This document shows positions 1 to 64,000 of a stretch of DNA of 64,000 nucleotides, one piece after another. Below the pieces are notes generated by a model. That model saw nothing but the letters and a program-made list of their open reading frames with translations. It ran no database searches and was not told the DNA's origin. Numbering within the stretch: the stretch's first letter is position 1; each line of letters starts with the position of its first letter. Both the position numbers and the translations under genes were made by a program. The DNA comes from Corynebacterium bovis DSM 20582 = CIP 54.80 (GTDB taxonomy: Bacteria > Actinomycetota > Actinomycetes > Mycobacteriales > Mycobacteriaceae). The stretch lies in the NCBI RefSeq assembly GCF_030408615.1, contig NZ_CP047187.1:806001-870000 (forward strand). The letters are read 5' to 3'.

Positions 1-2
1 CG

Positions 3-635
3 ACCGGCGACGCGGCGTCCGCGCCGCCGCCGGCGTCCGACCTCGCCGGGCAGCTCCTCGCCGCGGGTGGCGTGGCGGGCGTCGGGCGGGGCCGGGCCCT
101 GTCCGTCGCGCTGTCCCGCGTCCTCCTCGGCGTCCTCGCCCTCGTGTACCTCGCGTGGGGGGTCGTGCTGCTCGCCGGGCCGATCAGCGGGGCCGGCGCG
201 GTGCCGGGGGAGGGGGCGGCCCCGGTCGGCGGGGCGGTGGCGAACGCCGCGGACCCGGGGGTGGCGCGGATGGCCGTCGACGCCGCGACCGTGCGCTTCG
301 CCTTCGGGGCGGGTCTCGTGTGGGCGGCGCTGCGGCCGCGCGGGGCGGCCGGGCTGCTGCCCGTCTTCCTCGCGATGTGGGCGTTCGGGGCGGGGTTCGC
401 GACGCGCGACATCGTCCTCGGCTACATCGACGCGGTGACCGTCGCCGGGCTGCTCGTCCACCTCGCGGCGGTCGGGGCGATCGTGTGGAACTGGCTCGCC
501 CGGCACCACGCCGTCGCCCCGTTGCGCCAGTCCTGGCGGGTCATCACCGCCCGGCCCGTGAGCTACAGCGTCGGCGACGTCAGCCGGAACTCGTCCTACC
601 GTCCCGGCGACCCCGGGCCCGGCCCCGACCTGTGA
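3..635 (+). CDS. Polytopic membrane protein, possibly 5'-partial
   Basis: The frame is open to the left edge, so the true start may lie outside the window; a GTG at 72 just before the first hydrophobic stretch is the best internal candidate. From that GTG the protein is 187 residues with about four hydrophobic segments (near residues 12-36, 70-86, 92-110 and 120-145) and a short polar tail ending in GPDL. I recognise no family signature, so only membrane location can be claimed. It converges on pmt, with about 90 bp between the two stops and nothing recognisable in that gap. Confidence 0.6.
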   Translation, partial: TGDAASAPPPASDLAGQLLAAGGVAGVGRGRALSVALSRVLLGVLALVYLAWGVVLLAGPISGAGAVPGEGAAPVGGAVANAADPGVARMAVDAATVRFAFGAGLVWAALRPRGAAGLLPVFLAMWAFGAGFATRDIVLGYIDAVTVAGLLVHLAAVGAIVWNWLARHHAVAPLRQSWRVITARPVSYSVGDVSRNSSYRPGDPGPGPDL

Positions 636-725
636 CGACGCGGTGCGGGCCGGCCGGGCCTGTGCCGGCGGTGCCGTGGTGCGCCGGTGCCGGGCCGGCC
701 GGGCGGCCCCGGCCGCGCCCCGGCG

Positions 726-2492
726 CTACCGCCAGCTCGGCAGCCACATGCGGGACTCCCACTCGCCCGTCGTGAGCGGCAACGCGGTGTACAGCGGCAG
801 GAAGTACAGGAAGTTCCACACGACGACCGCCGTGTAGACGCACGCGAGCACCGCGCCGGTGCGGGTCAGCCACATCATGCGCAGCCACGCCACGAGCCGG
901 CCGCCCGTCCCCGGGCGCACCTCCGCGCCGGACGCCGGGGCGCCCGCCGCCGTCGCCGTCGCCGGCCCGTCGGAGGCGGCGTCGTCCCCCGCGGGGCGCA
1001 GTGACCACCGGGACAGCTGGCCGAGCGCGAGGGCGAGGGCGATGACGAGGAACGGCGCGAGGTTCACCGCGTAGAACAGGTACATCTGGCGGTCGATGTC
1101 CGCGAGCCACGGGAGGAACCCCGCGGCGAACCCGACGACCGGCACGGCCCACCGTAGGTCCCGGCGCACGACGAGGCACCACAGCCCCCACAGCATGACC
1201 GGCACGGTGAGCCACCAGACCGCGGGCGTGCCGACGAGCAGCTCGGTGCGCCGCGCGCCGTCGTCCGTGGTGCTGCTGTAGTAGAGCAGGGAGCGGGTCG
1301 TCGCCAACCAGCTCCACGGCTTCGACTCCCACGCGTGGTAGTGGCCGTTGGAGTTCGTGAGGGAGGCGTGGAAGTCCAGCACCGACACGTGGTACCAGAG
1401 GAACCCGACGACGCTGTCCGGCAGCCACCCCAGGTGCCAGTCGGTGACGCGCTGCTCCACCCCGGACGAGGCGATGTGCCGGTACACGCCCGTCTCCGAG
1501 GCGAACCACGCCCGCCAGCTGAACAGGTACACCATGACGGGGACGAGGACGATCGACGCGGCGGCCGGCACGGCGTCGCGCATGAGCGCCCCGGCCCACG
1601 GCCGGGCGACGCCCCACCGGCGGCGGCGCCACACGTCGAGCCCGACGACCGCGAGCCCGAAGAACGCCATGTAGTACAGGCCGGACCACTTCACCGCGAG
1701 GGCGCAGCCGAGGCACACCCCGGCGGCGAACCGCCACCACCGGTAGCCCATCCGGGGCCCGAGCGGGCTGTCCGCCATCCGCTGCTCCGCCCACACCCGG
1801 GCGAAGCGGGCGTTCATCTGCCCGTGGTCCCGGACGAGCAGGTACACCGCCGCGGTGACGAAGACGGTCTGGATGTGGTCGAGCATCGCCGACCGGCCGG
1901 TGACGAAGAGGATCCCGTCGCACACGGCGATGAGCCCGGCGAGGAGTCCGACGAGGTCGGAGCGGGAGATCCGGCGGGCGATGCCCATGATGAGGAGGAT
2001 GACCGCGACGGCCGCGACGGCGCTGGCGATCCGCCACCCCCAGGGGGTGTAGCCGAACAGCGCCATGCCGACGGCCTCCAGCTGCTTGGCCAGCGGCGGG
2101 TGCACGACGAGCCCGTAGCCGGGGTTGTCCTCGATCCCGCCGACGAGGGGGTTCGCCGCCGAGCGGAGGATCTGCCACGACTGCGGCACGTAGTGCTTCT
2201 CGTCGAACACGGGGGTGCCGCCGTCGGTGGGGGTGCCGAGGTTCGCGAGGCGGGAGGCGACGGCGATGACCGCGACGCTGACGAGCATGACCGGCCAGCG
2301 GAGGTCACGGGTGCGGCCGTGCGCGGGGCGGCCGGTGGTGGGCTGCGTCGAGGGGGCCGCCGGGCCGGGGCGGCCACGACGCCGGGCGTGGGCCCGGGTC
2401 CGCGCGGTGCGGGGGCCGCCGGTGGTCCCGGGGTCGCCGGTGCCGTCCCGGCCGTCGTCCGTCCTGGGGCGCTTCGTCGTCGGAGGTGTCAC
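726..2492 (-). CDS. pmt: Dolichyl/polyprenyl-phosphate-mannose--protein O-mannosyltransferase
   Basis: Integral membrane GT39-type enzyme that transfers mannose from polyprenyl-phosphate-mannose to Ser/Thr of proteins leaving through Sec. The 588-residue product has a polar, Thr/Arg-rich N-terminal extension of about 70 residues, a first transmembrane helix, then the acidic FDEKHYVPQSW motif in the first extracytoplasmic loop, the catalytic DE region of the family. About ten further hydrophobic segments follow, with GRSAMLDH in an inner loop. The GTG at 2492 follows a TAGGAT hexamer by 8 nt, consistent with a leaderless mRNA. It is divergent from rsmI, as in M. tuberculosis (Rv1002c/Rv1003). 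Confidence 0.93.
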   Translation of the reverse strand: MTPPTTKRPRTDDGRDGTGDPGTTGGPRTARTRAHARRRGRPGPAAPSTQPTTGRPAHGRTRDLRWPVMLVSVAVIAVASRLANLGTPTDGGTPVFDEKHYVPQSWQILRSAANPLVGGIEDNPGYGLVVHPPLAKQLEAVGMALFGYTPWGWRIASAVAAVAVILLIMGIARRISRSDLVGLLAGLIAVCDGILFVTGRSAMLDHIQTVFVTAAVYLLVRDHGQMNARFARVWAEQRMADSPLGPRMGYRWWRFAAGVCLGCALAVKWSGLYYMAFFGLAVVGLDVWRRRRWGVARPWAGALMRDAVPAAASIVLVPVMVYLFSWRAWFASETGVYRHIASSGVEQRVTDWHLGWLPDSVVGFLWYHVSVLDFHASLTNSNGHYHAWESKPWSWLATTRSLLYYSSTTDDGARRTELLVGTPAVWWLTVPVMLWGLWCLVVRRDLRWAVPVVGFAAGFLPWLADIDRQMYLFYAVNLAPFLVIALALALGQLSRWSLRPAGDDAASDGPATATAAGAPASGAEVRPGTGGRLVAWLRMMWLTRTGAVLACVYTAVVVWNFLYFLPLYTALPLTTGEWESRMWLPSWR

Positions 2493-2500
2493 AGGCAGTC

Positions 2501-2506
2501 ATCCTA
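2501..2506 (-). promoter_or_regulatory. -10 hexamer TAGGAT for pmt
   Basis: TAGGAT on the minus strand ends 8 nt before the GTG of pmt, so transcription would begin at or next to the start codon. No Shine-Dalgarno sequence is present. Confidence 0.55.
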
Positions 2507-2555
2507 TGGCACCGCGGTCGGCAAGGGGAGCGGGACGGGTGGGGCTGTGTGCGGC

Positions 2556-2624
2556 CGGTGCGCGGCCCGGTGGGAGCCCGGTGCGCGGCCCGGTGGGAGC
2601 CCGGTGCGCGGCCCGGTGCGCGGC
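2556..2624. repeat. 23-bp tandem repeat between pmt and rsmI
   Basis: Two perfect 23-bp copies beginning CGGTGCGCGGCCCGG occupy 2556-2578 and 2579-2601, followed by a third that diverges after about 16 bp. The array lies in the 205-bp divergent gap upstream of both promoters. No protein-binding role can be read from it. Confidence 0.8.
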
Positions 2625-2697
2625 CCGCGTGCGTCCGGCACGCGACCCGCGCGCGGCCGGTGGGACGGCCGGCGGGGGACTCTGACATCCTGGGTCC

Positions 2698-3696
2698 ATG
2701 AGTCACGAGGACCCCACCGCCGCCGGCACGCCGGACCCGACCGCGACCCCGGACCCCGCCGGGACCCCGGACCCCGCCGGCACGACCGACCCGACCGCGA
2801 CCCCGGCCGTCGCCACCGGGCCGCTCCTCGAACGCGCCGCGGCCGACCGCCCCTGCCCCGCGGGCGGCGTCATCCTCGCCGCGACGCCGCTCGGCGACCC
2901 GCTCGACGCCTCGGTGCGCCTCCTCGACGCCCTCGCCACGGCGGATGTCGTCGCGGCGGAGGACACCCGCCGCACCCGGGCGCTCGCGGACGCGCTCGGG
3001 GTCACCCTGCGCGGCCGCGTCGTCTCCAACTTCGACCACAACGAGCAGGACCGGGCCGCCGGCCTCGTGCGGGAGGCCGCGCACGGGGCGCGCGTGCTCG
3101 TCGTCACGGACGCGGGGATGCCCTCGGTGTCCGACCCCGGCTTCCCGCTCGTCCAGGCCGCGCACGAGGCGGGGGTGCCGGTGACGTGCCTGCCGGGACC
3201 GTCGGCGGTGCCGACCGCCCTGGCCCTGTCCGGGGTGGGGGTGGGGACCTTCGCCTTCGACGGTTTCGCGCCGCGCAAGGACGGGGCCCGCCGCACGTGG
3301 CTGGAGGAGGTGCGGACGTCGCGCCGGGCGGTGTGCTTCTTCGAGTCGCCGCACCGGCTCGCCGCGACGCTCGCGCTGGCGGCGGAGGTCGTCGGACCGG
3401 ACCGCCGGGCGGCGGTGTGCCGGGAACTGACGAAGACCTACGAGGAGGTCCGGCGCGGGGGCCTCGGGGAGCTCGCCGCGTGGGCCGCGGACGGGGTGCG
3501 GGGGGAGGTCACCGTCGTCATCGAGGGGAGCGACGGATCGCCCCGGGCCGCACCCGAGGACCTCGTCGGGGACGTCGAGGCGAAGGTGGCCGGGGGGCGG
3601 CGGCTGAAGGACGCGTGCGGTGACGTCGCCGCGGCGACCGGGGTGTCGAAGCGGGAGCTGTACGAGGCGGTGCTCGCCGCCCGGCAGCGGGACTGA
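2698..3696 (+). CDS. rsmI: 16S rRNA (cytidine1402-2'-O)-methyltransferase
   Basis: Tetrapyrrole-methylase-fold enzyme that 2'-O-methylates C1402 in the decoding centre using SAM. Family motifs appear in order: GVILAATPLG, AEDTRRTR, TDAGMPSVSDPGF, GPSAVPTALALSG, GFAPRK, FFESPHRL, RELTKTYEEV and EVTVVIEG. A C-terminal helical tail (GDVAAATGVSKRELYEAV) closes the 332 residues. The first 45 or so residues are a Pro/Asp/Thr repeat ahead of the conserved core, so the real start could be internal; ATG 2698 is kept because CATCCT lies 6 nt upstream, close to the leaderless pattern of neighbouring genes. Confidence 0.93.
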   Translation: MSHEDPTAAGTPDPTATPDPAGTPDPAGTTDPTATPAVATGPLLERAAADRPCPAGGVILAATPLGDPLDASVRLLDALATADVVAAEDTRRTRALADALGVTLRGRVVSNFDHNEQDRAAGLVREAAHGARVLVVTDAGMPSVSDPGFPLVQAAHEAGVPVTCLPGPSAVPTALALSGVGVGTFAFDGFAPRKDGARRTWLEEVRTSRRAVCFFESPHRLAATLALAAEVVGPDRRAAVCRELTKTYEEVRRGGLGELAAWAADGVRGEVTVVIEGSDGSPRAAPEDLVGDVEAKVAGGRRLKDACGDVAAATGVSKRELYEAVLAARQRD

Positions 3697-3902
3697 GCCG
3701 GGCGTCGGGCGCGGTCGCGGGGTACCTCCCGTGGCACCCGGTCCCCGTCCGCGGGGTACCTCTGGTGGAGTCCGGTCCGCGTTCTGAAATACTTCGCGAC
3801 CCCCTCGGTGCCGGCCGGTCGGAACGGCTGGGAGTTTCGGCACCGTACGGGTTGTTTATGACTATCACAGTCGGCTGCGAATAACTGCTCAACTGTGGCA
3901 CT
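3697..3902. other. Intergenic region upstream of the BCCT gene
   Basis: After rsmI there are two imperfect copies of GCGGGGTACCTC(C/T)-GTGG (about 3717-3734 and 3752-3769). These are followed by an A+T-richer stretch (3785-3900) that should hold the promoter, including ACTGTGG repeated at about 3893 and 3899. No clear -10/-35 pair can be fixed. Confidence 0.4.
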
Positions 3903-5894
3903 GTGGTGGGCATGACTGTTTCAGACAAGCCATCGAAGGGGACCCCGGAGTCCGACTCCGGGCATCTCCCGGGCGGTGGTCCGGAACCGGAACTTACCGC
4001 GCGGAAAAACTCCCCTGTCGCATTCGAGGACATGCCGCCGCCCCCGGCGGACGACGCCGACGCCCCGGTCGACTGGATCATCACCGGGGTCGTCGCCGTC
4101 GTGACGCTGGCGATCGTCGTGTGGGGGCTGCTGGCACCGGACAACTTCGCCTCCTTCGCCACGAACGCGCTCGACTTCGTCGTGACGGACTTCGGCTGGC
4201 TCTTCGTCGTCGCCGGCACCGTGTTCGTGTTCTTCGCCCTCGCCGTGGCGTTCAGCCGGTTCGGGCGGATCAAGCTCGGGCAGAACAACGAACAGCCGGA
4301 GTTCCACACGCTGAGCTGGATCGCCATGATGTTCGCCGCGGGCATGGGCATCGGCCTCATGTTCTACGGCGTCGCGGAACCGTTGAACTTCTTCCGCGGG
4401 GGCGTCCCCGGCCACGGTGACCACGAGGTGGAGTCCGCCTTCGCCTCGACGCTGTTCCACTGGACGCTCCACCCGTGGTCGATCTACGCCATCGTCGGTC
4501 TGAGCATCGCCTACGGCACCTTCCGGCTCGGCCGGAAGCAGCTGCTGAGCTCCGCGTTCATCCCCCTCATCGGCGTGAAGGGCGCGGAGGGGCCCGTCGG
4601 GAAGATCGTCGACATCCTCGCGATCATCGCGACCGTCTTCGGCACCGCCGCGTCGCTCGGGCTCGGCGCGCTCCAGATCGGGTCCGGCCTGGACTCGACG
4701 GGCATCGTCCACAACCCGGGGACCCCGGTGCTCCTCGGCGTCATCGTCGTCCTCGGCGTGGCGTACCTCGCCTCCGCCGCCTCCGGCGTGGGCAAGGGCA
4801 TCCAGTGGCTGTCGAACTTCAACATGGTCCTCGCCGGGCTGCTGGCGCTGTTCGTGCTCGTCGTCGGCCCGACCGTCGTGAGCCTCAACACGATCCCCAC
4901 GGCCGTCGGCAGCTACTTCGACCAGTTCTTCGAGATGGCCGGCCGGACCGCGGACTCGGACGGGACGCCGACGAAGACCGCGGCCGAGTGGCTGTCCGGC
5001 AACACGATCTTCTACTGGGCCTGGTGGATCTCCTGGTCGCCGTTCGTCGGCATGTTCGTCGCCCGGATCTCCCGGGGCCGGACGATCCGCGAGTTCATCC
5101 TCGTCGTGCTCCTCGTGCCGAGCGCGGTGACCGTCGTGTGGTTCTCCGTCTTCGGCGGCAGCGCGGTCGAGGCGGAGAAGGCCGGGCACTCGGTCTTCGG
5201 TGACGGCAACGCGGAGAAGCAGCTGTTCTCGCTGCTCGACTCCTTCCCGGCGGGCACCGTGACCTCGGTCATCGCGATGATCCTCCTGGCGACGTTCTTC
5301 ATCACCTCCGCGGACTCCGCGTCGACGGTGATGGGGACGATGAGCCAGAACGGGCGGCTCATCGCCGACCGGCGCGTGACCGTGCTGTGGGGCGCGCTCA
5401 CCGGCCTCATCGCGGCCGTGCTGCTCATCAGCGGCAAGGACGAGGCGCTGACGAACCTGCAGAACGTGACGATCATCGCGGCGAGCCCGTTCGTCGTCAT
5501 CATCATCGCGCTCATGGTGTCGCTGGTGAAGGGCCTGTCGAACGACCCGATGTACCTCGACGAGAAGGAGCAGCGCCGGTTCGGGCTCCGGCTCGCGCGG
5601 GAGCGTCGCCTCCAGGCGGAGGACGACGCCCGCGAGCAGCGGCGTCGCCAGCGTGACGAGCGGCGGCGACACGCGGCCGGTGGGTCGGGTGACGTCGACA
5701 TGGTCGTCAGCCCGCTCCCGGTCGGCGCGTCCGGTGGGGAGGCCGGGCACCCCGCGGTCGAGGAGGCCGTCGAGGCCGCCGCGGCGAGTGCGGAGGCCGC
5801 CGCGACCTCGGCCGAGGAGGCCCGGACCTCCGCGGAGCAGGCCCAGCAGTGGGCGGAGCGTCCCGCGCGGCGCGGGTTCCTCCGCCGCCGCTGA
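3903..5894 (+). CDS. BCCT family transporter (betaine/ectoine/proline-type osmolyte uptake)
   Basis: Secondary transporter of the betaine-choline-carnitine family with 12 predicted membrane helices between about residues 55 and 550. Helix 3 carries [15 protein letters not shown] and helix 8 the Trp-rich stretch [22 protein letters not shown], both family hallmarks. The helix-3 motif has Gly where BetP of C. glutamicum has Asp (GMGID), so substrate and coupling ion may differ. The C-terminal tail of over 100 residues begins with Arg/Glu-rich charged helix, resembling the osmosensory tail of BetP, and ends in an Ala/Glu heptad-like stretch. ATG 3912 is an alternative start. It lies next to rsmI, the betP position in C. 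glutamicum. Confidence 0.88.
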
Positions 5895-5905
5895 GCAGGG
5901 GGGAT

Positions 5906-6554
5906 TCAGTGCCCGGCGTCGAGGGGGACCGTCGGGCCCGGTCCGCGGACGGGGGAGGGGGTCGACGCCGACGTCCCCGGCGGCCGGACGCCGGCGATGT
6001 CGCGGACGCGGATCGTGTCGAGCGCCGCGAAGAACGCGGACTGCGCCTCGACGAGGGCGGTGCTCAGTTTGTCGCAGTGCTCGCGCCACGCCGCCGGGGG
6101 CTCCCCGCCGGCGTCCGCGGGGGTGCCGTCGGGACCGGTGACCACGGTGTGGACGGGCGGTTCGGCGTCGGGGGTGCGGGCCGGCGTGGTGGTGGGCGCG
6201 CCGGTCCCGTCCGCCGTGGCGGGGGCCGCGGCGTCGTCGTGGTCGGGGGTGCGGAAGCTGTCGAGCAGGCGGCTGTCGCCCTCGAGCTGCCGGATCAGGG
6301 TGCCGATGCGGAAGTCCAGGCCCCCCTCGGCGAGGCGGACACCGCCGGTGCGGCCCCGGGTCGAGCGGATGACGCCGATCTCGGCGAGGCGGGAGACGAC
6401 CTTCGCGACGTGTGTAGCCGAGGCGTCGATGGCCTTCGCGACGCTGGAGGAGGTGTGCCGGCGGCGGGGCCGGGTGCCGTCGTCGGTGAGCTGGTCGGCG
6501 GCGAGATAGATGATGACGCGCAACCCAAGGTCCGTGAATCTCGTCAGCTGCATG
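5906..6554 (-). CDS. Rrf2 family transcriptional regulator lacking the usual cysteine cluster
   Basis: The 216-residue protein starts MQLTRFTDLGLRVIIYLA, the classic Rrf2/NsrR opening, and has a winged helix through about residue 95 (SVAKAIDASATHVAKVVSRLAEIGVI, then GRTGGVRLA). In Fe-S members the next segment holds three Cys that ligate the cluster. Here it is replaced by about 55 residues of Ala/Thr/Pro/Asp-rich sequence, and only one Cys (WREHCDKL) remains before the dimerisation helix AQSAFFAALDTI. NsrR-like NO sensing through a cluster is therefore doubtful. The start at 6554 has AGGA about 10 nt upstream; the longer frame reaching 6634 lacks a family match. Confidence 0.8.
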
Positions 6555-6949
6555 GTGGGTGATGTCCTGTGGGAGACGTTCGTGGTGTTCTTAAAAACTG
6601 AATATCTCTGCCGTTTTATATTAGTTCCGGCCAAGATGAAGATGAGAATAACATGACGGAAAGATTTTTGGCGGATTGTCGAGACGCAATTCCGTCACCG
6701 GGGTCGGTGGGCCCGTCCGTACCATGTCCGACCACCCCCGACCGTGCCGGACCGTGACCGGGAACACGGGTGGAGGGCGGCGGGGCAGTGGTCGTGAAGC
6801 ACAACTGGGGGTGGCCGTTTTCTCAGGGTGCTGTCCCGGTCCGGCGTCCGTCGTCCCCCGTCCCGGCCCCGGCCCCGGCGGGCGACCCGCACCCGGCCTG
6901 TCCGCACCTGACCCGCCCCCCGGCCCCGTCGCACCCGCCCCGCCCGGGC
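6555..6949. other. 395-bp gap with an A+T-rich island upstream of the Rrf2 gene
   Basis: Positions 6585-6680 are much richer in A+T than anything nearby and should contain the promoter of the Rrf2 gene. An imperfect inverted repeat (AACT-GA-ATAT at 6597-6606 and ATATTAGTT at 6619-6627) is a candidate autoregulatory operator. The remainder, up to the pabB stop, is G+C-rich with no gene visible. Confidence 0.45.
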
Positions 6950-8485
6950 TCAGCGGTGCCGGACCGCCCCGCCGGTGATCGTGGAGCTCTTCGCGGTGAC
7001 CTCGTCCCACTCCGCCGCCGGCGTGGAGTCCGCCGTGATCCCGCCGCCGACCCCGAGGCGGACCCGGCCGCCGCCGGTCCACTCGCACGTCCGGATCGCC
7101 ACGGCGAGTTCGAGGACCCCGCCGGCGGAGAACCCCGCGCAGCCGCAGAACACCCCCCGGCTCTCCGGCTCCCACTCCCGGAGGAACCGCCGGGCGGCGA
7201 GCTTCGGGGTGCCCGTCACCGACGCCGGGGGGAAGGTGGTCTCGACGAGCCGCGCGTGCGTGACCTCCCGCGGGAGCGTCGCCCGGACCGTGGAGACGAG
7301 GTGCCACACGCCCGGGGCGGGGACGACGGTGAGGAGGTCGGGCACCGTCACCCCGCCGGTGACCGCGACCGTGCCGAGGTCGTGGCGGACGAGGTCGACG
7401 ATCATGATGTTCTCCGCGACGTCCTTGACGCTCGCCAGGAGGTCGGCCGGGTCCCGGTCGCGGGGGAGCGTGCCCTTGATCGGCATCTCCACGACCTCGT
7501 CGCCGTGGCGGGACAGGTAGACCTCGGGGCTGAACGACGTCACGGCGACCGCGCACCCGGTCGTCCCGTGCCCGGCGAGGAAGACCGCGCGGGCGGGGCG
7601 GTGGTGGGCGACGGTGTCCGCGAACACCGCCGCGGCGGCGGCGTGGTCGTCCGCGCCGTCGTCGACCCGGCCGTGGAAGAACCCGGCGACGCACGCCTGG
7701 TAGACCTCGCCGGCGGCGATGGCCTCGAGGCAGTCCGTCACGCCCCGGGTGTGGCGGTCCCGGTCGGGGCCGCGCCAGCGGACCGTCGGGACGGGCGGGA
7801 AGCCGGGGGTCGGGGCCGTGGCGTCGGCGGGGGAGCCCCCGGGGTCGGTGGGGGAGCTGCCACCGGTCGCGCCCCCGGCGTCGGCGGTGCCGGCGACGGC
7901 GGCGTCCAGGGCCGCGTCGAAGGCTGCGTCGGGGGCAGCGTCCAGGGCCGCGTCGACGGTGGAGGGGTCGTCGTCGACCCCGGGGGTGTCCGTCGTCCGC
8001 AGCCACCACACCCCGTCTCCGTCGAGCCACAGGCTCGCCCGGGCGGCCCCGCCCCAGTGTGCGGCGAGGGGCGCCCCCGCCGCGTCACGGACCCCGCCGT
8101 CGTCCGCCGCGGCGTCCGGGTAGCGTCGCACCCCGAACCAGAGCGGCGCCGACCCGGCACCCGACCCGGCACCCGACCCGGCACCGTCACCGCCCCCCGG
8201 GAACGCCCCGTCCGGCCCGGCGGCCGCGGCGTCCCGGGCGTCGAGCGCCGGGACGAGGACCGCCGCGTGCCCGGCCCACGCCCCGACGGCGAGGGCCGGC
8301 AGCGGCGCACCGACGCGGAGCGCCCGGGCGGTGAGCACCCGGAACACCCGCAGCGCCTCGTCCACCGGGTCGGGTCGCCCCGCCGCCGCGGCGTCGGGAC
8401 CGGTCGGTCGCCCGGTCAGACGACGGAAGGACCCGCCCGCGAGACGGCGGACGGGGGCGGGACCGGGTGAGAGCTCCGACGGCAT
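6950..8485 (-). CDS. pabB: Aminodeoxychorismate synthase component I
   Basis: Chorismate-binding enzyme that makes 4-amino-4-deoxychorismate from chorismate and ammonia for folate synthesis. The catalytic C-terminal half has PIKGT, whose Lys is diagnostic of aminodeoxychorismate synthase (anthranilate synthase has Ala). It also has ENIMIVDLVRHDLG, the TGTPKL loop and the closing GGGITADSTPAAEWDE. The first 250 of 511 residues are poorly conserved and contain Asp/Ala and Gly/Pro-rich stretches. No glutaminase domain is fused, so a separate PabA is needed. ATG 8485 follows TACTGT by 7 nt (leaderless). It is divergent from metG, as Rv1005c/Rv1007c are near neighbours in M. tuberculosis. Confidence 0.88.
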   Translation of the reverse strand: MPSELSPGPAPVRRLAGGSFRRLTGRPTGPDAAAAGRPDPVDEALRVFRVLTARALRVGAPLPALAVGAWAGHAAVLVPALDARDAAAAGPDGAFPGGGDGAGSGAGSGAGSAPLWFGVRRYPDAAADDGGVRDAAGAPLAAHWGGAARASLWLDGDGVWWLRTTDTPGVDDDPSTVDAALDAAPDAAFDAALDAAVAGTADAGGATGGSSPTDPGGSPADATAPTPGFPPVPTVRWRGPDRDRHTRGVTDCLEAIAAGEVYQACVAGFFHGRVDDGADDHAAAAAVFADTVAHHRPARAVFLAGHGTTGCAVAVTSFSPEVYLSRHGDEVVEMPIKGTLPRDRDPADLLASVKDVAENIMIVDLVRHDLGTVAVTGGVTVPDLLTVVPAPGVWHLVSTVRATLPREVTHARLVETTFPPASVTGTPKLAARRFLREWEPESRGVFCGCAGFSAGGVLELAVAIRTCEWTGGGRVRLGVGGGITADSTPAAEWDEVTAKSSTITGGAVRHR

Positions 8486-8492
8486 GGTGGAG

Positions 8493-8498
8493 ACAGTA
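8493..8498 (-). promoter_or_regulatory. -10 hexamer TACTGT for pabB
   Basis: The minus-strand hexamer is separated from ATG 8485 by 7 nt, matching the leaderless arrangement seen repeatedly in this window. Confidence 0.5.
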
Positions 8499-8541
8499 CC
8501 GCGCACCCCACGGCCGTTTAGCACTCGATGTGGACGTGCAA

Positions 8542-8547
8542 TAGGCT
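8542..8547 (+). promoter_or_regulatory. -10 hexamer TAGGCT for metG
   Basis: TAGGCT ends 7 nt before ATG 8555; no ribosome-binding site lies between, implying a leaderless transcript. Confidence 0.55.
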
Positions 8548-8554
8548 GGACCGC

Positions 8555-10396
8555 ATGTCGCAACACGTGCTCACGTCCGTGGCCTGGCCCTACGCCAACG
8601 GCCCCCGCCACATCGGTCACGTCGCGGGATTCGGCGTCCCCTCCGACGTCTTCGCCCGCTACCAGCGGATGATCGGCAACAACGTGCTCATGGTGTCGGG
8701 GACGGACGAGCACGGCACCCCGCTGCTCGTCCAGGCGGAGAAGGAGGGCATCCCGGTCCAGGAGCTCTGCGACCGGTACAACCGGATCATCGTCGAGGAC
8801 CTCGTCGGCCTCGGCCTGTCCTACGACCTGTTCACCCGGACGACGACGCGCAACCACTACGCCGTCGTCCAGGAGCTCTTCCGCGGGCTCAACGACAACG
8901 GCTACATGATCCGTCAGACCACCACCGGCGCGATCAGCCCGACGACCGGCCGCACCCTGCCGGACCGGTACATCGAGGGCACGTGCCCCATCTGCGGTGC
9001 GACGGACGCGCGTGGCGACCAGTGCGACACGTGCGGCAACCAGCTGGATCCGTCGGACCTCATCGACCCCCGGTCGAAGATCAACGGCGAGACCCCCGAG
9101 TTCGTCGAGACCGAGCACTTCATGCTCGACCTCCCGGCCCTCGCGGACGCCCTCGGCGAGTGGCTCCACGGCCGCGAGGACTGGCGGCCGAACGTCCTCA
9201 AGTTCTCCCTCAACCTGCTCAAGGACCTGCGCCCCCGCGCGATGAGCCGGGACATCGACTGGGGGGTGCCGATCCCGATCGAGGGCTGGCAGGACAACAA
9301 CGCGAAGAAGCTCTACGTGTGGTTCGACGCGGTCGTCGGCTACCTCTCCGCCTCCATCGAGTGGGCGTGGCGCTCCGGCGACCCCGAGGCGTGGCGCGCG
9401 TGGTGGACGGACCCCGACGCCGTGTCCTACTACTTCATGGGCAAGGACAACATCACGTTCCACTCCCAGATCTGGCCCGGTGAGCTGCTCGGCTACCGCG
9501 GGCTCGGCGCGCACGGCGGCGAGGCCGGCGAGTTCGGCGAGCTCGACCTGCCGACCGAGGTCGTCTCCTCCGAGTTCCTCACGATGTCCGGGTCGAAGTT
9601 CTCCTCCTCCAAGGGCGTCGTCATCTACGTGCGGGACTTCCTCGAGGAGTTCGGCCCGGACGCGCTGCGCTACTTCATCTCCGTCGCCGGCCCCGAGACG
9701 ACGGACACGGACTTCACGTGGGACGAGTTCGTCCGCCGCGTCAACCAGGAGCTCGCCAACGAGTGGGGCAACCTCGTCAACCGCACCGTGTCGATGGCCC
9801 ACAAGAACTTCGGGGAGATCCCGCAGCCGGGGGCGTTCACGGACGGGGACCGGGAGCTTCTCGACGCCGCCCTCGCCGCGTACGACACGGTCGGCACGTG
9901 CCTCGGGGAGTGCAGGTTCAAGGCCGGCATGACCGAGGCGATGCGGCTCGTCGCGCGCGCGAACCAGTACATCGCCGCCGAGGAGCCGTGGAAGCTGGCG
10001 AAGGACCCGGACCGGCGCGAGCGGCTGGCGACCGTGCTCTACGTCGCCCTCCAGGTCGTCGCCGACGCGAACACCATGCTCACCCCGTACCTGCCGTTCA
10101 GTGCGCAGACGGTCTTCGAGACCCTCGGCGGGACCGGCGAGTGGGCCGCCCAGCCGACCGTCCGGGAGGTCACCGACGACTCGCCGCGGACGCCGGTGGG
10201 CGTCGGCGTCCCCGAGGCCGGGCGGAGCTACCCGATCATCACCGGGGACTACACGCGCCAGCAGGCCCGGTGGGGGCGCACGGAGCTCGTGCCCGGCACC
10301 GCGCTGACGAAGCCGTCGCCGCTGTTCCGCAAGCTCGACCCGGAGCTCGCCGAGACCGGGCCGTCCTGGGCGCCCGTCACGCCCGCCGGGGAGTGA
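8555..10396 (+). CDS. metG: Methionyl-tRNA synthetase
   Basis: Class I synthetase charging tRNA-Met. The start ATG 8555 gives [22 protein letters not shown], with the HIGH nucleotide-binding motif. The zinc-knuckle region has two CxxC pairs (CPICGA and CDTCGN near residues 146-165), followed by the FSSSKG (KMSKS-type) loop and [19 protein letters not shown] leading into the anticodon-binding helical domain. At 613 residues it is full length and has no C-terminal tRNA-binding EMAP domain. A longer in-frame start at 8528 precedes the -10 element and is not used. Confidence 0.97.
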
Positions 10397-10495
10397 CCGG
10401 GCGGCGGTGACGCGGGGGGCACGGGGGCGCACGCGGCGGCTGCCGCGACGGCGGGGGACGTGACCCGGCGGGGGCCGGGGCCCGGCGGGGGCCGG

Positions 10496-10529
10496 GGCCG
10501 GGGAGGGTCAGGGGCCGGGGAGGGTCAGG
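10496..10529. repeat. 17-bp tandem duplication over the HAD gene stop codon
   Basis: GGCCGGGGAGGGTCAGG occurs twice head to tail (10496-10512 and 10513-10529). The stop codon of the minus-strand HAD gene (10525-10527) lies in one copy. Confidence 0.85.
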
Positions 10530-11193
10530 GGACCTGCCGGAGTCCCGCCGGCGGGGTGAGGACGCGGTGGGCGGCGTCGACCCCCTCCCACCGGTGGGCG
10601 TCCCAGCCGCGCCGGGCGGCGACGGTGAGCGCGGCCTCGTCCGACCCGAAGTACACGACCGCCGCCGGGTCGAAGCCGGCGAGGGCGACCTGCCGGTCGA
10701 ACCGGCGGAACGCGCCCTGGTGCGGCGTGGTGAAGCGCAGCTCCACGGAGAACGACGTCACGGCCGCCGCCCGGCCCCAGTCCGCCGCCCGGACCCGGTC
10801 GACGACCGGCTGCGGGGCGTCGGCGAGGACCGCGTACGGGCGGCCCGTCGCGCGGAGGTGCATGAGCAGGCGCAGCGTCGCGGGGTCCGGGGTGGAGCAC
10901 CGGGCGGTGTCGTCGGCGATGAGGTCCTCGACGAGCGCCGGGTCCGGCTCGACGCCGGCGGAGCGCAGGACCGCCGTCGCGAAGTCCCGCGGCCCCATCG
11001 ACAGGCAGTAGCTCTCCCGGTAGCGGGCGTACGACGCGGCGAGGGCGGCGGCCGTCGCGGCGTCCGGCCCGGGCCGGTGGCGGGCGACGACCGTGGCCAG
11101 CGTCACCGCCGGGTCCGGGGCCGGGACGAGGACCCCCGGCAGGTCGAAGACGATGAGGGGGGTGGCGGACGGGCTGACGGGTGACGGTCCCAT
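10525..11193 (-). CDS. HAD-superfamily hydrolase-like protein with altered motif I
   Basis: A 222-residue HAD-fold protein starting MGPSPVSPSATPLIVFDLPGVLVP. Motif I in phosphatases is DxD; here the nucleophile Asp is present but the second, general acid/base Asp is Pro (DLPGV). A motif II-like Ser/Thr region (YAVLADAP), a Lys-containing or Arg-rich cap, and motif IV (VVYFGSDEAALTVAARRGW) remain. The altered motif suggests loss of phosphatase chemistry or a dehalogenase-like or non-catalytic role; substrate unknown. ATG 11193 is chosen for its GAGGAG site 6 nt upstream and because the upstream in-frame extension is Pro/Thr/Arg filler. Confidence 0.75.
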   Translation of the reverse strand: MGPSPVSPSATPLIVFDLPGVLVPAPDPAVTLATVVARHRPGPDAATAAALAASYARYRESYCLSMGPRDFATAVLRSAGVEPDPALVEDLIADDTARCSTPDPATLRLLMHLRATGRPYAVLADAPQPVVDRVRAADWGRAAAVTSFSVELRFTTPHQGAFRRFDRQVALAGFDPAAVVYFGSDEAALTVAARRGWDAHRWEGVDAAHRVLTPPAGLRQVP

Positions 11194-11251
11194 GGGTTCT
11201 CCTCGACCGGGTCGGCCGGTGTGCGGGGTGGTGCGGTGCAGGTGTGCAGGT

Positions 11252-11287
11252 GTGCGCGGCGTGCGCGGCGTGCGCGGCGTGCGCCGG
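11252..11287. repeat. 9-bp microsatellite between the HAD gene and tatD
   Basis: GTGCGCGGC is repeated three times perfectly and once partially in the divergent gap of about 257 bp. Copy number could vary between strains. Confidence 0.75.
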
Positions 11288-11438
11288 GCGGCGCCGGTGC
11301 CGGGGTGTGCGGGGGTCGACGGATGCGGTCGGGGCCAGTGTGGTGCACCCGGGTGGCGGGGGCGTGACCGGGGCGGTGCGGCGTCGTGACGGCTCGGTGA
11401 CGGGACGGTGAACGCGGGGGAGTGTCCGGTGCCCCGGT

Positions 11439-11444
11439 TAGGGT
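11439..11444 (+). promoter_or_regulatory. -10 hexamer TAGGGT for tatD
   Basis: TAGGGT is 6 nt upstream of ATG 11451 with only GGGGGC between them, pointing to a leaderless mRNA. Confidence 0.5.
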
Positions 11445-11450
11445 GGGGGC

Positions 11451-12323
11451 ATGTCACGGAAGAAACCGCGCCCGACCCCCGTCCCGCCCGAGCCGCTCGG
11501 CAGCCTCTTCGACGCGCACACGCACCTCGCCGCGACGGGGGCGACGGACCCCGCGTCGGTGACGGCGGTCATGGACCGCGCGGCCGCCGTCGGGGTGCGG
11601 GGCGTGTGCACCGTCGGGGACGGGATGGAGGAGACGGAGGCCGCCGTCCGGGCGGCGCACAGTGACGACCGGGTGTGGGCGGCGTGCGCGGTCCACCCGA
11701 CGCGCGTCGGGGAGCTCGACGCCGCCGCGCGGGCGCGCCTGACGGAGCTCGCCGCGGACCCGCGGTGCGTGGCGGTGGGGGAGACGGGCCTCGACCGGTA
11801 CTGGCTGGAGCACGACCCGGGGTGTCCGTCGCTGGAGGTGCAGGAGGAGGCGTTGCGGTGGCACGTCGACCTCGCGGTGCAGGTGGGCAAGCCGCTCATG
11901 ATCCACAACCGGGAGGCGGACGCGGACCTGCTCCGGATTCTCGACGACGCGCCCCGGCCGCCGGTCGTCATCCTCCACTGCTTCTCCTCCCCGTTCGCGG
12001 TCGCCGAGCAGGCGCTCGAGCGGGGGTGGGTGCTGTCCTTCGCCGGCAACGTCACGTTCCGGCGGAACGAGGAGATGCGGCGGGCGGCGGCGGTGGCGCC
12101 CGCCGGCCAGATCCTCGTCGAGACCGACGCCCCCTACATGACCCCGGAGCCGTTCCGCGGGGCGCGGAACGAGCCGGCCTTCGTCGGGTACACCGCGCGG
12201 TGCATCGCCGGGGTGCGGGACGAGGACCCGGAGGAGTTCGGCGCGACGGTGACAGAGAATGCCCGTCGGTGTTATGGAATCGAGACTCTTCCGGCTGCCG
12301 GGAATGCCGGCGTGACGGAGTAA
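11451..12323 (+). CDS. tatD: TatD family metal-dependent deoxyribonuclease
   Basis: TIM-barrel amidohydrolase-type hydrolase; TatD proteins are 3'-5' exonucleases on single-stranded DNA and act in DNA quality control. The 290 residues show the metal ligands in order: DAHTHL (residues 21-26), the Glu in AVGETGLD, the His in KPLMIHNRE, the His in VILHCFSS, and the Asp in ILVETDAPYMTP. It sits directly upstream of rpfB, as Rv1008/Rv1009 in M. tuberculosis. Confidence 0.93.
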   Translation: MSRKKPRPTPVPPEPLGSLFDAHTHLAATGATDPASVTAVMDRAAAVGVRGVCTVGDGMEETEAAVRAAHSDDRVWAACAVHPTRVGELDAAARARLTELAADPRCVAVGETGLDRYWLEHDPGCPSLEVQEEALRWHVDLAVQVGKPLMIHNREADADLLRILDDAPRPPVVILHCFSSPFAVAEQALERGWVLSFAGNVTFRRNEEMRRAAAVAPAGQILVETDAPYMTPEPFRGARNEPAFVGYTARCIAGVRDEDPEEFGATVTENARRCYGIETLPAAGNAGVTE

Positions 12324-13941
<1,618 letters not shown>

Positions 13942-13946
13942 CCCGA

Positions 13947-13974
13947 CCTCCCCGGGGTGACCGCCCCGGGGAGG
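13947..13974 (+). terminator. Hairpin terminator after rpfB
   Basis: An 11-bp perfect inverted repeat (CCTCCCCGGGG at 13947-13957, CCCCGGGGAGG at 13964-13974) with a 6-nt loop starts 5 nt after the rpfB stop. There is no T-run, so termination may need Rho or be partial. Confidence 0.6.
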
Positions 13975-14149
13975 GCTCCGCACCGGGGGGACATCGCATC
14001 GGGGGTGCGCCGGGGACATCACGCCGGAAGCCACTGCATCGGGGGCACACCGCGCCGGGGGCGACGGTGCCGGGGGCGTGACGTCGCTGAGAGGCGCGTC
14101 GAACCCCCACCCCCGCCGGGTCCGTGTGCCCCGCGCAGCCCGGGTGCTC

Positions 14150-14155
14150 TACGGT
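14150..14155 (+). promoter_or_regulatory. -10 hexamer TACGGT for the acyltransferase gene
   Basis: TACGGT lies 6 nt before ATG 14162, giving a leaderless arrangement. Confidence 0.45.
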
Positions 14156-14161
14156 GAGACC

Positions 14162-14725
14162 ATGATCCGTCGCCTCGTGGCCCGTGTCTTCGGGCGCTGC
14201 AGCCGGTGGACCCTCAGCACCCGCCCCGCCCCCGACGGCGCGTGCGTGCTGGTGGGGGCACCGCACACGTCGAACTGGGACTTCATCCTCATGCTCGCCA
14301 TCGCCTGGCGGCTGGACATCCACGTCCACTGGATGGGCAAGGACAGCCTGTTCCGGGGCTGGATGCGGCCCCTCATGCTCGCCCTCGGCGGCATCCCCGT
14401 CGACCGCGACAACCCCGGTGGTCTCATCGACGACGTCCTCGGGCGCATCCGCACCGACGACCACTTCGCCCTCGTCATCACCCCCGACGGCACCCGGTCC
14501 GGCCACAGCCGCTGGAAGTCCGGCTTCTACCGGATCGCCCGCGAGGCCGACCTGCCGGTCATCCTCGGGTACGTCGACCGCACGACGATGACCACCGGCC
14601 TCGGCCCGACCCTCCGCCTCACCGGGGACGTCGCCGCCGACATGGACCGCATCCGCGACTTCTACTCCGACAAGGCCGGGTTCACCCCCGCCCACCGGGT
14701 CGAGCCGCGCCTCCGGGAGGAGTGA
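14162..14725 (+). CDS. PlsC-like 1-acylglycerol-3-phosphate acyltransferase family protein
   Basis: The 187-residue protein has the acyltransferase H(x4)D catalytic pair in GAPHTSNWD (about residues 37-45). It also has GGIPVDRDN, and PDGTRS as the substrate-phosphate loop. Such short forms act on membrane lysophospholipids or related acceptors; the actual acceptor is unknown. The start is fixed by the TACGGT element 6 nt upstream; the frame upstream of it is not conserved-looking. It is the first gene of the block that separates rpfB from rsmA. Confidence 0.82.
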   Translation: MIRRLVARVFGRCSRWTLSTRPAPDGACVLVGAPHTSNWDFILMLAIAWRLDIHVHWMGKDSLFRGWMRPLMLALGGIPVDRDNPGGLIDDVLGRIRTDDHFALVITPDGTRSGHSRWKSGFYRIAREADLPVILGYVDRTTMTTGLGPTLRLTGDVAADMDRIRDFYSDKAGFTPAHRVEPRLREE

Positions 14726-14745
14726 CGCGCCTCCGGGAGGAGTGA
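14706..14745. repeat. 20-bp tandem duplication across the acyltransferase stop codon
   Basis: The unit CGCGCCTCCGGGAGGAGTGA is present twice without mismatch (14706-14725, 14726-14745). The first copy encodes the last residues and the stop. Each copy contains the short palindrome CCTCC-G-GGAGG. Confidence 0.9.
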
Positions 14746-14784
14746 CGCGCGGGGCGCCGGGGGAGGGGGACCGCCCGGCGCCGC

Positions 14785-16620
14785 TCAGCCGAAGGTGAAC
14801 GAGTACAGTGTCACGCCCTCGGGGACGTCGAGGCGCAGCGTCCCCTCCGTCACCGTCGGCCCGGAGACGAGGTCCACGCTCCCGGGCGTCGACGGGACCG
14901 GGATGTTCCGCGTGGAGCCGTCGGGCAGCGTCGTCCGCAGGGTCCCGGACCCGGACGCGACGACCTGCACGATCCGACCCCGGACCCCGAGCAGCAGCCC
15001 GGCGGGGCCGGTGGGCGTCACCGACTGCCCGTCGATCCTCCAGTCCCCGGTGAGGGTGTACCGGGGTCGACGCGGTTCGGGCACGTCGGTGGGGAAGCTG
15101 TGCGTGCCTGCGGTGTGCCCGTGGTCGGTGTGGAACCGGGACCGCTCCGCGCCGAGGTAGGTCTCCGGGTTGCGGCCCCCGGTCAGGCGGTCCGCGCCGC
15201 CGGTGCCGGCCGTGCCGGATGTGCCGGCCCCGGCCTCGGATGTGCCGGTCGCCCCGCCGCGGGCGGCGTCGTCACCGTCGGCACCCCCGGGTTCGACGGG
15301 CGCGGGCAGCCGCGCCCCCGGGTCCGCCTCCCGGATCAGCGCCCGGACCAGGCGTTCCGTCTCCGCGTACGCGCCCTCGCCCTCGTGGACCTGGCGGACC
15401 GTGCCGGCGTGGTCGACGAGGTAGTGGGCCGGCCAGTACCGGTTGCCGTACGCCCGCCACGTCGCGAAGCTGTTGTCCTGGGCGACCGGGTAGGTGATCC
15501 CGGCGTCCCGGGCGGCCGCGCGGACGTTCCCCGCCTCCTGCTCGAAGGGGTACTCCGGGGCGTGGACGCCGACGACCGTCAGCCCGTGGGCCCGGTACCG
15601 GTCGCTGAGGGCGGTGAGGTGGGTGTTCGCCCGCTGGCAGTTGATGCACGCGTACGCCCAGAAGTCGACGAGGGTCACGTGCGCCGGCCCCGTGCCGGGG
15701 GTGCCGCCGCCCGGGGAGCGCGGGTCGACGGGGGCGTCGGTGTTGAACCAGCCCTCGAGGCCGCGGAACGCGGGCGCGGGGCCGCAGTCACGCAGTTCAT
15801 CGGGGGAGGCGCTGCGGCAGGCGTCGAGCGATCCCCCCTCCGCTCCACCCTGCCCGGGGTCCCCGTCCGCACCGTGACCGCCGGTGACCCGGCCGAGCGC
15901 GCGACGGACGCCGGCGTCGTCGGTGAAGGCCCGCTGCACCCCGGCGGTCCAGTCCGGGAGTGCCCGCTGGAGCCGGGCGGGGGCGTCCGCGGCGAGCGCG
16001 ACGGCGAGGAGCAGGACGACCGCCCCGGCGACCCGCGTCACCGCGGTCCGGTGCCGGCGCACGACCGCCGCCCGCTGGCCGATGCGGTTGCCGGCCAGGG
16101 CGAAGAACAGCAGCGGGGAGCAGGCGCCGACGGCGAAGGCCACGGTGAGTGCCACCGTCCCCCACCCGATGTCGCCGGTCGCCCCGGCGACGGTCACGGC
16201 GGCGAGGACGGGCCCGGCGCACGGCACGTACACCGCGCCGAGGGCGAGGCCGACGCCGAAGCCGCCCGCGCCGCCGCCGGTGCGGGTGCGGCGGTCGATC
16301 CACCCGGGCATCCGCAGCCGGCTGAACGGCCGTTCGAGCAGCTCACCGACGGCCGGGACGATCATGCCCACGCCGACGGCGACGAGCAGGGCGATGCCCA
16401 CCCACCGCAGGACCCCGCCGGGCAGGCCGAGCGCGGAGAGGACGACGGTGCCGAGGAGGGTGATCGCCGCGAAACTCACCGCGATGCCGAGGGCCACGGC
16501 GAAGGGGCGGCGTCGGTCACCGCCGGAGACGACGAGCACCACCGGGAGGACCGGGAGGATGCAGGGGGAGACGCCGGTGACGGCGCCGCCGATGAGGCCG
16601 ATGAGCACAAGTTCCCACAT
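14785..16620 (-). CDS. dipZ: DipZ: CcdA-type thiol transporter fused to extracytoplasmic thioredoxin
   Basis: This 611-residue protein moves reducing equivalents across the membrane to an external thioredoxin domain. The N-terminal CcdA domain (about 1-230) has six hydrophobic helices and the paired cysteines in SPCILPVLP and YVPCAGPVLA. After a variable loop with two more Cys (LDACRSASPDELRDCG) comes the thioredoxin-like domain with WAYACINCQRANTH, i.e. a CINC active site. A Gly/Thr/Ala-rich linker and a beta-rich C-terminal domain of about 140 residues follow, as in M. tuberculosis DipZ (Rv2874). ATG 16620 has AAAGGA at ideal spacing; an in-frame ATG 16677 with GGAGG would add 19 residues. 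It is divergent from the Met/His lipoprotein gene. Confidence 0.92.
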   Translation of the reverse strand: MWELVLIGLIGGAVTGVSPCILPVLPVVLVVSGGDRRRPFAVALGIAVSFAAITLLGTVVLSALGLPGGVLRWVGIALLVAVGVGMIVPAVGELLERPFSRLRMPGWIDRRTRTGGGAGGFGVGLALGAVYVPCAGPVLAAVTVAGATGDIGWGTVALTVAFAVGACSPLLFFALAGNRIGQRAAVVRRHRTAVTRVAGAVVLLLAVALAADAPARLQRALPDWTAGVQRAFTDDAGVRRALGRVTGGHGADGDPGQGGAEGGSLDACRSASPDELRDCGPAPAFRGLEGWFNTDAPVDPRSPGGGTPGTGPAHVTLVDFWAYACINCQRANTHLTALSDRYRAHGLTVVGVHAPEYPFEQEAGNVRAAARDAGITYPVAQDNSFATWRAYGNRYWPAHYLVDHAGTVRQVHEGEGAYAETERLVRALIREADPGARLPAPVEPGGADGDDAARGGATGTSEAGAGTSGTAGTGGADRLTGGRNPETYLGAERSRFHTDHGHTAGTHSFPTDVPEPRRPRYTLTGDWRIDGQSVTPTGPAGLLLGVRGRIVQVVASGSGTLRTTLPDGSTRNIPVPSTPGSVDLVSGPTVTEGTLRLDVPEGVTLYSFTFG

Positions 16621-16966
16621 GGGGGTCCTTTCGTCGGGGGGGGGGCAGGTGGCGGGGCCCGGTGCGTCCGGGCTCATGAGGTCCTCCGGGGCGGGGGCGC
16701 ACCCGGATTGGCCGCCGCGGACCGGGGGCGGGGGACGGGGGAGGGGCACGGGGCCCGGGTGGAGGGCCCGGGGAGGGCCAGGACGGAGGGCCCGGGACAG
16801 GGGACGACGCCGCCTCCCCGCCGCGCGACGCCCCCGCACTCCGCCGGCGTGTCCGCCCCCGTCCGGGGGTGGCTCCGTGATCCCCGGCAATCCGCCCGCC
16901 CCGTGGGTCCGGAGGACAGGGTGAGGCGCGCCGACGGGGCGTCGCCCACGAACGAAGGAGTAGCCC
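16621..16966. other. Divergent gap between dipZ and the lipoprotein gene
   Basis: 346 bp of very G+C-rich sequence with repeated GAGGGCCCGGG elements around 16750-16800. It must hold the promoters of both genes. I looked for a SigK-type promoter (CCATCC plus a CGAAT-like -10 in M. tuberculosis) and could not identify a convincing pair. Confidence 0.4.
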
Positions 16967-17530
16967 ATGCGTGTTCCCCAGATCCGTCGCGGTGCGTCCA
17001 CCCCCGGAACCCGGCCCGCCGGCGGAGGTGACGCCGGGGCGGGCGCGTCCCGCACCGGCCGGTCGTCGGTGCGGCGGAGCGCGGCGGTCGCCGGCGTCGT
17101 CCTCCTCGGGTCCGCGGTGCTCGCGGCGTGCGGGGACGACGGGACCAGCCCGGCGTCCGTCACGGAGCCGGTGACGTCGACGTCGACCCCGGCCCCGGCC
17201 CCGGCGAAGTCGTCGGCGTCGACCCCGGCCCCGGCGGGCATGACCGGCATGGACCACATGGACGGGAAGGACCACATGGACGGCATGACCGGGATGGACG
17301 GCAAGGACCACATGGATCACATGGACGGCATGACCGGCATGGACGGCAAGGACCACATGGACGGCATGACGGGCAAGGACGGCAAGGACCACATGGACGG
17401 CATGACGGGCAAGGACGGCAAGAACGGCATGGATCACATGGACGGCATGGACCACGGCGACCACATGAGCGGCACGGACCACATGAACGGCATGCCCGCG
17501 GGGGATCCGGCCGCGGCCGATTCGCACTAG
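16967..17530 (+). CDS. Met/His/Asp-repeat lipoprotein, probable metal binder
   Basis: A 187-residue secreted lipoprotein. After an unusually long Arg/Ser-rich N-region comes a hydrophobic helix ending in the lipobox LAAC (Cys55). A Thr/Pro/Ala linker leads to residues 91-176, built almost entirely from variants of [12 protein letters not shown] and containing about 20 Met, 10 His, many Asp and no Cys. Met/His clusters of this kind bind Cu(I)/Cu(II) in periplasmic copper proteins, so a copper (or Ag/Ni) buffer on the outer face of the membrane is my inference; no known family is recognised. ATG 16967 has a strong GAAGGAG 6 nt upstream. It is divergent from dipZ and 39 nt ahead of the sigma factor gene. 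Confidence 0.85.
17237..17494 (+). repeat. In-frame coding repeats in the Met/His lipoprotein
   Basis: About eight degenerate copies of a unit coding for GMTG(M/K)DGKDHMD are arranged in tandem within the gene. DNA-level similarity between copies is high (for example GACGGCAAGGACCACATGGA recurs), so the region is prone to expansion and contraction. Confidence 0.85.
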
Positions 17531-17555
17531 GGTTCCCCTGTGCGCCGCGGTGCCA

Positions 17556-17561
17556 TAGGAT
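17556..17561 (+). promoter_or_regulatory. -10 hexamer TAGGAT for the ECF sigma gene
   Basis: TAGGAT is 8 nt before GTG 17570. It resembles the housekeeping -10, suggesting basal leaderless transcription separate from any read-through from the lipoprotein gene. Confidence 0.5.
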
Positions 17562-17569
17562 CGGCCGGT

Positions 17570-18178
17570 GTGCTGACTCCCGAGCGTCCTGCCGTCGACG
17601 CGCTGCTCACGCGGGTCGCCTCGGGCGACCGGGCGGCCTTCGCGGACCTCTACGACGCCCTGGCCCCCCAGGCGAACGGCGTCGCCTGCACCGTCCTGCG
17701 TGACCGCACCCTCGCGGAGGAGGTCGTGCAGGAGGTCTTCATCGAGGTGTGGCGCACCGCCCCGCGGTACGACGCCGGCCGGGGCGGCGCCCGCGGCTGG
17801 GTCCTCCGCCTGACCCGGCTCCGGGCGATCGACCGCCTCCGGTCCCACCTCGCGACGCTCGACCGCGACGACCGGGAGGCCGCCCTCCAGCGGGTCGCGT
17901 CACCCCTGTCCGTCGAGGACGAGGTCGTCCGCGACATCGACGGCGCGCACGTCCGTGACGCGCTCGACGCGCTCGGCGAACCGCACCGGACCGCCGTCCG
18001 CCTCGCGTTCTTCGCCGGCCTCACCCACAGCGAACTGGCCGCGGCGACCGGCGTCCCCCTCGGCACCGCGAAGACCCGGGTCCGGGACGGTCTCCGTAAA
18101 CTGAGGGCCGTCATCGGCACCGGTGAGCCGGCATCCCGCCCGACCCCCGGAAAGGAGGGCACCCGTGGCACGCTCTGA
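17570..18178 (+). CDS. sigK: ECF RNA polymerase sigma factor, SigK-like
   Basis: A 202-residue group IV sigma factor. Region 2 (about residues 12-85) contains [35 protein letters not shown] and [18 protein letters not shown]. Region 4 (about 130-180) contains [46 protein letters not shown]. The pairing with an RskA-like protein and the neighbouring dipZ supports SigK over other ECF classes. GTG 17570 follows TAGGAT; an in-frame start at 17540 would place the -10 inside the gene. The 3' end overlaps the anti-sigma gene by 14 nt, implying translational coupling. Confidence 0.88.
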
Positions 18179-19034
18179 CAGCACCCGCCCCGACGAGGGC
18201 GCGTACGACGCCGCCGTCGACGCCGACCCCGCGCTCGCGGACGTCGAGATCCCCCTGCTCACCACCGTCACCCCCGTCCCGGTGCGCCCCGGGGCGCGGG
18301 AGGAGCTGCTCGCGGCCGTCGCCGACGTCGACCGGGACGCGCCGGTCGCGGGGTCCGGGGAGGGGGACGACGGCACCCTCCCCCCGGCCGTGACGCCGGG
18401 GGAGACGACGGCCGGGGACCCGGTCGCACGTCCCGGGGAGGCGACGGTCCACCCTCTCGTCCGCCCGCGGCGCGGGTCCGGTCGCGCGGGCCGGCCCCGG
18501 TGGGGCGCGCTCGCGGCGGCGGTCGTGCTGCTCGCCGCCGTCGGTGGGGCGGGTGCGCTCGTCGTCGGCGGCGGTGACCGGGCGCCGGGGGAGGGGGACG
18601 TCGTCGCCCGCCCGTCGGGCACCCCGTCGCCGGCCACCGCGGTCGACGCCGCACCCGGTGCCGGGGAGCACGCCGGTCACCCCGCCGGCGGGCAGGGCCC
18701 GGAGGAGATGCACGCCATCATGGGTGCGACGGACGCGCGCAGCGCGGAGCTCGACGCCTCGGGCGCGGAGCTCGACGTCGTCGTGTCCGGGGCGATGGGC
18801 AAGGGCGGGGCGATGGTCGACGGCCGGCCCGCCCTCGACGACGGCATGGGCGCCCAGGTGTGGTCGGTGGGGTCCGACGGACGGGCCCGCTCCGCCGGCG
18901 TCATCGACCAGGCGCCGCACGACGGGGTGTGGATGCCCCTGCCCGGGGACACCGTGCAGGTCGTCCTCACCGTCGAGCCGGCCGCCGGTAGTCCCGCGCC
19001 GACGGGGCCGGTCCTCGCCCGCGCGACACTCTGA
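18165..19034 (+). CDS. rskA: RskA-like membrane anti-sigma factor
   Basis: A 289-residue single-pass protein. The acidic cytoplasmic part (1-110) has no HxxxCxxC zinc motif. One membrane helix at about 112-136 is followed by an extracytoplasmic RskA-type domain ending in VVLTVEPAAGSPAPTGPVLA, very close to the C-terminal signature of anti-sigma-K factors. RskA holds SigK inactive until it is proteolysed. GTG 18165 has AAAGGAGG 7 nt upstream, inside the sigma gene, and its frame overlaps that gene. The external domain contains several Met (MHAIMGA, GAMGKGGAM, DDGMGAQV), possibly relevant to metal or oxidant sensing. Confidence 0.85.
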   Translation: MARSDSTRPDEGAYDAAVDADPALADVEIPLLTTVTPVPVRPGAREELLAAVADVDRDAPVAGSGEGDDGTLPPAVTPGETTAGDPVARPGEATVHPLVRPRRGSGRAGRPRWGALAAAVVLLAAVGGAGALVVGGGDRAPGEGDVVARPSGTPSPATAVDAAPGAGEHAGHPAGGQGPEEMHAIMGATDARSAELDASGAELDVVVSGAMGKGGAMVDGRPALDDGMGAQVWSVGSDGRARSAGVIDQAPHDGVWMPLPGDTVQVVLTVEPAAGSPAPTGPVLARATL

Positions 19035-19088
19035 CCCCGTCGGTGGGGCGGGCCGGGCCACCGTGACCCCGGCGGCGGGGCGGGCCGG
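19032..19088. repeat. Degenerate 25-bp direct repeat at the rskA stop
   Basis: Copies at 19032-19056 and 19064-19088 (32-bp period) both begin TGACCCCG and end GGGGCGGGCCGG, with two mismatches. The first begins with the rskA stop codon. Confidence 0.75.
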
Positions 19089-19127
19089 CGTCCCGCGCGG
19101 GGTTAGGGGGCTGTCCGGCGCACCCTG

Positions 19128-19133
19128 TATCCT
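19128..19133 (+). promoter_or_regulatory. -10 hexamer TATCCT for rsmA-ispE
   Basis: TATCCT lies 6 nt before GTG 19140; leaderless arrangement. Confidence 0.5.
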
Positions 19134-19139
19134 CGACAC

Positions 19140-20138
19140 GTGACAGATTCCGCGACCGCCGACCAGGGGCACCCGGACCACCCGGAGGGACGTGACGGCC
19201 GCCACGGACGCCGCCCGGTCCGTCTCCTCGGACCCGCGGAGATCCGGGCCCTCGCCACCGAGCTCGACGTGACACCGACGAAGAAGCTGGGGCAGAACTT
19301 CGTCGTCGACCCGAACACCGTCCGCCGCATCGTCGCCGCGGCCGGCGTCGGCCCGGACGACCACGTGATGGAGGTCGGCCCGGGCCTCGGCTCCCTCACC
19401 CTCGCCGTGCTCGACGTCGGCGCGGACGTGACGGCCGTCGAGATCGACGAGCGCCTCGCCGGCCGCCTGCCCGCGACCGTCGCCGACCGCGCCCCCGACC
19501 ACGTCGGGAACCTCCGTACGGTCGTGGCGGACGCCCTCCGCGTCACCCGCGCGGACCTCGCGGCCGCCGGGGCCCCCGCCCCGACGGCCCTCGTCGCGAA
19601 CCTCCCGTACAACGTGTCCGTGCCCGTGCTGCTCCACATCCTCGAGGAGTTCCCGACGGTCACCCGCGTGCTCGTCATGGTCCAGCTCGAGGTCGCCGAC
19701 CGGCTCGCCGCCGCGCCGGGCTCGAAGATCTACGGGGTGCCGAGCGTCAAGGCCGGGTTCCACGGCGCCGTGTCCAAGGCCGGGACCGTGGGGACGAACG
19801 TGTTCTGGCCGGCGCCGAAGGTCGACTCCGGGCTCGTGCGTATCGACCGGTACACCGACGACGACCGCCCGTGGCCGGACGACGCCCGGCTGCGGCGGAC
19901 GGTCTTCGACCTCACCGACGCCGCCTTCCTCCAGCGCCGGAAGACCCTCCGCGCGGCGTTGAGCCGGTACTTCGGGTCCGGCCCCGCCGCGGAGGCCGCG
20001 CTGACCGCCGCGGGCATCGCCCCCGGTGAACGCGGGGAGCGGCTGTCCACGCGCGACTTCGTGCGCCTCGCCACCGCCGTCAACGACACCGTGGCGGCCG
20101 GCGGGACGCTCCCCCCGGGGTCGGAGGGGACCCGGTGA
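19140..20138 (+). CDS. rsmA: 16S rRNA (adenine1518/1519-N6)-dimethyltransferase
   Basis: KsgA/RsmA dimethylates A1518 and A1519 late in 30S maturation. Typical motifs are [11 protein letters not shown], the SAM motif [20 protein letters not shown], the catalytic NLPYN, and [18 protein letters not shown] in the C-terminal domain. At 332 residues it is slightly longer than usual owing to a charged His/Gly/Arg N-terminal extension of about 30 residues. The start is fixed by the TATCCT element. The stop overlaps the ispE start (GTGA), so the two are coupled, as in M. tuberculosis. Confidence 0.96.
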
Positions 20139-21247
20139 GCGGCGGCGGGAGCGGGCACGCGGCCCGGGGGACCGGGGCGACCGGCGGCCCGGCGTCCGGT
20201 GTGAGCGCCCTCGCCCAGGGCAAGGTCAACCTCCACCTCGGCGTCGGGGACGTCCGCCCGGACGGGTACCACGACCTCGTCACCGTCTTCCAGGCCGTCG
20301 ACCTCACCGAACGGGTCACCGTCACCCCGGTCGCCCCCGCGCCGGCGGGTGGGGCGTCGGCCGCCCCGGACGCGTCCGTCGTCGAGGAGGTCACCGTGTC
20401 CGGGCCGGACGCGCACCTCGTCCCGCGCGACGCGTCGAACCTCGCCGTCCGCGCCGTCGACCTGCTGGTCCGGCACTGGCTCACCCACGGCGGGGTCGCC
20501 GACGTCCCGCGGGTCGCCGTCCACATCGACAAGGGCGTGCCCGTCGCCGGCGGCATGGCCGGCGGATCCGCCGACGCGGCGGCGGCGCTCGTCGCCACCC
20601 GTGAACTCCTCCGCCTCGTGACGCCGCCGGCGGACCGGGACCGGGCCCCCGACCTCGACGGGGAGATGCTGCGCACCCTCGGCGCGGAGCTCGGCGCGGA
20701 CGTGCCGTTCTGCCTGCTCGGGGGGACGGCGCTCGGCACCGGCCGGGGCGAGCAGCTCATCCCGCTGATGTCCCGGGGCACCGCGCACTGGGCCCTCGCC
20801 TTCGACTCGACGGGCCTGTCCACGGCCGAGGTCTTCGCCCGGCTCGACCGGTTGCGGGCCGACGCCGCCACCGGGGTGCGCCCCGACGTCCGCGCCGGGG
20901 ACCCGCACGACCTCGAACGGGCGCTGCTCACGGGTGACCCGGCGGCGCTCGCCCCGACACTCGTCAACGACCTGCAGCCCGCGGCGGTGAGCATGATGCC
21001 GGGGCTGCGGCGCACCCTCCTCGCCGCCGACGAGGCCGGGGCCCTCGCCGCGCTCGTCTCCGGGTCCGGGCCGACGGTCGCGATGCTGTGCCGCGACCAC
21101 GCCCACGCCGTCGAGGTCGCGACGGCCACCGCCGCGGCCGGGCACGTCGGGTCGACGACGGTCACCGCGTCGTCCCCCCACGGTGCCCGGCTCGACCGCG
21201 GCGGTGGGTGGACGGCGCCGGGCCGCGTCGTCCCCCCGCAGCCCTGA
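20135..21247 (+). CDS. ispE: 4-diphosphocytidyl-2-C-methyl-D-erythritol kinase
   Basis: GHMP-family kinase of the non-mevalonate isoprenoid pathway, phosphorylating CDP-methylerythritol. Markers are [22 protein letters not shown] near the N-terminus and the ATP loop [37 protein letters not shown] and the C-terminal [13 protein letters not shown] complete the set. 370 residues, longer than average because of a Gly-rich N-terminus and Ala/Gly insertions. The start overlaps the rsmA stop by 4 nt with GGAGGGG upstream. Confidence 0.95.
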
Positions 21248-21343
21248 CCCCGCCCCGACCCCGGCCGGACCCCCGACCCTGACCCCGGGCCCGACCCTGA
21301 TCCCGACCCCCGCCCCCTGACGACCGAGAGGACCCCCTCCACG

Positions 21344-23263
21344 ATGGTGAACCTGCTGAACCTCGAGAACGTGTCGAAGAGCCACGGGCTGAAGACCCTC
21401 CTCGACGGGGTGAGCCTCGGCGTCGGCAGCGGCGACCGGATCGGCGTCGTCGGCCTCAACGGCGGCGGCAAGTCGACGCTGCTCAGCATCCTCTCCGGCG
21501 CGGACACCCCGGACTCCGGGCGGGTGTCCCACAACAACGAGCTGCGCATGGCGACCGTCGCCCAGGACAGCGAGATGACCGGGTCGACCGTCGGCGGGGT
21601 CATCCTCACCCCGCTCGGGCTGGAGACGTACGAGTGGGCGTCGAACCCCCGCACCCGCAGCGTCCTCCACGGCCTCGGGATCGACGACCTCGGCCTGGAG
21701 ACCCCCGTCACCGACCTGTCCGGCGGGGAACGACGCCGCGTGGGCCTCGCCACCGCCCTCGTCCGCGACGTCGACCTGCTCATCCTCGACGAGCCGACGA
21801 ACCACCTCGACGTCGAGGGCGTGCAGTGGCTCGCCGACCACCTCCTCGCCCGGCGCTGCGCCCTCGTCGTCGTCACCCACGACCGGTGGTTCCTCGACAC
21901 CGTCGCGACGACGACGTGGGAGGTCCACGACGGCGCCGTCGACGTCTACGACGGCGGCTACAACGACTGGACCTTCGCCCGGGCCGAACGCTCCCGCCAG
22001 GCCGACGCGGTCGAACAGCGCCGCCGCAACCTCGCCCGGAAGGAACTGGCCTGGCTGCGCCGCGGCGCCCCGGCGCGCACCTCCAAGCCCCGGTACCGCA
22101 TCGAGGCCGCCGAGGCGGTCATCTCCGACGTCCCGCCCGTGCGCGACAGCGTGGAGCTCATGCGGTTCTCCGCCCGCCGCCAGGGCAAGAAGGTCGTCGA
22201 CCTCGAGGACGCGACGATCTCCGCCCCGGACGGGCGCGAACTCGTCCACGACCTCACGTGGCGGCTCGGCCCCGGGGAGCGCATCGGCCTCGTCGGCGTC
22301 AACGGGTCCGGCAAGACCACCCTGCTGCGCACCCTCGCCGGGGAGCACCCGCTCGACGCCGGCCGGCGGATCGAGGGCCGGACCGTGCGGCTCGGCTGGT
22401 TGCGCCAGGAGCTCGACGACCTCGACCCGGAACGGCGGCTCATCGACGCCGTCGAGGACGTCGCCGGCCGGGTGACCCTCGGCGACCGGGACCTCACCGC
22501 CTCCCAGCTCGCCGAACGCCTCGGGTTCTCCCCGAAGCGCCAGCGCACCCGCGTCGGCGACCTCTCCGGCGGGGAACGCCGGCGCCTCCAGCTCACGCGC
22601 GTGCTCATGGCCGAGCCGAACCTGCTGCTCCTCGACGAGCCGACGAACGACCTCGACATCGACACCCTCCAGGAGCTCGAGGACCTCCTCGACGGCTGGC
22701 CGGGCACGCTCGTCGTCATCTCCCACGACCGCTACCTCATCGAACGGGTCTGCGACTCCACGTGGGCGCTGTTCGGCGACGGCCGCGTGACGAACCTGCC
22801 CGGCGGCATCACCCAGTACCTCGACCGGCGGCGCGCCGTCGCCGAGGCGGAGGGCCGGGGCGGCACCGGGGGCGGCAACACGATGGCCATCGGGAACGAC
22901 GACCCCACCGGGGCGGAACGCCCGGCCGCCGGTGGTGCGGGGGCCGGGTCGGGTGCCGGGGCCGCCGGCGACGGTGGCGGTGCCGGCTCCGGGTCGGGGT
23001 CCGGGTCCGGGGGCCTGAGCGCCCGGGAGGACCGGGAGCTGCAGAAGGAGCTCAACGCCGTCGAACGGCGCATGACGAAGACCGCGGCGGCCGTCGACAC
23101 CGTCACCGCGGAGATGGCCGAGGTCGCCCAGGCGGCGGAGGGCGTGGACACCGCGCGCCTCGCTGAGCTCGACGCCCGGCTGAAGGACCTCCGCTCCGAA
23201 CACGACGAGCTGGAGACCCGCTGGCTGGAGATCGCGGAGCGGAAGGAGAGCGCCCGTGGATGA
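21344..23263 (+). CDS. ABC-F subfamily ATPase (Uup type)
   Basis: Soluble twin-ATPase of the ABC-F group, which act on ribosomes. The first cassette has Walker A GLNGGGKST, signature LSGGERRRVGLA and LILDEPTNHLD; the second has GVNGSGKTT, LSGGERRRLQLT and LLLDEPTNDLD. An inter-domain helical linker lies between them. After a Gly/Ser/Ala-rich stretch (about residues 530-565) comes a charged coiled coil (about 565-639), the C-terminal domain typical of Uup. Directly after ispE, with only a 96-bp spacer of CCCGACCCTGA-like repeats; RBS GAGAGGA is rather far from ATG 21344. The 3' end overlaps the next gene by 8 nt. Confidence 0.92.
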   Translation: MVNLLNLENVSKSHGLKTLLDGVSLGVGSGDRIGVVGLNGGGKSTLLSILSGADTPDSGRVSHNNELRMATVAQDSEMTGSTVGGVILTPLGLETYEWASNPRTRSVLHGLGIDDLGLETPVTDLSGGERRRVGLATALVRDVDLLILDEPTNHLDVEGVQWLADHLLARRCALVVVTHDRWFLDTVATTTWEVHDGAVDVYDGGYNDWTFARAERSRQADAVEQRRRNLARKELAWLRRGAPARTSKPRYRIEAAEAVISDVPPVRDSVELMRFSARRQGKKVVDLEDATISAPDGRELVHDLTWRLGPGERIGLVGVNGSGKTTLLRTLAGEHPLDAGRRIEGRTVRLGWLRQELDDLDPERRLIDAVEDVAGRVTLGDRDLTASQLAERLGFSPKRQRTRVGDLSGGERRRLQLTRVLMAEPNLLLLDEPTNDLDIDTLQELEDLLDGWPGTLVVISHDRYLIERVCDSTWALFGDGRVTNLPGGITQYLDRRRAVAEAEGRGGTGGGNTMAIGNDDPTGAERPAAGGAGAGSGAGAAGDGGGAGSGSGSGSGGLSAREDRELQKELNAVERRMTKTAAAVDTVTAEMAEVAQAAEGVDTARLAELDARLKDLRSEHDELETRWLEIAERKESARG

Positions 23264-25352
23264 CAGGACGCCCGTCGGGGCCGGCCGGGGTGCCGGGGCC
23301 GCCGGGACCGCAGGGGCCGCCGCGCCGGCGGCCGGGCGGGGGGCGGCCCGGGGCACGACCCGTGGGTCCGCCCGGGGCACCGCCCGCCCCGTCCGTGGCC
23401 GGCGCGGCGTCGTCGACCGGCTGGAGTCCACGTGGGAGCGGTTCCGCCTCGACCCGTGGGGCCTCATCCTCGGCGGCCTCGGGTTCGCCCTGGCCCTCAC
23501 GCCGTCGCTGCTGCCCCGCGACTGGCTGTTCCAGGGCGTGGCCTGCGGTCTCACCGCGGCGACGTGGTACGGCGTCGGCGTGCTCGTGCACGTGCAGTGG
23601 GACCTGTGGCTCGGCCGGATCGTCCTCGGGGCGGTGAGCCCGTGGCTGGCCGACACCCGCGGGGCGGCGGACCGGTGGATCGGCTCGTTCCTCACGACCC
23701 CGGTGTCCGGCAGCGGCCGCGTCGGCGCCGCCGCGGCGACGGGTGGCTCCGGGGGGAGCGCCGGTGAGCGTGCCGGTGGGAGCCCCGGTGACGCCGCCGG
23801 TGGACGCTCCGGCCGGCGCCGACCGGGCCTGCCGCGTCGACCGCACCTGTCCCGCCGCTGGCGGATGTGGGCGGAGGGCGCGCTCGGCGGGGTCATCGTC
23901 GTCGCGCTGCTCGTGTGGGTGCTCTACGCGGTGCGTTGGCAGCGGGAGCTCGCCGGGATCATGGGCGCGCGGGCGTACACCCCGGCGCAGTTCCTCCTCG
24001 TGCTGCCCGTCGGGCTCGTCATCTGGGCGGTGCTCGTCGTCGTCGGCCGGCTGTTCATCTGGCTCGGGTCGAAGGCGGCCGACGCTGTCCCCGGCACGGC
24101 GAAGCACACGTCGACGCGCCTCCTCGTGTCGTGGGGCACGGCGGCCGTCCTCGCGGTGCTCGTCGTGGACCAGGTCATCCCCGGCACGGTGGTGCGGGTC
24201 TCGGAGCGGGTGTTCTCGGTGAGGAACGACGAGGTCCGCCCCGATCTCGTCCGCCCCCACGTCACGGAACGCTCCGGCGGCCCGGGCTCCCCGAACGAGT
24301 GGACGGGGCTCGGCGCGTACGGCACCCGGTTCACGGCCCTCGGGTTGTACCGGGACGAGCTCGAGGAGCTCACGGGCCGGCCCGCGAAGGAGCCGATCCG
24401 GGTCTACGCGGGGCTCGACGACGGGGACGACGACACCGAACGGGCGGACTCCGTCGTCCGTGAACTCGTGCGGACCCACGCGGCCGACCGGAAGGCCCTC
24501 ATGGTCGTGCCGACGACCGGCACCGGCTGGGTCAACCCGACCGCCGCGCAGGCCTTCGAGCTCATGCACGACGGCGACACGGCCATCGCCGCGGCCCAGT
24601 ACTCGTACCTGCCGTCGGCGGTGCAGTTCCTCTCCGACAAGGAGGAGATCCGCGAGGCCGGCCGCGCGCTCGTCACCGCCGTCGTCGACTGGTGGCACAC
24701 CCTCCCCGCCGACCACCGGCCCCGGATCTACGTCTACGGCGAGTCACTGGGGACCACGGCCGGGGAGGGGGCGTTCTCCGGGCTGCGGGACATCGCCTCC
24801 TCGGTCGACGGGGTGCTGTGGATGGGCCCGCCGAACTTCAACCAGCTGCACAGCGAGCTCGTCGAACGCCGCGACCCCGGGTCGCCGGAGGTGCAGCCGG
24901 AGTACTCCGGCGGGCTGACCGTGCGGTTCGCCCAGAACCGGGACGTCATCGACCGGTGGTTGCGGCGCCGGAGCGACCCGTCGATCCTGCCGTGGAGCGG
25001 GGCGCGGGTGCTGTACGTCCAGCACCCGTCCGACCCCGTGGTGTGGTGGTCGCCGTCGCTGCTCGTCGAACGGCCGGACTGGCTGCGCGAACCGGCGGGC
25101 TTCGACCGCTCCCCGTCGATGCGGTGGATGCCCTTCGTCACGTTCTGGCAGGTCAGCCTCGACCTGCCGATGGCGGCGAACGTGCCGAACGGCCACGGCC
25201 ACAACTACGGGTCGACGGTCATCGACGGCCTGGCGGCGATCGACCGGGACGACGCCGTGTCCGTCGACGACCTCGACCGGCTGCGCGACGAACTGGACCG
25301 GGCGATGGCGACGCAGGGCCCGGAGAAGGAGCTCGGCGTCGACAACGGGTGA
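23256..25352 (+). CDS. Membrane-bound alpha/beta-hydrolase family protein
   Basis: A 698-residue protein. The N-terminal third has about five membrane helices (roughly residues 65-85, 95-115, 205-230, 240-265 and 285-305), separated by a Gly/Arg-rich loop. The soluble C-terminal part is an alpha/beta-hydrolase with the nucleophile elbow YGESLGTT and the preceding MVVPTTGTGWVNP. LWMGPPNFNQLH and a terminal His in NGHGHNYG follow. This matches the two-part membrane hydrolase family widespread in actinobacteria, whose substrate is unknown. GTG 23256 has AAGGAG 9 nt upstream and overlaps the ABC-F stop, implying coupled translation. Confidence 0.82.
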   Translation: MDDRTPVGAGRGAGAAGTAGAAAPAAGRGAARGTTRGSARGTARPVRGRRGVVDRLESTWERFRLDPWGLILGGLGFALALTPSLLPRDWLFQGVACGLTAATWYGVGVLVHVQWDLWLGRIVLGAVSPWLADTRGAADRWIGSFLTTPVSGSGRVGAAAATGGSGGSAGERAGGSPGDAAGGRSGRRRPGLPRRPHLSRRWRMWAEGALGGVIVVALLVWVLYAVRWQRELAGIMGARAYTPAQFLLVLPVGLVIWAVLVVVGRLFIWLGSKAADAVPGTAKHTSTRLLVSWGTAAVLAVLVVDQVIPGTVVRVSERVFSVRNDEVRPDLVRPHVTERSGGPGSPNEWTGLGAYGTRFTALGLYRDELEELTGRPAKEPIRVYAGLDDGDDDTERADSVVRELVRTHAADRKALMVVPTTGTGWVNPTAAQAFELMHDGDTAIAAAQYSYLPSAVQFLSDKEEIREAGRALVTAVVDWWHTLPADHRPRIYVYGESLGTTAGEGAFSGLRDIASSVDGVLWMGPPNFNQLHSELVERRDPGSPEVQPEYSGGLTVRFAQNRDVIDRWLRRRSDPSILPWSGARVLYVQHPSDPVVWWSPSLLVERPDWLREPAGFDRSPSMRWMPFVTFWQVSLDLPMAANVPNGHGHNYGSTVIDGLAAIDRDDAVSVDDLDRLRDELDRAMATQGPEKELGVDNG

Positions 25353-25473
25353 CCCGCCCGGCCCGTTCGGCGTCCCCGGGCCCGGCGGCCTGTCCGCCCG
25401 GCCCGCCCGCCCCGGCTTGCCCCGGCCCTGAAGGTGCCCGTGAGCTGCGCTGATCGAGCAGCGGGTCCGCGAG

Positions 25474-25479
25474 TACACT
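25474..25479 (+). promoter_or_regulatory. -10 hexamer TACACT for the monooxygenase gene
   Basis: TACACT ends 7 nt before ATG 25487, leaderless arrangement. Confidence 0.5.
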
Positions 25480-25486
25480 GGCCCCC

Positions 25487-25810
25487 ATGATTCTCATCAA
25501 CGTGAAGTTCAAGCCGCTGCCGGAGTACGTCGAGACCTTCCGTGAGAAGGTCGCGGAGTTCACCGACGCCACGCGCTCCGAGCCCGGCTGCCTCTGGTTC
25601 GAGTGGTTCCGCAACACCGACAACCCCGCGGAGTACTTCCTCGTCGAGGCCTTCGAGGAGGACGCCGCCGAGGCGCACGTCAACGGCGAGCACTTCAAGA
25701 AGGCCTGCGAGATGTTCCCCACGCTCCTCACGGAGACCCCGGAGATCATCAACACCACCATCGAGGGCAAGACCGGCTGGGACCGCATGTCGGAGTTCTC
25801 CGTCGAGTGA
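25487..25810 (+). CDS. ABM-domain (YgiN-like) putative quinol monooxygenase
   Basis: A 107-residue single-domain protein of the antibiotic-biosynthesis-monooxygenase fold. It begins MILINVKFKPLPEY and has EPGCLWFEWFRNTDNPAEYFLVEAFE and AHVNGEHFKKACE, typical of the YgiN/quinol monooxygenase group. These are small cofactor-free dimers acting on quinones or phenolics. Codon use and start signal are ordinary for the window. Its neighbours give no pathway clue; the function is a family-level guess. Confidence 0.82.
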   Translation: MILINVKFKPLPEYVETFREKVAEFTDATRSEPGCLWFEWFRNTDNPAEYFLVEAFEEDAAEAHVNGEHFKKACEMFPTLLTETPEIINTTIEGKTGWDRMSEFSVE

Positions 25811-25835
25811 CCTGCCCGGCCGGCACCGCCGGCAC

Positions 25836-25939
25836 CACCGGGTGACCGGTGGAGGGGGGCTGTCCCGGCCACGTCGCCCGACCAGGGCACCGGGTGGCCG
25901 GCAGGGGGGACCTGTCCCGGCCGCGTCGCCCGACCCGGG
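25836..25939. repeat. 52-bp degenerate tandem repeat upstream of sdaA
   Basis: Two copies with a 52-bp period (from 25836 and from 25888), each beginning CACCGGGTG and ending CGTCGCCCGACC, fill most of the 187-bp gap between the monooxygenase gene and sdaA. Confidence 0.7.
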
Positions 25940-25997
25940 CGGCGGGGGCCGCATCCAGTCGTGAAACCGTACCGACGTCCGTCACAGGGAGTTCAGC

Positions 25998-27572
25998 ATG
26001 ACCGTCAGTGTCTTCGACATGTTCAAGATCGGGGTGGGGCCGTCGAGCTCGCACACCGTCGGTCCGATGCTCGCGGGCCTCACCTTCGCCCGTGAGTACC
26101 GGGAGGTCCTGCGGTCGGGTGCGACGCCGAACCGCGGGGACGGCGCGGACGGCACGGACGGCATGGAAGGCACGGACGGCACGGCCGGTGACACCTCCGG
26201 TGGCGGCGACGGCACCGGCACCGGCGGGAACGGCGACAGCACCAGCACGCCCACCGGCACCGGCGAGGGGGAGGTGACGCCGGGGACGGGCCGCGTCGCC
26301 GGCGTCGTCACCCGCGGCCCCGGGGTGAGCGTCATCCTGTACGGTTCGCTCGCCGCGACGGGCGCCGGTCACGGCACCCTCGGGGCGTGCCTGCTGGGGC
26401 TCGACGGGGCCGATCCGCAGACCGTCGACCCCGACATCATGGACGACCGCCTCCGGGAGATCCGCTCCAGCCGCGAGATCCGCCTCGCCGGCGACGCGGA
26501 CACGCCCGTGACCTGCGGTTTCGAGGACATCATCCTGCGTCCGGCCGTCGTGCGGACCATTCACACCAACGCGGTGACGTTCGTCGGCGCCACCCGCGAC
26601 GGCGGCGAGTTCAAGCGGACCTACTACTCCATCGGCGGCGGGTTCATCCGCACCGAGGACGAGGTGCCCGCGCTCGACGAGCTCCACGGGGAGTGGCTGT
26701 TCTCCTCCGGGGAGGAGCTCATCACCCGTGCCGAGGAGAACGACGCCGCGATCTCCGCGGTGCAGCGCGCCTGCGAACGGTCCGTCCGGGACGACGCGGC
26801 GATCGACCACGCGCTCGACGAGATCGCCCAGGCGATGGACGACTGCACGAAGCGCGGGGTGAGCAGCGACGGCGTCCTCCCCGGCGGCCTGCTCGTCCGG
26901 CGCCGGGCGAAGCGCTGGTACGACCAGCTCATGGAGGAGGACCCGCACCGCACCGCGGAGTTCTCGGAGGACTGGGTGAACCTCGTCGCCCTCGCCGTGA
27001 ACGAGGAGAACGCCGCCGGCGGGCGCGTGGTCACCGCGCCGACGAACGGGGCGGCCGGGATCATCCCCGCCGTGATGTTCTACGCCCGGGAGTTCACCCC
27101 CGCCGGCCGCGCCGACCCCCGCGAGGTGACCCGCCGGTTCCTCCTCGCCGCGGGCGCGGTGGGCTCGCTGTACAAGGAGCGGGCGAGCATCTCCGGCGCG
27201 GAGGTCGGCTGCCAGGGGGAGGTCGGGTCGGCGGCGTCGATGGCGGCCGCCGGGCTCGCCGAGGTGCTCGGCGGGACGCCCCGGCAGGTGTGCAACGCCG
27301 CGGAGATCGCGATGGAGCACTCGCTCGGCCTGACGTGCGATCCGATCAGCGGCCTGGTCCAGGTGCCGTGCATCGAGCGCAACGCGATCTCCGCCGGGAA
27401 GGCGATCAACGCCGCGAAGATGGCGTTGCGGGGTGACGGCACGCACCGGGTGTCCCTCGACGAGGTCATCGAGACGATGCGGCAGACCGGGGCGGACATG
27501 TCCGACCGGTACAAGGAGACCGCGGGCGGCGGCCTGGCGAAGAACGTCGCCGTCAACGTCCCGGAGTGCTGA
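25998..27572 (+). CDS. sdaA: L-serine ammonia-lyase (iron-sulfur, single chain)
   Basis: Deaminates L-serine to pyruvate and ammonia. The N-terminal beta domain opens [24 protein letters not shown]. The C-terminal alpha domain carries the Fe-S ligands in [15 protein letters not shown] and VPCIERN, plus [14 protein letters not shown]. At 524 residues it is about 60-70 longer than usual. Residues 41-98 are a Gly/Thr/Asp/Ser low-complexity insertion in the N-terminal domain, between REVLRSG and [10 protein letters not shown], and core motifs on both sides are intact, so activity is expected. AGGGAG lies 6 nt before ATG 25998. Near-repeats of CCCCGACCGGGCGTGACG follow the stop (27577 and 27612). 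Confidence 0.93.
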
Positions 27573-27677
27573 CCCGCCCCGACCGGGCGTGACGCCGCCG
27601 GTCCCACCGGCCCCCGACCGGGCGTGACGTGCAGCACAGCTGCGTGTCCGGGTGCCGGCCCGCGGCGGGCCGCCGCC

Positions 27678-27683
27678 TACGAT
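27678..27683 (+). promoter_or_regulatory. -10 hexamer TACGAT for ppk2
   Basis: TACGAT lies 6 nt before ATG 27690 (spacer GAGGGG), leaderless arrangement, though the G-rich spacer could also serve as a weak ribosome site. Confidence 0.45.
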
Positions 27684-27689
27684 GAGGGG

Positions 27690-28772
27690 ATGTCCCCACA
27701 GCACACGTCGCCCACGCCCCCCGCCCCGGACGCGGACGGGGCCTCCACGCCGGACAAGCGCACCGCCGCAGGTCCGGGCCCGTCGACCGCCCCGTCGCCC
27801 ACGGCGGGGACCCGCCCGCCGAAGCTGCGGAAGGCCGCCTACGAGAAGGAGCTCCGCCGCCTCCAGGCGGAGCTCGTCGAGATGCAGCAGTGGGTCCGGG
27901 AGACCGGCGCGCGGGTCGTCGTCATCATGGAGGGCCGTGACGCCGCCGGCAAGGGCTCGGCGATCAAGCGGATCACCCAGTACCTCAACCCCCGGTACTG
28001 CCGGGTCGAGGCGCTGCCGGCACCGAACTCGCGGGAGCAGGGGCAGTGGTACTTCCAGCGGTACATCGAGAAGCTGCCGACCGCCGGCGAGATCGTCATC
28101 TTCGACCGCTCCTGGTACAACCGCGCGGGTGTCGAACGGGTGATGGGGTTCTGCACGTCCCAGGAGTACCGCCGTTTCCTCCACCAGGCGCCGATCGTGG
28201 AGCGGCTGCTCGTCGAGGACGGCATCCTCCTGCGCAAGTACTGGTTCTCCGTGTCCGACGAGGAGCAGATCCGCCGGTTCACCTCGCGCCGGGACGACCC
28301 GCTGCGGCAGTGGAAGCTCTCGCCGATGGACCTCCAGTCGATCACCCGGTGGGAGGACTACTCCCGGGCGAAGGACGAGATGTTCGTCCACACCGACACC
28401 CCGTCCGCGCCGTGGTTCACGGTGGAGAGCGAGGACAAGAAGCGCTCCCGGATCAACGTCATCACGCACCTGCTCGCGTCGATCCCGTGGGAACGGGTGG
28501 AGCACACCCCGCCGGAGATCCCCGAGCGGCCGGAGGAGACGTCCACGTACCAGCGCCCGCCGCGGACGGATTTCAGGTACGTGCCGGACGTCGCCGCCGC
28601 GCTGGAGAAGCACCCGTCCGGCGGCGGCAGGGCCGGGAAGACGAGCGCCGAGGCCGGGAAGAGTGCCAAGGCGGGCGGGAACGGCAAGAACGCCAAGGCC
28701 GGCAAGAACGGCAAGAACGGCAAGGCCGGGAAGAACGGCAAGAGCGGGAAGAACGGGAAGAACGGGAAGTAG
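27690..28772 (+). CDS. ppk2: Polyphosphate kinase 2 with lysine-rich tail
   Basis: PPK2 enzymes move phosphate between polyphosphate and nucleoside di- or monophosphates. The core (about residues 50-310) has Walker A MEGRDAAGKGSAIKRI, FDRSWYNRAGVERVMGFC, the Arg-rich lid region FTSRRDDPLRQWKLSPMD and WEDYSRAKDEMF. It resembles the one-domain class I type. The N-terminal 45 residues are Pro/Thr/Ala-rich. The last 45 or so residues are an unusual Gly/Lys/Asn tail built from GKNGKNGKAGKNGK-type units, strongly basic and presumably disordered, which could bind the polyanion substrate. ATG 27690 follows TACGAT; an upstream in-frame start would be ahead of it. Confidence 0.94.
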   Translation: MSPQHTSPTPPAPDADGASTPDKRTAAGPGPSTAPSPTAGTRPPKLRKAAYEKELRRLQAELVEMQQWVRETGARVVVIMEGRDAAGKGSAIKRITQYLNPRYCRVEALPAPNSREQGQWYFQRYIEKLPTAGEIVIFDRSWYNRAGVERVMGFCTSQEYRRFLHQAPIVERLLVEDGILLRKYWFSVSDEEQIRRFTSRRDDPLRQWKLSPMDLQSITRWEDYSRAKDEMFVHTDTPSAPWFTVESEDKKRSRINVITHLLASIPWERVEHTPPEIPERPEETSTYQRPPRTDFRYVPDVAAALEKHPSGGGRAGKTSAEAGKSAKAGGNGKNAKAGKNGKNGKAGKNGKSGKNGKNGK

Positions 28773-28773
28773 G

Positions 28774-28860
28774 CCCCGCCCGCCCGCGCCACCCCGCCCG
28801 CCCGCGCCACCCCGCCCGCCCGCGCCACCCCGTCCGCCCGCGCCACCCCGCCCGCCCGCC
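28774..28860. repeat. 18-bp tandem repeat after ppk2
   Basis: Four copies of CCCCGCCCGCCCGCGCCA (one with a single mismatch) plus a partial fifth begin 2 nt after the ppk2 stop codon. The transcript strand would be extremely C-rich. A role in termination or mRNA 3' stability is possible but not shown. Confidence 0.9.
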
Positions 28861-28941
28861 GACCGTGCCCCCACACCCGCCCCCCGGCGCCCGGCCCGGT
28901 TCCGTGGCGGGCGGCGTCGTTCCGGTGACAGACTGGACGGC

Positions 28942-30069
28942 ATGACCCACCGCACCGACATCACCACACCGACCGACGACCTCACCGTGTACACCGAGGG
29001 GGTCGCCGGCGTCATCGACCTCGACCGGCCCCGGGCCCTCAACTCCCTGACGCACCCGATGGTCACCGGCATCGCCGACGCGCTCGCCGCGTGGCGGGAC
29101 GACCCGGCCGTGACGACGGTCCTCATCCGGTCGACGTCCCCGAAGGCCTTCTGCGCCGGGGGCGACGTCCGCTGGGCCGCCGGCCGCGACGCCGACGACG
29201 ACCACGCCACCCCGGACTCCTTCTTCCGCGAGGAGTACGACCTCAACGCCACCCTCGCGGAGTACCCGAAGCCGGTCGTCGCCCTCATCGACGGCCTCGT
29301 CATGGGCGGTGGCCTGGGCATCGCCGCCCACGGCTCGCACCGCGTCGTCACCCCGTCGGCGTGGGCGTCCATGCCGGAGATGGCCATCGGCTTCGTCACC
29401 GACGTCGGCATGACCCACGTCCTGTCCCACCTGCGGCACGCGGGCGGGGACGGCGTCGCGCCGGGGCCGTCGCCGGCGCTGGCGCTGTTCCTGGCGGTCA
29501 CGGGGTACCGGCAGTCGGCGGAGGAGATGCTGTGGTCCGGCCTGGCGACGCACCTCGTCCCCGAGGGCACGGCGGAGCAGGTCGCCGACCGGGTCATCGC
29601 CGAGGGGGTCGACGCCGCCCTCGCCGACGCGCGCACGGTCGCCGGTGCCGGGGCGGGGTCCGGGAGCGGGTCCGGGTCGGGGTCCGGACCGGGTGTCGGT
29701 ACAGGGGACGTTCCGCTCGCCGCGCACCTGGGGTGGATCGGGGAGACCTTCGGGTCCGGGGAGTGGGCCGAGGTCGCCGCGCGGATCGACGCCGCCACCG
29801 GGCCGTTCGCCGACGAGGTCCGGTCGCTCCTCGCCCCGGCGAACCCGACGTCCCTCGTCGCGACGACCGAGCTCGTCCGCCGGTCCGCCCGGTCGACGCT
29901 GCGCGGGGCGCTCGACGCCGAGTACGCGGTGGGCTGCGCGCTGCGCCGGCAGCCGAACTTCGTCGAGGGGGTGCGGGCGGTGCTCGTGGACAAGGACCAC
30001 GAGCCGTCGTTCCGGCCGGCGGACGTCGCGGACGTTGACCCGGCCGTGTGGCGGGACCTCCTCGCCTGA
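28942..30069 (+). CDS. 3-hydroxyisobutyryl-CoA hydrolase / enoyl-CoA hydratase family
   Basis: Crotonase-fold protein of 375 residues. N-terminal motifs are GVIDLDRPRALNSLTHPM, KAFCAGGDVRW (oxyanion hole), DGLVMGGGLGIAAHGSHRV and MPEMAIGFVTDVG. The C-terminal GVRAVLVDKDHEPSFRP is characteristic of 3-hydroxyisobutyryl-CoA hydrolase of valine catabolism rather than simple hydratases. A Gly/Ser/Ala repeat of about 20 residues (about 233-254) is inserted before the C-terminal helical part. ATG 28942 is preceded at 7 nt by CAGACT, one base off the TANNNT pattern. No other valine-degradation gene is adjacent. Confidence 0.85.
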   Translation: MTHRTDITTPTDDLTVYTEGVAGVIDLDRPRALNSLTHPMVTGIADALAAWRDDPAVTTVLIRSTSPKAFCAGGDVRWAAGRDADDDHATPDSFFREEYDLNATLAEYPKPVVALIDGLVMGGGLGIAAHGSHRVVTPSAWASMPEMAIGFVTDVGMTHVLSHLRHAGGDGVAPGPSPALALFLAVTGYRQSAEEMLWSGLATHLVPEGTAEQVADRVIAEGVDAALADARTVAGAGAGSGSGSGSGSGPGVGTGDVPLAAHLGWIGETFGSGEWAEVAARIDAATGPFADEVRSLLAPANPTSLVATTELVRRSARSTLRGALDAEYAVGCALRRQPNFVEGVRAVLVDKDHEPSFRPADVADVDPAVWRDLLA

Positions 30070-30171
30070 CCGGGGGACGGGGGACAGCGGGCGCGGGCGC
30101 GGGGCGGCGTCGACCTCCCCCGACCCCGACGGGGGACCGGGCGGGACCTCCTCGCCTGAGCGGGGGACGGG
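30051..30171. repeat. 31-bp repeat with 90-bp period across the hydrolase stop codon
   Basis: 30051-30081 (encoding RDLLA and the stop) recurs at 30141-30171 with one mismatch. The period is exactly 90 bp, so the second copy has the stop in the same frame. The intervening 59 bp is non-coding. Confidence 0.88.
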
Positions 30172-30358
30172 CGCGGGGACGGGGGGCCGGGGGTGCCCGG
30201 CCGGGAGTGGCGCGCATGAGTCACGCGGCTGACATGGGGTGACAGCCGCCACATGTCGTCGCGGGACGAGGGATGAGGCACACCCGTATCAAAACGGTTA
30301 CCATCATCCGGTCGAGTTCCCGGACCCGGGAACGGAGAAGAAAAGAGGTTGTGGTCAG

Positions 30359-31744
30359 GTGGGAGACACATTCACCCCGTACAGCATTCTCGTCGACGTC
30401 GGCTGGATCTCCGCGTTGCTCGTCGTCGGGAACCTCCTGCGCCGGTTCATTCCGCTGTTCCAGACGCTCATGATCCCGGCCCCGATCACCGCCGGGCTCC
30501 TCGGCCTGGCCCTCGGCCCCGAGGGGCTCGGACTGATCCACTTCAGTGACCAGCTGGGGACCTACTCGTCGATCCTCATCGCCGTCGTCTTCGGGGCCAT
30601 GCCCTACTCCATGGAGTTCAACCCCCGCGTCCGGCGGGGCGCGCGGACGATGTGGTCGTACTCGGTCGGCATGTACGTCGGCCAGTGGGGCATCTTCACG
30701 CTCTTCGGCATCATCGTCCTCGGGTCGGTGTGGGGCACGCCCGACTGGTTCGGCATGATGCTGCCCGTCGGCTTCGTCGGCGGGTTCGGCACGGCCGCCG
30801 CGGTCGGCGGCTCCCTCCAGCAGGCCGGCGGCGACGCCGCGATGACCCTCGGCTTCACCTCCGCGACGGTGGGCACGCTCGCCGCGATCGTCGGCGGGAT
30901 CATCTTCGCGAAGTGGGGGTCGGCGACGGGGCGCACGGCCCAGCTGCCGGAGTTCTCCCGGCTGCCCCGGGACCTGCGCACCGGCCTGATCTCCCTGCCG
31001 GGGCAGCGGCCGAGCGTCGGGAAGGCGACGACGAACCCGTCGTCGATCGAACCGGTCGCCCTCCACGTCTCGGTCATCGCGGTGACCGTCTTCGTGGCCT
31101 ACCTCGTGTGCCAGGGGATCAACTCCCTGTTCCCGTCGGTCTCGATCCCGCTGTTCGCGATGGCCTTCGTCATCGGGCTCATCGGCCTCGGTGTCCTCCA
31201 CCTCGTGAAGAACCCCGGCTACATCGACCGGGACCTCATGGGGTCGCTGTCGGGCGGGTCGACGGACTACCTCGTCGCGTTCGGCGTGGCCTCGATCGTC
31301 CCGACGGTCGTCGCCGCCTACGCGGTGCCGCTGCTCATCCTCTTCATCGTCGGCGTCGTCTACTGCCTGCTGCTGTTCTTCCTCGTCGCCCCGAAGATGT
31401 TCGGGCACCAGTGGATCGAGCGGGCGATCTTCGGCTGGGGCTGGGCGACCGCGTCGGTCGCGACGGCCATCGCGATCCTCAAGATCGTCGACCCGCGCAT
31501 GAAGTCCGGCACCCTCGAGGAGTTCGGCGTGGCCTACGTCGGCTACGCCCCCTTCGAGATCGGGCTGACGATCCTCGCCCCGATCGCCGTCATCGCCGGG
31601 GTGACGACGGGCTTCGGCATCGCCGCGACCATCGTCGCGGTCGTCGTCCTCGCGCTGGCCTTCGTGCTGAAGTGGCCGCAGCTCGCCGAGGTGGACGCGG
31701 TCGGGGAGCCCGCCGCGGGGGACGCGGCGTCCGGCGGGAGCTGA
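30359..31744 (+). CDS. gltS: Sodium/glutamate symporter family protein (GltS)
   Basis: A 461-residue inner-membrane carrier with about ten hydrophobic helices in two repeats. Gly/Thr-rich signature loops include PVGFVGGFGTAAAVGGSLQQAGGDAA in the first half and a matching segment around SGGSTDYLVAFGVAS in the second. The family imports L-glutamate with Na+. GTG 30359 (VGDTFTPYSILVDVG) is placed at the first helix, with AGAGG about 10 nt upstream; the ORF extends 40 residues upstream as Arg/His/Pro-rich sequence of no apparent function. It converges on ribM, with a repeat-filled gap of 134 bp. Confidence 0.85.
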   Translation: MGDTFTPYSILVDVGWISALLVVGNLLRRFIPLFQTLMIPAPITAGLLGLALGPEGLGLIHFSDQLGTYSSILIAVVFGAMPYSMEFNPRVRRGARTMWSYSVGMYVGQWGIFTLFGIIVLGSVWGTPDWFGMMLPVGFVGGFGTAAAVGGSLQQAGGDAAMTLGFTSATVGTLAAIVGGIIFAKWGSATGRTAQLPEFSRLPRDLRTGLISLPGQRPSVGKATTNPSSIEPVALHVSVIAVTVFVAYLVCQGINSLFPSVSIPLFAMAFVIGLIGLGVLHLVKNPGYIDRDLMGSLSGGSTDYLVAFGVASIVPTVVAAYAVPLLILFIVGVVYCLLLFFLVAPKMFGHQWIERAIFGWGWATASVATAIAILKIVDPRMKSGTLEEFGVAYVGYAPFEIGLTILAPIAVIAGVTTGFGIAATIVAVVVLALAFVLKWPQLAEVDAVGEPAAGDAASGGS

Positions 31745-31767
31745 GCCGGCCGGCCCGGGGGAGCAGG

Positions 31768-31874
31768 GGGAGCGGCGCCGGCCGCGGGGACGGGGACCGG
31801 TGCCACCGGGGGAGGCCGACCGGCGGGGGAGCGGCGCCGGCCCGGGGGTGCGGCGCCGGCCGCGGGGACGGGGG
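31768..31874. repeat. Direct repeats between gltS and ribM
   Basis: GCGGCGCCGGCCGCGGGGACGG occurs near 31772 and again near 31849, with a third partial copy near 31830, in the tail-to-tail gap. No separate terminator with T-run is visible. Confidence 0.65.
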
Positions 31875-31878
31875 CCGC

Positions 31879-32625
31879 TCAGGCGGGCGTCGTCGTCCCC
31901 TCCCCGGCACCCTCCCCGGCCCTGGCCCCGGCGGACCGCTGGATCCGCAGCCACGTCGCGAACCCCCAGAGCACGAACGCCGCGTAGACGACGTACAGCA
32001 CCGCACTCGGGTAGTACCCCGCGCGGAGCAGCAGCGGCACCCCGACGAGGTCGACGGCGATCCACAGCAGCCAGAACTCCGTCCACCCCTTCGCCATGCC
32101 GAACGTCGCCAGCAGCGAGCCGGTGAAGATCCAGGCGTCCGCCCACGGCCCCCACGAGCCCAGCGCGGAGAACACGGCGGCGAACCCGACCGTGCCCACG
32201 ACGGCCGTCACGGCCATCCCCACCCGCGCGCGCGTGCCCGCCCAGTGCGGTTGCACGGCGGCGCTGCTGGCGGCCGGTTCGGAGATGATCGAGCGGCTCG
32301 GGTCCGTCTCGGTGGGTTCGCGCAGCCCGGCGGTGCGGGCCGCCCGCCACGTCCACCAGCCGTACACGCTGACGACGAGGAACATGACCTGGCGTCCCGC
32401 CTGGCCGTAGAGGTCGAGGTTCTGCGGCGTGTGGAACACCCCGCCGAGGAACACGGTGAACAGCAGCACGTTGCCGACGATCCCCACGGGCCACGCCCAC
32501 ACGACCCGTCTCATGCCCCCGACGGCCGAGGCGAGGCCGAAGGCGTTGCCGATGATCTCCCGCCACAGCACGGCGGAGTCGCCGATGGTGAGCTGGGCGT
32601 CGAGGAGTCTGGTGAGGATCGTCAT
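31879..32625 (-). CDS. ribM: Riboflavin transporter RibM (PnuX), PnuC family
   Basis: A 248-residue membrane protein with about seven hydrophobic helices and PnuC-family motifs: WPVGIVGNVLLFTVFL, LYGQAGRQVMFLVVSVYGWW, and WIFTGSLLATFGMAKGWTEFWLLWIAVDLVG. Plain PnuC carries nicotinamide riboside. Here an FMN riboswitch sits in the leader, so riboflavin uptake, as shown for RibM/PnuX of C. glutamicum, is the better call. The start at 32625 has CGGAG about 7 nt upstream. Residues 105-135 are a variable loop. No riboflavin biosynthesis genes are in the window. Confidence 0.87.
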   Translation of the reverse strand: MTILTRLLDAQLTIGDSAVLWREIIGNAFGLASAVGGMRRVVWAWPVGIVGNVLLFTVFLGGVFHTPQNLDLYGQAGRQVMFLVVSVYGWWTWRAARTAGLREPTETDPSRSIISEPAASSAAVQPHWAGTRARVGMAVTAVVGTVGFAAVFSALGSWGPWADAWIFTGSLLATFGMAKGWTEFWLLWIAVDLVGVPLLLRAGYYPSAVLYVVYAAFVLWGFATWLRIQRSAGARAGEGAGEGTTTPA

Positions 32626-32851
32626 GAGCTGCTCCGAGGGTGTGTCCGTGGGGCCGGGGCCGGGGGCCGCCGGTGCTGTCGGTCACCGGGTGTGCTCAGG
32701 GCGAGATCGTGCCACGGGGGCGTGCCCACGGGGGCGTGGGTCGGGGGAGGGGTCCCCGGGGAGGGGGACGACGTACCCCGCCGCACCGCCGGCGGGCGCC
32801 CGTGGGGAGGGGGTGGGGCGCCGGCGTGGCGCGGCCGCCCTCCACGCGGGA

Positions 32852-33023
32852 GGTGTGTTCTCTTCCGTCCGGACTGTGACCGTCGGCTCCGGGTTCGCAC
32901 CGGAATCTGCTGGACCCACCGGCACGTCGGTGCCGGTGGCGCTCGCGGGCTCGCGCGGTCGGCCTGGTGGGGGCCGGTCCGCGTCCACCGCCGGTGGGGA
33001 CTTCCACCCCGCCCTGAGAACGC
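32852..33023 (-). ncRNA. FMN riboswitch (RFN element) upstream of ribM
   Basis: On the minus strand the element begins GTTCTCAGGGCGGGGTG and continues CCCCACCGGCGG, GCCCGCGAGCGCC, then CAGCAGATTCCGGTG, CCGGAGCCGACGGTCACAGT and ends GAAGAGAACACACC. All conserved RFN arms are recognisable, and the outer stem closes between about 33021 and 32857. About 226 nt separate it from the ribM ATG and hold the expression platform, including two CCACGGGGGCGTG copies (32711-32750). FMN binding is expected to shut off RibM. Confidence 0.95.
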
Positions 33024-33031
33024 GACTTCCG

Positions 33032-33037
33032 ACTATA
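33032..33037 (-). promoter_or_regulatory. -10 hexamer TATAGT for the ribM transcript
   Basis: TATAGT on the minus strand lies about 10 nt upstream of the first conserved riboswitch base, the right distance for transcription to start at the aptamer. Confidence 0.6.
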
Positions 33038-33114
33038 CGCCGCGGGGCGGCGCGGGCTCCACGGCGGCGGACGCCGCGGGCTCCACGCCGCCGGGCGGCG
33101 GGGGTTGCACGCGG

Positions 33115-33843
33115 CTAGACGCCGCGGGCGACGATGTCGAGGGCCTCGTCGAGGAGGTCCGTGAACGACCTCGGGCCGGCCGGGCCGGAGGCGTCGGCCG
33201 CACCGCCGGCCGCCCCGTCAGCCGCACCGTCGGCGTGCTCGAGGACGAACGTCTCGAGCGTCGCCCCGGCGGCGGCGAGGCACATCGCGAGGAGGACCCG
33301 CGCCCGGAACGGCGAGAGTGCGCCGTCCGACCGCCGGTGGATGAGGTCGGCGAGCGTGCGGAAGAGGTCCTTCGCCCGCTCCTTGTCCTCCGGGCCGAGG
33401 GCGACGGCGATGTGGTCGCCGAGGCCCATGAGCTGGTACGGCGGGATGCCGTCGCTCGGGCCGGGGCCGTCGCCGAAGGGCTGTGCCCCGGAACCCGGGC
33501 CACCGACGTCCGCGCTGAGCGCCGCCTGCCCCTCCACGGTGTGGAGGAACACCCGGCGGAACGTGCACACGGGCGGCTCGTCCCGGGGTGCGGCGAGGAA
33601 CTCAGCCTGCCACTCGTCGAGGATCGTCTCGATGAAGTGGAAGAACGCCTCCTCGCGGCGGGCGAAGTAGTTGTGGAACGTGCGGGGGGAGACGCCGGCG
33701 CGCTCGGCGATGGCGGCGACGGTCGTGCGGTCGTCACCCTCCGTGGTCAGGAGGGAGACGGCGGCCAGCGAGAGCTGACGCCGGGTCTCCTCCTTCTTCT
33801 GTTCGCGCAGGGTCTTCCGCCCGTCGGGGATCTTCGTCGTCAC
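33115..33843 (-). CDS. TetR/AcrR family transcriptional regulator
   Basis: A 242-residue repressor-type protein. The N-terminal helix-turn-helix (about residues 15-65) reads LSLAAVSLLTTEGDDRTTVAAIAERAGVSPRTFHNYFARREEAFF when taken in pieces; the ligand domain follows and is variable. The Ala/Gly/Asp-rich stretch near residue 210 is low complexity. The GTG at 33843 lies 12 nt after the mmpL stop, so the two form an operon mmpL-tetR. The double palindrome at 36404-36439 in front of mmpL is the likely operator, giving negative feedback. Confidence 0.85.
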   Translation of the reverse strand: MTTKIPDGRKTLREQKKEETRRQLSLAAVSLLTTEGDDRTTVAAIAERAGVSPRTFHNYFARREEAFFHFIETILDEWQAEFLAAPRDEPPVCTFRRVFLHTVEGQAALSADVGGPGSGAQPFGDGPGPSDGIPPYQLMGLGDHIAVALGPEDKERAKDLFRTLADLIHRRSDGALSPFRARVLLAMCLAAAGATLETFVLEHADGAADGAAGGAADASGPAGPRSFTDLLDEALDIVARGV

Positions 33844-33855
33844 GGGGGCACTGGC

Positions 33856-36318
33856 CTATTCCCCGCCCGCGGGGCGGGCGGTTCCGGAGGGGGCGTCGGG
33901 AGTGTGCCCGTCGGTGTCCCCGGAGGTCGCGGACGTCGCGGCGTGCGCCGTGGCGGTGTCGTCGGCGCCGGCGGCGGACCCGGTCGTCGCGGCGTCACCG
34001 GTGGCGAGCTTCTCGCCCTCGATGTCGACGGACGGCAGGATCCGGTCCAGCCACCGGGGCAGCGCCCACGCACGGTCGCCGAGGAGGAACATCACCGCCG
34101 GGATCACGGTCATGCGGATGATGAACGCGTCGAACAGCACGGCCGTGGCGAGGGCGAAGCCCATGACCTTGATGAACGGCTGGTCCATGAACATGAACGC
34201 CGCGAAGACGCTCATCATGATGAGCGCGGCCGAGGTCACGACGCGCGCGCCGTGCTTGAACCCGTTGGCGACCGCGTTGCCCGCGGTCTTGCCGTGGACG
34301 TAGCCCTCCCGCATGCGGGTCACGAGGAAGACCTGGTAGTCCATCGCCAGGCCGAAGACGAGACCGATGAGCATGATCGGCAGGAAGGAGATGATCGGCT
34401 GCGGGTCGGAGATGATCCCGGCCCAGCCCTGCTGCCACAGCGCCACGGTCACACCGAACGTCGCGGCGACGGACAGGGCGAAACCGAGGGCGGCGACGAG
34501 CGGCACCCAGATCGAGCGGAACACGACCATGAGCAGCAGGAACGCGAGCACGAGGACGATGGCGACGTACGGCAGCAGCGCGCTCGACAGCCGGTGGGAG
34601 ATGTCCTCGAAGATCGGCGTCGCCCCGGTGACGGAGTACGTGCCGCCGGTCTCGTCGTGGAACCCGTCCTGGCCGTCACGGATCCGGCCGAGGATCTCCG
34701 ACGCCTGCTCGTCGGTCGCGCCGACGGTCGGCGTGACGAGGACCATCGCGGCGGAGCCGTCCTCGGACAGCTTCGTGATCTGGGCGTTCTCCACGCCCTC
34801 GGTGGACTGGAGGTCCCGGACGGCGGCGGCGTAGGTCGCCTGGGACTGCTTCTGATCCGCGCCGTCGGAGGGTTCGACGAGCGCGATCATCGGTGCGTTG
34901 CGCCCGGGGCCGAAGGCCTCGGAGGTGATGTCGTACGCGACGCGGTTCGGGCTGCCCGGGCTCATGCTGCCGTCGGTCGGCATCGCGAGCCGCAGGTTGA
35001 GGGCGGGCAGGGCGAGGAGGATGAGTACGATGACGCTCGCGGCGGCGAAGAGCACCGGCCGGCCGCGGACGAGGCGGATCCACCGCAGGCCCGTCGTCGG
35101 CTTCTCGTCCTCCGGGTCCGGCGCGCGGACGACCGGGGCGCGCAGGGCGAAGACCTTCGTCCCGGCGAGCCCGAGGATCGCGGGGAGGAGGGTGATCGCG
35201 ATGAGCACCGCGATGGCGACCGTCGCGGCGGCTGCGAGGGCCATCGCCGTGAGGAAGGGCACGTTGATGATCGACAGCGCCGCGAGGGCGATGAGGACGG
35301 TCAGGCCGGCGAAGACGACGGCGGAGCCGGCCTTGCCGACGGCGAGTCCGGCGAGGTGGGCCCGCCGGGACCGGTCCATGCCGCGGATCCGCCCGGAGAG
35401 CTCCTTCGGGCTGATGTTGTTGCCCCCGATGTCCGCCACGATCTCGTTGCGGAACCGGGAGGTGATGAACAGCGCGTAGTCGATGCCGACGGCGAGGCCG
35501 ATCATCGACGCGAGCGTCGGGGTCATGTCGTTGATCGTGTCGGTCAGCGAGGTCGCGGCGGTGATGCCCATGATCCCGATCGCGATGCCGATGACGCCGG
35601 TGAGCAGCGGCAGGCCGGCGGCGACGAACGAGCCGAAGGTGATGATGAGGACGACGGCGGCGACGATGATGCCGATGATCTCGGCGGTGCCGCCCGGCTC
35701 GGCGGCCTGGAAGGCGTTGCCGGAGTAGGCGACGGTGAGACCGTCACCGTTGTACTTCTCCACGGCGTCCTTGAACGCGGTGAGCTGGTCCTTCGGGATG
35801 TCCGCGCTGGTCTTCGCGTCGAAGGTGACGCTGATCGAGCCGGTGCGGTGGTCCGCGCTGAGCGGCGTCAGCGCCGCGAGATCGGCGGCGATCTGCTCGG
35901 GCGGGAGGCCCTGCTGCTGCTTGGCGGCCGTGACCTGCTTCTCCATCCCCGCGGCGGCGGTCACCGGGTCGACGACGGACTGCGGGTCCGTCACGGCCTC
36001 CTGGTGCCGGATCTCGGAGACGAGGCCGTCGACCTTCTCCTTGACCTGCGGGTCGGTGAGCGTCGAGCCCTCCGGGGCCTGGACGATGACGGTGCCGGTC
36101 GGGGCCTCCGTCTGGTTGCCCTCCTCGGGGAACTTCTCCTTGAGCTCGTCCTGGGTGGTGACGGACTCGAGCCCGGGGATGGTGAAACTCTGCGTGGTGG
36201 GCTTGCTGAGGGTCGCGGCGCCGATGCCGACCGCGATGATGATGAGCAGCCAGGCGGCGATGAACCGCCAACGGTGCGTGTAGGCGGTTCTACCGATGCG
36301 GTAGAGGAGAGTCGCCAT
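33856..36318 (-). CDS. MMPL-family RND transporter
   Basis: An 820-residue inner-membrane exporter of the MmpL type. Helix 1 (about 18-38) is followed by a large external loop (about 40-200), a bundle of five helices, a second external loop (about 420-560) and a final helix bundle. The proton-relay Asp-Tyr pairs are present in VGIDYALFITSRFR and FGLAMDYQVFLVTRMRE. Such proteins export lipids or hydrophobic compounds in mycolate-containing bacteria; the cargo cannot be told from sequence. The C-terminal 60 residues are a Thr/Ala/Asp-rich tail. ATG 36318 has AAGGAG 8 nt upstream; an upstream extension of the frame is discarded. Confidence 0.9.
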   Translation of the reverse strand: MATLLYRIGRTAYTHRWRFIAAWLLIIIAVGIGAATLSKPTTQSFTIPGLESVTTQDELKEKFPEEGNQTEAPTGTVIVQAPEGSTLTDPQVKEKVDGLVSEIRHQEAVTDPQSVVDPVTAAAGMEKQVTAAKQQQGLPPEQIAADLAALTPLSADHRTGSISVTFDAKTSADIPKDQLTAFKDAVEKYNGDGLTVAYSGNAFQAAEPGGTAEIIGIIVAAVVLIITFGSFVAAGLPLLTGVIGIAIGIMGITAATSLTDTINDMTPTLASMIGLAVGIDYALFITSRFRNEIVADIGGNNISPKELSGRIRGMDRSRRAHLAGLAVGKAGSAVVFAGLTVLIALAALSIINVPFLTAMALAAAATVAIAVLIAITLLPAILGLAGTKVFALRAPVVRAPDPEDEKPTTGLRWIRLVRGRPVLFAAASVIVLILLALPALNLRLAMPTDGSMSPGSPNRVAYDITSEAFGPGRNAPMIALVEPSDGADQKQSQATYAAAVRDLQSTEGVENAQITKLSEDGSAAMVLVTPTVGATDEQASEILGRIRDGQDGFHDETGGTYSVTGATPIFEDISHRLSSALLPYVAIVLVLAFLLLMVVFRSIWVPLVAALGFALSVAATFGVTVALWQQGWAGIISDPQPIISFLPIMLIGLVFGLAMDYQVFLVTRMREGYVHGKTAGNAVANGFKHGARVVTSAALIMMSVFAAFMFMDQPFIKVMGFALATAVLFDAFIIRMTVIPAVMFLLGDRAWALPRWLDRILPSVDIEGEKLATGDAATTGSAAGADDTATAHAATSATSGDTDGHTPDAPSGTARPAGGE

Positions 36319-36403
36319 GGTGTGTTCTCCTTGAGTAGGGTGCCCGTCCTGCGACCCGGTCGGGGACCGGGGGATCGGGCGTCTGCGAGTGACGGGGCCA
36401 GTA

Positions 36404-36439
36404 TTGCACAGCACGTGCAAACTTGCACAGACTCTGCAA
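36404..36439. promoter_or_regulatory. Double palindromic operator in the mmpL / membrane-protein divergent region
   Basis: Two 17-bp palindromes lie 19 bp apart: TTGCACAGCACGTGCAA (36404-36420, perfect 6-bp arms) and TTGCACAGACTCTGCAA (36423-36439, one mismatch per arm). The size and symmetry fit a TetR-type repressor. They lie about 90 bp upstream of mmpL in a region otherwise very G+C-rich, with an ATTGCACA/AATACT-like A+T patch that may be the promoter. Confidence 0.75.
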
Positions 36440-36524
36440 CAGCGGGGGTCGACGGGGGCGGCCGACGCCGTCACGGGACCCCGTCGCCCCCGGGGGAGCT
36501 CCCCGCGGGCGCCCGGCGCCGGTG

Positions 36525-36530
36525 TATCAT
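36525..36530 (+). promoter_or_regulatory. Candidate -10 TATCAT for the gene at 36663
   Basis: TATCAT is the only TANNNT hexamer in the expected region; transcription from it would give a leader of about 125 nt. It is not a leaderless start. Confidence 0.35.
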
Positions 36531-36662
36531 CGCAGGTCTGCGACCCGGGGCGACCGCTGTCCCGGCCTCACCCGCCCTGCACCCGGCGGCTCCCGTCGGC
36601 CGTCCGTCCGGCCGCCGTCGCGGCCGTCGTCACCTGTCCCGCCCACCGCCCGGAGGTCCACG

Positions 36663-37328
36663 TTGTTCCACGCCCTCGCCCTGGCGTTCCTGGATTCGGT
36701 GAACATCCTGCTCATCGGGGTCATCGCCGCGCTGGGCATCGGGCTGCCCCGCGGGGCGCGCTACGGCCGGGTCGTCGGGCTGCTCGTGGCCGGGGACTGG
36801 CTCGGCGTGCTCCTGCTCGCCCTCGTGTGCCTGCTCATCTTCGACGGGCTCGGCGACGTCATGACCGCGTTCGTCACCTCCCCGGCCTTCGGTGTCGTCC
36901 TCGTGGCCACGGCCGTCCTCGTCGCGGTGCTCACCTGGCGCGGCGGCGACGGCGGAGGGTCGGGGGCGGTCCTCGGCCGCGTCGGGGGTGCCCTGCGCTC
37001 CCCGTCGGTGGCGACGCTGCTCACCGGCTCCGTCCTGGGTGTCGTCCAGTCCGCCACGTCGGTGCCGTTCTACACCGGTCTCATCGTCATGAGCGCCGGC
37101 GGCTTCAGCCCGGTCGTGCGCGGCCTGGGGCTCCTCGGGTACGCGACGGTCGCGCTGAGCCTGCCGTTCCTCAGCGCGGTCGTCATGGGCGTCGTCCGGG
37201 CGTACCCGGACAGCTGGTGCGGCCGGGTCGTCGACGCCCTCCGGCGCCGGCCGGTGGCCGCGGCGAAGACCTGCGGGTACGTCGTCGCGGTGCTCCTCCT
37301 CGCGCTCGGGGTCACCCACCTGGTGTGA
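36663..37328 (+). CDS. Six-helix membrane protein next to mmpL (possible SfLAP/GAP- or LysE-like)
   Basis: A 221-residue polytopic protein with about six helices. It opens LFHALALAFLDSVNILLIGVIAALG, has a central Gly-rich loop (WRGGDGGGSG), then SVLGVVQSATSVPFYTGLIVM, and a final helix after RRRPVAAAKTCGY. The TTG at 36663 is chosen because GGAGG lies 7 nt upstream and the helix starts at once; the frame upstream is Arg/Pro filler. In mycobacteria, small six-helix SfLAP/GAP proteins sit beside mmpL genes and help glycolipid export; layout and size suggest this, but I could not match a signature with certainty. Confidence 0.65.
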   Translation: MFHALALAFLDSVNILLIGVIAALGIGLPRGARYGRVVGLLVAGDWLGVLLLALVCLLIFDGLGDVMTAFVTSPAFGVVLVATAVLVAVLTWRGGDGGGSGAVLGRVGGALRSPSVATLLTGSVLGVVQSATSVPFYTGLIVMSAGGFSPVVRGLGLLGYATVALSLPFLSAVVMGVVRAYPDSWCGRVVDALRRRPVAAAKTCGYVVAVLLLALGVTHLV

Positions 37329-37359
37329 CGGGGGAGCGCGGCGTCGGCACCCTCCCGGG

Positions 37360-39009
37360 TCAGTCCGCGACGAGCGGCTCCATCGTGAGCTCCGGATGCT
37401 CCTTCTGCACGAACGCGAGCTTCCACTTGTCACCGAACAACGCGATGAGCTCGCCGTCCGTGCGGGTGAAGATCTCCACCCCGCGCTGCCGGCCGAGCTC
37501 CGCCGCCGACGCCGCGTCCGTCCGGCGCGCGACCTGGTAGGGCACGTTCTCCGTGACCGTCTCGACGTTGTACTCGTTGAGCATCCGGGCCTGCATGACC
37601 TCGAACTGCATCGGGCCGACGGCCGCCATGACCGGGGCGGCGTCGCCACGCAGGTCGTTGCGCAGCACCTGGACCACACCCTCCGAATCCAGCTGGTCGA
37701 GGGCCTTGCGGAACTGCTTGTACGAGCCCAGCGACTTCGCCCGCAGGGTTCGGAAGTGCTCCGGGGCGAACTGCGGCATCGGCGTGAACTGGACCTTCCG
37801 GCCGGAGTAGATCGTGTCACCCGGGGCCAGGGCACCCGCGTTGACGAGGCCGACGATGTCGCCCGGGTACGCCGCCTCGACCGTGCTGCGCGTGCGGCCG
37901 AAGACCGTCAGCGCGTACTTCGTGGAGAATGACCGGCCGGACTGCGCGTGCGTGACCTGCATACCGCGCGTGAACTCGCCCGAGACGACGCGCATGAACG
38001 CCAACTTGTCGCGGTGGTTGCGGTCCATGCCGGCCTGGACCTTGAACACGACGCCGGAGAAGTCGTCCGCCGGCTCCCGGACCTCGTCGACGGCACCCGA
38101 CGCGCCCGACGCCGCCTCGAGGACCGCCGGGTCCGACCGCCGGGGGCCGGGGGACGGGGCGAGCGCGCACAACGTGTCGAGGATCTGGTGCACGCCGAAG
38201 TTCAGCATCGCCGAGGCGAAGATCAGCGGCGACGTCGTGCACTCCAGGAACAGGTCCTCGTCGTGCACCGCGCCGTCGGCGGCGAGCAGCTCGGCCTCCT
38301 CGACCGCCGTCTCCCAGACGTCACCCTCCTTGTCCGCGGCGGCGTCGGGGTCGTAGTGCTCCTCGGGGGCGATCGTCGAGCCGCCGGCGGTGCGGAGGAA
38401 GTGGATGTACTCCGCGACCTCACCGTCGTCGACGAGCCGCGCGAGGCCCCGGAAGTCTCCGGCCTCGCCGACGGGCCAGTACAGCGGCGTCGGCTGGAGG
38501 CCGATCTCCCGGACGATCTCGTCCACCAGCTCGAGCGGGGTGCGGCCCGGGCGGTCCCATTTGTTCACCACCGTGATGATCGGCAGGCCGCGGGCCTTGC
38601 ACACGCGGAACAGCTTGAGGGTCTGCGGCTCCAGGCCTTTCGCGCCGTCGATGAGCATCACCGCGGCGTCGACCGCCGTGAGCACCCGGTACGTGTCCTC
38701 GGAGAAGTCCGCGTGGCCGGGCGTGTCCACGAGGTTGATCATGTACGGCTCGCCCTCGTGGCCCTCCGGGGCGTACTCGAACTGCAGGGCCGAGGAGGCG
38801 ACCGAGATCCCGCGGTCCTTCTCCATCTCCATCCAGTCCGAGACCGTCGCCTTCCGCCCGGCCTTGCCGTGCACCGCCCCGGCCTCCGCGATGACGTGCG
38901 CGTGGAGCGCGAGGGCCTCCGTGAGCGTGGACTTTCCCGCGTCCGGGTGCGCGATGACCGCGAACGTGCGGCGACGCTGCGCCTCGGTGGTCGTGGCGGT
39001 CTCGCTCAT
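37360..39009 (-). CDS. prfC: Peptide chain release factor 3
   Basis: Translational GTPase that recycles RF1/RF2. The G domain has IAHPDAGKSTLTEALALH, the switch region DRGISVASSALQFEY, DTPGHADFSEDTYR and NKWDRPG. The RF3-specific middle and C-terminal parts follow, with the YSGRKVQFTPMPQFAPEHFRT segment and LDSEGVVQVLRNDLRGDAAPVMAAVGPMQFEVM. 549 residues, with a modest Ser/Gly insertion near residue 290. ATG 39009 has AAGGGA 6 nt upstream. It converges on the preceding membrane protein with a 31-bp gap. Confidence 0.96.
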   Translation of the reverse strand: MSETATTTEAQRRRTFAVIAHPDAGKSTLTEALALHAHVIAEAGAVHGKAGRKATVSDWMEMEKDRGISVASSALQFEYAPEGHEGEPYMINLVDTPGHADFSEDTYRVLTAVDAAVMLIDGAKGLEPQTLKLFRVCKARGLPIITVVNKWDRPGRTPLELVDEIVREIGLQPTPLYWPVGEAGDFRGLARLVDDGEVAEYIHFLRTAGGSTIAPEEHYDPDAAADKEGDVWETAVEEAELLAADGAVHDEDLFLECTTSPLIFASAMLNFGVHQILDTLCALAPSPGPRRSDPAVLEAASGASGAVDEVREPADDFSGVVFKVQAGMDRNHRDKLAFMRVVSGEFTRGMQVTHAQSGRSFSTKYALTVFGRTRSTVEAAYPGDIVGLVNAGALAPGDTIYSGRKVQFTPMPQFAPEHFRTLRAKSLGSYKQFRKALDQLDSEGVVQVLRNDLRGDAAPVMAAVGPMQFEVMQARMLNEYNVETVTENVPYQVARRTDAASAAELGRQRGVEIFTRTDGELIALFGDKWKLAFVQKEHPELTMEPLVAD

Positions 39010-39132
39010 GGTGTCCCTTCTGCGTCGTGGGGTGGGGTGCGGTCGGCCGTGTCACGACAGGCTCAACCACGCAAGAGTAACGCACCGGCGTGCGCCGCCC
39101 GTCCCCGTGGGCGTCCGTGCGGGGGCACCTCT

Positions 39133-39160
39133 GTATGTGCTGTGTTACTGTAAGTGATAC
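39133..39160. promoter_or_regulatory. Palindromic candidate operator/promoter of the GntR gene
   Basis: GTAT at 39133-39136 and ATAC at 39157-39160 flank a second, inner palindrome TTACTGTAA (39145-39153). The stretch is A+T-rich and lies 30-60 bp upstream of the GntR gene, a typical place for an autoregulatory site. Confidence 0.5.
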
Positions 39161-39190
39161 AAGGCGTACATCTGACAGGAAGGCTCCCCG

Positions 39191-39577
39191 ATGACGGTCG
39201 TCATTGACCCGCATTCCCCGGTCCCGATCTTCCGGCAGCTCCACGACCGCATCGTGGAGGCCATCGCGCGCGGCGACATCCCCGACGGCACCCGTCTCGA
39301 CCCGGTGCGCAGCGTCGCCACCGAGTTCGCCGTGAACCCCGCGACGGTGAAGAAGGCCTACGACCTGCTCCAGTCCGACGGTGTCGTGCGGACCAGCCGA
39401 CGGGAGGGGAGCGTGGTCACCCTGCGCGACCGGCCGACGGACGACGCCCGCGCGCGCATCACCGCGGAGCTCACGACGATGCTCGCCCGCGCCCGGTGCC
39501 AGGGGATGAGCGCCGACGACCTCGCCGGGATCACGCGGGAGGTCATCGCCGGGTTCACGGCGTCGCCGGCGGTGTGA
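39191..39577 (+). CDS. GntR family regulator, YtrA-like short type
   Basis: A 128-residue regulator with a winged helix (about residues 10-78): PIFRQLHDRIVEAIARGDI, VRSVATEFAVNPATVKKAYDLLQSDGVV, then GSVVTL. Only a short C-terminal helical dimerisation segment follows, as in YtrA-type members that control membrane transporters in response to cell-wall or membrane stress. AGGAAGG lies 8 nt before ATG 39191. The next gene, a DUF1648 membrane protein, starts 124 nt downstream on the same strand and is the likely target. Confidence 0.88.
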   Translation: MTVVIDPHSPVPIFRQLHDRIVEAIARGDIPDGTRLDPVRSVATEFAVNPATVKKAYDLLQSDGVVRTSRREGSVVTLRDRPTDDARARITAELTTMLARARCQGMSADDLAGITREVIAGFTASPAV

Positions 39578-39701
39578 CCGGCGCCACGGTCCGGCCCCGG
39601 AGTCCGGCCCCGGGTGCCGCGGGCCTGCGCGGTGCCCCCGCGCCGTCGCGAATCACCCGGTACGCACCCCGCCCACGAACGACACACGAAGGAGAACTCT
39701 C

Positions 39702-40871
39702 ATGAACGTCCTGTCCGCGATGACCGCTGTCGCCGGCGTCCTCCCGATCGGGGTGGTGATGTGGCTGCTCCCCACCCTCTCTCAGCCGACCGTGCCACTC
39801 GGGGTGTCCGTCCCCGCCGCGCGCGCCGACGACCCCGCGGTGCGGTCCGCGACCGGGCGGTACCGGCAGCGGGTCCTCACCGCCACGGCGGTGGCGGTGG
39901 TCTGCGTGTTCCTGCTGGCCGTCCCCGACGGCGAGGTGTGGTCGTGGCTCACCCCGCTCGTCCCGACCCTCGGGTTGATCGCCGTGGGGACCGCGGCCTG
40001 GCTCGCCGGACGCGCGCAGCTCCGGCGGGTGCGGGACCGCGATGACTGGTACGGCGATGTCAGAACCGGGGTGGTCGGCTCCGTCGTCGGTGGCGCGGGC
40101 AGCTCGGTGACCCGCATCGTCACCCCCGGGGTCCCGTGGATCTGGTACGTCGCGTCGTTGGCGGTGACCGTGGCGGCGACGGTCACGCTGGCCGGGCGGT
40201 GGGGCTCGATCCCGGAGACGGTCGTCACGCACCTCGACAGGTTCGGGCGGCCCGACGGGTGGGGGTCCCGGTCGATCGGTGACGTCTTCCTCGCCCAGTG
40301 GTTCGCGCTGGGTGTCACGGTCGTGATGATCGGGGTCGCTGTCGCGCTGTCGCGGATCGACGTCCGGGCCCGGTCCGCCGTGAGCGCGCCCGCCCGCGCC
40401 CGCACGGCTGTGTCACTCTCGGTGGTGCAGGAGGGGCTCGCGGTCCTCACGCTCCTCCTGTCGCTCGGGTTCGCCGCCGTCGGGCTGACCACGGCCCTCC
40501 CCGAACTGCAGGCGTGGACGACCGCGGCGGTCGCCCTGATGACGGTGGGGTCGGTGGTCGCGGTGCTGGGAATGCTGGTGGCGGTCGTCGTCCGGGTGCG
40601 GACGGTGGACGACGCCGCCCGCCGCGGCGCCGTCGCGGACGCCGGGGTGCGCACGCCGGGTGGTGACGTCGTCGAACCCCTCGACCACGGGGCGTACTAC
40701 AAGGCCGGGATGATCTACCACAACCCCGACGACCCGGCGGTGTTCGTGGACAGGCGGCACGGGGTCGGTGTGACGGTGAACACCGCGACGTGGCAGGGCA
40801 AGGCCCTCCTCGCGGCGCTGGTGGCGCTGGTCGTGGTCGTGGTCGCGGTGGTGCTCGCGGCCGCGGTGTGA
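39702..40871 (+). CDS. DUF1648/DUF5808-type membrane protein
   Basis: A 389-residue protein with about eight hydrophobic helices. The middle contains the DUF1648-like segment RWGSIPETVVTHLDRFGRPDGWGSRSIGDVFL, as in SdpI-type immunity/signalling proteins. Near the C-terminus GAYYKAGMIYHNPDDPAVFVDRRHGVGVTVN, read in parts, matches the DUF5808 pattern of an aromatic-rich YNPDDPA(I/V)FV strand. GAAGGAG lies 8 nt before ATG 39702. In Gram-positives such proteins pair with GntR/YtrA or ArsR regulators and act in membrane stress; the exact job is unknown. Confidence 0.75.
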   Translation: MNVLSAMTAVAGVLPIGVVMWLLPTLSQPTVPLGVSVPAARADDPAVRSATGRYRQRVLTATAVAVVCVFLLAVPDGEVWSWLTPLVPTLGLIAVGTAAWLAGRAQLRRVRDRDDWYGDVRTGVVGSVVGGAGSSVTRIVTPGVPWIWYVASLAVTVAATVTLAGRWGSIPETVVTHLDRFGRPDGWGSRSIGDVFLAQWFALGVTVVMIGVAVALSRIDVRARSAVSAPARARTAVSLSVVQEGLAVLTLLLSLGFAAVGLTTALPELQAWTTAAVALMTVGSVVAVLGMLVAVVVRVRTVDDAARRGAVADAGVRTPGGDVVEPLDHGAYYKAGMIYHNPDDPAVFVDRRHGVGVTVNTATWQGKALLAALVALVVVVVAVVLAAAV

Positions 40872-40880
40872 CCGGGGCCG

Positions 40881-42665
40881 CTACGACGTGAAGTCGCTGA
40901 CCTTCCCGGACCCGCCGAAGATCCACGCCACGACGATCGCGCCCGGGTCGACGACGCCCTTCGACGCATCGCCCAGGTAGGACGCGCGGCCCTTCTTGGC
41001 GACCATCTCGCGGGTCGACAGCGCGCCCTTCTCCGCGGCGGAGTACCCGGCGGCGAGCGCACCCTCCATGTCGTCGGGCGCGTTCTTCGCGGCACCGTTG
41101 ACGGCCTCGGCGGCGGGGATGAGCGCGTCGACGAGCGTGTTGTCGCCCTGCTTCGCCCCGCCGAGCTCGGTGATCGCCTCGTGCGCGCGGGTGAGGCCGG
41201 TGGCCAGGCGCTGCGCGGGCGTGGCGTCGGCGTCGGCGGTGTCGCCGCGCATGGCGGCGGCGAGCTCGCGGAAGAGGGTGCCGAGCACGGCGCCGGACGT
41301 GCCGCCGGCGCGGATGAACAGCCGGTGGGAGAGGGCCTGGAGGACCTCGGCGTCGTCACCCTTGACCGGCACGGACACCTCGCCGAAGGCGGCGTCCATG
41401 TTCGTGCCGAAGTCGCCGTCGCCGGCGAGGCGGTCGAGCTCGGTGAGGTCGTCGGTCGCCCCCTTGACGCGCTCGACGACGCCGCTCAGCCACTCGTTCG
41501 TGCCCCCGGAGGTGGGCATGTCGTCGTCGAAGCTCATCGACGCCGGCGCGTACTCCGCCTCGGTGCCGAGGACGCGCGGCCACGCGGGGGCGTCCGTCGT
41601 CGCGTCGAGAAGGTCGACGACCTCGTCGGTGGCCCGGGTGAGGGTGAGGGACACCCCGGCCATGTTCACGGACGTCACGAGGGTGCCGACGATGCCCCGG
41701 CGCACGGTGATCCCGTGGTCGGCGAGCCACCGCAGCGCGGACCCGTAGACGAGGCTGAGCTCGAGCGGCGTCGTGCCGCCGAGGCCGTTGACGAGGCAGA
41801 TGACCTCGTCGCGGCTGCCGGTGCCGGCCGCGCCCTCGGCGGTGCCGATCGCGAGGGCCTCCGTGACGGCGCTGAGGAGCCGGTCGACGATCGTGTCGGC
41901 CCGGGCGACGCCCTCACGGGAGACGCCGCGTTCGCCGTGGATGCCCACGCCGACCTCCATGGCGCCCTCGTTGAGGTCGAAGGTGTCGCGGCCGCTGGTG
42001 GGCAGGTGGCCGGGGGCGAGGGCGACGGCCATGCTGCGGGAGTTGTCGGCGACCCACTGGCCGATCCGGGCGACGTCGTCGAGGGAGTCGCCGCGGTGGG
42101 CGGCGGCCCCGGCGACCTTCTCGACGATGATCGTCGCGCCGGTGCCGCGGCGGCCGGGCCCCTCGCTGTCCCCGTCGTCGCCGGTCGCGTCGTCGGCGTG
42201 GACGGCCGGGTCGGTGGCGACGTCGTCGTCGACGAGGACGACGCGGGTGTCGACGTCCTCGACCGCCTGGCGGGCGACGGTGAAGTTCATGACGTCACCG
42301 GTGTAGTTCTTCACGACGTGGAGCACGCCGGCGCCCTGGTCGGCCCACCGGGTGGCCTCGGTGATCTGCACCGCGTTCGGGGAGGTGAACATGAGGCCCG
42401 GGCACACGGCCGAGAGCATGCCCGCCCCGAGGAAGCCGGCGTGCATCGGCTCGTGGCCGGAGCCTCCGCCGGAGATGACGGACACGGCCGGGTCGCCTGC
42501 GAGCGTGACGACGGGGGACCGGCGGGCGATGAACCCGCTGTCGTGCCACTCCGCGTCGGGGTGCGAGGCGACGAACCCGCCGAGGGCCTCGGGGAGGAAG
42601 TCCGCCGGGTCGTTGCGGAACGATCGGATGGGCTGTCGGGTGCTGTGCGCGTCTTCGGTCGGCAT
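40881..42665 (-). CDS. Dihydroxyacetone kinase, DhaK-DhaL fusion (ATP type)
   Basis: A 594-residue single-chain kinase converting dihydroxyacetone to DHAP. The DhaK part (about 1-345) has VISGGGSGHEPMHAGFLGAGMLSAVCPG and the substrate-binding His in VGVGIHGERG. The DhaL part (about 385-594) binds ATP-Mg through DRLAGDGDFGTNMDAAF and GGTSGAVLGTLF. A charged insertion (about 150-170, DDGDSEGPGRRGTG) lies in DhaK. The ATG at 42665 is 7 nt after TACCCT, leaderless. It is divergent from gldA; together they convert glycerol to DHAP without glycerol kinase. Confidence 0.94.
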   Translation of the reverse strand: MPTEDAHSTRQPIRSFRNDPADFLPEALGGFVASHPDAEWHDSGFIARRSPVVTLAGDPAVSVISGGGSGHEPMHAGFLGAGMLSAVCPGLMFTSPNAVQITEATRWADQGAGVLHVVKNYTGDVMNFTVARQAVEDVDTRVVLVDDDVATDPAVHADDATGDDGDSEGPGRRGTGATIIVEKVAGAAAHRGDSLDDVARIGQWVADNSRSMAVALAPGHLPTSGRDTFDLNEGAMEVGVGIHGERGVSREGVARADTIVDRLLSAVTEALAIGTAEGAAGTGSRDEVICLVNGLGGTTPLELSLVYGSALRWLADHGITVRRGIVGTLVTSVNMAGVSLTLTRATDEVVDLLDATTDAPAWPRVLGTEAEYAPASMSFDDDMPTSGGTNEWLSGVVERVKGATDDLTELDRLAGDGDFGTNMDAAFGEVSVPVKGDDAEVLQALSHRLFIRAGGTSGAVLGTLFRELAAAMRGDTADADATPAQRLATGLTRAHEAITELGGAKQGDNTLVDALIPAAEAVNGAAKNAPDDMEGALAAGYSAAEKGALSTREMVAKKGRASYLGDASKGVVDPGAIVVAWIFGGSGKVSDFTS

Positions 42666-42964
42666 GTCGCCGAGGGTAGTGCACCGGAGGAGTGTGCGGA
42701 ACTCCGGCACGCACGTAATAGTTTGCGGGGGACGACGCTGCCTCCCCGACTCGGGGGGAGCGGGCGCGTGGACGTGAACGACGCCACACCGCGCAGGAGC
42801 AGCGTACGTGACGTAGGTATTTGCGTTATCACATCCGTGCCATGTACAGCGGGACTGCTGCCGTCGTCGTCGCCTAGGCTGGACCCCGTGGCGGCCGGAC
42901 CCGACCCGGGCCCACCGCCGCCGCCAGTCCCGCAGACACCAATGGACCAATGGAAGGACCCCCG
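42666..42964. other. Divergent control region between dihydroxyacetone kinase and gldA
   Basis: About 300 bp. It holds the kinase -10 at 42673-42678, a moderately A+T-rich middle (42715-42850, with GTACGTGACGTA near 42803) and TAGGCT at 42875-42880 for the gldA side. The RNA from TAGGCT would begin near a GTG (42888) that opens a Pro-rich reading frame overlapping the gldA start in another frame. Confidence 0.45.
42673..42678 (-). promoter_or_regulatory. -10 hexamer TACCCT for dihydroxyacetone kinase
   Basis: Minus-strand TACCCT, 7 nt before ATG 42665; leaderless arrangement. Confidence 0.5.
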
Positions 42965-44092
42965 ATGTCCAACACCATCCCCACCGTCGACAAGATGTAC
43001 ACGAGCCCGGCACGGTACGTGCAGGGCGTCGACCTCATCGACCGCGCCGCCTCCTACCTCAAGCCGCTCGGGTCGACCCCGCTCATCATCGCCGACGAGG
43101 TCGTGTGGGGCATCGCCGGTGAGAAGCTCCAGGAGTCCCTGAAGAAGGACGGCATGGAGGCGAGCCACGAGATCTTCGCCGGCGAGGCCTCGATGAACGA
43201 GATCGACCGCATCACCGGCATCGCCAAGGAGTCCGGCTCCGACGTCATCATCGGCCTCGGCGGTGGCAAGACGATCGACACCGCCCGCGCGGTCGCCGAC
43301 CACTCCGGCCACCCGGTCGCCATCTTCCCGACGGCCGTCTCCGCCGACGCCCCGACCGCCCGCGTGTCCGTCATCTACACCGACGACGGCGTCTTCGACT
43401 CCTACCTCTTCTACAACCGCAACCCGGAGCTCGTCGCCATCGACACCCGTGTCATCGCGAACGCCCCGGTGCGCACCCTCCGGTCCGGCATCGGCGACGC
43501 CCTCGCGACGTCCGTCGAGGCCCGCGCCGTCAACCGCGCGAACTCCCGCCGCATGGACGACACGGCCCGCCCGACGCTCGCCGGCCTCGCCCTCGCCGAG
43601 AAGTGCGAGGAGACCCTCTTCGCGTACGCCCACCAGGCGCTCCGCGACAACGAGGAGCACATCGTCAGCCACGCGCTGGAGAACATCTGCGAGGCGAATA
43701 CCCTCCTGTCCGGCCTGGGCTTCGAGAACGGCGGCCTCGCCGCCGTCCACGCGATCCACAACGGCTTCACCGCCCTCGACGGGGACATCCACCACATGAC
43801 CCACGGCGAGAAGGTCGCCTTCGGCATCGGCGTGCAGCTCATGCTCGAGGGCGCCCCGGAGGAGGAGGCGGACCGCTACATCGGCTTCCTCCAGTCCGTG
43901 GGCCTGCCGACGACCCTCGAGGAGATCCACCTCAAGGACGCCTCCGACGAGGACCTCATGAAGATCGCGGAGCTCGCCTGCTCCGAGGGTGAGACCCTCA
44001 AGCAGATGCCGGGGCAGTACACCCCGGGCGACGTCGTCGAGGCCATCAAGGCCGCCGACGCCTACGCCCGCGCCCTGCACGCGCGCTCCTAG
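42965..44092 (+). CDS. gldA: Glycerol dehydrogenase
   Basis: Iron/zinc-type alcohol dehydrogenase family member oxidising glycerol to dihydroxyacetone with NAD+. The nucleotide-binding half has GGGKTIDTARAVA and FPTAVSADAPTARVSV. The metal ligands are the Asp in GIGDALATSVEA and the His residues in AAVHAIHNGF and HHMTHGEKVAFG. 375 residues, normal length. ATG 42965 has GGAAGGA 7 nt upstream. It feeds the divergent kinase, so both genes should respond to glycerol or dihydroxyacetone, though no regulator gene is adjacent. Confidence 0.95.
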   Translation: MSNTIPTVDKMYTSPARYVQGVDLIDRAASYLKPLGSTPLIIADEVVWGIAGEKLQESLKKDGMEASHEIFAGEASMNEIDRITGIAKESGSDVIIGLGGGKTIDTARAVADHSGHPVAIFPTAVSADAPTARVSVIYTDDGVFDSYLFYNRNPELVAIDTRVIANAPVRTLRSGIGDALATSVEARAVNRANSRRMDDTARPTLAGLALAEKCEETLFAYAHQALRDNEEHIVSHALENICEANTLLSGLGFENGGLAAVHAIHNGFTALDGDIHHMTHGEKVAFGIGVQLMLEGAPEEEADRYIGFLQSVGLPTTLEEIHLKDASDEDLMKIAELACSEGETLKQMPGQYTPGDVVEAIKAADAYARALHARS

Positions 44093-44109
44093 GTCGCTGC
44101 CGGGTCGCT

Positions 44110-44147
44110 CCGGGACCGCTCCCGGCAGGATCCGGGACCGCTCCCGG
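44110..44147. terminator. Paired hairpins between convergent gldA and pth
   Basis: CCGGGA-CCGC-TCCCGG occurs twice (44110-44125 and 44132-44147) with a 22-bp period, 18 nt after the gldA stop. Each forms a perfect 6-bp stem. No T-run follows; a bidirectional or Rho-assisted terminator is likely. Confidence 0.5.
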
Positions 44148-44278
44148 GTGACCGCCGCGGGGCGACGGCCGGGAGAGCCGGGGGGGGGAGCCTCCGGCCC
44201 TGGTCAGGGGGCTGTCCAGGGCGCTGCCGAGGGGGACGTTCAGGGGCTGCCCAGGGGGGACACGTTCAGGGGAGGAAC

Positions 44279-44935
44279 TCAGTGCCGCGCGTGGATCTCG
44301 TTCTGCGCGGCCTCCACGCCGCGGGTGACGACGAGCCGCACGGCGTCCGCGGCGTCGGCCACCGTGACCGGGAGGTCGTCGAGCTCCGCCCGGGTGAAGG
44401 GCTTGAGCACGTACGCCGCCGGGTCCATGCGCCCCGGGGGCCGGCCGATGCCGACGCGCACCCGCACGTAGTCGCGGGTGCCCAGGGCCTGGGTCGTCGA
44501 CTTCAGGCCGTTGTGCCCGTTCTCCCCGCCGCCGAGTTTCACCCGCACGACGCCGGGGTCGAGGTCGAGCTCGTCGTGGACGACGACGACCTGCGCCGGT
44601 GGCACCCGGAAGAACGACGCCAACGCCCCCACGGCCCCGCCCGAGAGGTTCATGTAGCCCCGGCTGCGGGCGAGGACCACGGGGACCCCGTCCCCGGCGG
44701 ACGCGGCGGACCCGGCGGCCCGCCCGGACGCGGACGCGGTCACCCGCGTCTCACAGATGAGACTGTTGGTCCGCTTGTGCTGCTTGAGGGAGCCGGGCAC
44801 GGGCAGGATGTCGCCGAGGATCTCGTCGACGACCATGTACCCGACGTTGTGCCGCGTCGCCGCGTACTTCTCACCCGGGTTCCCCAGCCCGACGATGAGC
44901 CACGGGCGGTCCCCGCCGGGGGCTGACTGTGCCAC
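44279..44935 (-). CDS. pth: Peptidyl-tRNA hydrolase
   Basis: Releases peptides from prematurely dropped peptidyl-tRNA. It has WLIVGLGNPGEKYAATRHNVGYMVVD with the catalytic His in RHNVG, YMNLSGGAV, VVVVHDELDLDPGVVRVKLGGGENGHNGLKS and RVRVGIGRPPGRMDPAAYVLKPF. 218 residues from GTG 44935, which has AGGGAA 8 nt upstream; the frame continues upstream without conserved sequence. A Ser/Ala/Gly insertion (about residues 62-82) lies in a surface loop. It lies downstream of rplY on the same strand, as Rv1014c/Rv1015c. Confidence 0.96.
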   Translation of the reverse strand: MAQSAPGGDRPWLIVGLGNPGEKYAATRHNVGYMVVDEILGDILPVPGSLKQHKRTNSLICETRVTASASGRAAGSAASAGDGVPVVLARSRGYMNLSGGAVGALASFFRVPPAQVVVVHDELDLDPGVVRVKLGGGENGHNGLKSTTQALGTRDYVRVRVGIGRPPGRMDPAAYVLKPFTRAELDDLPVTVADAADAVRLVVTRGVEAAQNEIHARH

Positions 44936-45169
44936 TGTGTGTTCCCTTTCCCTCGTCTCGCCTCGTCGTCCCGCGTCGTCCCCGGCCAGGGGCCCCGCGG
45001 CCACGGTCCGCGGACCGGCCGGGTCACCGGGGCGTCCCGTCGAGCACCGGAACCCATCCTGCCACAGGCCCCGGACACCGCCCCCGCAGACGGGGACACC
45101 CCGGCCCCGACCGTCGGCTGACGGTGGGACCGGGGTGCGCCCGGGTGGGGGAGTGACCCCGACGGTGTC

Positions 45170-45835
45170 CTAGGACTCGTCGGACTCGGGGGCCTCGGTG
45201 GCCTCCGGCTCCTCCGGGTCGGCCGGGGCGGACTCGACCTCGCCGTCCTCGCCGAGGGCCTCCTCGGTGTCCTCCGGGAGCTCCTCCTCCTGCGGCTCGA
45301 CGATGTTGACGATGAGCGTCTCCGGGTCGGAGACGAGGGTGCAGTTGCCCGGCATCTGCAGGTCGGAGGCGACGATCTGGTCGCCGATCTCCTTGCCCTC
45401 GATGGAGACGACGATCTCCTCGGGGATGTTGAGGACGTCGGCCTCGACGGTGACGACGTCGGCGTCCTGGGTGACGAGCGCGCCCGGGGCGGCCTCACCG
45501 GTGGTGACGACCGGCACGTCGACCTCGACCTTCTCGCCGCGCTTCACGGAGAGGAGGTCGGCGTGGTCGACGTCCATCGTGAGGACGTTCTGGTCGACGG
45601 CCTTGATCATCGCGAGGTGCTTCTCGCCCTCGACCTCGACCTCGACGACGGCGTTCGCGCCCTGGTGGCGGAGAATGCTGTGGAACTCGAGGATGTTGAG
45701 GCTGACGTGGATCGGCTCGTGGAACGATCCGTAGATGACGGCCGGGATGCGGAAGTCACGGCGCAGGCGACGTGCGGCGCCCTTGCCGAACTCGGTGCGA
45801 GGCTGTGCCTGGAGCACGGTGATGTCGTGAGCCAC
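45170..45835 (-). CDS. rplY: 50S ribosomal protein L25/general stress protein Ctc
   Basis: Binds 5S rRNA. The N-terminal L25 domain (about 1-95) begins MAHDITVLQAQPRTEFGKGAARRLRR with IPAVIYG, and the TL5-type C-terminal beta domain runs to about 185. The last 40 residues are a very acidic Glu/Asp tail (EEELPEDTEEALGEDGE in part), common in actinobacterial Ctc. GTG 45835 has AAGGAG 6 nt upstream. A T-run hairpin lies 45 nt ahead of the start and may act as an attenuator. Confidence 0.95.
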   Translation of the reverse strand: MAHDITVLQAQPRTEFGKGAARRLRRDFRIPAVIYGSFHEPIHVSLNILEFHSILRHQGANAVVEVEVEGEKHLAMIKAVDQNVLTMDVDHADLLSVKRGEKVEVDVPVVTTGEAAPGALVTQDADVVTVEADVLNIPEEIVVSIEGKEIGDQIVASDLQMPGNCTLVSDPETLIVNIVEPQEEELPEDTEEALGEDGEVESAPADPEEPEATEAPESDES

Positions 45836-46173
45836 GGTGCAACTCCTTCAGTGTTGTCGGGATGAGCGGGGTACGGCCATAAAAAAGGCCGCGGTTCTCG
45901 CGGCGGTGGGCGTCCCACGTCGTCCCTGCCCCTCATGACGGACATGAAGGAGACCAGGCCGATGGAACTGATGCGCGCCGATAACGGTCAGCAGGTGCCG
46001 ACCCTCGCCGAGACAGGGGGCACGTTACCAGGGTGGGGGAGCCGCCCGGAAATCCGGTGCCCCCCGGCGCGGGCCTGGTGCGGGCGCGGCCCCCGGATGC
46101 GACCTCCCGGCGCGGCGGGTGGCGCGGGCCCCGACCTGTCACGGGGACGGGGACGGGGACGGGGCCGGCCGTG
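45836..46173 (-). other. 338-bp gap between prs and rplY
   Basis: Contains the T-run terminator (45881-45904). A TAACGT hexamer on the minus strand (46022-46027) could start an rplY leader of about 180 nt. No gene is supported; open frames here are continuations of shadow frames. Confidence 0.4.
45881..45904 (-). terminator. Rho-independent terminator upstream of rplY
   Basis: Read on the minus strand: GCCGCG (45904-45899 side), loop AGAAC, CGCGGC, then C and six T. It is one of few canonical intrinsic terminators in the window. It lies about 270 nt after the prs stop and only 45 nt before rplY, so it can end prs transcription or attenuate rplY. Confidence 0.75.
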
Positions 46174-47145
46174 CTACTCGAACAGCGTCGTGACGGAGCC
46201 GTTCTCGAAGATCTCGTGGATCGTCTTCGCCAGCAGCGGGGCGATGGACAGCACCGTGAGGTTGTCCCAGCCCTCGGTGGACTGCGGGAGCGTGTCCGTC
46301 GTGATGACCTCCCGGGCACCGCAGGCCGTCAGGCGCTCGCGGGCCGGGTCGGAGAACACGCCGTGCGTGGTGGCGATGATGACGTCGCCCGCACCGGCCT
46401 CCCGGAGCACCCGGACGGCGCCGGCGATCGTGCCGCCGGTGTCGATCATGTCGTCGAGGAGCACGCACGTGCGGCCGTTGACGTCACCGACGACCCGGTT
46501 GGCCTTGACCTGGTTGGCGACGTCGATGTCGCGGGTCTTGTGGATGAACGCCAGCGGGGCGCCGCCGAGGACGTACGCCCACTTCTCGGCGACCTTCACC
46601 CGGCCGGCGTCGGGGGAGACGACGCAGATGTTGTCGAGGTCGTACTTGTCCTTGACGTAGTCCGTGAGGATCGGCATGGCGTGCATGTGGTCGACCGGGC
46701 CGTCGAAGAAGCCCTGGATCTGGTCGGTGTGGAGGTCCACCGAGACGATGCGGTCCGCGCCGGCGGCCTTGAGCAGGTCGGCGATGAGGCGGGCGGAGAT
46801 CGGCTCACGCCCGCGGTGCTTCTTGTCCTGCCGGGCGTAGGGGTAGAACGGCAGGACGGCGGTGATGCGCTTGGCGGACCCGCGCTTGAGCGCGTCGATC
46901 ATGATGAGCTGTTCCATGACCCACTTGTTCAGCGGCTGCGGGTGGGACTGCAGCACGAAGGCGTCGGAGCCGCGGACGGATTCCTCGAAGCGGACGAAGA
47001 TCTCGCCGTTGGCGAAGTCACGCGCGGTCGTCGGTGTCACCTCGATCCCCAGTTCCTTGGCCACGGCGTCACCCAGGGCGGGGTGAGCGCGACCGGAGAA
47101 CAGCATGAGGTTCTTCTGGTTGTCGATCCAATGCGTGGTGGACAC
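46174..47145 (-). CDS. prs: Ribose-phosphate pyrophosphokinase
   Basis: Makes PRPP from ribose-5-phosphate and ATP for nucleotide, His, Trp and decaprenyl-phosphoryl-arabinose synthesis. Class I motifs are all present: LMLFSGRAHPALGDAVAKELG, FPYARQD-type PFYPYARQDKKHRGREPISARL, VVSPDAGRVKVAEKWA and the PRPP loop VLLDDMIDTGGTIAGA. 323 residues, normal length. GTG 47145 has GGAAGGG 8 nt upstream. It follows glmU on the same strand with a 184-bp gap, as Rv1017c/Rv1018c. Confidence 0.97.
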   Translation of the reverse strand: MSTTHWIDNQKNLMLFSGRAHPALGDAVAKELGIEVTPTTARDFANGEIFVRFEESVRGSDAFVLQSHPQPLNKWVMEQLIMIDALKRGSAKRITAVLPFYPYARQDKKHRGREPISARLIADLLKAAGADRIVSVDLHTDQIQGFFDGPVDHMHAMPILTDYVKDKYDLDNICVVSPDAGRVKVAEKWAYVLGGAPLAFIHKTRDIDVANQVKANRVVGDVNGRTCVLLDDMIDTGGTIAGAVRVLREAGAGDVIIATTHGVFSDPARERLTACGAREVITTDTLPQSTEGWDNLTVLSIAPLLAKTIHEIFENGSVTTLFE

Positions 47146-47329
47146 GTGTAGGGCCCTTCCGGCTATGCGTGCAGTTGCGGTCTTCGGTGGGGTCGCGCCG
47201 CCACGTCGCCGCCGTGGACCGGGGTGCAGCCCGGCGTCGGCGGGTGGCGACCGGGGACCATGTTATGCGCCGCAGCGGTTCCCCGACAAAGAGCAGGGGA
47301 CCCCGCGCACGGCGGGCGGCGCCGGCCGG

Positions 47330-48991
47330 TCAGCGGTCGCCGGCCGCCGTGTCGTCGTCGCCGGGCGTGCCGGCGGCCGGGTCGTCGTCGCCGGTACCGG
47401 CTCCGGCACCGTCCCCCCGGGCGGCGAGCGCGGCCGCGGCGGCCTCGGCCGGGGGCGTGCCCGGGCGGCGGCGCTGCACCCACCCCTCGATGGTGCGCTG
47501 CCGGCCCCCGGACACGGCGAGCGCCCCCGGCGGGACGTCGTCCTTGATGACCGTCCCGGCCCCGGAGTACGCGCCGTCGCCGACGGTGACGGGGGCGATG
47601 AACATCGTGTCCGACCCGGTGCGGACGTGGTTGCCGACGGTCGTGTGGTGCTTGGTCACGCCGTCGTAGTTGACGAAGACGCTCGACGCCCCGATGTTCG
47701 AGTACTCGCCGATCGTCGCGTCGCCGACGTAGGTGAGGTGCGGGACCTTCGACCCGCGCCCGATCTCGGCGTTCTTCGTCTCGACGAACCCGCCGAGCTT
47801 GCCCTCGTCGTGGAGGACCGTGCCGGGCCGCAGGTACGTGTAGGGGCCGACCTGCGCGCGCTCGCCGATCCGGGCGCCGTGCGCGTGGACCCGCACGACA
47901 CTGGAGTCCGCGCCGACGGTGACGTCGAGCAGCGTCGTGTCCGGGCCGATCTCGCACCGGTCACCGACGGTCGTCGACCCCCGCAACTGGGTGCCGGGGT
48001 GGACGGTGACGTCCTGCCCGACGGTGACGTCGACGTCGATCCACGTCGTCGCGGGGTCGACGACGGTCGCCCCGCCCCGCATGACGGCCTCGACCGTGCG
48101 CCGGTTGAGCTCCGCCCCGGCCGAGGCGAGCTGCACCCGGTCGTTGACCCCGGCGAGTTCCCGGTGGTCGTCCGCCCGGTGCGCGCGGACGGGGTGGCCG
48201 TCGCCGCGGGCGATCGCGAGCACGTCGGTGAGGTACAGCTCGCCCTGCGCGTTGTCCGTGCGCAGCCGGCCCAGCGCGGCGCGGAGGAGCGTCGCGTCGA
48301 AGGCGAAGACGCCGGAGTTGACCTCGTCGACCTCGCGCTGCTCCGGCGTGGCGTCCTTCTCCTCGACGATGGCGGTGACCTCGCCCTCGACGTTGCGGAT
48401 GATGCGGCCGTAGCCCGTCGGGTCCGGGATGCGGGTGGTGAGGACGGTCACCGCGGTGGGGATCGCGGTGTGCGCCCGGTGGAGGTCGGCGAGGGTCTCC
48501 GACGTGAGCAGCGGCACGTCGGCGTTCGTGACGATGACGGTGCCCTCGAAGCCCTCGAGGGCGGTCATGCCGCACTGCACCGCGTGGCCCGTGCCGTTCT
48601 GCTCCTCCTGGACGGCGACGGCGACCGGGCAGGCGAGGGTGCCGGCGACGGCGTGCACGGCGGGTTCAACCTGGTCACGGCCGTGGCCGACGACCGCGAC
48701 GACGGTCTCCGGGTGCAGGCCCGCCGCGGCGTGGAGGCTGTGGGACAGCAGGCTCCGCCCGCCGATCTCGTGGAGCGTCTTCTGGGTGGCGGACCTCATG
48801 CGGGTGCCGGCACCGGCGGCGAGGACGACGACCGCGACCGGGCCGGGCGGGGTGTCCGTCGGGTCCGTCGGGTCCGGGGCCCCCGGGGTCGCCGGGGAGG
48901 TCGGGGTGGTCGCTGCGGTGCCTGCGGTGGTGCCGGGACCGTCCGTCCGGGTGGTCTCGGGGTCGCCGGTGCTGTCGGTGCTGCTGGTCAC
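47330..48991 (-). CDS. glmU: Bifunctional GlcNAc-1-P uridyltransferase/GlcN-1-P acetyltransferase
   Basis: Makes UDP-GlcNAc for peptidoglycan. The uridyltransferase domain has [25 protein letters not shown] and [10 protein letters not shown]. The left-handed beta-helix acetyltransferase domain has the hexapeptide repeats through [21 protein letters not shown] and [23 protein letters not shown]. 553 residues against about 490 usual: the first 49 are a Thr/Pro/Asp-rich extension and the last 50 an Ala/Asp/Gly tail. The conserved core starts near residue 50, so a later start is possible; GTG 48991 is kept because AAAGAG lies upstream. Confidence 0.95.
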
Positions 48992-49258
48992 GGGTTACTG
49001 CTCTTTTCTTCTCGACGCTGTCGTGGACGCGGTGGCCCGGGACACGGCTCCGGGGTCCGGCCCGGACGCCGCGCCCTGCCGGGCGGGCCGCCGCCGGTCC
49101 GGCCGTTCCCGACCACTCTAATCCCCGTCGCGGATTCCCCGGCGGTGGTGACCCGCCCCGCGCGTCCCGGCCGCCGCGCCCGGCCGGCGGCCTGTCACGG
49201 TCCCCGCGCCGGCCCCCGCCGCGACCCCGCCGCAACCTCGCGTGCCCCCGTGCGTGAG

Positions 49259-49330
49259 CTCCCCCACCAGGACTCGAACCTGGAATGACGGTACCAAAAA
49301 CCGGAGTGTTGCCAATTACACCATGGGGGA
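49259..49330 (-). tRNA. tRNA-Gln (TTG)
   Basis: The minus strand folds as a 72-nt tRNA. The acceptor TCCCCCA/TGGGGGA starts at 49330, the D arm holds GGTGTAATTGGCAAC, and the anticodon loop TTTTGGT gives TTG (reads CAA). The T arm is CCAGG-TTCGAGT-CCTGG and the discriminator G73 is typical of glutamine tRNA. CCA is not encoded. It lies between glmU and mfd. Confidence 0.95.
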
Positions 49331-49486
49331 CCGCGGAGCCCGGGGCGTCGAGCCCCGTCCCGGCGGCGCCGGACGGGTCCGGGCGCGGCGGGCGGTTCCG
49401 CGCGGGACACATTACCTCACCCCGTGACCCCGGCCGACCCCCGTCGCCCGGCGGTCACCCCGCCGGGTCACCGTCCGGCCCGTCGT

Positions 49487-49492
49487 TAGACT
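49487..49492 (+). promoter_or_regulatory. -10 hexamer TAGACT for mfd
   Basis: TAGACT lies 8 nt before ATG 49501, leaderless arrangement. Confidence 0.55.
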
Positions 49493-49500
49493 GTGCACCC

Positions 49501-52500
49501 ATGAGCTCCGCCAGCCCCTCACGCACCCCGGGACCGCAGACCCCGGACCCGCAGACCCCGTCCGCCCCGGCCGACCCCGGTCCGGCCGCGCCCCCGCTGT
49601 CCGGGGTCCTCGCCGCGGCGGCGAAGGACACGAAGCTCCGCGGCCTCGTCACGCACGTCGGGGAGAGCCGGCTGGCGCTCCGCGGCCCGGACGGCGTCGG
49701 ACCCTTCGCCCTGGGGGTGCTGGCGCAGCACGCCCCGGTGCTCGTCGTCACGGCGACCGGGCGGCAGGCGGAGGACCTCACCGCCGAGCTGCGGTCGATG
49801 CTCGGGGACACGGTGGACATGTTCCCCTCGTGGGAGACCCTGCCGCACGAGAAGCTGTCGCCCGGCGTGGAGACCGTGTCCCGGCGGATGCGGGTCCTGC
49901 GGCGGCTCGCCGGCGCGCGGTCCGGCGCGGCGGCGGGGCCGCGGGTCGTCGTCGCCCCCACGCGGTCGGTCGTGCAGCCGGTCATGGAGGGCCTCGGCGA
50001 CGTCGAACCGGTGCACCTCGCCGAGGGGGCGGAGGTCGACTTCGCGGGGCTGCGGGAGCGCCTCGTCGAGATCGGGTACACGCACGTCGACGTCGTCGGG
50101 AAGCGGGGCGAGTTCGCCACCCGCGGCGGGATCATCGACGTCTTCCCCGGCACCGCGGAGATGCCGGTGCGCGTCGACTTCTGGGGCGACGAGGTCAGCG
50201 AGATCCGCGTGTTCTCCGTCGGGGACCAGCGGACGGTGCCGGACGTCACGCCGGGGACCGTCGACATCTACCCGTGCCGGGAACTGCTGCTCGGCGAGGA
50301 CGTCGCCCGCCGCGCCGGGGAGCTCGCGCGGGAGCACGCGGGCAACCCGGAGCTCGCGGACATGCTCCACGCGATCAGCCAGCGGCAGGCGGTCCAGGGC
50401 ATGGAGTCCCTCATCCCGGTGCTGTTCCGGGGGCGGATGGTGACGCTGCCGGAACTCATGCCGGAGGGCACGCACACCGTCGTCGTCGCGCCGGCGGCCG
50501 TGGCGCGCCGGGCGGAGGACCTGCGGGCGACCGGGGCGGAGTTCCTCCGCGCCGGGTGGGAGGTCGCCGCGATGGGAGGGTCGGCGCCGGTCGACGTCGC
50601 CGCCCTCGACGCGGACGGGGAGAACGTCGACACGTCGGCGTACCGCACGGTCGACGCGCTCCGGGCGACCCAGGACCGGCTCGGCCGCCCGTGGTGGACC
50701 CTGTCGCCGACCGGCGTGTCCGACGCGGAGGAGGGCTTCGACGCCGAGGCCCTCGAACTGGACTACGCTCCGGCGCCCCGGCCGCACGGCGACCTCGAGG
50801 CCATCGGGGCGATGATGGGGACGGTCCGGGAGCGGGTCGCCGCCGGCGGGCGCGTCGCCTACGTCGCGCCGACGCCGACGGTGGTGGCGCGCATGTACCG
50901 CCGGTTCGCCGAGGCGGGGATCCCGGTCGAGGTTGTCGACGTCGACCTCAGCGGGCTGCGCGGGGAGGGCCGTCACCGCCACGCGCGGGGCACCGCCGCG
51001 GACGCCCCGGCGGCGGGGACGGTGAGCCTGTACCGGGCGGTCGTCCACGCGGGCCTGGACTTCCCCCGCCGCGGCGAGGACGGTGACCTGCTCGTCATCA
51101 CGGAGACGGACGTCACGGGCAACCGGGTGGACGCGCAGGCCACGGGGCGGAAGCGTCCCGCGCGCAAGCGGAACCGCGTCGACCCCCTCGACCTCAGCCC
51201 GGGCGACCTCGTCGTCCACGACTCGCACGGCATCGGCCGGTTCGTCCGGATGACCGAGCGGACGGTCGGCAAGGGGCCGGACGCCTCCCGCCGGGAGTAC
51301 CTCGTCCTCGAGTACGCGCCGTCGAAGCGGGGCGGGCCGGGCGACCAGCTCTACGTGCCGATGGACCAGCTCGACATGCTGTCGCGGTACGTCGGCGGGG
51401 AGAAGCCCGCGCTGTCGAAGATGGGTGGGGCGGACTGGAAGAACGCCAAGCGCAAGGCCCGGGGCGCGGTGCGGGAGATCGCCGGCGAACTCGTCCAGCT
51501 CTACGCGGCGCGGCAGGCGGCCCCCGGGTACGCCTTCGCCCCGGACAGCCCGTGGCAGCGGCAGATGGAGGAGGCCTTCCCGTTCACCGAGACGGAGGAC
51601 CAGTACAACGCCATCGAGGCGGTGAAGGCCGACATGGAGAAGCCGGTGCCGATGGACCGGGTCATCGTCGGTGACGTCGGCTACGGCAAGACCGAGGTCG
51701 CGGTGCGGGCGGCGTTCAAGGCCGTGCAGTCGGGGAAGCAGGTCGCCGTCCTTGCGCCGACGACGCTGCTGGCCCAGCAGCACTTCCGCACGTTCACCGA
51801 GCGGATGCAGGACTTCCCGACGACGATCCGGGAGCTGTCCCGGTTCACGACCCCGGCGGAGTCGAAGGAGGTCATCCGCGGGCTCGCGGACGGCACGGTC
51901 GACATCGTCATCGGCACCCACCGGCTGCTCCAGACGGGGGTGAGCTGGAAGAACCTGGGGCTCGTCGTCGTCGACGAGGAGCAGCGCTTCGGCGTCGAGC
52001 ACAAGGAGCACATCACGTCGCTGCGGACGCACGTCGACGTCCTCACGATGTCCGCGACGCCCATCCCGCGCACCCTGGAGATGTCGATGGCCGGCATCCG
52101 GGAGATGTCGACGATCCTCACCCCGCCGGAGGACCGCCACCCGGTGCTCACCTACGTCGGGCCGAAGGACGACCGGCACGTCGCCGCGGCGATCCGGCGC
52201 GAGCTGCTCCGCGACGGCCAGGTCTTCTACGTGCACAACAAGGTGCGCACGATCGAGGACACCGCCGCGTCCCTGCGGGAACTCGTCCCGGAGGCCCGGG
52301 TGGTCGTCGCCCACGGCCAGATGAGTGAGGAGCAGCTCGAGACGACGGTCCAGGGGTTCTGGGACCGGGAGTTCGACGTCCTCGTGTGCACGACGATCGT
52401 CGAGACCGGTCTGGACATCGCCAACGCGAACACCCTCATCGTCGAGAACGCTCACCACATGGGCCTGTCCCAGCTGCACCAGCTGCGGGGTCGGGTGGGG

Positions 52501-53289
52501 CGGTCCCGTGAGCGCGGGTACGCCTACTTCCTCTACCCGAAGGGGGAGACGCTGACGGAGACGTCCTACGACCGGTTGACGACCATCGCGGAGAACAACG
52601 ACCTCGGCGCGGGCATGGCCGTGGCGATGAAGGACCTCGAGATGCGCGGTGCCGGCAACGTCCTCGGCGCGGAGCAGTCGGGGCACATCGCCGGCGTCGG
52701 CTTCGACCTGTACGTCCGCCTCGTCGGCGAGGCGGTGGAGGCGTTCCGGGCCCTCGCCGACGGCGAGCCCGTCGACGGGACGGAGGACGAGAAGAAGGAG
52801 ATCCGCATCGACCTGCCCGTCGACGCGCACATCCCGGTGGAGTACGTCGCGAGTGAACGGCTCCGCCTGGAGGCGTACCGGAAGCTCGCCGAGGCGGAGG
52901 ACGACGACGCCGTGGAGCAGGTCATGGCCGAGCTGCGGGACCGGTACGGCGAGCCGCCGGAGCAGGTGCACCGGCTGACGGTCATCGCCCGGTTGCGGAT
53001 GCTGTGCCGGGACCTCGGGGTCCACGAGCTCGTCGCGACGGGGTCGAAGATCAGCGTGAGCCCGGTGGACCTGCAGGATTCGGGGCAGGTGCGGCTCAAG
53101 CGGCTGTTCCCCGCCGGGGTGTACCGGGCGACGACGAAGGTCGTGCTCGTCCCGGCGCCGCGGAAGGGGCAGGGGATGCGGGTGGTGCCGTTGCGGGACG
53201 ACGAGCTGGTCCAGTGGTGCGCGGACATGCTCACGGACCTCGCGGGGCTGCCGCGACGGCAGGTCGCGGGGGCTCCCGCCGACCGGTGA
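49501..53289 (+). CDS. mfd: Transcription-repair coupling factor
   Basis: Removes RNA polymerase stalled at lesions and recruits UvrA. Domains in order over 1262 residues: UvrB-homology part (about 30-400, with [14 protein letters not shown] and [10 protein letters not shown]), RNAP-binding CarD/RID-like domain (about 560-630, [17 protein letters not shown]), RecG-like motor with Walker [43 protein letters not shown] and [16 protein letters not shown], then the C-terminal UvrA-masking domain. The first 35 residues are Pro/Thr-rich. The start is defined by the -10 element; the frame further upstream crosses the tRNA-Gln gene. Confidence 0.97.
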
Positions 53290-53306
53290 CGCGGGGGGCC
53301 ACCGGG

Positions 53307-53312
53307 TAGACT
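53307..53312 (+). promoter_or_regulatory. -10 hexamer TAGACT for mazG
   Basis: TAGACT lies 7 nt before ATG 53320. The same hexamer serves mfd 3.8 kb upstream. Confidence 0.55.
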
Positions 53313-53319
53313 GCCTCCC

Positions 53320-54576
53320 ATGTCTGTCGTTCTGCTCGATCCCCGGTTCCCCGCGATGATCCCCGTCGACGCCGTGCAGCTCCTCGGCGGCGACGTCTCC
53401 TACACGGAGGAGGTCCCGGTCCGGGTGCGGTGGATCATCGCCGATCTCGGCGGCCACACGGTCGAGGAGTCCGACGTCCTCGTGACGACGGATCTCGAGC
53501 ACGAACTCGTCGAGGAGCGCCTGGAGCGGGGCGACGACCTCGTCACGGCCCCGTCGCTGCTCGTCCACCTGGAGCCGGACTGGGAGCTCGAGGCCCCGGC
53601 GGGGTCGTCCGACCCGGTGACGGTGTCCGGGGGCGGGGTCGTCGACGGCCAGATCGTCGGCACGGACGAGCACACGGTCGCCGTCGCCGGGCTGCGGCGG
53701 ACGACGCGCACGGACGTCCCGGCGTCCGTCATGGACGAGATCGAGGACGCGGTGGCGCTCATGGCCCGGGCGCTCCGGCAGGGGGAGTGGGAGCAGTCGA
53801 TGTCCCACGGTGACCTCGTCCGTCACCTCCGGGAGGAGACGGAGGAGTTCGCCGAGGTCGTCGCCCTGTGGGAGGCTGCGGCGGGGGACGACGCCGCCCC
53901 GCGCGGTGAGCACGGCGGGCAGGTGCGCGTCGACCGGTGGCTCGAGCAGGAGCTCTGCACGGAACTGGCGGACGTCCTGCTCCAGGTGCTGTTCCACGCG
54001 GAGATCGCGAACCGGCGCGGCGCCTTCGACATCGGCCATGTCGCGGGGGCGTTCGTCGCGAAGCTGCGGTCGCGGGCACCGTACCTGTTCGAGGACGTCG
54101 AGCGCCCCGTCACCGCGGCGGAGCAGAACGACCTGTGGGCGCGGGGGAAGGAGCGGGAGGCGCGCGAGCGGGCGTCCCGCGCCGGTGGCCTCGGGGTCGA
54201 CGGCGACGACGGGGAGCCGGGGGCCGCCGCGGCCGCCCGCGACGCCCTGCGGGAGCAGGTCGGGGTCGACGGCGACCGGGAGGAGTCGGCGCTCGCGGCC
54301 GCGGAGCAGGTCATCCGCGAGGCGCGCGGCCTCGGGCTCAGTGACGGGGACATCCCCGGGGAGATCCGCTTCCCGGCGGTGGGCTTCGAGCGGGACCGCG
54401 TCGGTGACGCGGACCGGCGGCTCGTCGCGGCGGTCGAGGAGTTCCGCACGGTGCTCCGGGACCGGGCGGGGAGCGCGGCGGACACGGCCGGCACCACCGG
54501 CGCACACGGCACCACCGGCACCGAGGGCACACCCGGCCCGGCCGGTACAGCGGGCACCGCCGGCGCGGGGAGCTGA
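53320..54576 (+). CDS. mazG: MazG nucleoside triphosphate pyrophosphohydrolase
   Basis: House-cleaning enzyme hydrolysing (d)NTPs to monophosphates. The catalytic MazG segment lies in the middle (about residues 150-260): LREETEEFAEVVALWEAA supplies the ExxE metal ligands, ELADVLLQVLFHAEIA the second pair, and NDLWARGKEREARE closes the fold. The N-terminal 140 residues form the variable domain seen in mycobacterial MazG. The C-terminal part adds Ala/Gly/Asp-rich sequence and ends in a Gly/Thr repeat (about 385-418). 418 residues is longer than the 325 of M. tuberculosis. It converges on the ABC permease with a 12-bp gap. Confidence 0.93.
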   Translation: MSVVLLDPRFPAMIPVDAVQLLGGDVSYTEEVPVRVRWIIADLGGHTVEESDVLVTTDLEHELVEERLERGDDLVTAPSLLVHLEPDWELEAPAGSSDPVTVSGGGVVDGQIVGTDEHTVAVAGLRRTTRTDVPASVMDEIEDAVALMARALRQGEWEQSMSHGDLVRHLREETEEFAEVVALWEAAAGDDAAPRGEHGGQVRVDRWLEQELCTELADVLLQVLFHAEIANRRGAFDIGHVAGAFVAKLRSRAPYLFEDVERPVTAAEQNDLWARGKEREARERASRAGGLGVDGDDGEPGAAAAARDALREQVGVDGDREESALAAAEQVIREARGLGLSDGDIPGEIRFPAVGFERDRVGDADRRLVAAVEEFRTVLRDRAGSAADTAGTTGAHGTTGTEGTPGPAGTAGTAGAGS

Positions 54577-54588
54577 GCGGCCGCCCGC

Positions 54589-55515
54589 TCAGGCCGGGTC
54601 GGGGACCCCGCCGGAGGCGGCCGGGACCGCCGCCCCCGGCCGGCGCGCGGCCCGTCGCCGGCGCCGCACGGCGGTGGGGACCAGCCCCTCGCGCGGGCCG
54701 AGGGTCCACACGACGGTGAACACCGCCGCCTGGACGAGGACGATCGTCCCGCCCGTCGAGACGTCGAGCCGGAAACTCAGCCATATCCCGGCGACGGAAC
54801 TCACCCACGCCACGAGCGGCGCGATGACGAGCATCCGCCCGATCCGCTGCGTGAGCAGGTAGGCCGTCGCGCCGGGGGTGATGAGCATGGCGACGACGAG
54901 GATGACGCCCACTGCCTGCATCGACGCGACGACGACGAGCGCGAGGGCGAGGAGCACCGTCCACCGGACGGCCCCCGTGCGGACGCCGACGGACCGCGCA
55001 TGGGCGGCGTCGAACGCCCAGAGGGTGATGTCCCGCCGCCGCAGGAGCATGACGACGAGCGCGACACCCCCGAACACCGCGACCTGCACGACGGCCGCGC
55101 GGGAGCTGCCGAGCAGGTTGCCGAAGAGGATCTCCTGGAGGTTCGTCCCGGAGGGGGTGACGGACACGAGGACGAGGCCGAGGGCGAACAGCGCGGTGAA
55201 GACGATGCCGATCGACGTGTCGCCGCGCAGCGTCGTCCGCTCCCGCACCGTCCCGACGAGCCCGACGGCGACGACCGCGGCGACGAGCGCGCCCACGGCG
55301 AAGGGCACGCCGACGATGTAGGCGACGACGACCCCCGGCAGCACCGCGTGCGACACCGCGTCGCCGAGCAGCGCCCAGCCGATGAGGATCAGCCAGCACG
55401 ACAGGACCCCGGCGACGACGGCGGTGACGGACGCGACGAGCAGGGCCCGCTGCATGAAGCCGAAGGTGAACGGTTCCGTGAGCCAGGTCAGGGCTCCGGT
55501 GAGGGTGTCGGTCAC
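54589..55515 (-). CDS. Metal (Mn/Fe/Zn) ABC transporter permease
   Basis: A 308-residue protein of the ABC-3 permease family with about eight to nine helices. Motifs include LLVASVTAVVAGVLSCWLILIGWALLGDAVSHAVLPG, read in parts, and the cytoplasmic coupling region RTTLRGDTSIGIVFTALFALG. Helices near VGVILVVAMLITPGATAYLL follow. The Arg-rich tail (RRRRRAARR) is cytoplasmic. The GTG start at 55515 overlaps the ATP-binding gene stop as GTGA, the third gene of a coupled operon. Confidence 0.93.
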   Translation of the reverse strand: MTDTLTGALTWLTEPFTFGFMQRALLVASVTAVVAGVLSCWLILIGWALLGDAVSHAVLPGVVVAYIVGVPFAVGALVAAVVAVGLVGTVRERTTLRGDTSIGIVFTALFALGLVLVSVTPSGTNLQEILFGNLLGSSRAAVVQVAVFGGVALVVMLLRRRDITLWAFDAAHARSVGVRTGAVRWTVLLALALVVVASMQAVGVILVVAMLITPGATAYLLTQRIGRMLVIAPLVAWVSSVAGIWLSFRLDVSTGGTIVLVQAAVFTVVWTLGPREGLVPTAVRRRRRAARRPGAAVPAASGGVPDPA

Positions 55516-56414
55516 GGGGTCTCCTCCGGGGTCGGCGGAACGGTGGGGGTCGCGGTGCGGGGGTGCGGTGCCGGGGTCGGGTCGGCGGGTCCGGCGGGCT
55601 CGTCAGGGTCGGCGGGCACGTCAGGCACCGTGGGGTCCATGCCGAAGGTGCGCACGAGGGTCTCCGGGGTGAGGACCTCGGCGGGCGCCCCGTGGGCGAC
55701 GACGCTGCGGTGCAGCATCGTGACGGTGTCGCAGAGGGCGGGCACGGAGGGCAGGTCGTGCGTGGCGATGAGGATGCAGCGGCCCTCGTCGGCCAGTTCG
55801 CGCAGCAGCGCGCTGACGTCGCGCTGGCTCGCGGCGTCGACCCCGGCGAAGGGTTCGTCGAGAAGGATGACCTCCGCCTCCTGCGCGATCCCGCGGGCGA
55901 CGAACGCGCGCCGCCGCTGCCCGCCGGACAGCCGGCCGATCTGGCGGCCGGCGAGGTCGGTGAGGCCGGTGCGGGCGAGGGCGGCGTCGACGGCGGCGCG
56001 GTCGCGGGCCCGCGGTCGGCCGAGGATCCCGGTGTGCCCGCGGCGGCCCATGGTGACGACGTCGCGGACGCTCACGGGGAAGGTCCAGTCGACGTGCTCG
56101 GACTGGGGGACGTACGCGGGCCGGTCGACGTCGACGGTGCCGGTGACGGTCGCGTGGTCGAGGTCCGCGGCGTTCGTGAGGGCCTTGAACAGCGTCGACT
56201 TGCCGGAGCCGTTCATGCCGACGAGGCCGTGGACGCGCCCCGGGGCGAGCCGGAGCGAGACGTCGACGAGGGCGCGGACGTCGCCGTAGCTCACGGAGAG
56301 GTCGGTGACGGTCACGGCCGCGGGCGGGGTCGGGGTGGTCGCCGGTCCCGGTTCCGGGGGGATCGACGCCGCGCGTCCGCGTCCGGCCGTCCCCGCGGAG
56401 GGGTGCGCGGTCAC
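55512..56414 (-). CDS. Metal ABC transporter ATP-binding protein
   Basis: A 300-residue ATPase. After a Pro/Ala/Gly-rich N-terminus of about 35 residues come VTVTDLSVSYGDVRALVDVS, Walker A GMNGSGKST, VPQSEHVDWTFPVSVRDVV (typical of the Mn/Zn subfamily), signature LSGGQRRRAFVARGIAQEAE, Walker B VILLDEPFAGVD and the switch His in ATHDL. The C-terminal Pro/Asp tail is low complexity. GTG 56414 overlaps the binding-protein stop by GTGA. Confidence 0.94.
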   Translation of the reverse strand: MTAHPSAGTAGRGRAASIPPEPGPATTPTPPAAVTVTDLSVSYGDVRALVDVSLRLAPGRVHGLVGMNGSGKSTLFKALTNAADLDHATVTGTVDVDRPAYVPQSEHVDWTFPVSVRDVVTMGRRGHTGILGRPRARDRAAVDAALARTGLTDLAGRQIGRLSGGQRRRAFVARGIAQEAEVILLDEPFAGVDAASQRDVSALLRELADEGRCILIATHDLPSVPALCDTVTMLHRSVVAHGAPAEVLTPETLVRTFGMDPTVPDVPADPDEPAGPADPTPAPHPRTATPTVPPTPEETP

Positions 56415-57439
56415 CGCCGGGCCTCCGCCGGCCGGCCGGTGAGCCCGTCGACGATCGTCGTCGTGTCGTGGTGCACGAGGTCGAGGTACGTCGGGGCCGC
56501 GCCGTCGGCCTCGGTGAGGGAGTCGACGTACAGGGTGCCGCCGTCCCGCGCACCGGTCTCGCGCATGAGCTGCTGCTTCGGGCCCTGGTCGACGGTGGAC
56601 TCGCAGAACACCGCCGGGACGTGGTTGTCCCGCACGATGTCGGCGGCGCGGCGGATCTGGTCGGGGGTGATCTCGCCGTCGGCGTTGACGGGCCAGATGT
56701 AGCCCTCGCGGAGGCCGGCGTCGCGGGCGAGGTAGGAGAACGCCCCCTCGCAGCTCACGAGCACCCGTTCGGTGCGGGGGAGCGCGGACAGCCCCGTCTC
56801 CATGTCGGCCTGGAGGGTGTCGAGCCGCCGGGCGTACGCCTCGCCGCGCTGCCGGAAGCCGTCGGCGCCGGAGGGGATGTGCTCGGACAGGCCGCGGACG
56901 ATGTTGTCGACGTAGGTCCGCGCGGTGCGCGGGCTCATCCATGCGTGGGGGTTGGGGTCGTCGGACCCCTCGATGGGGATCGGGGTGACGCCGTCGCTCG
57001 CGGTGACGCGGGGCGCGTCGGAGTCCGCGGTGAGGGTGTCGAGCCAGTGTTCGAGGCCGAGGCCGTTGGCGACGATGACGTCGGCGTCGTGGGCGGCGGC
57101 GATGTCGTGCGGGCTCGGGTCGTAGCCGTGGACCTCGGCCCCGGGTCGGGTGAGCGAGGTGACCTCGACGTCGTCGCCGGCGATCTCGCGGGTCATGTCG
57201 GCGAGGATCGTGAAGGTCGCGAGGACCGTGGGCCGGTCGCCGGCCCTGGGCGTCGACCCGTCGCCGGTGCCGCAGGCGACGAGGGTGCCGGCGGCGAGGG
57301 CGGCGGCGAGGGTGCCGGCGAGGACCCGGGTGCCCGCCCGGCGGCCGCGGCGGCCGCCGGCGGTGCGGGGGCCGTCGGTGGCGGGGGAGCGGGAGCCGTG
57401 GACCCCGAGCGGGGACCGGGCGTGGGTGTGGTCGGCCAT
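56411..57439 (-). CDS. Metal ABC transporter substrate-binding lipoprotein
   Basis: Cluster A-I (TroA/PsaA type) binding protein of 342 residues. After a twin-Arg-containing N-region (GGRRGRRAG), a signal helix ends in the lipobox LVAC (about Cys63). Probable metal ligands are the His in EVHGYDPSPHD, the His in NPHAWMSPRTA, the Glu in VSCEGAFSYLARDAG and the Asp in FCESTVDQGP. There is no His-rich loop of the zinc-specific kind, so Mn or Fe is more likely. ATG 57439 has GGAGG 8 nt upstream. First gene of the operon, divergent from the DtxR-family regulator. Confidence 0.92.
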   Translation of the reverse strand: MADHTHARSPLGVHGSRSPATDGPRTAGGRRGRRAGTRVLAGTLAAALAAGTLVACGTGDGSTPRAGDRPTVLATFTILADMTREIAGDDVEVTSLTRPGAEVHGYDPSPHDIAAAHDADVIVANGLGLEHWLDTLTADSDAPRVTASDGVTPIPIEGSDDPNPHAWMSPRTARTYVDNIVRGLSEHIPSGADGFRQRGEAYARRLDTLQADMETGLSALPRTERVLVSCEGAFSYLARDAGLREGYIWPVNADGEITPDQIRRAADIVRDNHVPAVFCESTVDQGPKQQLMRETGARDGGTLYVDSLTEADGAAPTYLDLVHHDTTTIVDGLTGRPAEARR

Positions 57440-57455
57440 GATGTACCTCCGGTAT

Positions 57456-57469
57456 GAAACGTCAGTTTC
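57456..57469. promoter_or_regulatory. Inverted repeat in the metal-transporter control region
   Basis: GAAAC-GTCA-GTTTC is a perfect palindrome 17-30 bp upstream of the binding-protein ATG. A+T-rich sequence up to 57510 includes TATGAC-like -10 candidates. It is a plausible site for the divergent DtxR-family repressor. Confidence 0.5.
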
Positions 57470-57561
57470 GGACGATTGAAAATCATGTCCAGTCATATCA
57501 GAACATTCCCGGTGGCAGGCAACGGCCCAGCTGGTGCATAGGCTTCGGGCCGTCGATTCCG

Positions 57562-57567
57562 TACAAT
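57562..57567 (+). promoter_or_regulatory. -10 hexamer TACAAT for the DtxR-family regulator
   Basis: TACAAT lies 7 nt before ATG 57575. Its last two bases belong to an ATG (57566) that would otherwise be read as the start, which argues for 57575. Confidence 0.55.
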
Positions 57568-57574
57568 GTCCCGC

Positions 57575-58311
57575 ATGCACGTCTCCGACCTCCCTGATCG
57601 CTCGCAGGACTACCTCAAGAAGATCTACGACCTTCAGGAGTGGGGGAGCGCCGGTGCCTCACTCACCGACCTCGCGCGGGAGCTGGGTCAGCGACCGTCC
57701 ACCGCCTCCGAAGCCGTCAAGCGCCTCGTGTCACTCGGCCTCGTCGTCCACGCCCCGTACGGGGACATCACCCTCAGTGACGACGGGCGTCGGCTCGCGC
57801 TCATGATGGTCCGTCGCCACCGGCTCCTCGAGACCTACCTGCTGCGCGAGCTCGGCTACGCGGTCGACGAGGTCCACGACGAGGCCGAGGTCCTCGAACA
57901 CGCCGTGTCCGACCTGTTCATCGAGCGGATCGACGCCGCGATGGGCCGCCCGGCCCGCGACCCGCACGGCGACCCGATCCCCGACGCCGACGGCGTCGTC
58001 ACCGCCCCGTCCGTCGTCCCCCTCACCGACGCCGCGACGGGGGACCGGCTCGTCGTCGACCGGGTGTCCGACCGGGACCCCGCGCTCCTGCGCTACCTCC
58101 AGCAGCAGGGGATCCTCCCCGGGGCGGTCATCGAGGTGCTCGAGCGGCCGTACCCGGACATGGCCCAGCTGCGGATCATCGGGGCCGGGGAGGGTGACGC
58201 CGCCGGTGACGGTGGGGAGGTCGCCGGGGGGTCCGACGCCACCCGTCCGCTGACCGTGCAGCTCAGCGTCGCCTCCCTCGACGCGGTCCTCTGCCGGGAG
58301 AACGGGCCCGC

Positions 58312-58315
<4 letters not shown>
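57575..58315 (+). CDS. DtxR/MntR family metal-dependent regulator
   Basis: A 246-residue protein: an N-terminal winged helix (DLPDRSQDYLKKIYDLQEW, SLTDLARELGQRPSTASEAVKRLVSLGLV, LSDDGRRLALMMVRRHRLLETYLL), then the metal-binding/dimer domain (DEVHDEAEVLEHAVSDLFIERID). A C-terminal FeoA/SH3-like domain (about 175-235, LLRYLQQQGILPGAVIEVLERP) follows. Metal-site residues include the His/Glu set in HDEAEVLEHAVS. It is divergent from an ABC metal importer and most likely represses it with Mn (or Fe) as corepressor. The 3' end overlaps the transglycosylase gene by 4 nt. Confidence 0.9.
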
Positions 58316-60571
<2,256 letters not shown>

Positions 60572-60590
60572 GATTCCGGGCCGACAGGTC

Positions 60591-60596
60591 TAGAAT
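60591..60596 (+). promoter_or_regulatory. -10 hexamer TAGAAT for ftsB
   Basis: TAGAAT lies 8 nt before ATG 60605 in the 33-bp gap after eno, so ftsB can be transcribed on its own as a leaderless message. Confidence 0.55.
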
Positions 60597-60604
60597 CACC
60601 CTCT

Positions 60605-61360
60605 ATGGCTGACAACGACCGCGCACGGACAGACCGGCGGGCCCGCCGGACCCGTGACACGGGCTCACGGGGGCTGCCCCGCCCGCGGTCGACGGAACGC
60701 CGCGCGCGCCTGGGCGACCGGGCGAAGGCGGCCCCGGGCCGCGCGGCGCGCCAGTTCATCGCGCTGCCCCGCCGGGTCAACCCGCTCGCCGCGGTCGTCG
60801 TCTTCCTCGTCGTCGCCTTCCTCGCGCTGTCCGTCGCGACGCCGCTGCGGAACTACTTCCAGCAGCGGGCCGAGCTCCAGCACATCAACGAGCAGATCAC
60901 CGACCAGCTGCAGCGTCGTGACGAGCTGCGCAGCGAGCTCGACCGGTACCGCAACGAGGACTACGTCCGCGAGCAGGCCCGGACCCGCCTCGGGCTCATC
61001 GAGCCGGGGGAGTCCTCCTTCCGGCTGCTCGACCCCCGGATCTCGTCCGGGGGGACCGACGCCGACGGCCAGGCGCCGGGGGAGGCCGAGCTGCCCTCGG
61101 AGAAGAACAAGCCCTGGTACACCCGCCTCTGGGACTCCGTCGCCGTGCCCGCCGAGGCCGGCGGGGACGCCCCTCCCGGTGACGGCAGCCACGGGCCCGG
61201 CCACGTCCTGCCGGTCCCCACCGTCCCGCAACCCGGTGAGGACGACGGCACGGCCGCCGAGTCGGACCCCGGGGGACAGGACACCCCGGCCCGCGACACC
61301 CCGCGCCGGGGAGCCGACACGCAGACCGCCGACAGGAGACCCGACGATGCCCGTCAGTGA
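60605..61360 (+). CDS. ftsB: Septum formation initiator FtsB/DivIC
   Basis: Bitopic divisome protein. An Arg-rich cytoplasmic N-terminus (about 1-58) is followed by one membrane helix (about 59-82) and a coiled coil (about 85-125, FQQRAELQHINEQITDQLQRRDELRSELDRYRNEDYV in part). The DivIC motif follows (VREQARTRLGLIEPGE). The remaining 110 residues are Pro/Asp/Gly-rich and presumably disordered, making 251 residues in all. The start follows a -10 hexamer. Its 3' end overlaps the DUF501 gene by 14 nt. Confidence 0.92.
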   Translation: MADNDRARTDRRARRTRDTGSRGLPRPRSTERRARLGDRAKAAPGRAARQFIALPRRVNPLAAVVVFLVVAFLALSVATPLRNYFQQRAELQHINEQITDQLQRRDELRSELDRYRNEDYVREQARTRLGLIEPGESSFRLLDPRISSGGTDADGQAPGEAELPSEKNKPWYTRLWDSVAVPAEAGGDAPPGDGSHGPGHVLPVPTVPQPGEDDGTAAESDPGGQDTPARDTPRRGADTQTADRRPDDARQ

Positions 61361-61895
61361 CGCCGACCTCGAGACCATGCGCTCCCAGCTGGGCCGCCCG
61401 CCGCGGGGGGCCCTGGAGGTGTCCTACCGCACCCCCGACGGCCAGCCCGCCGTCGTGAAGACCGCCCCGACGCTGCCGGACGGCACCCCGTTCCCCACGC
61501 TGTACTACCTCACCGACCAGCGGCTCACCGCCGAGGCGTCGCGGCTGGAGGTCGCCGGCGTGATGCGGACGATGCAGGCCCGGCTCGGTGAGGACGCGGA
61601 GCTCGCCGCCGACTACCGGGCGGCCCACGAGCACTACCTCGCCGAGCGCAACGCCATCGACGACCTCGGCACGGACTTCTCCGGCGGGGGGATGCCCGAC
61701 CGGGTGAAGTGCCTCCACGTGCTCATCGCCTACGCCCTCGCCGAGGGGCCGGACCGCGTGCGGCTCGGCACCGAGGCGGTGGCCCTCGCGGTCGAGAACA
61801 ACCCGGGCCTGTCGGGGACGGCGATCCCCGCGGACTGGCCGACGTCCGCCTCCCTCGGCACGTCCGTGGCGGCGGCGTCGTCCCCCCGGGAGTGA
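61347..61895 (+). CDS. DUF501 family protein
   Basis: A 182-residue protein of the DUF501 family, conserved between ftsB and ppx in actinobacteria (Rv1025 in M. tuberculosis). Recognisable segments are LGRPPRGALEVSYRTPDGQPAVVKTAP, PFPTLYYLTDQRLTAEASRLE, and MPDRVKCLHVLIAYALAEGP with its single Cys-His pair. Function is unknown. AGGAG lies 10 nt before ATG 61347 within the end of ftsB, implying coupled translation. The 3' end is duplicated in tandem. Confidence 0.9.
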   Translation: MPVSDADLETMRSQLGRPPRGALEVSYRTPDGQPAVVKTAPTLPDGTPFPTLYYLTDQRLTAEASRLEVAGVMRTMQARLGEDAELAADYRAAHEHYLAERNAIDDLGTDFSGGGMPDRVKCLHVLIAYALAEGPDRVRLGTEAVALAVENNPGLSGTAIPADWPTSASLGTSVAAASSPRE

Positions 61896-61989
61896 CCCCG
61901 CACCCGCCGCGACACCGGCAGTGACATCCGGGCGTCGTCCCCCCCCGGGAGTGACCCCGCACCCGCCGCGACACCGGCAGTGACATCCC
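61874..61989. repeat. 57/59-bp tandem duplication across the DUF501 stop codon
   Basis: Copy 1 (61874-61930) includes the last six codons and the stop. Copy 2 (61931-61989) is identical except for two extra C in a C-run. The duplicate fills most of the space before ppx. Confidence 0.92.
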
Positions 61990-62033
61990 GGCCGCCTGAC
62001 GCGACCGGACCCACCAGTGAGAGGAAGTGTCCC

Positions 62034-62996
62034 GTGACCGCACCCCGCGTCCTCGCCGCCATCGACTGCGGCACCAACTCCATCCGCCTCCTCGTCAGCG
62101 AGGTCCGGGCCGACGGCACCCTCCGCGAACTCACCCGCGAGAACACGATCGTCCGCCTCGGCCAGGGTGTCGACGCGACCGGCCGGTTCGCCCCCGAGGC
62201 CCTCGAACGCGTCGACGCCGCCCTCGGCACGTACACCGACCGCATGGTCGACCTCGGCGTGAGCGACGTCATGATGGGGGCGACGTCCGCCACCCGGGAC
62301 GCGGCGAACCGGGAGGACTTCTTCGCCCTCACCCGCCGTCACCTCGGCCGGATCCGCGAGGGCGCGGTCGCCGAGGTCGTGTCCGGGACGGAGGAGGCGC
62401 AGTTCTCCTTCGCCGGGGCCGTCGCCGACCTCGGGGACCTCACGGACGAGACGGTGTGCGTCATCGACCTCGGCGGGGGGTCGACGGAGTTCGTCGTCGA
62501 CGGCGACCGGTCCTGGTCGGCGGACATGGGCTGCGTGCGGCTCACCGAGCGTTTCCTCCGCACGGTGCCGCCGACGGACGCCGAGGTCGACGCGGCGCGG
62601 GCGTACGTCGACGGGCTGCTCGCGACGGTCAACCGGGAGGTCGACCTCCGGTCGGTCACCCGGGTCGTCGGGGTCGCCGGGACGATGACGACGCTGGCCG
62701 CCATCGAGCTCGGGCTCGACCACTACGACGCCGCGGCGATCCACCGCAGCCGGCTGCCACTCGGCCACCTGCGGGAGACGGCGCGGACGCTGCTCCACCA
62801 GACGGTCGAGGAGCGGCGCGCCCACCCGGTCATGCACCCCGGGCGCGCGGACGTCATCGGCGGCGGGGCGGTCGTCGTCGACGCCGTCGCCTCCCAGTTC
62901 CTCGCCCAGGGGATCGACGAGATCACGGTCAGTGAGAAGGACATTCTCGACGGAATGCTCTCCGCGGTCGTGACGCGCACGGCCACGGCCGGCTGA
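62034..62996 (+). CDS. ppx: Exopolyphosphatase / guanosine pentaphosphatase family (Ppx/GppA)
   Basis: Actin-fold phosphatase of 320 residues, the short type with one domain pair as in corynebacterial Ppx2. Motifs: AAIDCGTNSIRLLVSEV, GATSATRDAANREDFF, VVSGTEEAQFSFAGAV, VIDLGGGSTEFVV and VVGVAGTMTTLAAIEL. It degrades polyphosphate from the chain ends; with ppk2 elsewhere in the window it points to polyphosphate turnover. GTG 62034 has GAGGAAG 8 nt upstream; the upstream in-frame ATG 61980 lies inside the DUF501 3' duplication and is rejected. Confidence 0.95.
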   Translation: MTAPRVLAAIDCGTNSIRLLVSEVRADGTLRELTRENTIVRLGQGVDATGRFAPEALERVDAALGTYTDRMVDLGVSDVMMGATSATRDAANREDFFALTRRHLGRIREGAVAEVVSGTEEAQFSFAGAVADLGDLTDETVCVIDLGGGSTEFVVDGDRSWSADMGCVRLTERFLRTVPPTDAEVDAARAYVDGLLATVNREVDLRSVTRVVGVAGTMTTLAAIELGLDHYDAAAIHRSRLPLGHLRETARTLLHQTVEERRAHPVMHPGRADVIGGGAVVVDAVASQFLAQGIDEITVSEKDILDGMLSAVVTRTATAG

Positions 62997-63310
62997 TTCC
63001 CGGGTGGACCGGCCGCACCCGTCCGCGGACCGGTCGGGGAGGCCGTGATCCACCGCGGTCCTTTTTTGCGTCGGGGGCCGTTTCCGTGCATTCTGTGATC
63101 CAGGAAGTCCATTCCCGGTAGTGCACCCGTGACCGCGTGACCCGCGGTTCCCCGGGTCGCCGGGCATGATCCGTGAGTGCCCACCCACGCACGTCACGGG
63201 TGGTGCCACGTCCATCCCCGCCACCCGGCGCCCGTGTGCCGGGCGCCGTTCCGCGACCACTGTCACCGCGTGCGGGGACGTCGTGTGTCACTCGGAGTGG
63301 TCGCAGGCAG
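62997..63310. other. Gap between ppx and the UAA tRNA
   Basis: Besides the ppx terminator, nothing coding is visible in about 310 bp. The tRNA promoter must lie in 63200-63300, but I could not fix a -35/-10 pair. Confidence 0.4.
63027..63067 (+). terminator. Probable intrinsic terminator after ppx
   Basis: GGACCG (63027-63032) pairs with CGGTCC (63056-63061), directly followed by six T. The loop is long (23 nt), so the structure may be more complex, but the T-run right after a G+C stem is unusual in this DNA. Confidence 0.55.
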
Positions 63311-63387
63311 GCCCCTATAGCCCAATTGGCAGAGGCAGCGGACTTAAAATCCGTTCAGTGTGGGTTCGAGTCCCACTGGGGGCACCA
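63311..63387 (+). tRNA. tRNA with anticodon TAA (Leu), short variable loop, CCA encoded
   Basis: Acceptor GCCCCTA/TGGGGGC, D arm GCC...GGC, anticodon stem GCGGA/TCCGT with loop CTTAAAA (anticodon TAA at 63345-63347). The T arm is GTGGG-TTCGAGT-CCCAC; discriminator A and CCA are encoded. The anticodon reads UUA leucine. The variable region is only five bases (TCAGT), whereas bacterial leucine tRNAs have a long variable arm, so identity by anticodon alone should be treated with care. It lies after ppx; a leucine tRNA lies near this place in mycobacteria too, as far as I recall. Confidence 0.85.
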
Positions 63388-63390
63388 AAA

Positions 63391-63424
63391 GGCCAGGTCA
63401 GAGAGTTTTCTGACCTGGCCTTTT
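63391..63424. terminator. Strong bidirectional terminator after the tRNA
   Basis: GGCCAGGTCAGA (63391-63402), loop GAGTTT, TCTGACCTGGCC (63409-63420) and TTTT, with AAAA on the other side. It is a perfect 12-bp stem serving both the tRNA and the convergent aldehyde dehydrogenase gene. Confidence 0.92.
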
Positions 63425-63449
63425 GCTATCTGTACGCGCTACGCACGTA

Positions 63450-64000
63450 TTACGGCAGGACGTTGAACTTCTTGCCGAGAACAAGTGCCATGTTGAACAC
63501 CTTCGAGTACAGCTCACGCGGCATCTGCGGCATCGACACCGGGGAAAGGCGCTGCACAGTCACTGTCTGCTCATCGGTGTACTTCAGCAGGCCGCCCGCT
63601 GCTTGACGACGGCCCACACCCGAATCCTTGAAACCACCCATCGGGGCATCGACAGACGCGAAGGCCGCAGCAAAACCATCGTTGACATTGACGGTACCGG
63701 CCTCAAGCTGTGGAGCCAGCTCCTTTGCGCGACGCGGGGAGGTCCACAGTGAAGCGTTGAGGCCATAACGGGAATCGTTGGACTTGGCGATAGCCTCGTG
63801 GACATCCGAGACGCGCTGGAGGACTACCACCGGGCCGAATACCTCTTTTGTCAGCAGGGCGACGCCCTCCGGGACGTCGGTAAGCACGGTCGGCTCGTAG
63901 AACAGCGGCCCCAGATCCGGGCGAGGACGACCACCGGTCAGCACGGTGGCGCCGGACTCGATGGCCTCGTCGACCATGGACTTGACGATGTCGAACTGGC
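63450..64000 (-). CDS. Aldehyde dehydrogenase (succinate-semialdehyde type), C-terminal part
   Basis: The frame runs off the right edge, leaving the last 183 or so residues. Recognisable are PLFYEPTVLTDVP, EVFGPVVVLQRVSDVHEAIAKSND, YGLNASLWTSP, GTVNVNDGFAAAFASVDAPMGGFKDSGVGRR and LLKYTDEQTVTVQRL, typical of NAD(P)-dependent succinate-semialdehyde/aldehyde dehydrogenases. The catalytic Cys and most of the nucleotide fold lie outside the window. Base composition is clearly lower in G+C than every gene to the left (codons such as ACA, GTT, TTG appear), suggesting a different origin. It ends at TAA, 26 nt from the shared terminator. Confidence 0.88.
   Translation of the reverse strand, partial: QFDIVKSMVDEAIESGATVLTGGRPRPDLGPLFYEPTVLTDVPEGVALLTKEVFGPVVVLQRVSDVHEAIAKSNDSRYGLNASLWTSPRRAKELAPQLEAGTVNVNDGFAAAFASVDAPMGGFKDSGVGRRQAAGGLLKYTDEQTVTVQRLSPVSMPQMPRELYSKVFNMALVLGKKFNVLP

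Follow-up and report, generated by a model that had tools for sequence, protein, structure and literature searches.

In Corynebacterium, the genes for a SigK-like ECF sigma factor, an RskA-like anti-sigma factor, a small, methionine-rich, predicted surface lipoprotein and DipZ make up a compact block that probably represents a one-locus regulon for sensing and buffering methionine-directed stress, oxidants being a more likely cause than copper or silver. The tentative reading that we favour, at slightly less than an even chance, is that this SigK-type unit would sense methionine-attacking oxidants on the outer side of the membrane and answer with a sacrificial methionine-rich lipoprotein and DipZ. 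In the window, the whole stretch of 64,000 nucleotides of the C. bovis DSM 20582 = CIP 54.80 genome that was analysed, the block and its surroundings comprise the following features:

12619-13941: rpfB, flanking gene.
14078-14725: acyltransferase gene, flanking.
14785..16620, minus strand: dipZ, encoding a CcdA/DsbD-type membrane domain, an extracytoplasmic thioredoxin-like domain and a C-terminal Thioredoxin_10 domain (Pfam).
16685..16710, minus strand: SigK-type promoter-like site facing dipZ, CAATCC-N13-CCCCGGA.
16888..16913, plus strand: SigK-type promoter-like site facing the lipoprotein-sigK-rskA run, CAATCC-N13-GTCCGGA.
16954..16960, plus strand: ribosome-binding-like GAAGGAG, 6 nt 5' of the ATG at 16967 (sequence reading).
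16967..17530, plus strand: predicted Met/His/Asp-repeat lipoprotein gene, lipobox LAAC, with GTG 17069 as an alternative start.
17540..18178, plus strand: gene for a sigK-like ECF sigma factor, beginning 9 nt past the lipoprotein stop.
18165..19034, plus strand: gene for an rskA/cskE-like anti-sigma factor (PF10099), overlapping sigK by 14 nt.
18687..19031, plus strand: extracytoplasmic domain of RskA, bearing M182, H183, M186, M211, M217, M228, H252, W256 and M257 (numbering from 18165).
19140-20138: rsmA, flanking gene.

Direct reading of the open reading frames bears out the side-by-side arrangement between rpfB and rsmA given in the preliminary description, with dipZ on the minus strand adjoining the lipoprotein gene, sigK and rskA on the plus strand. 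Since rpfB directly adjoins rsmA in 14 of the 15 other same-genus genomes inspected, the block and the acyltransferase gene intervene between them here, as they would if these genes were chance neighbours within one strain. Gene-order comparison refutes this: about 50 genomes carry the same block with differing flanks, which leaves chance a practically negligible probability. SigK and DipZ occur together in 50 of 201 same-genus genomes, SigK alone in 2, DipZ alone in 4 and neither in 145 (relatedness ignored), a co-occurrence beyond chance, and roughly one in four of the Corynebacterium genomes examined carries the core genes of the four-gene block. Leaving aside dipZ, sigK, rskA and frames antisense to the block, every neighbour family is confined to 12 or fewer of 52 loci; the block is kept and its flanks vary.

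The proteins themselves were assigned by domain searches. DipZ matches DsbD_TM, AhpC-TSA and Thioredoxin_10 in Pfam, and it has the CcdA/DsbD membrane domain with paired cysteines, the CxxC-bearing thioredoxin-like domain (CINC in the window) and the additional C-terminal domain; in the stretches examined, C[IVL][NH]C is found in 52 of 52 proteins and the membrane cysteine motifs PC[AV]GP and PC[IVL] in 50 and 47 of 52, respectively. A longer dipZ frame starting at 17313 was considered and rejected, as the translation from 16620 already includes the complete DsbD domain. The sigma factor carries sigma-70 regions 2 and 4 (Pfam) and reaches 184.4 bits against the NCBIfam SigK model (NF007228), below the cut-off of 226 yet far above the next model (116), and we therefore file it as SigK-like. 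The anti-sigma factor matches RskA_C (PF10099) at 52.1 bits, over a gathering score of 29.4; AlphaFold2 models its residues 181-289 with blocks at pLDDT 95-98, and a helix is predicted, at modest confidence, at residues 44-57.

The ectodomain of RskA is marked by methionine and histidine. All 52 methionine-type RskA rows share six Met together with H252 and W256, and 49 of them H183, while each of the same columns is occupied in 0 to 5 of the 30 other RskA, a set kept separate from L059, L076 and L205. Set A1 was made up of 51 of the 113 database matches plus the window. Such a near-invariant set in an anti-sigma ectodomain makes an envelope signal plausible, and to this extent the earlier proposal that RskA senses envelope redox or copper finds support. 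Its redox part does not extend to a cysteine-type switch like that of M. tuberculosis SigK, with DipZ setting the disulfide state, although DipZ is linked to the block and Cys133 and Cys183 are described as important in M. tuberculosis SigK (PMC7509140). In the RskA alignment, every column has Cys in fewer than 12 of 54 rows (one of them, L077, empty as it is unreadable in frame), and region 4, taken as the last 60 aligned residues, is without Cys in 53 of 54 methionine-type SigK, the remaining one having a single Cys; a switch of this kind is thus highly improbable. A Cys pair, 50 residues apart, is present in the SigK of G030 and G270; of the further loci scanned in other genera, L197, L201, L204 and L208 have the pair, L203 and L207 carry a third Cys in addition, and L138 has none. 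The M. tuberculosis cysteine pair has been lost in methionine-type SigK.

Both divergent genes, dipZ and that of the lipoprotein, are preceded by the same CAATCC-N13/14 promoter-like site, so that the shared motif sought upstream of 16620 and 16967 is present, in the window with a 13-nt spacer both ways. The mycobacterial SigK consensus is of the CCAATCC/CCATCC ... CCGAA/CCGTA type, and by this consensus the sites upstream of the block's genes are SigK-type. Requiring an exact CAATCC and a -10 score of at least 6/7, counterparts were found on the lipoprotein side in 40, on the dipZ side in 36 and on both in 31 of 45 loci, and the same segments read backwards gave 0 and 0; these 45 were taken from 49 loci with all parts, L058, L060, L087 and L096 having been dropped for partial DipZ matches. 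The whole 2.65-Mb genome of the window holds three pattern matches, namely the two block sites and one inside a gene (reversed-pattern control, 0). With a strict pattern, 31 of 35 matches in 38 of the 52 SigK genomes fall at this locus (control, 1); it is unmatched in the window's genome and 10 others. The sites would be promoters used by SigK, and together with the linkage in about 50 genomes they support the initial view of the genes as one unit.

The lipoprotein is kept by place and composition. Its mature part in the window has 133 residues, including 20 Met, 11 His and 24 Asp, and the gene contains 5.7 copies of a 45-bp unit (TRF, 17237-17494). A protein database search with it returned one partial match with no source listed, the sole Pfam match is a sub-threshold one to Collagen, and gene order yielded 52 further copies. 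A small lipoprotein gene precedes sigK in all 53 SigK-RskA loci with upstream sequence (L041, at a contig end, was omitted); one is frameshifted (L055, the second copy in G055, counted as present but broken) and one is Met-poor, the Asp-rich protein of G154 (L104) with just 8% Met. The lipoproteins of L060 and L092, missed or mispicked by the automatic rule, were identified by other readings; over the 50 copies that remain when these two and L055 are omitted, median Met content of the mature protein is 18%. L059 (G047) lies outside the 53: its 17 kb lacks a Met-rich lipoprotein and gives no match to RskA, though its sigK is followed by an RskA-like frame. Among intact copies the mature protein ranges from 25 to 133 residues, and repeat number varies widely.

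The preliminary description of a non-fasciclin Met/His/Asp repeat is right for this strain, as the repeat is present and the fasciclin domain (PF02469) is absent from the window's genome and all 52 SigK genomes, but it does not generalize, because only 9 of 53 copies have at least three His. The conserved feature is methionine, with histidine abundant in this strain's repeat and in few relatives. The suggested role in metal buffering, which rested on this strain's histidines, loses its footing accordingly. MxM spacing is common in Cu(I) sites, and in the lipoproteins it is depleted (5 observed against 83 expected), with MxxM at 46 observed against 68 expected.

In the favoured oxidant reading, oxidation of ectodomain Met and His (or ligand binding) would alter or release the anti-sigma factor, and SigK would then transcribe dipZ and lipoprotein-sigK-rskA; the lipoprotein would soak up oxidant equivalents, and DipZ, a predicted electron carrier, might supply the envelope with the reducing equivalents needed to repair thiols. 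A sacrificial sink is more likely than a recycled one, since no exported Met-sulfoxide reductase was found in the two families tested: MsrB has one match in 199 of 201 genomes, the window genome's copy starting without a signal peptide, and the MsrP family (PF00174) is absent from the window's genome and present in 4 of 52 SigK genomes. We count SigK-DipZ linkage, retention of the block amid changing flanks, Met-rich lipoproteins, shared sites, the Met/His sensor, MxM depletion and the BcrX precedent discussed below for oxidants; against them we count the missing exported reductase, the Met-poor G154 protein, the MXKDX model's failure on the window protein and five of nine relatives, the lack of light induction of dipZ in M. 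kansasii, the two conserved His, the eleven genomes (the window's among them) in which the strict promoter pattern has no match, and co-occurrence counts that ignore relatedness.

The same block might instead sense Cu(I) or Ag(I), with metal binding to the Met/His ectodomain freeing SigK, the lipoprotein buffering metal at the surface and DipZ repairing thiols. The two conserved His suit metal binding no less than oxidant sensing, and H183, H252 and Trp256 alongside six Met, as well as the 11 His of this strain's repeat, speak for it; yet His is scarce or absent in most lipoproteins, their MxM and MxxM spacings fall below expectation, the Met-rich types found in G270 and in G084 do not retain the same His, and, by family recurrence, no neighbour recurs widely around the locus. 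We consider this rather unlikely. That the lipoprotein, first in its own operon, chiefly acts as a co-sensor or sheath of the anti-sigma factor and not as a bulk sink or buffer would fit its place ahead of sigK-rskA in every one of the 53 loci and the tiny copies of L037 and L096 (25 residues mature), but its widely varying size and repeat number fit a bulk role better than specific contact, and we hold it to be decidedly improbable.

The mpt83-sigK-rskA cassette and SigK regulon of mycobacteria were reportedly described by Veyrier in 2008, and the MrpX system of Azospira by Melnyk in 2015. The mycobacterial system likewise has a lipoprotein gene beside sigK-rskA, a dipZ member, upstream SigK sites and a very small regulon (PMC7509140, PMC10540498). 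In contrast, a Met-rich lipoprotein without fasciclin domain (52 SigK genomes) here takes the mpt83 slot, SigK lacks the Cys pair, RskA has a Met/His ectodomain, and the predicted regulon lies at one locus, not two. The SigK-like and RskA genes of G030, of the same genus, and of an Ilumatobacteraceae MAG (L138) come with lipoproteins that, unlike the Met-rich type, retain the fasciclin domain but carry a Met-bearing arm, with 7 Met among 45 linker residues in the former and 10 among 59 in the latter, and may be intermediates from the MPT83 to the Met-rich type. A broader speculation, which we regard as unlikely, is that the anti-sigma factor is a thioether sensor (Met oxidation, or Cu+/Ag+ via the near-invariant Met6/His2) driving a surface methionine sponge, and that this is the ancestral SigK logic, of which Met-armed fasciclin lipoproteins would be relics and the MPT70/83-DipZ regulon of M. 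tuberculosis a derived form with the same signal chemistry. In M. kansasii, mpk83 and mpk70 are reported as light-induced and dipZ as not (PMC9861118).

Brucella melitensis BcrS/AbcS-BcrXQP and Azospira MrpX likewise combine an ECF/anti-sigma pair with a redox partner in the membrane and a Met-rich exported protein, partly of the MXKDX-repeat kind, BcrX being HOCl-induced; they differ in belonging to ECF16, in a peptide with no lipid anchor stated, and in having MsrPQ where the block has DipZ (PMC8315932). The MXKDX model (NCBIfam TIGR02953, cut-off 41 bits) leaves the window lipoprotein unmatched; of nine Corynebacterium-group relatives, one passes (42.0 bits), three score 37.6, 28.6 and 12.5, and five are unmatched. 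The initial impression that this version was undescribed holds for part of it: tetA-cskE-sigK-dipZ were listed side by side in the C. pseudotuberculosis island PiCp2 in 2011, in a table with no lipoprotein between sigK and dipZ and, in the available portion of the text, without the word methionine (PMC3078919). Neither the Met-rich lipoprotein nor the Met/His sensor was found described in the literature.

Major antigens of the tuberculosis complex are under SigK/RskA control (PMC10540498), yet the signal of this pair is stated as unknown (PMC7509140) and its stimuli as ones that "remain obscure" (PMC9861118). Here, an orphan, unalignable lipoprotein becomes recognisable through place and composition, and methionine emerges as the single chemical theme in both sensor and output of a predicted one-locus regulon, which makes the question of the SigK signal testable with a reporter and purified domains from harmless species; C. 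vitaeruminis, going by its named anti-sigma record, is a candidate carrier of the block. If methionine-oxidant sensing is true, the block would provide a testable clue to what triggers SigK, the related regulator in tuberculosis bacteria.

The preliminary description had placed dipZ, a lipoprotein gene, sigK and rskA in one locus, and all four genes were confirmed in the window at the following coordinates:

14785 to 16620, minus strand: dipZ
16967 to 17530, plus strand: lipoprotein gene
17540 to 18178, plus strand: sigK
18165 to 19034, plus strand: rskA (the anti-sigma gene, also called cskE)

DipZ consists of a membrane domain, a thioredoxin-like domain with CINC and a C-terminal domain. As 14 of the 15 further genomes of the genus that were inspected have rpfB directly next to rsmA, this block, together with an acyltransferase gene, separates in the window two genes that are usually neighbours. 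The acyltransferase gene ends within a tandem duplication of a 20-base unit, cctccgggaggagtgacgcg (14710 to 14749), which covers its stop codon. The trio cskE-sigK-dipZ was listed for C. pseudotuberculosis in 2011, in the accessible part of the one publication on cskE that proved relevant (PMC3078919), and literature searches with most subscription papers outside their reach found nothing on Met-rich lipoproteins paired with an anti-sigma factor in Corynebacterium or with copper in Actinobacteria.

Among 201 same-genus genomes, SigK (at least 140 bits) is matched in 52 and DipZ in 54; both occur in 50, SigK alone in 2, DipZ alone in 4 and neither in 145 (Fisher p 7e-40, kinship ignored). Two genomes (G126, G079) have lost dipZ and kept the remaining block, one (G165) has a SigK interrupted by a stop with persisting neighbours, one (G127) has only a partial dipZ, and in two (G084, G030) dipZ lies next to more distant SigK-like genes. 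Neighbourhoods were collected as 72 stretches (L-numbers) around the SigK matches of each of the 52 genomes plus 20 weaker or broken matches, with the window representing its own genome and G055 contributing two. dipZ is adjacent in 49 of the 54 loci where both SigK and RskA were matched (window counted); in L041 and L048 it sits on a different contig of the respective genome, and L067, L100 and L102 are without it. Since the most frequent other neighbour family (leaving aside dipZ, sigK, rskA and frames antisense to the block) occurs in at most 12 of 52 loci, in a clustering for which the lipoprotein sequences were too divergent to group, the block stays together as its surroundings vary. G055 carries two block copies 36 kb apart on one contig (L055, L052); in one of them the lipoprotein is frameshifted and dipZ contains a stop. 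In L076, from G084, the region around 9028-11000 is rearranged: a Met-rich lipoprotein lies in divergent orientation to a dipZ-sigK-rskA run whose SigK is distant (35%).

The lipoprotein is conserved through place and composition. Every locus for which upstream sequence exists (53 of 53) has a small gene with a lipobox ahead of sigK, the exceptions in kind being L055 (frameshifted) and L104 (Asp-rich, 8% Met), and the mature part contains 8-29% Met (median 18%, 50 copies). In L048, the Met-rich lipoprotein lies ~600 nt upstream of sigK with a second small lipoprotein between; this tandem (genome G171, about 6882-7820, sigK-oriented) pairs a Met-rich with an acidic, Met-poor protein. All 27 lipobox ORFs with at least 7% Met, out of 56 called across the collected stretches, are the lipoprotein before sigK; the other 29 fall below 7%, the highest (6.3%) being a fasciclin lipoprotein with a Met-rich linker in G030. 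The window protein has the lipobox LAAC followed by a low-complexity arm rich in Met, Asp, Gly, His and Lys, encoded with a 45 bp repeat unit, and its mature part of 133 residues holds 20 Met and 11 His. Used as query in a protein search, it gave one partial match (89% over 57%), sourceless like the window's own proteins. The "Met/His" repeat of the preliminary description holds for Met, while its His component extends to few relatives: only 9 of 53 copies have at least three His, and we therefore label the lipoprotein "Met". Met residues at a gap of 2 (MxM) are depleted (5 seen vs 83 expected, 59-111 across 200 within-protein shuffles) and spacings of 4 to 6 are over-represented relative to such shuffles, a bias that, the copies being related, is no more than a hint.

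Two divergent promoter-like sites, matching CAATCC-N13/14-[CG]TCCG[TAG]A, lie between dipZ and the lipoprotein gene:

16888 to 16913, plus strand: promoter-like site toward the lipoprotein gene (pattern match)
16685 to 16710, minus strand: promoter-like site toward dipZ (pattern match)

With CAATCC exact and at least 6/7 in the -10 part, sites point toward the lipoprotein gene in 40 of 45 loci, toward dipZ in 36 of 45 and both ways in 31; identical segments read in reverse gave 0. The pattern CAATCCN{12,15}YCCGDA, designed knowing the window's own two sites, has three matches in the window's 2.65-Mb genome, two here and a third intragenic, and 0 in the reversed control of the whole genome. A stricter pattern, applied to 38 of the 52 SigK genomes, hit 27 genomes with 35 matches in all, of which 31 fall at the block (control 1), and found none in 11 of the 38, the window's genome included. 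Given this concentration, the predicted regulon would be essentially the block itself, as seen with patterns that would miss any deviant off-locus sites. Short G-rich repeats (16719-16809) occupy the intergenic stretch flanked by the two sites.

In the RskA ectodomain, M196, H197, M200, M225, M231, M242, H266 and M271 are conserved in 48 to 53 of the 54 orthologue rows (one unread); numbered from 18165, they are residues 182, 183, 186, 211, 217, 228, 252 and 257. When the window protein was aligned with 51 database relatives picked by similarity to it, the six Met, H252 and W256 were invariant in the 52 rows and H183 was present in 49. Of 30 other RskA, none has the identical residue at M182, M211, H252, W256 or M257, one each at H183 and M228, three at M217 and five at M186, and Met per 112 residues averages 8.9 (minimum 6) vs 2.7 (maximum 8) in these others. 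Three loci that diverge from the main group carry 10 (G270, another genus), 7 (G047) and 11 Met (G084), and do not share the conserved His positions. The structure model confidently predicts a beta-sandwich preceded by a helix; judging from strand order, the helix Met/His would share one end of the domain with M211, and M228 and H252 would occupy the opposite end.

We tentatively favour, at a little under even chances, an oxidant response, in which methionine-directed oxidants would hit the RskA ectodomain, SigK would be activated, and the lipoprotein and DipZ would shield the envelope. Light generates singlet oxygen, and light induction in M. kansasii is on that account a weak pointer to oxidants. 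There, mpk83 and mpk70 are light-induced and dipZ is not, in the accessible part of the report (PMC9861118). The closest tested precedent for a Met-rich protein next to an ECF pair is Brucella BcrS/AbcS-BcrX, described in the accessible text as an HOCl-induced MXKDX protein adjoining the pair (PMC8315932); 1 of 9 relatives' lipoproteins passes the MXKDX model and the window's fails it. Counting against oxidants are the conserved ectodomain His and the lack of an exported reductase in the reductase families searched. That the block senses metal is a somewhat less likely alternative.

The known cassette is mpt83-sigK-rskA, and in M. tuberculosis SigK Cys133 and Cys183 matter in signalling (both from the accessible part of PMC7509140). 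The Corynebacterium block differs in that fasciclin domains, found in 27 of 201 genomes, are absent from all 52 SigK genomes. In 12 genomes, the domain lies beside a second, more distant type of SigK-like gene; in the other 15 (e.g., G169, G018, G061), a second fasciclin group with higher PF02469 score, it lies away from listed SigK-like matches. Among the 54 Met-type SigK, 53 have no Cys in the part corresponding to Cys133/Cys183; two Cys occur in 10 of 12 same-genus fasciclin-neighbour SigK, and two spaced 50 residues in SigK of G030, G270, L197, L201, L204 and L208. Because G270 combines a Met-rich lipoprotein and a CCATCC-N13-CTCCGAA site with a retained Cys pair, and an Ilumatobacteraceae SigK adjoining a fasciclin lipoprotein has no Cys, the Met-rich lipoprotein and Cys-pair loss are separable features. 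Fasciclin lipoproteins with Met-rich linkers exist in G030 (7 Met/45 residues) and an Ilumatobacteraceae MAG (10/59), the remaining linkers examined having 0 to 3 Met. The Met-rich lipoprotein thus appears to take the place of mpt83, and its origin may lie in the Met-rich arm of a fasciclin lipoprotein.
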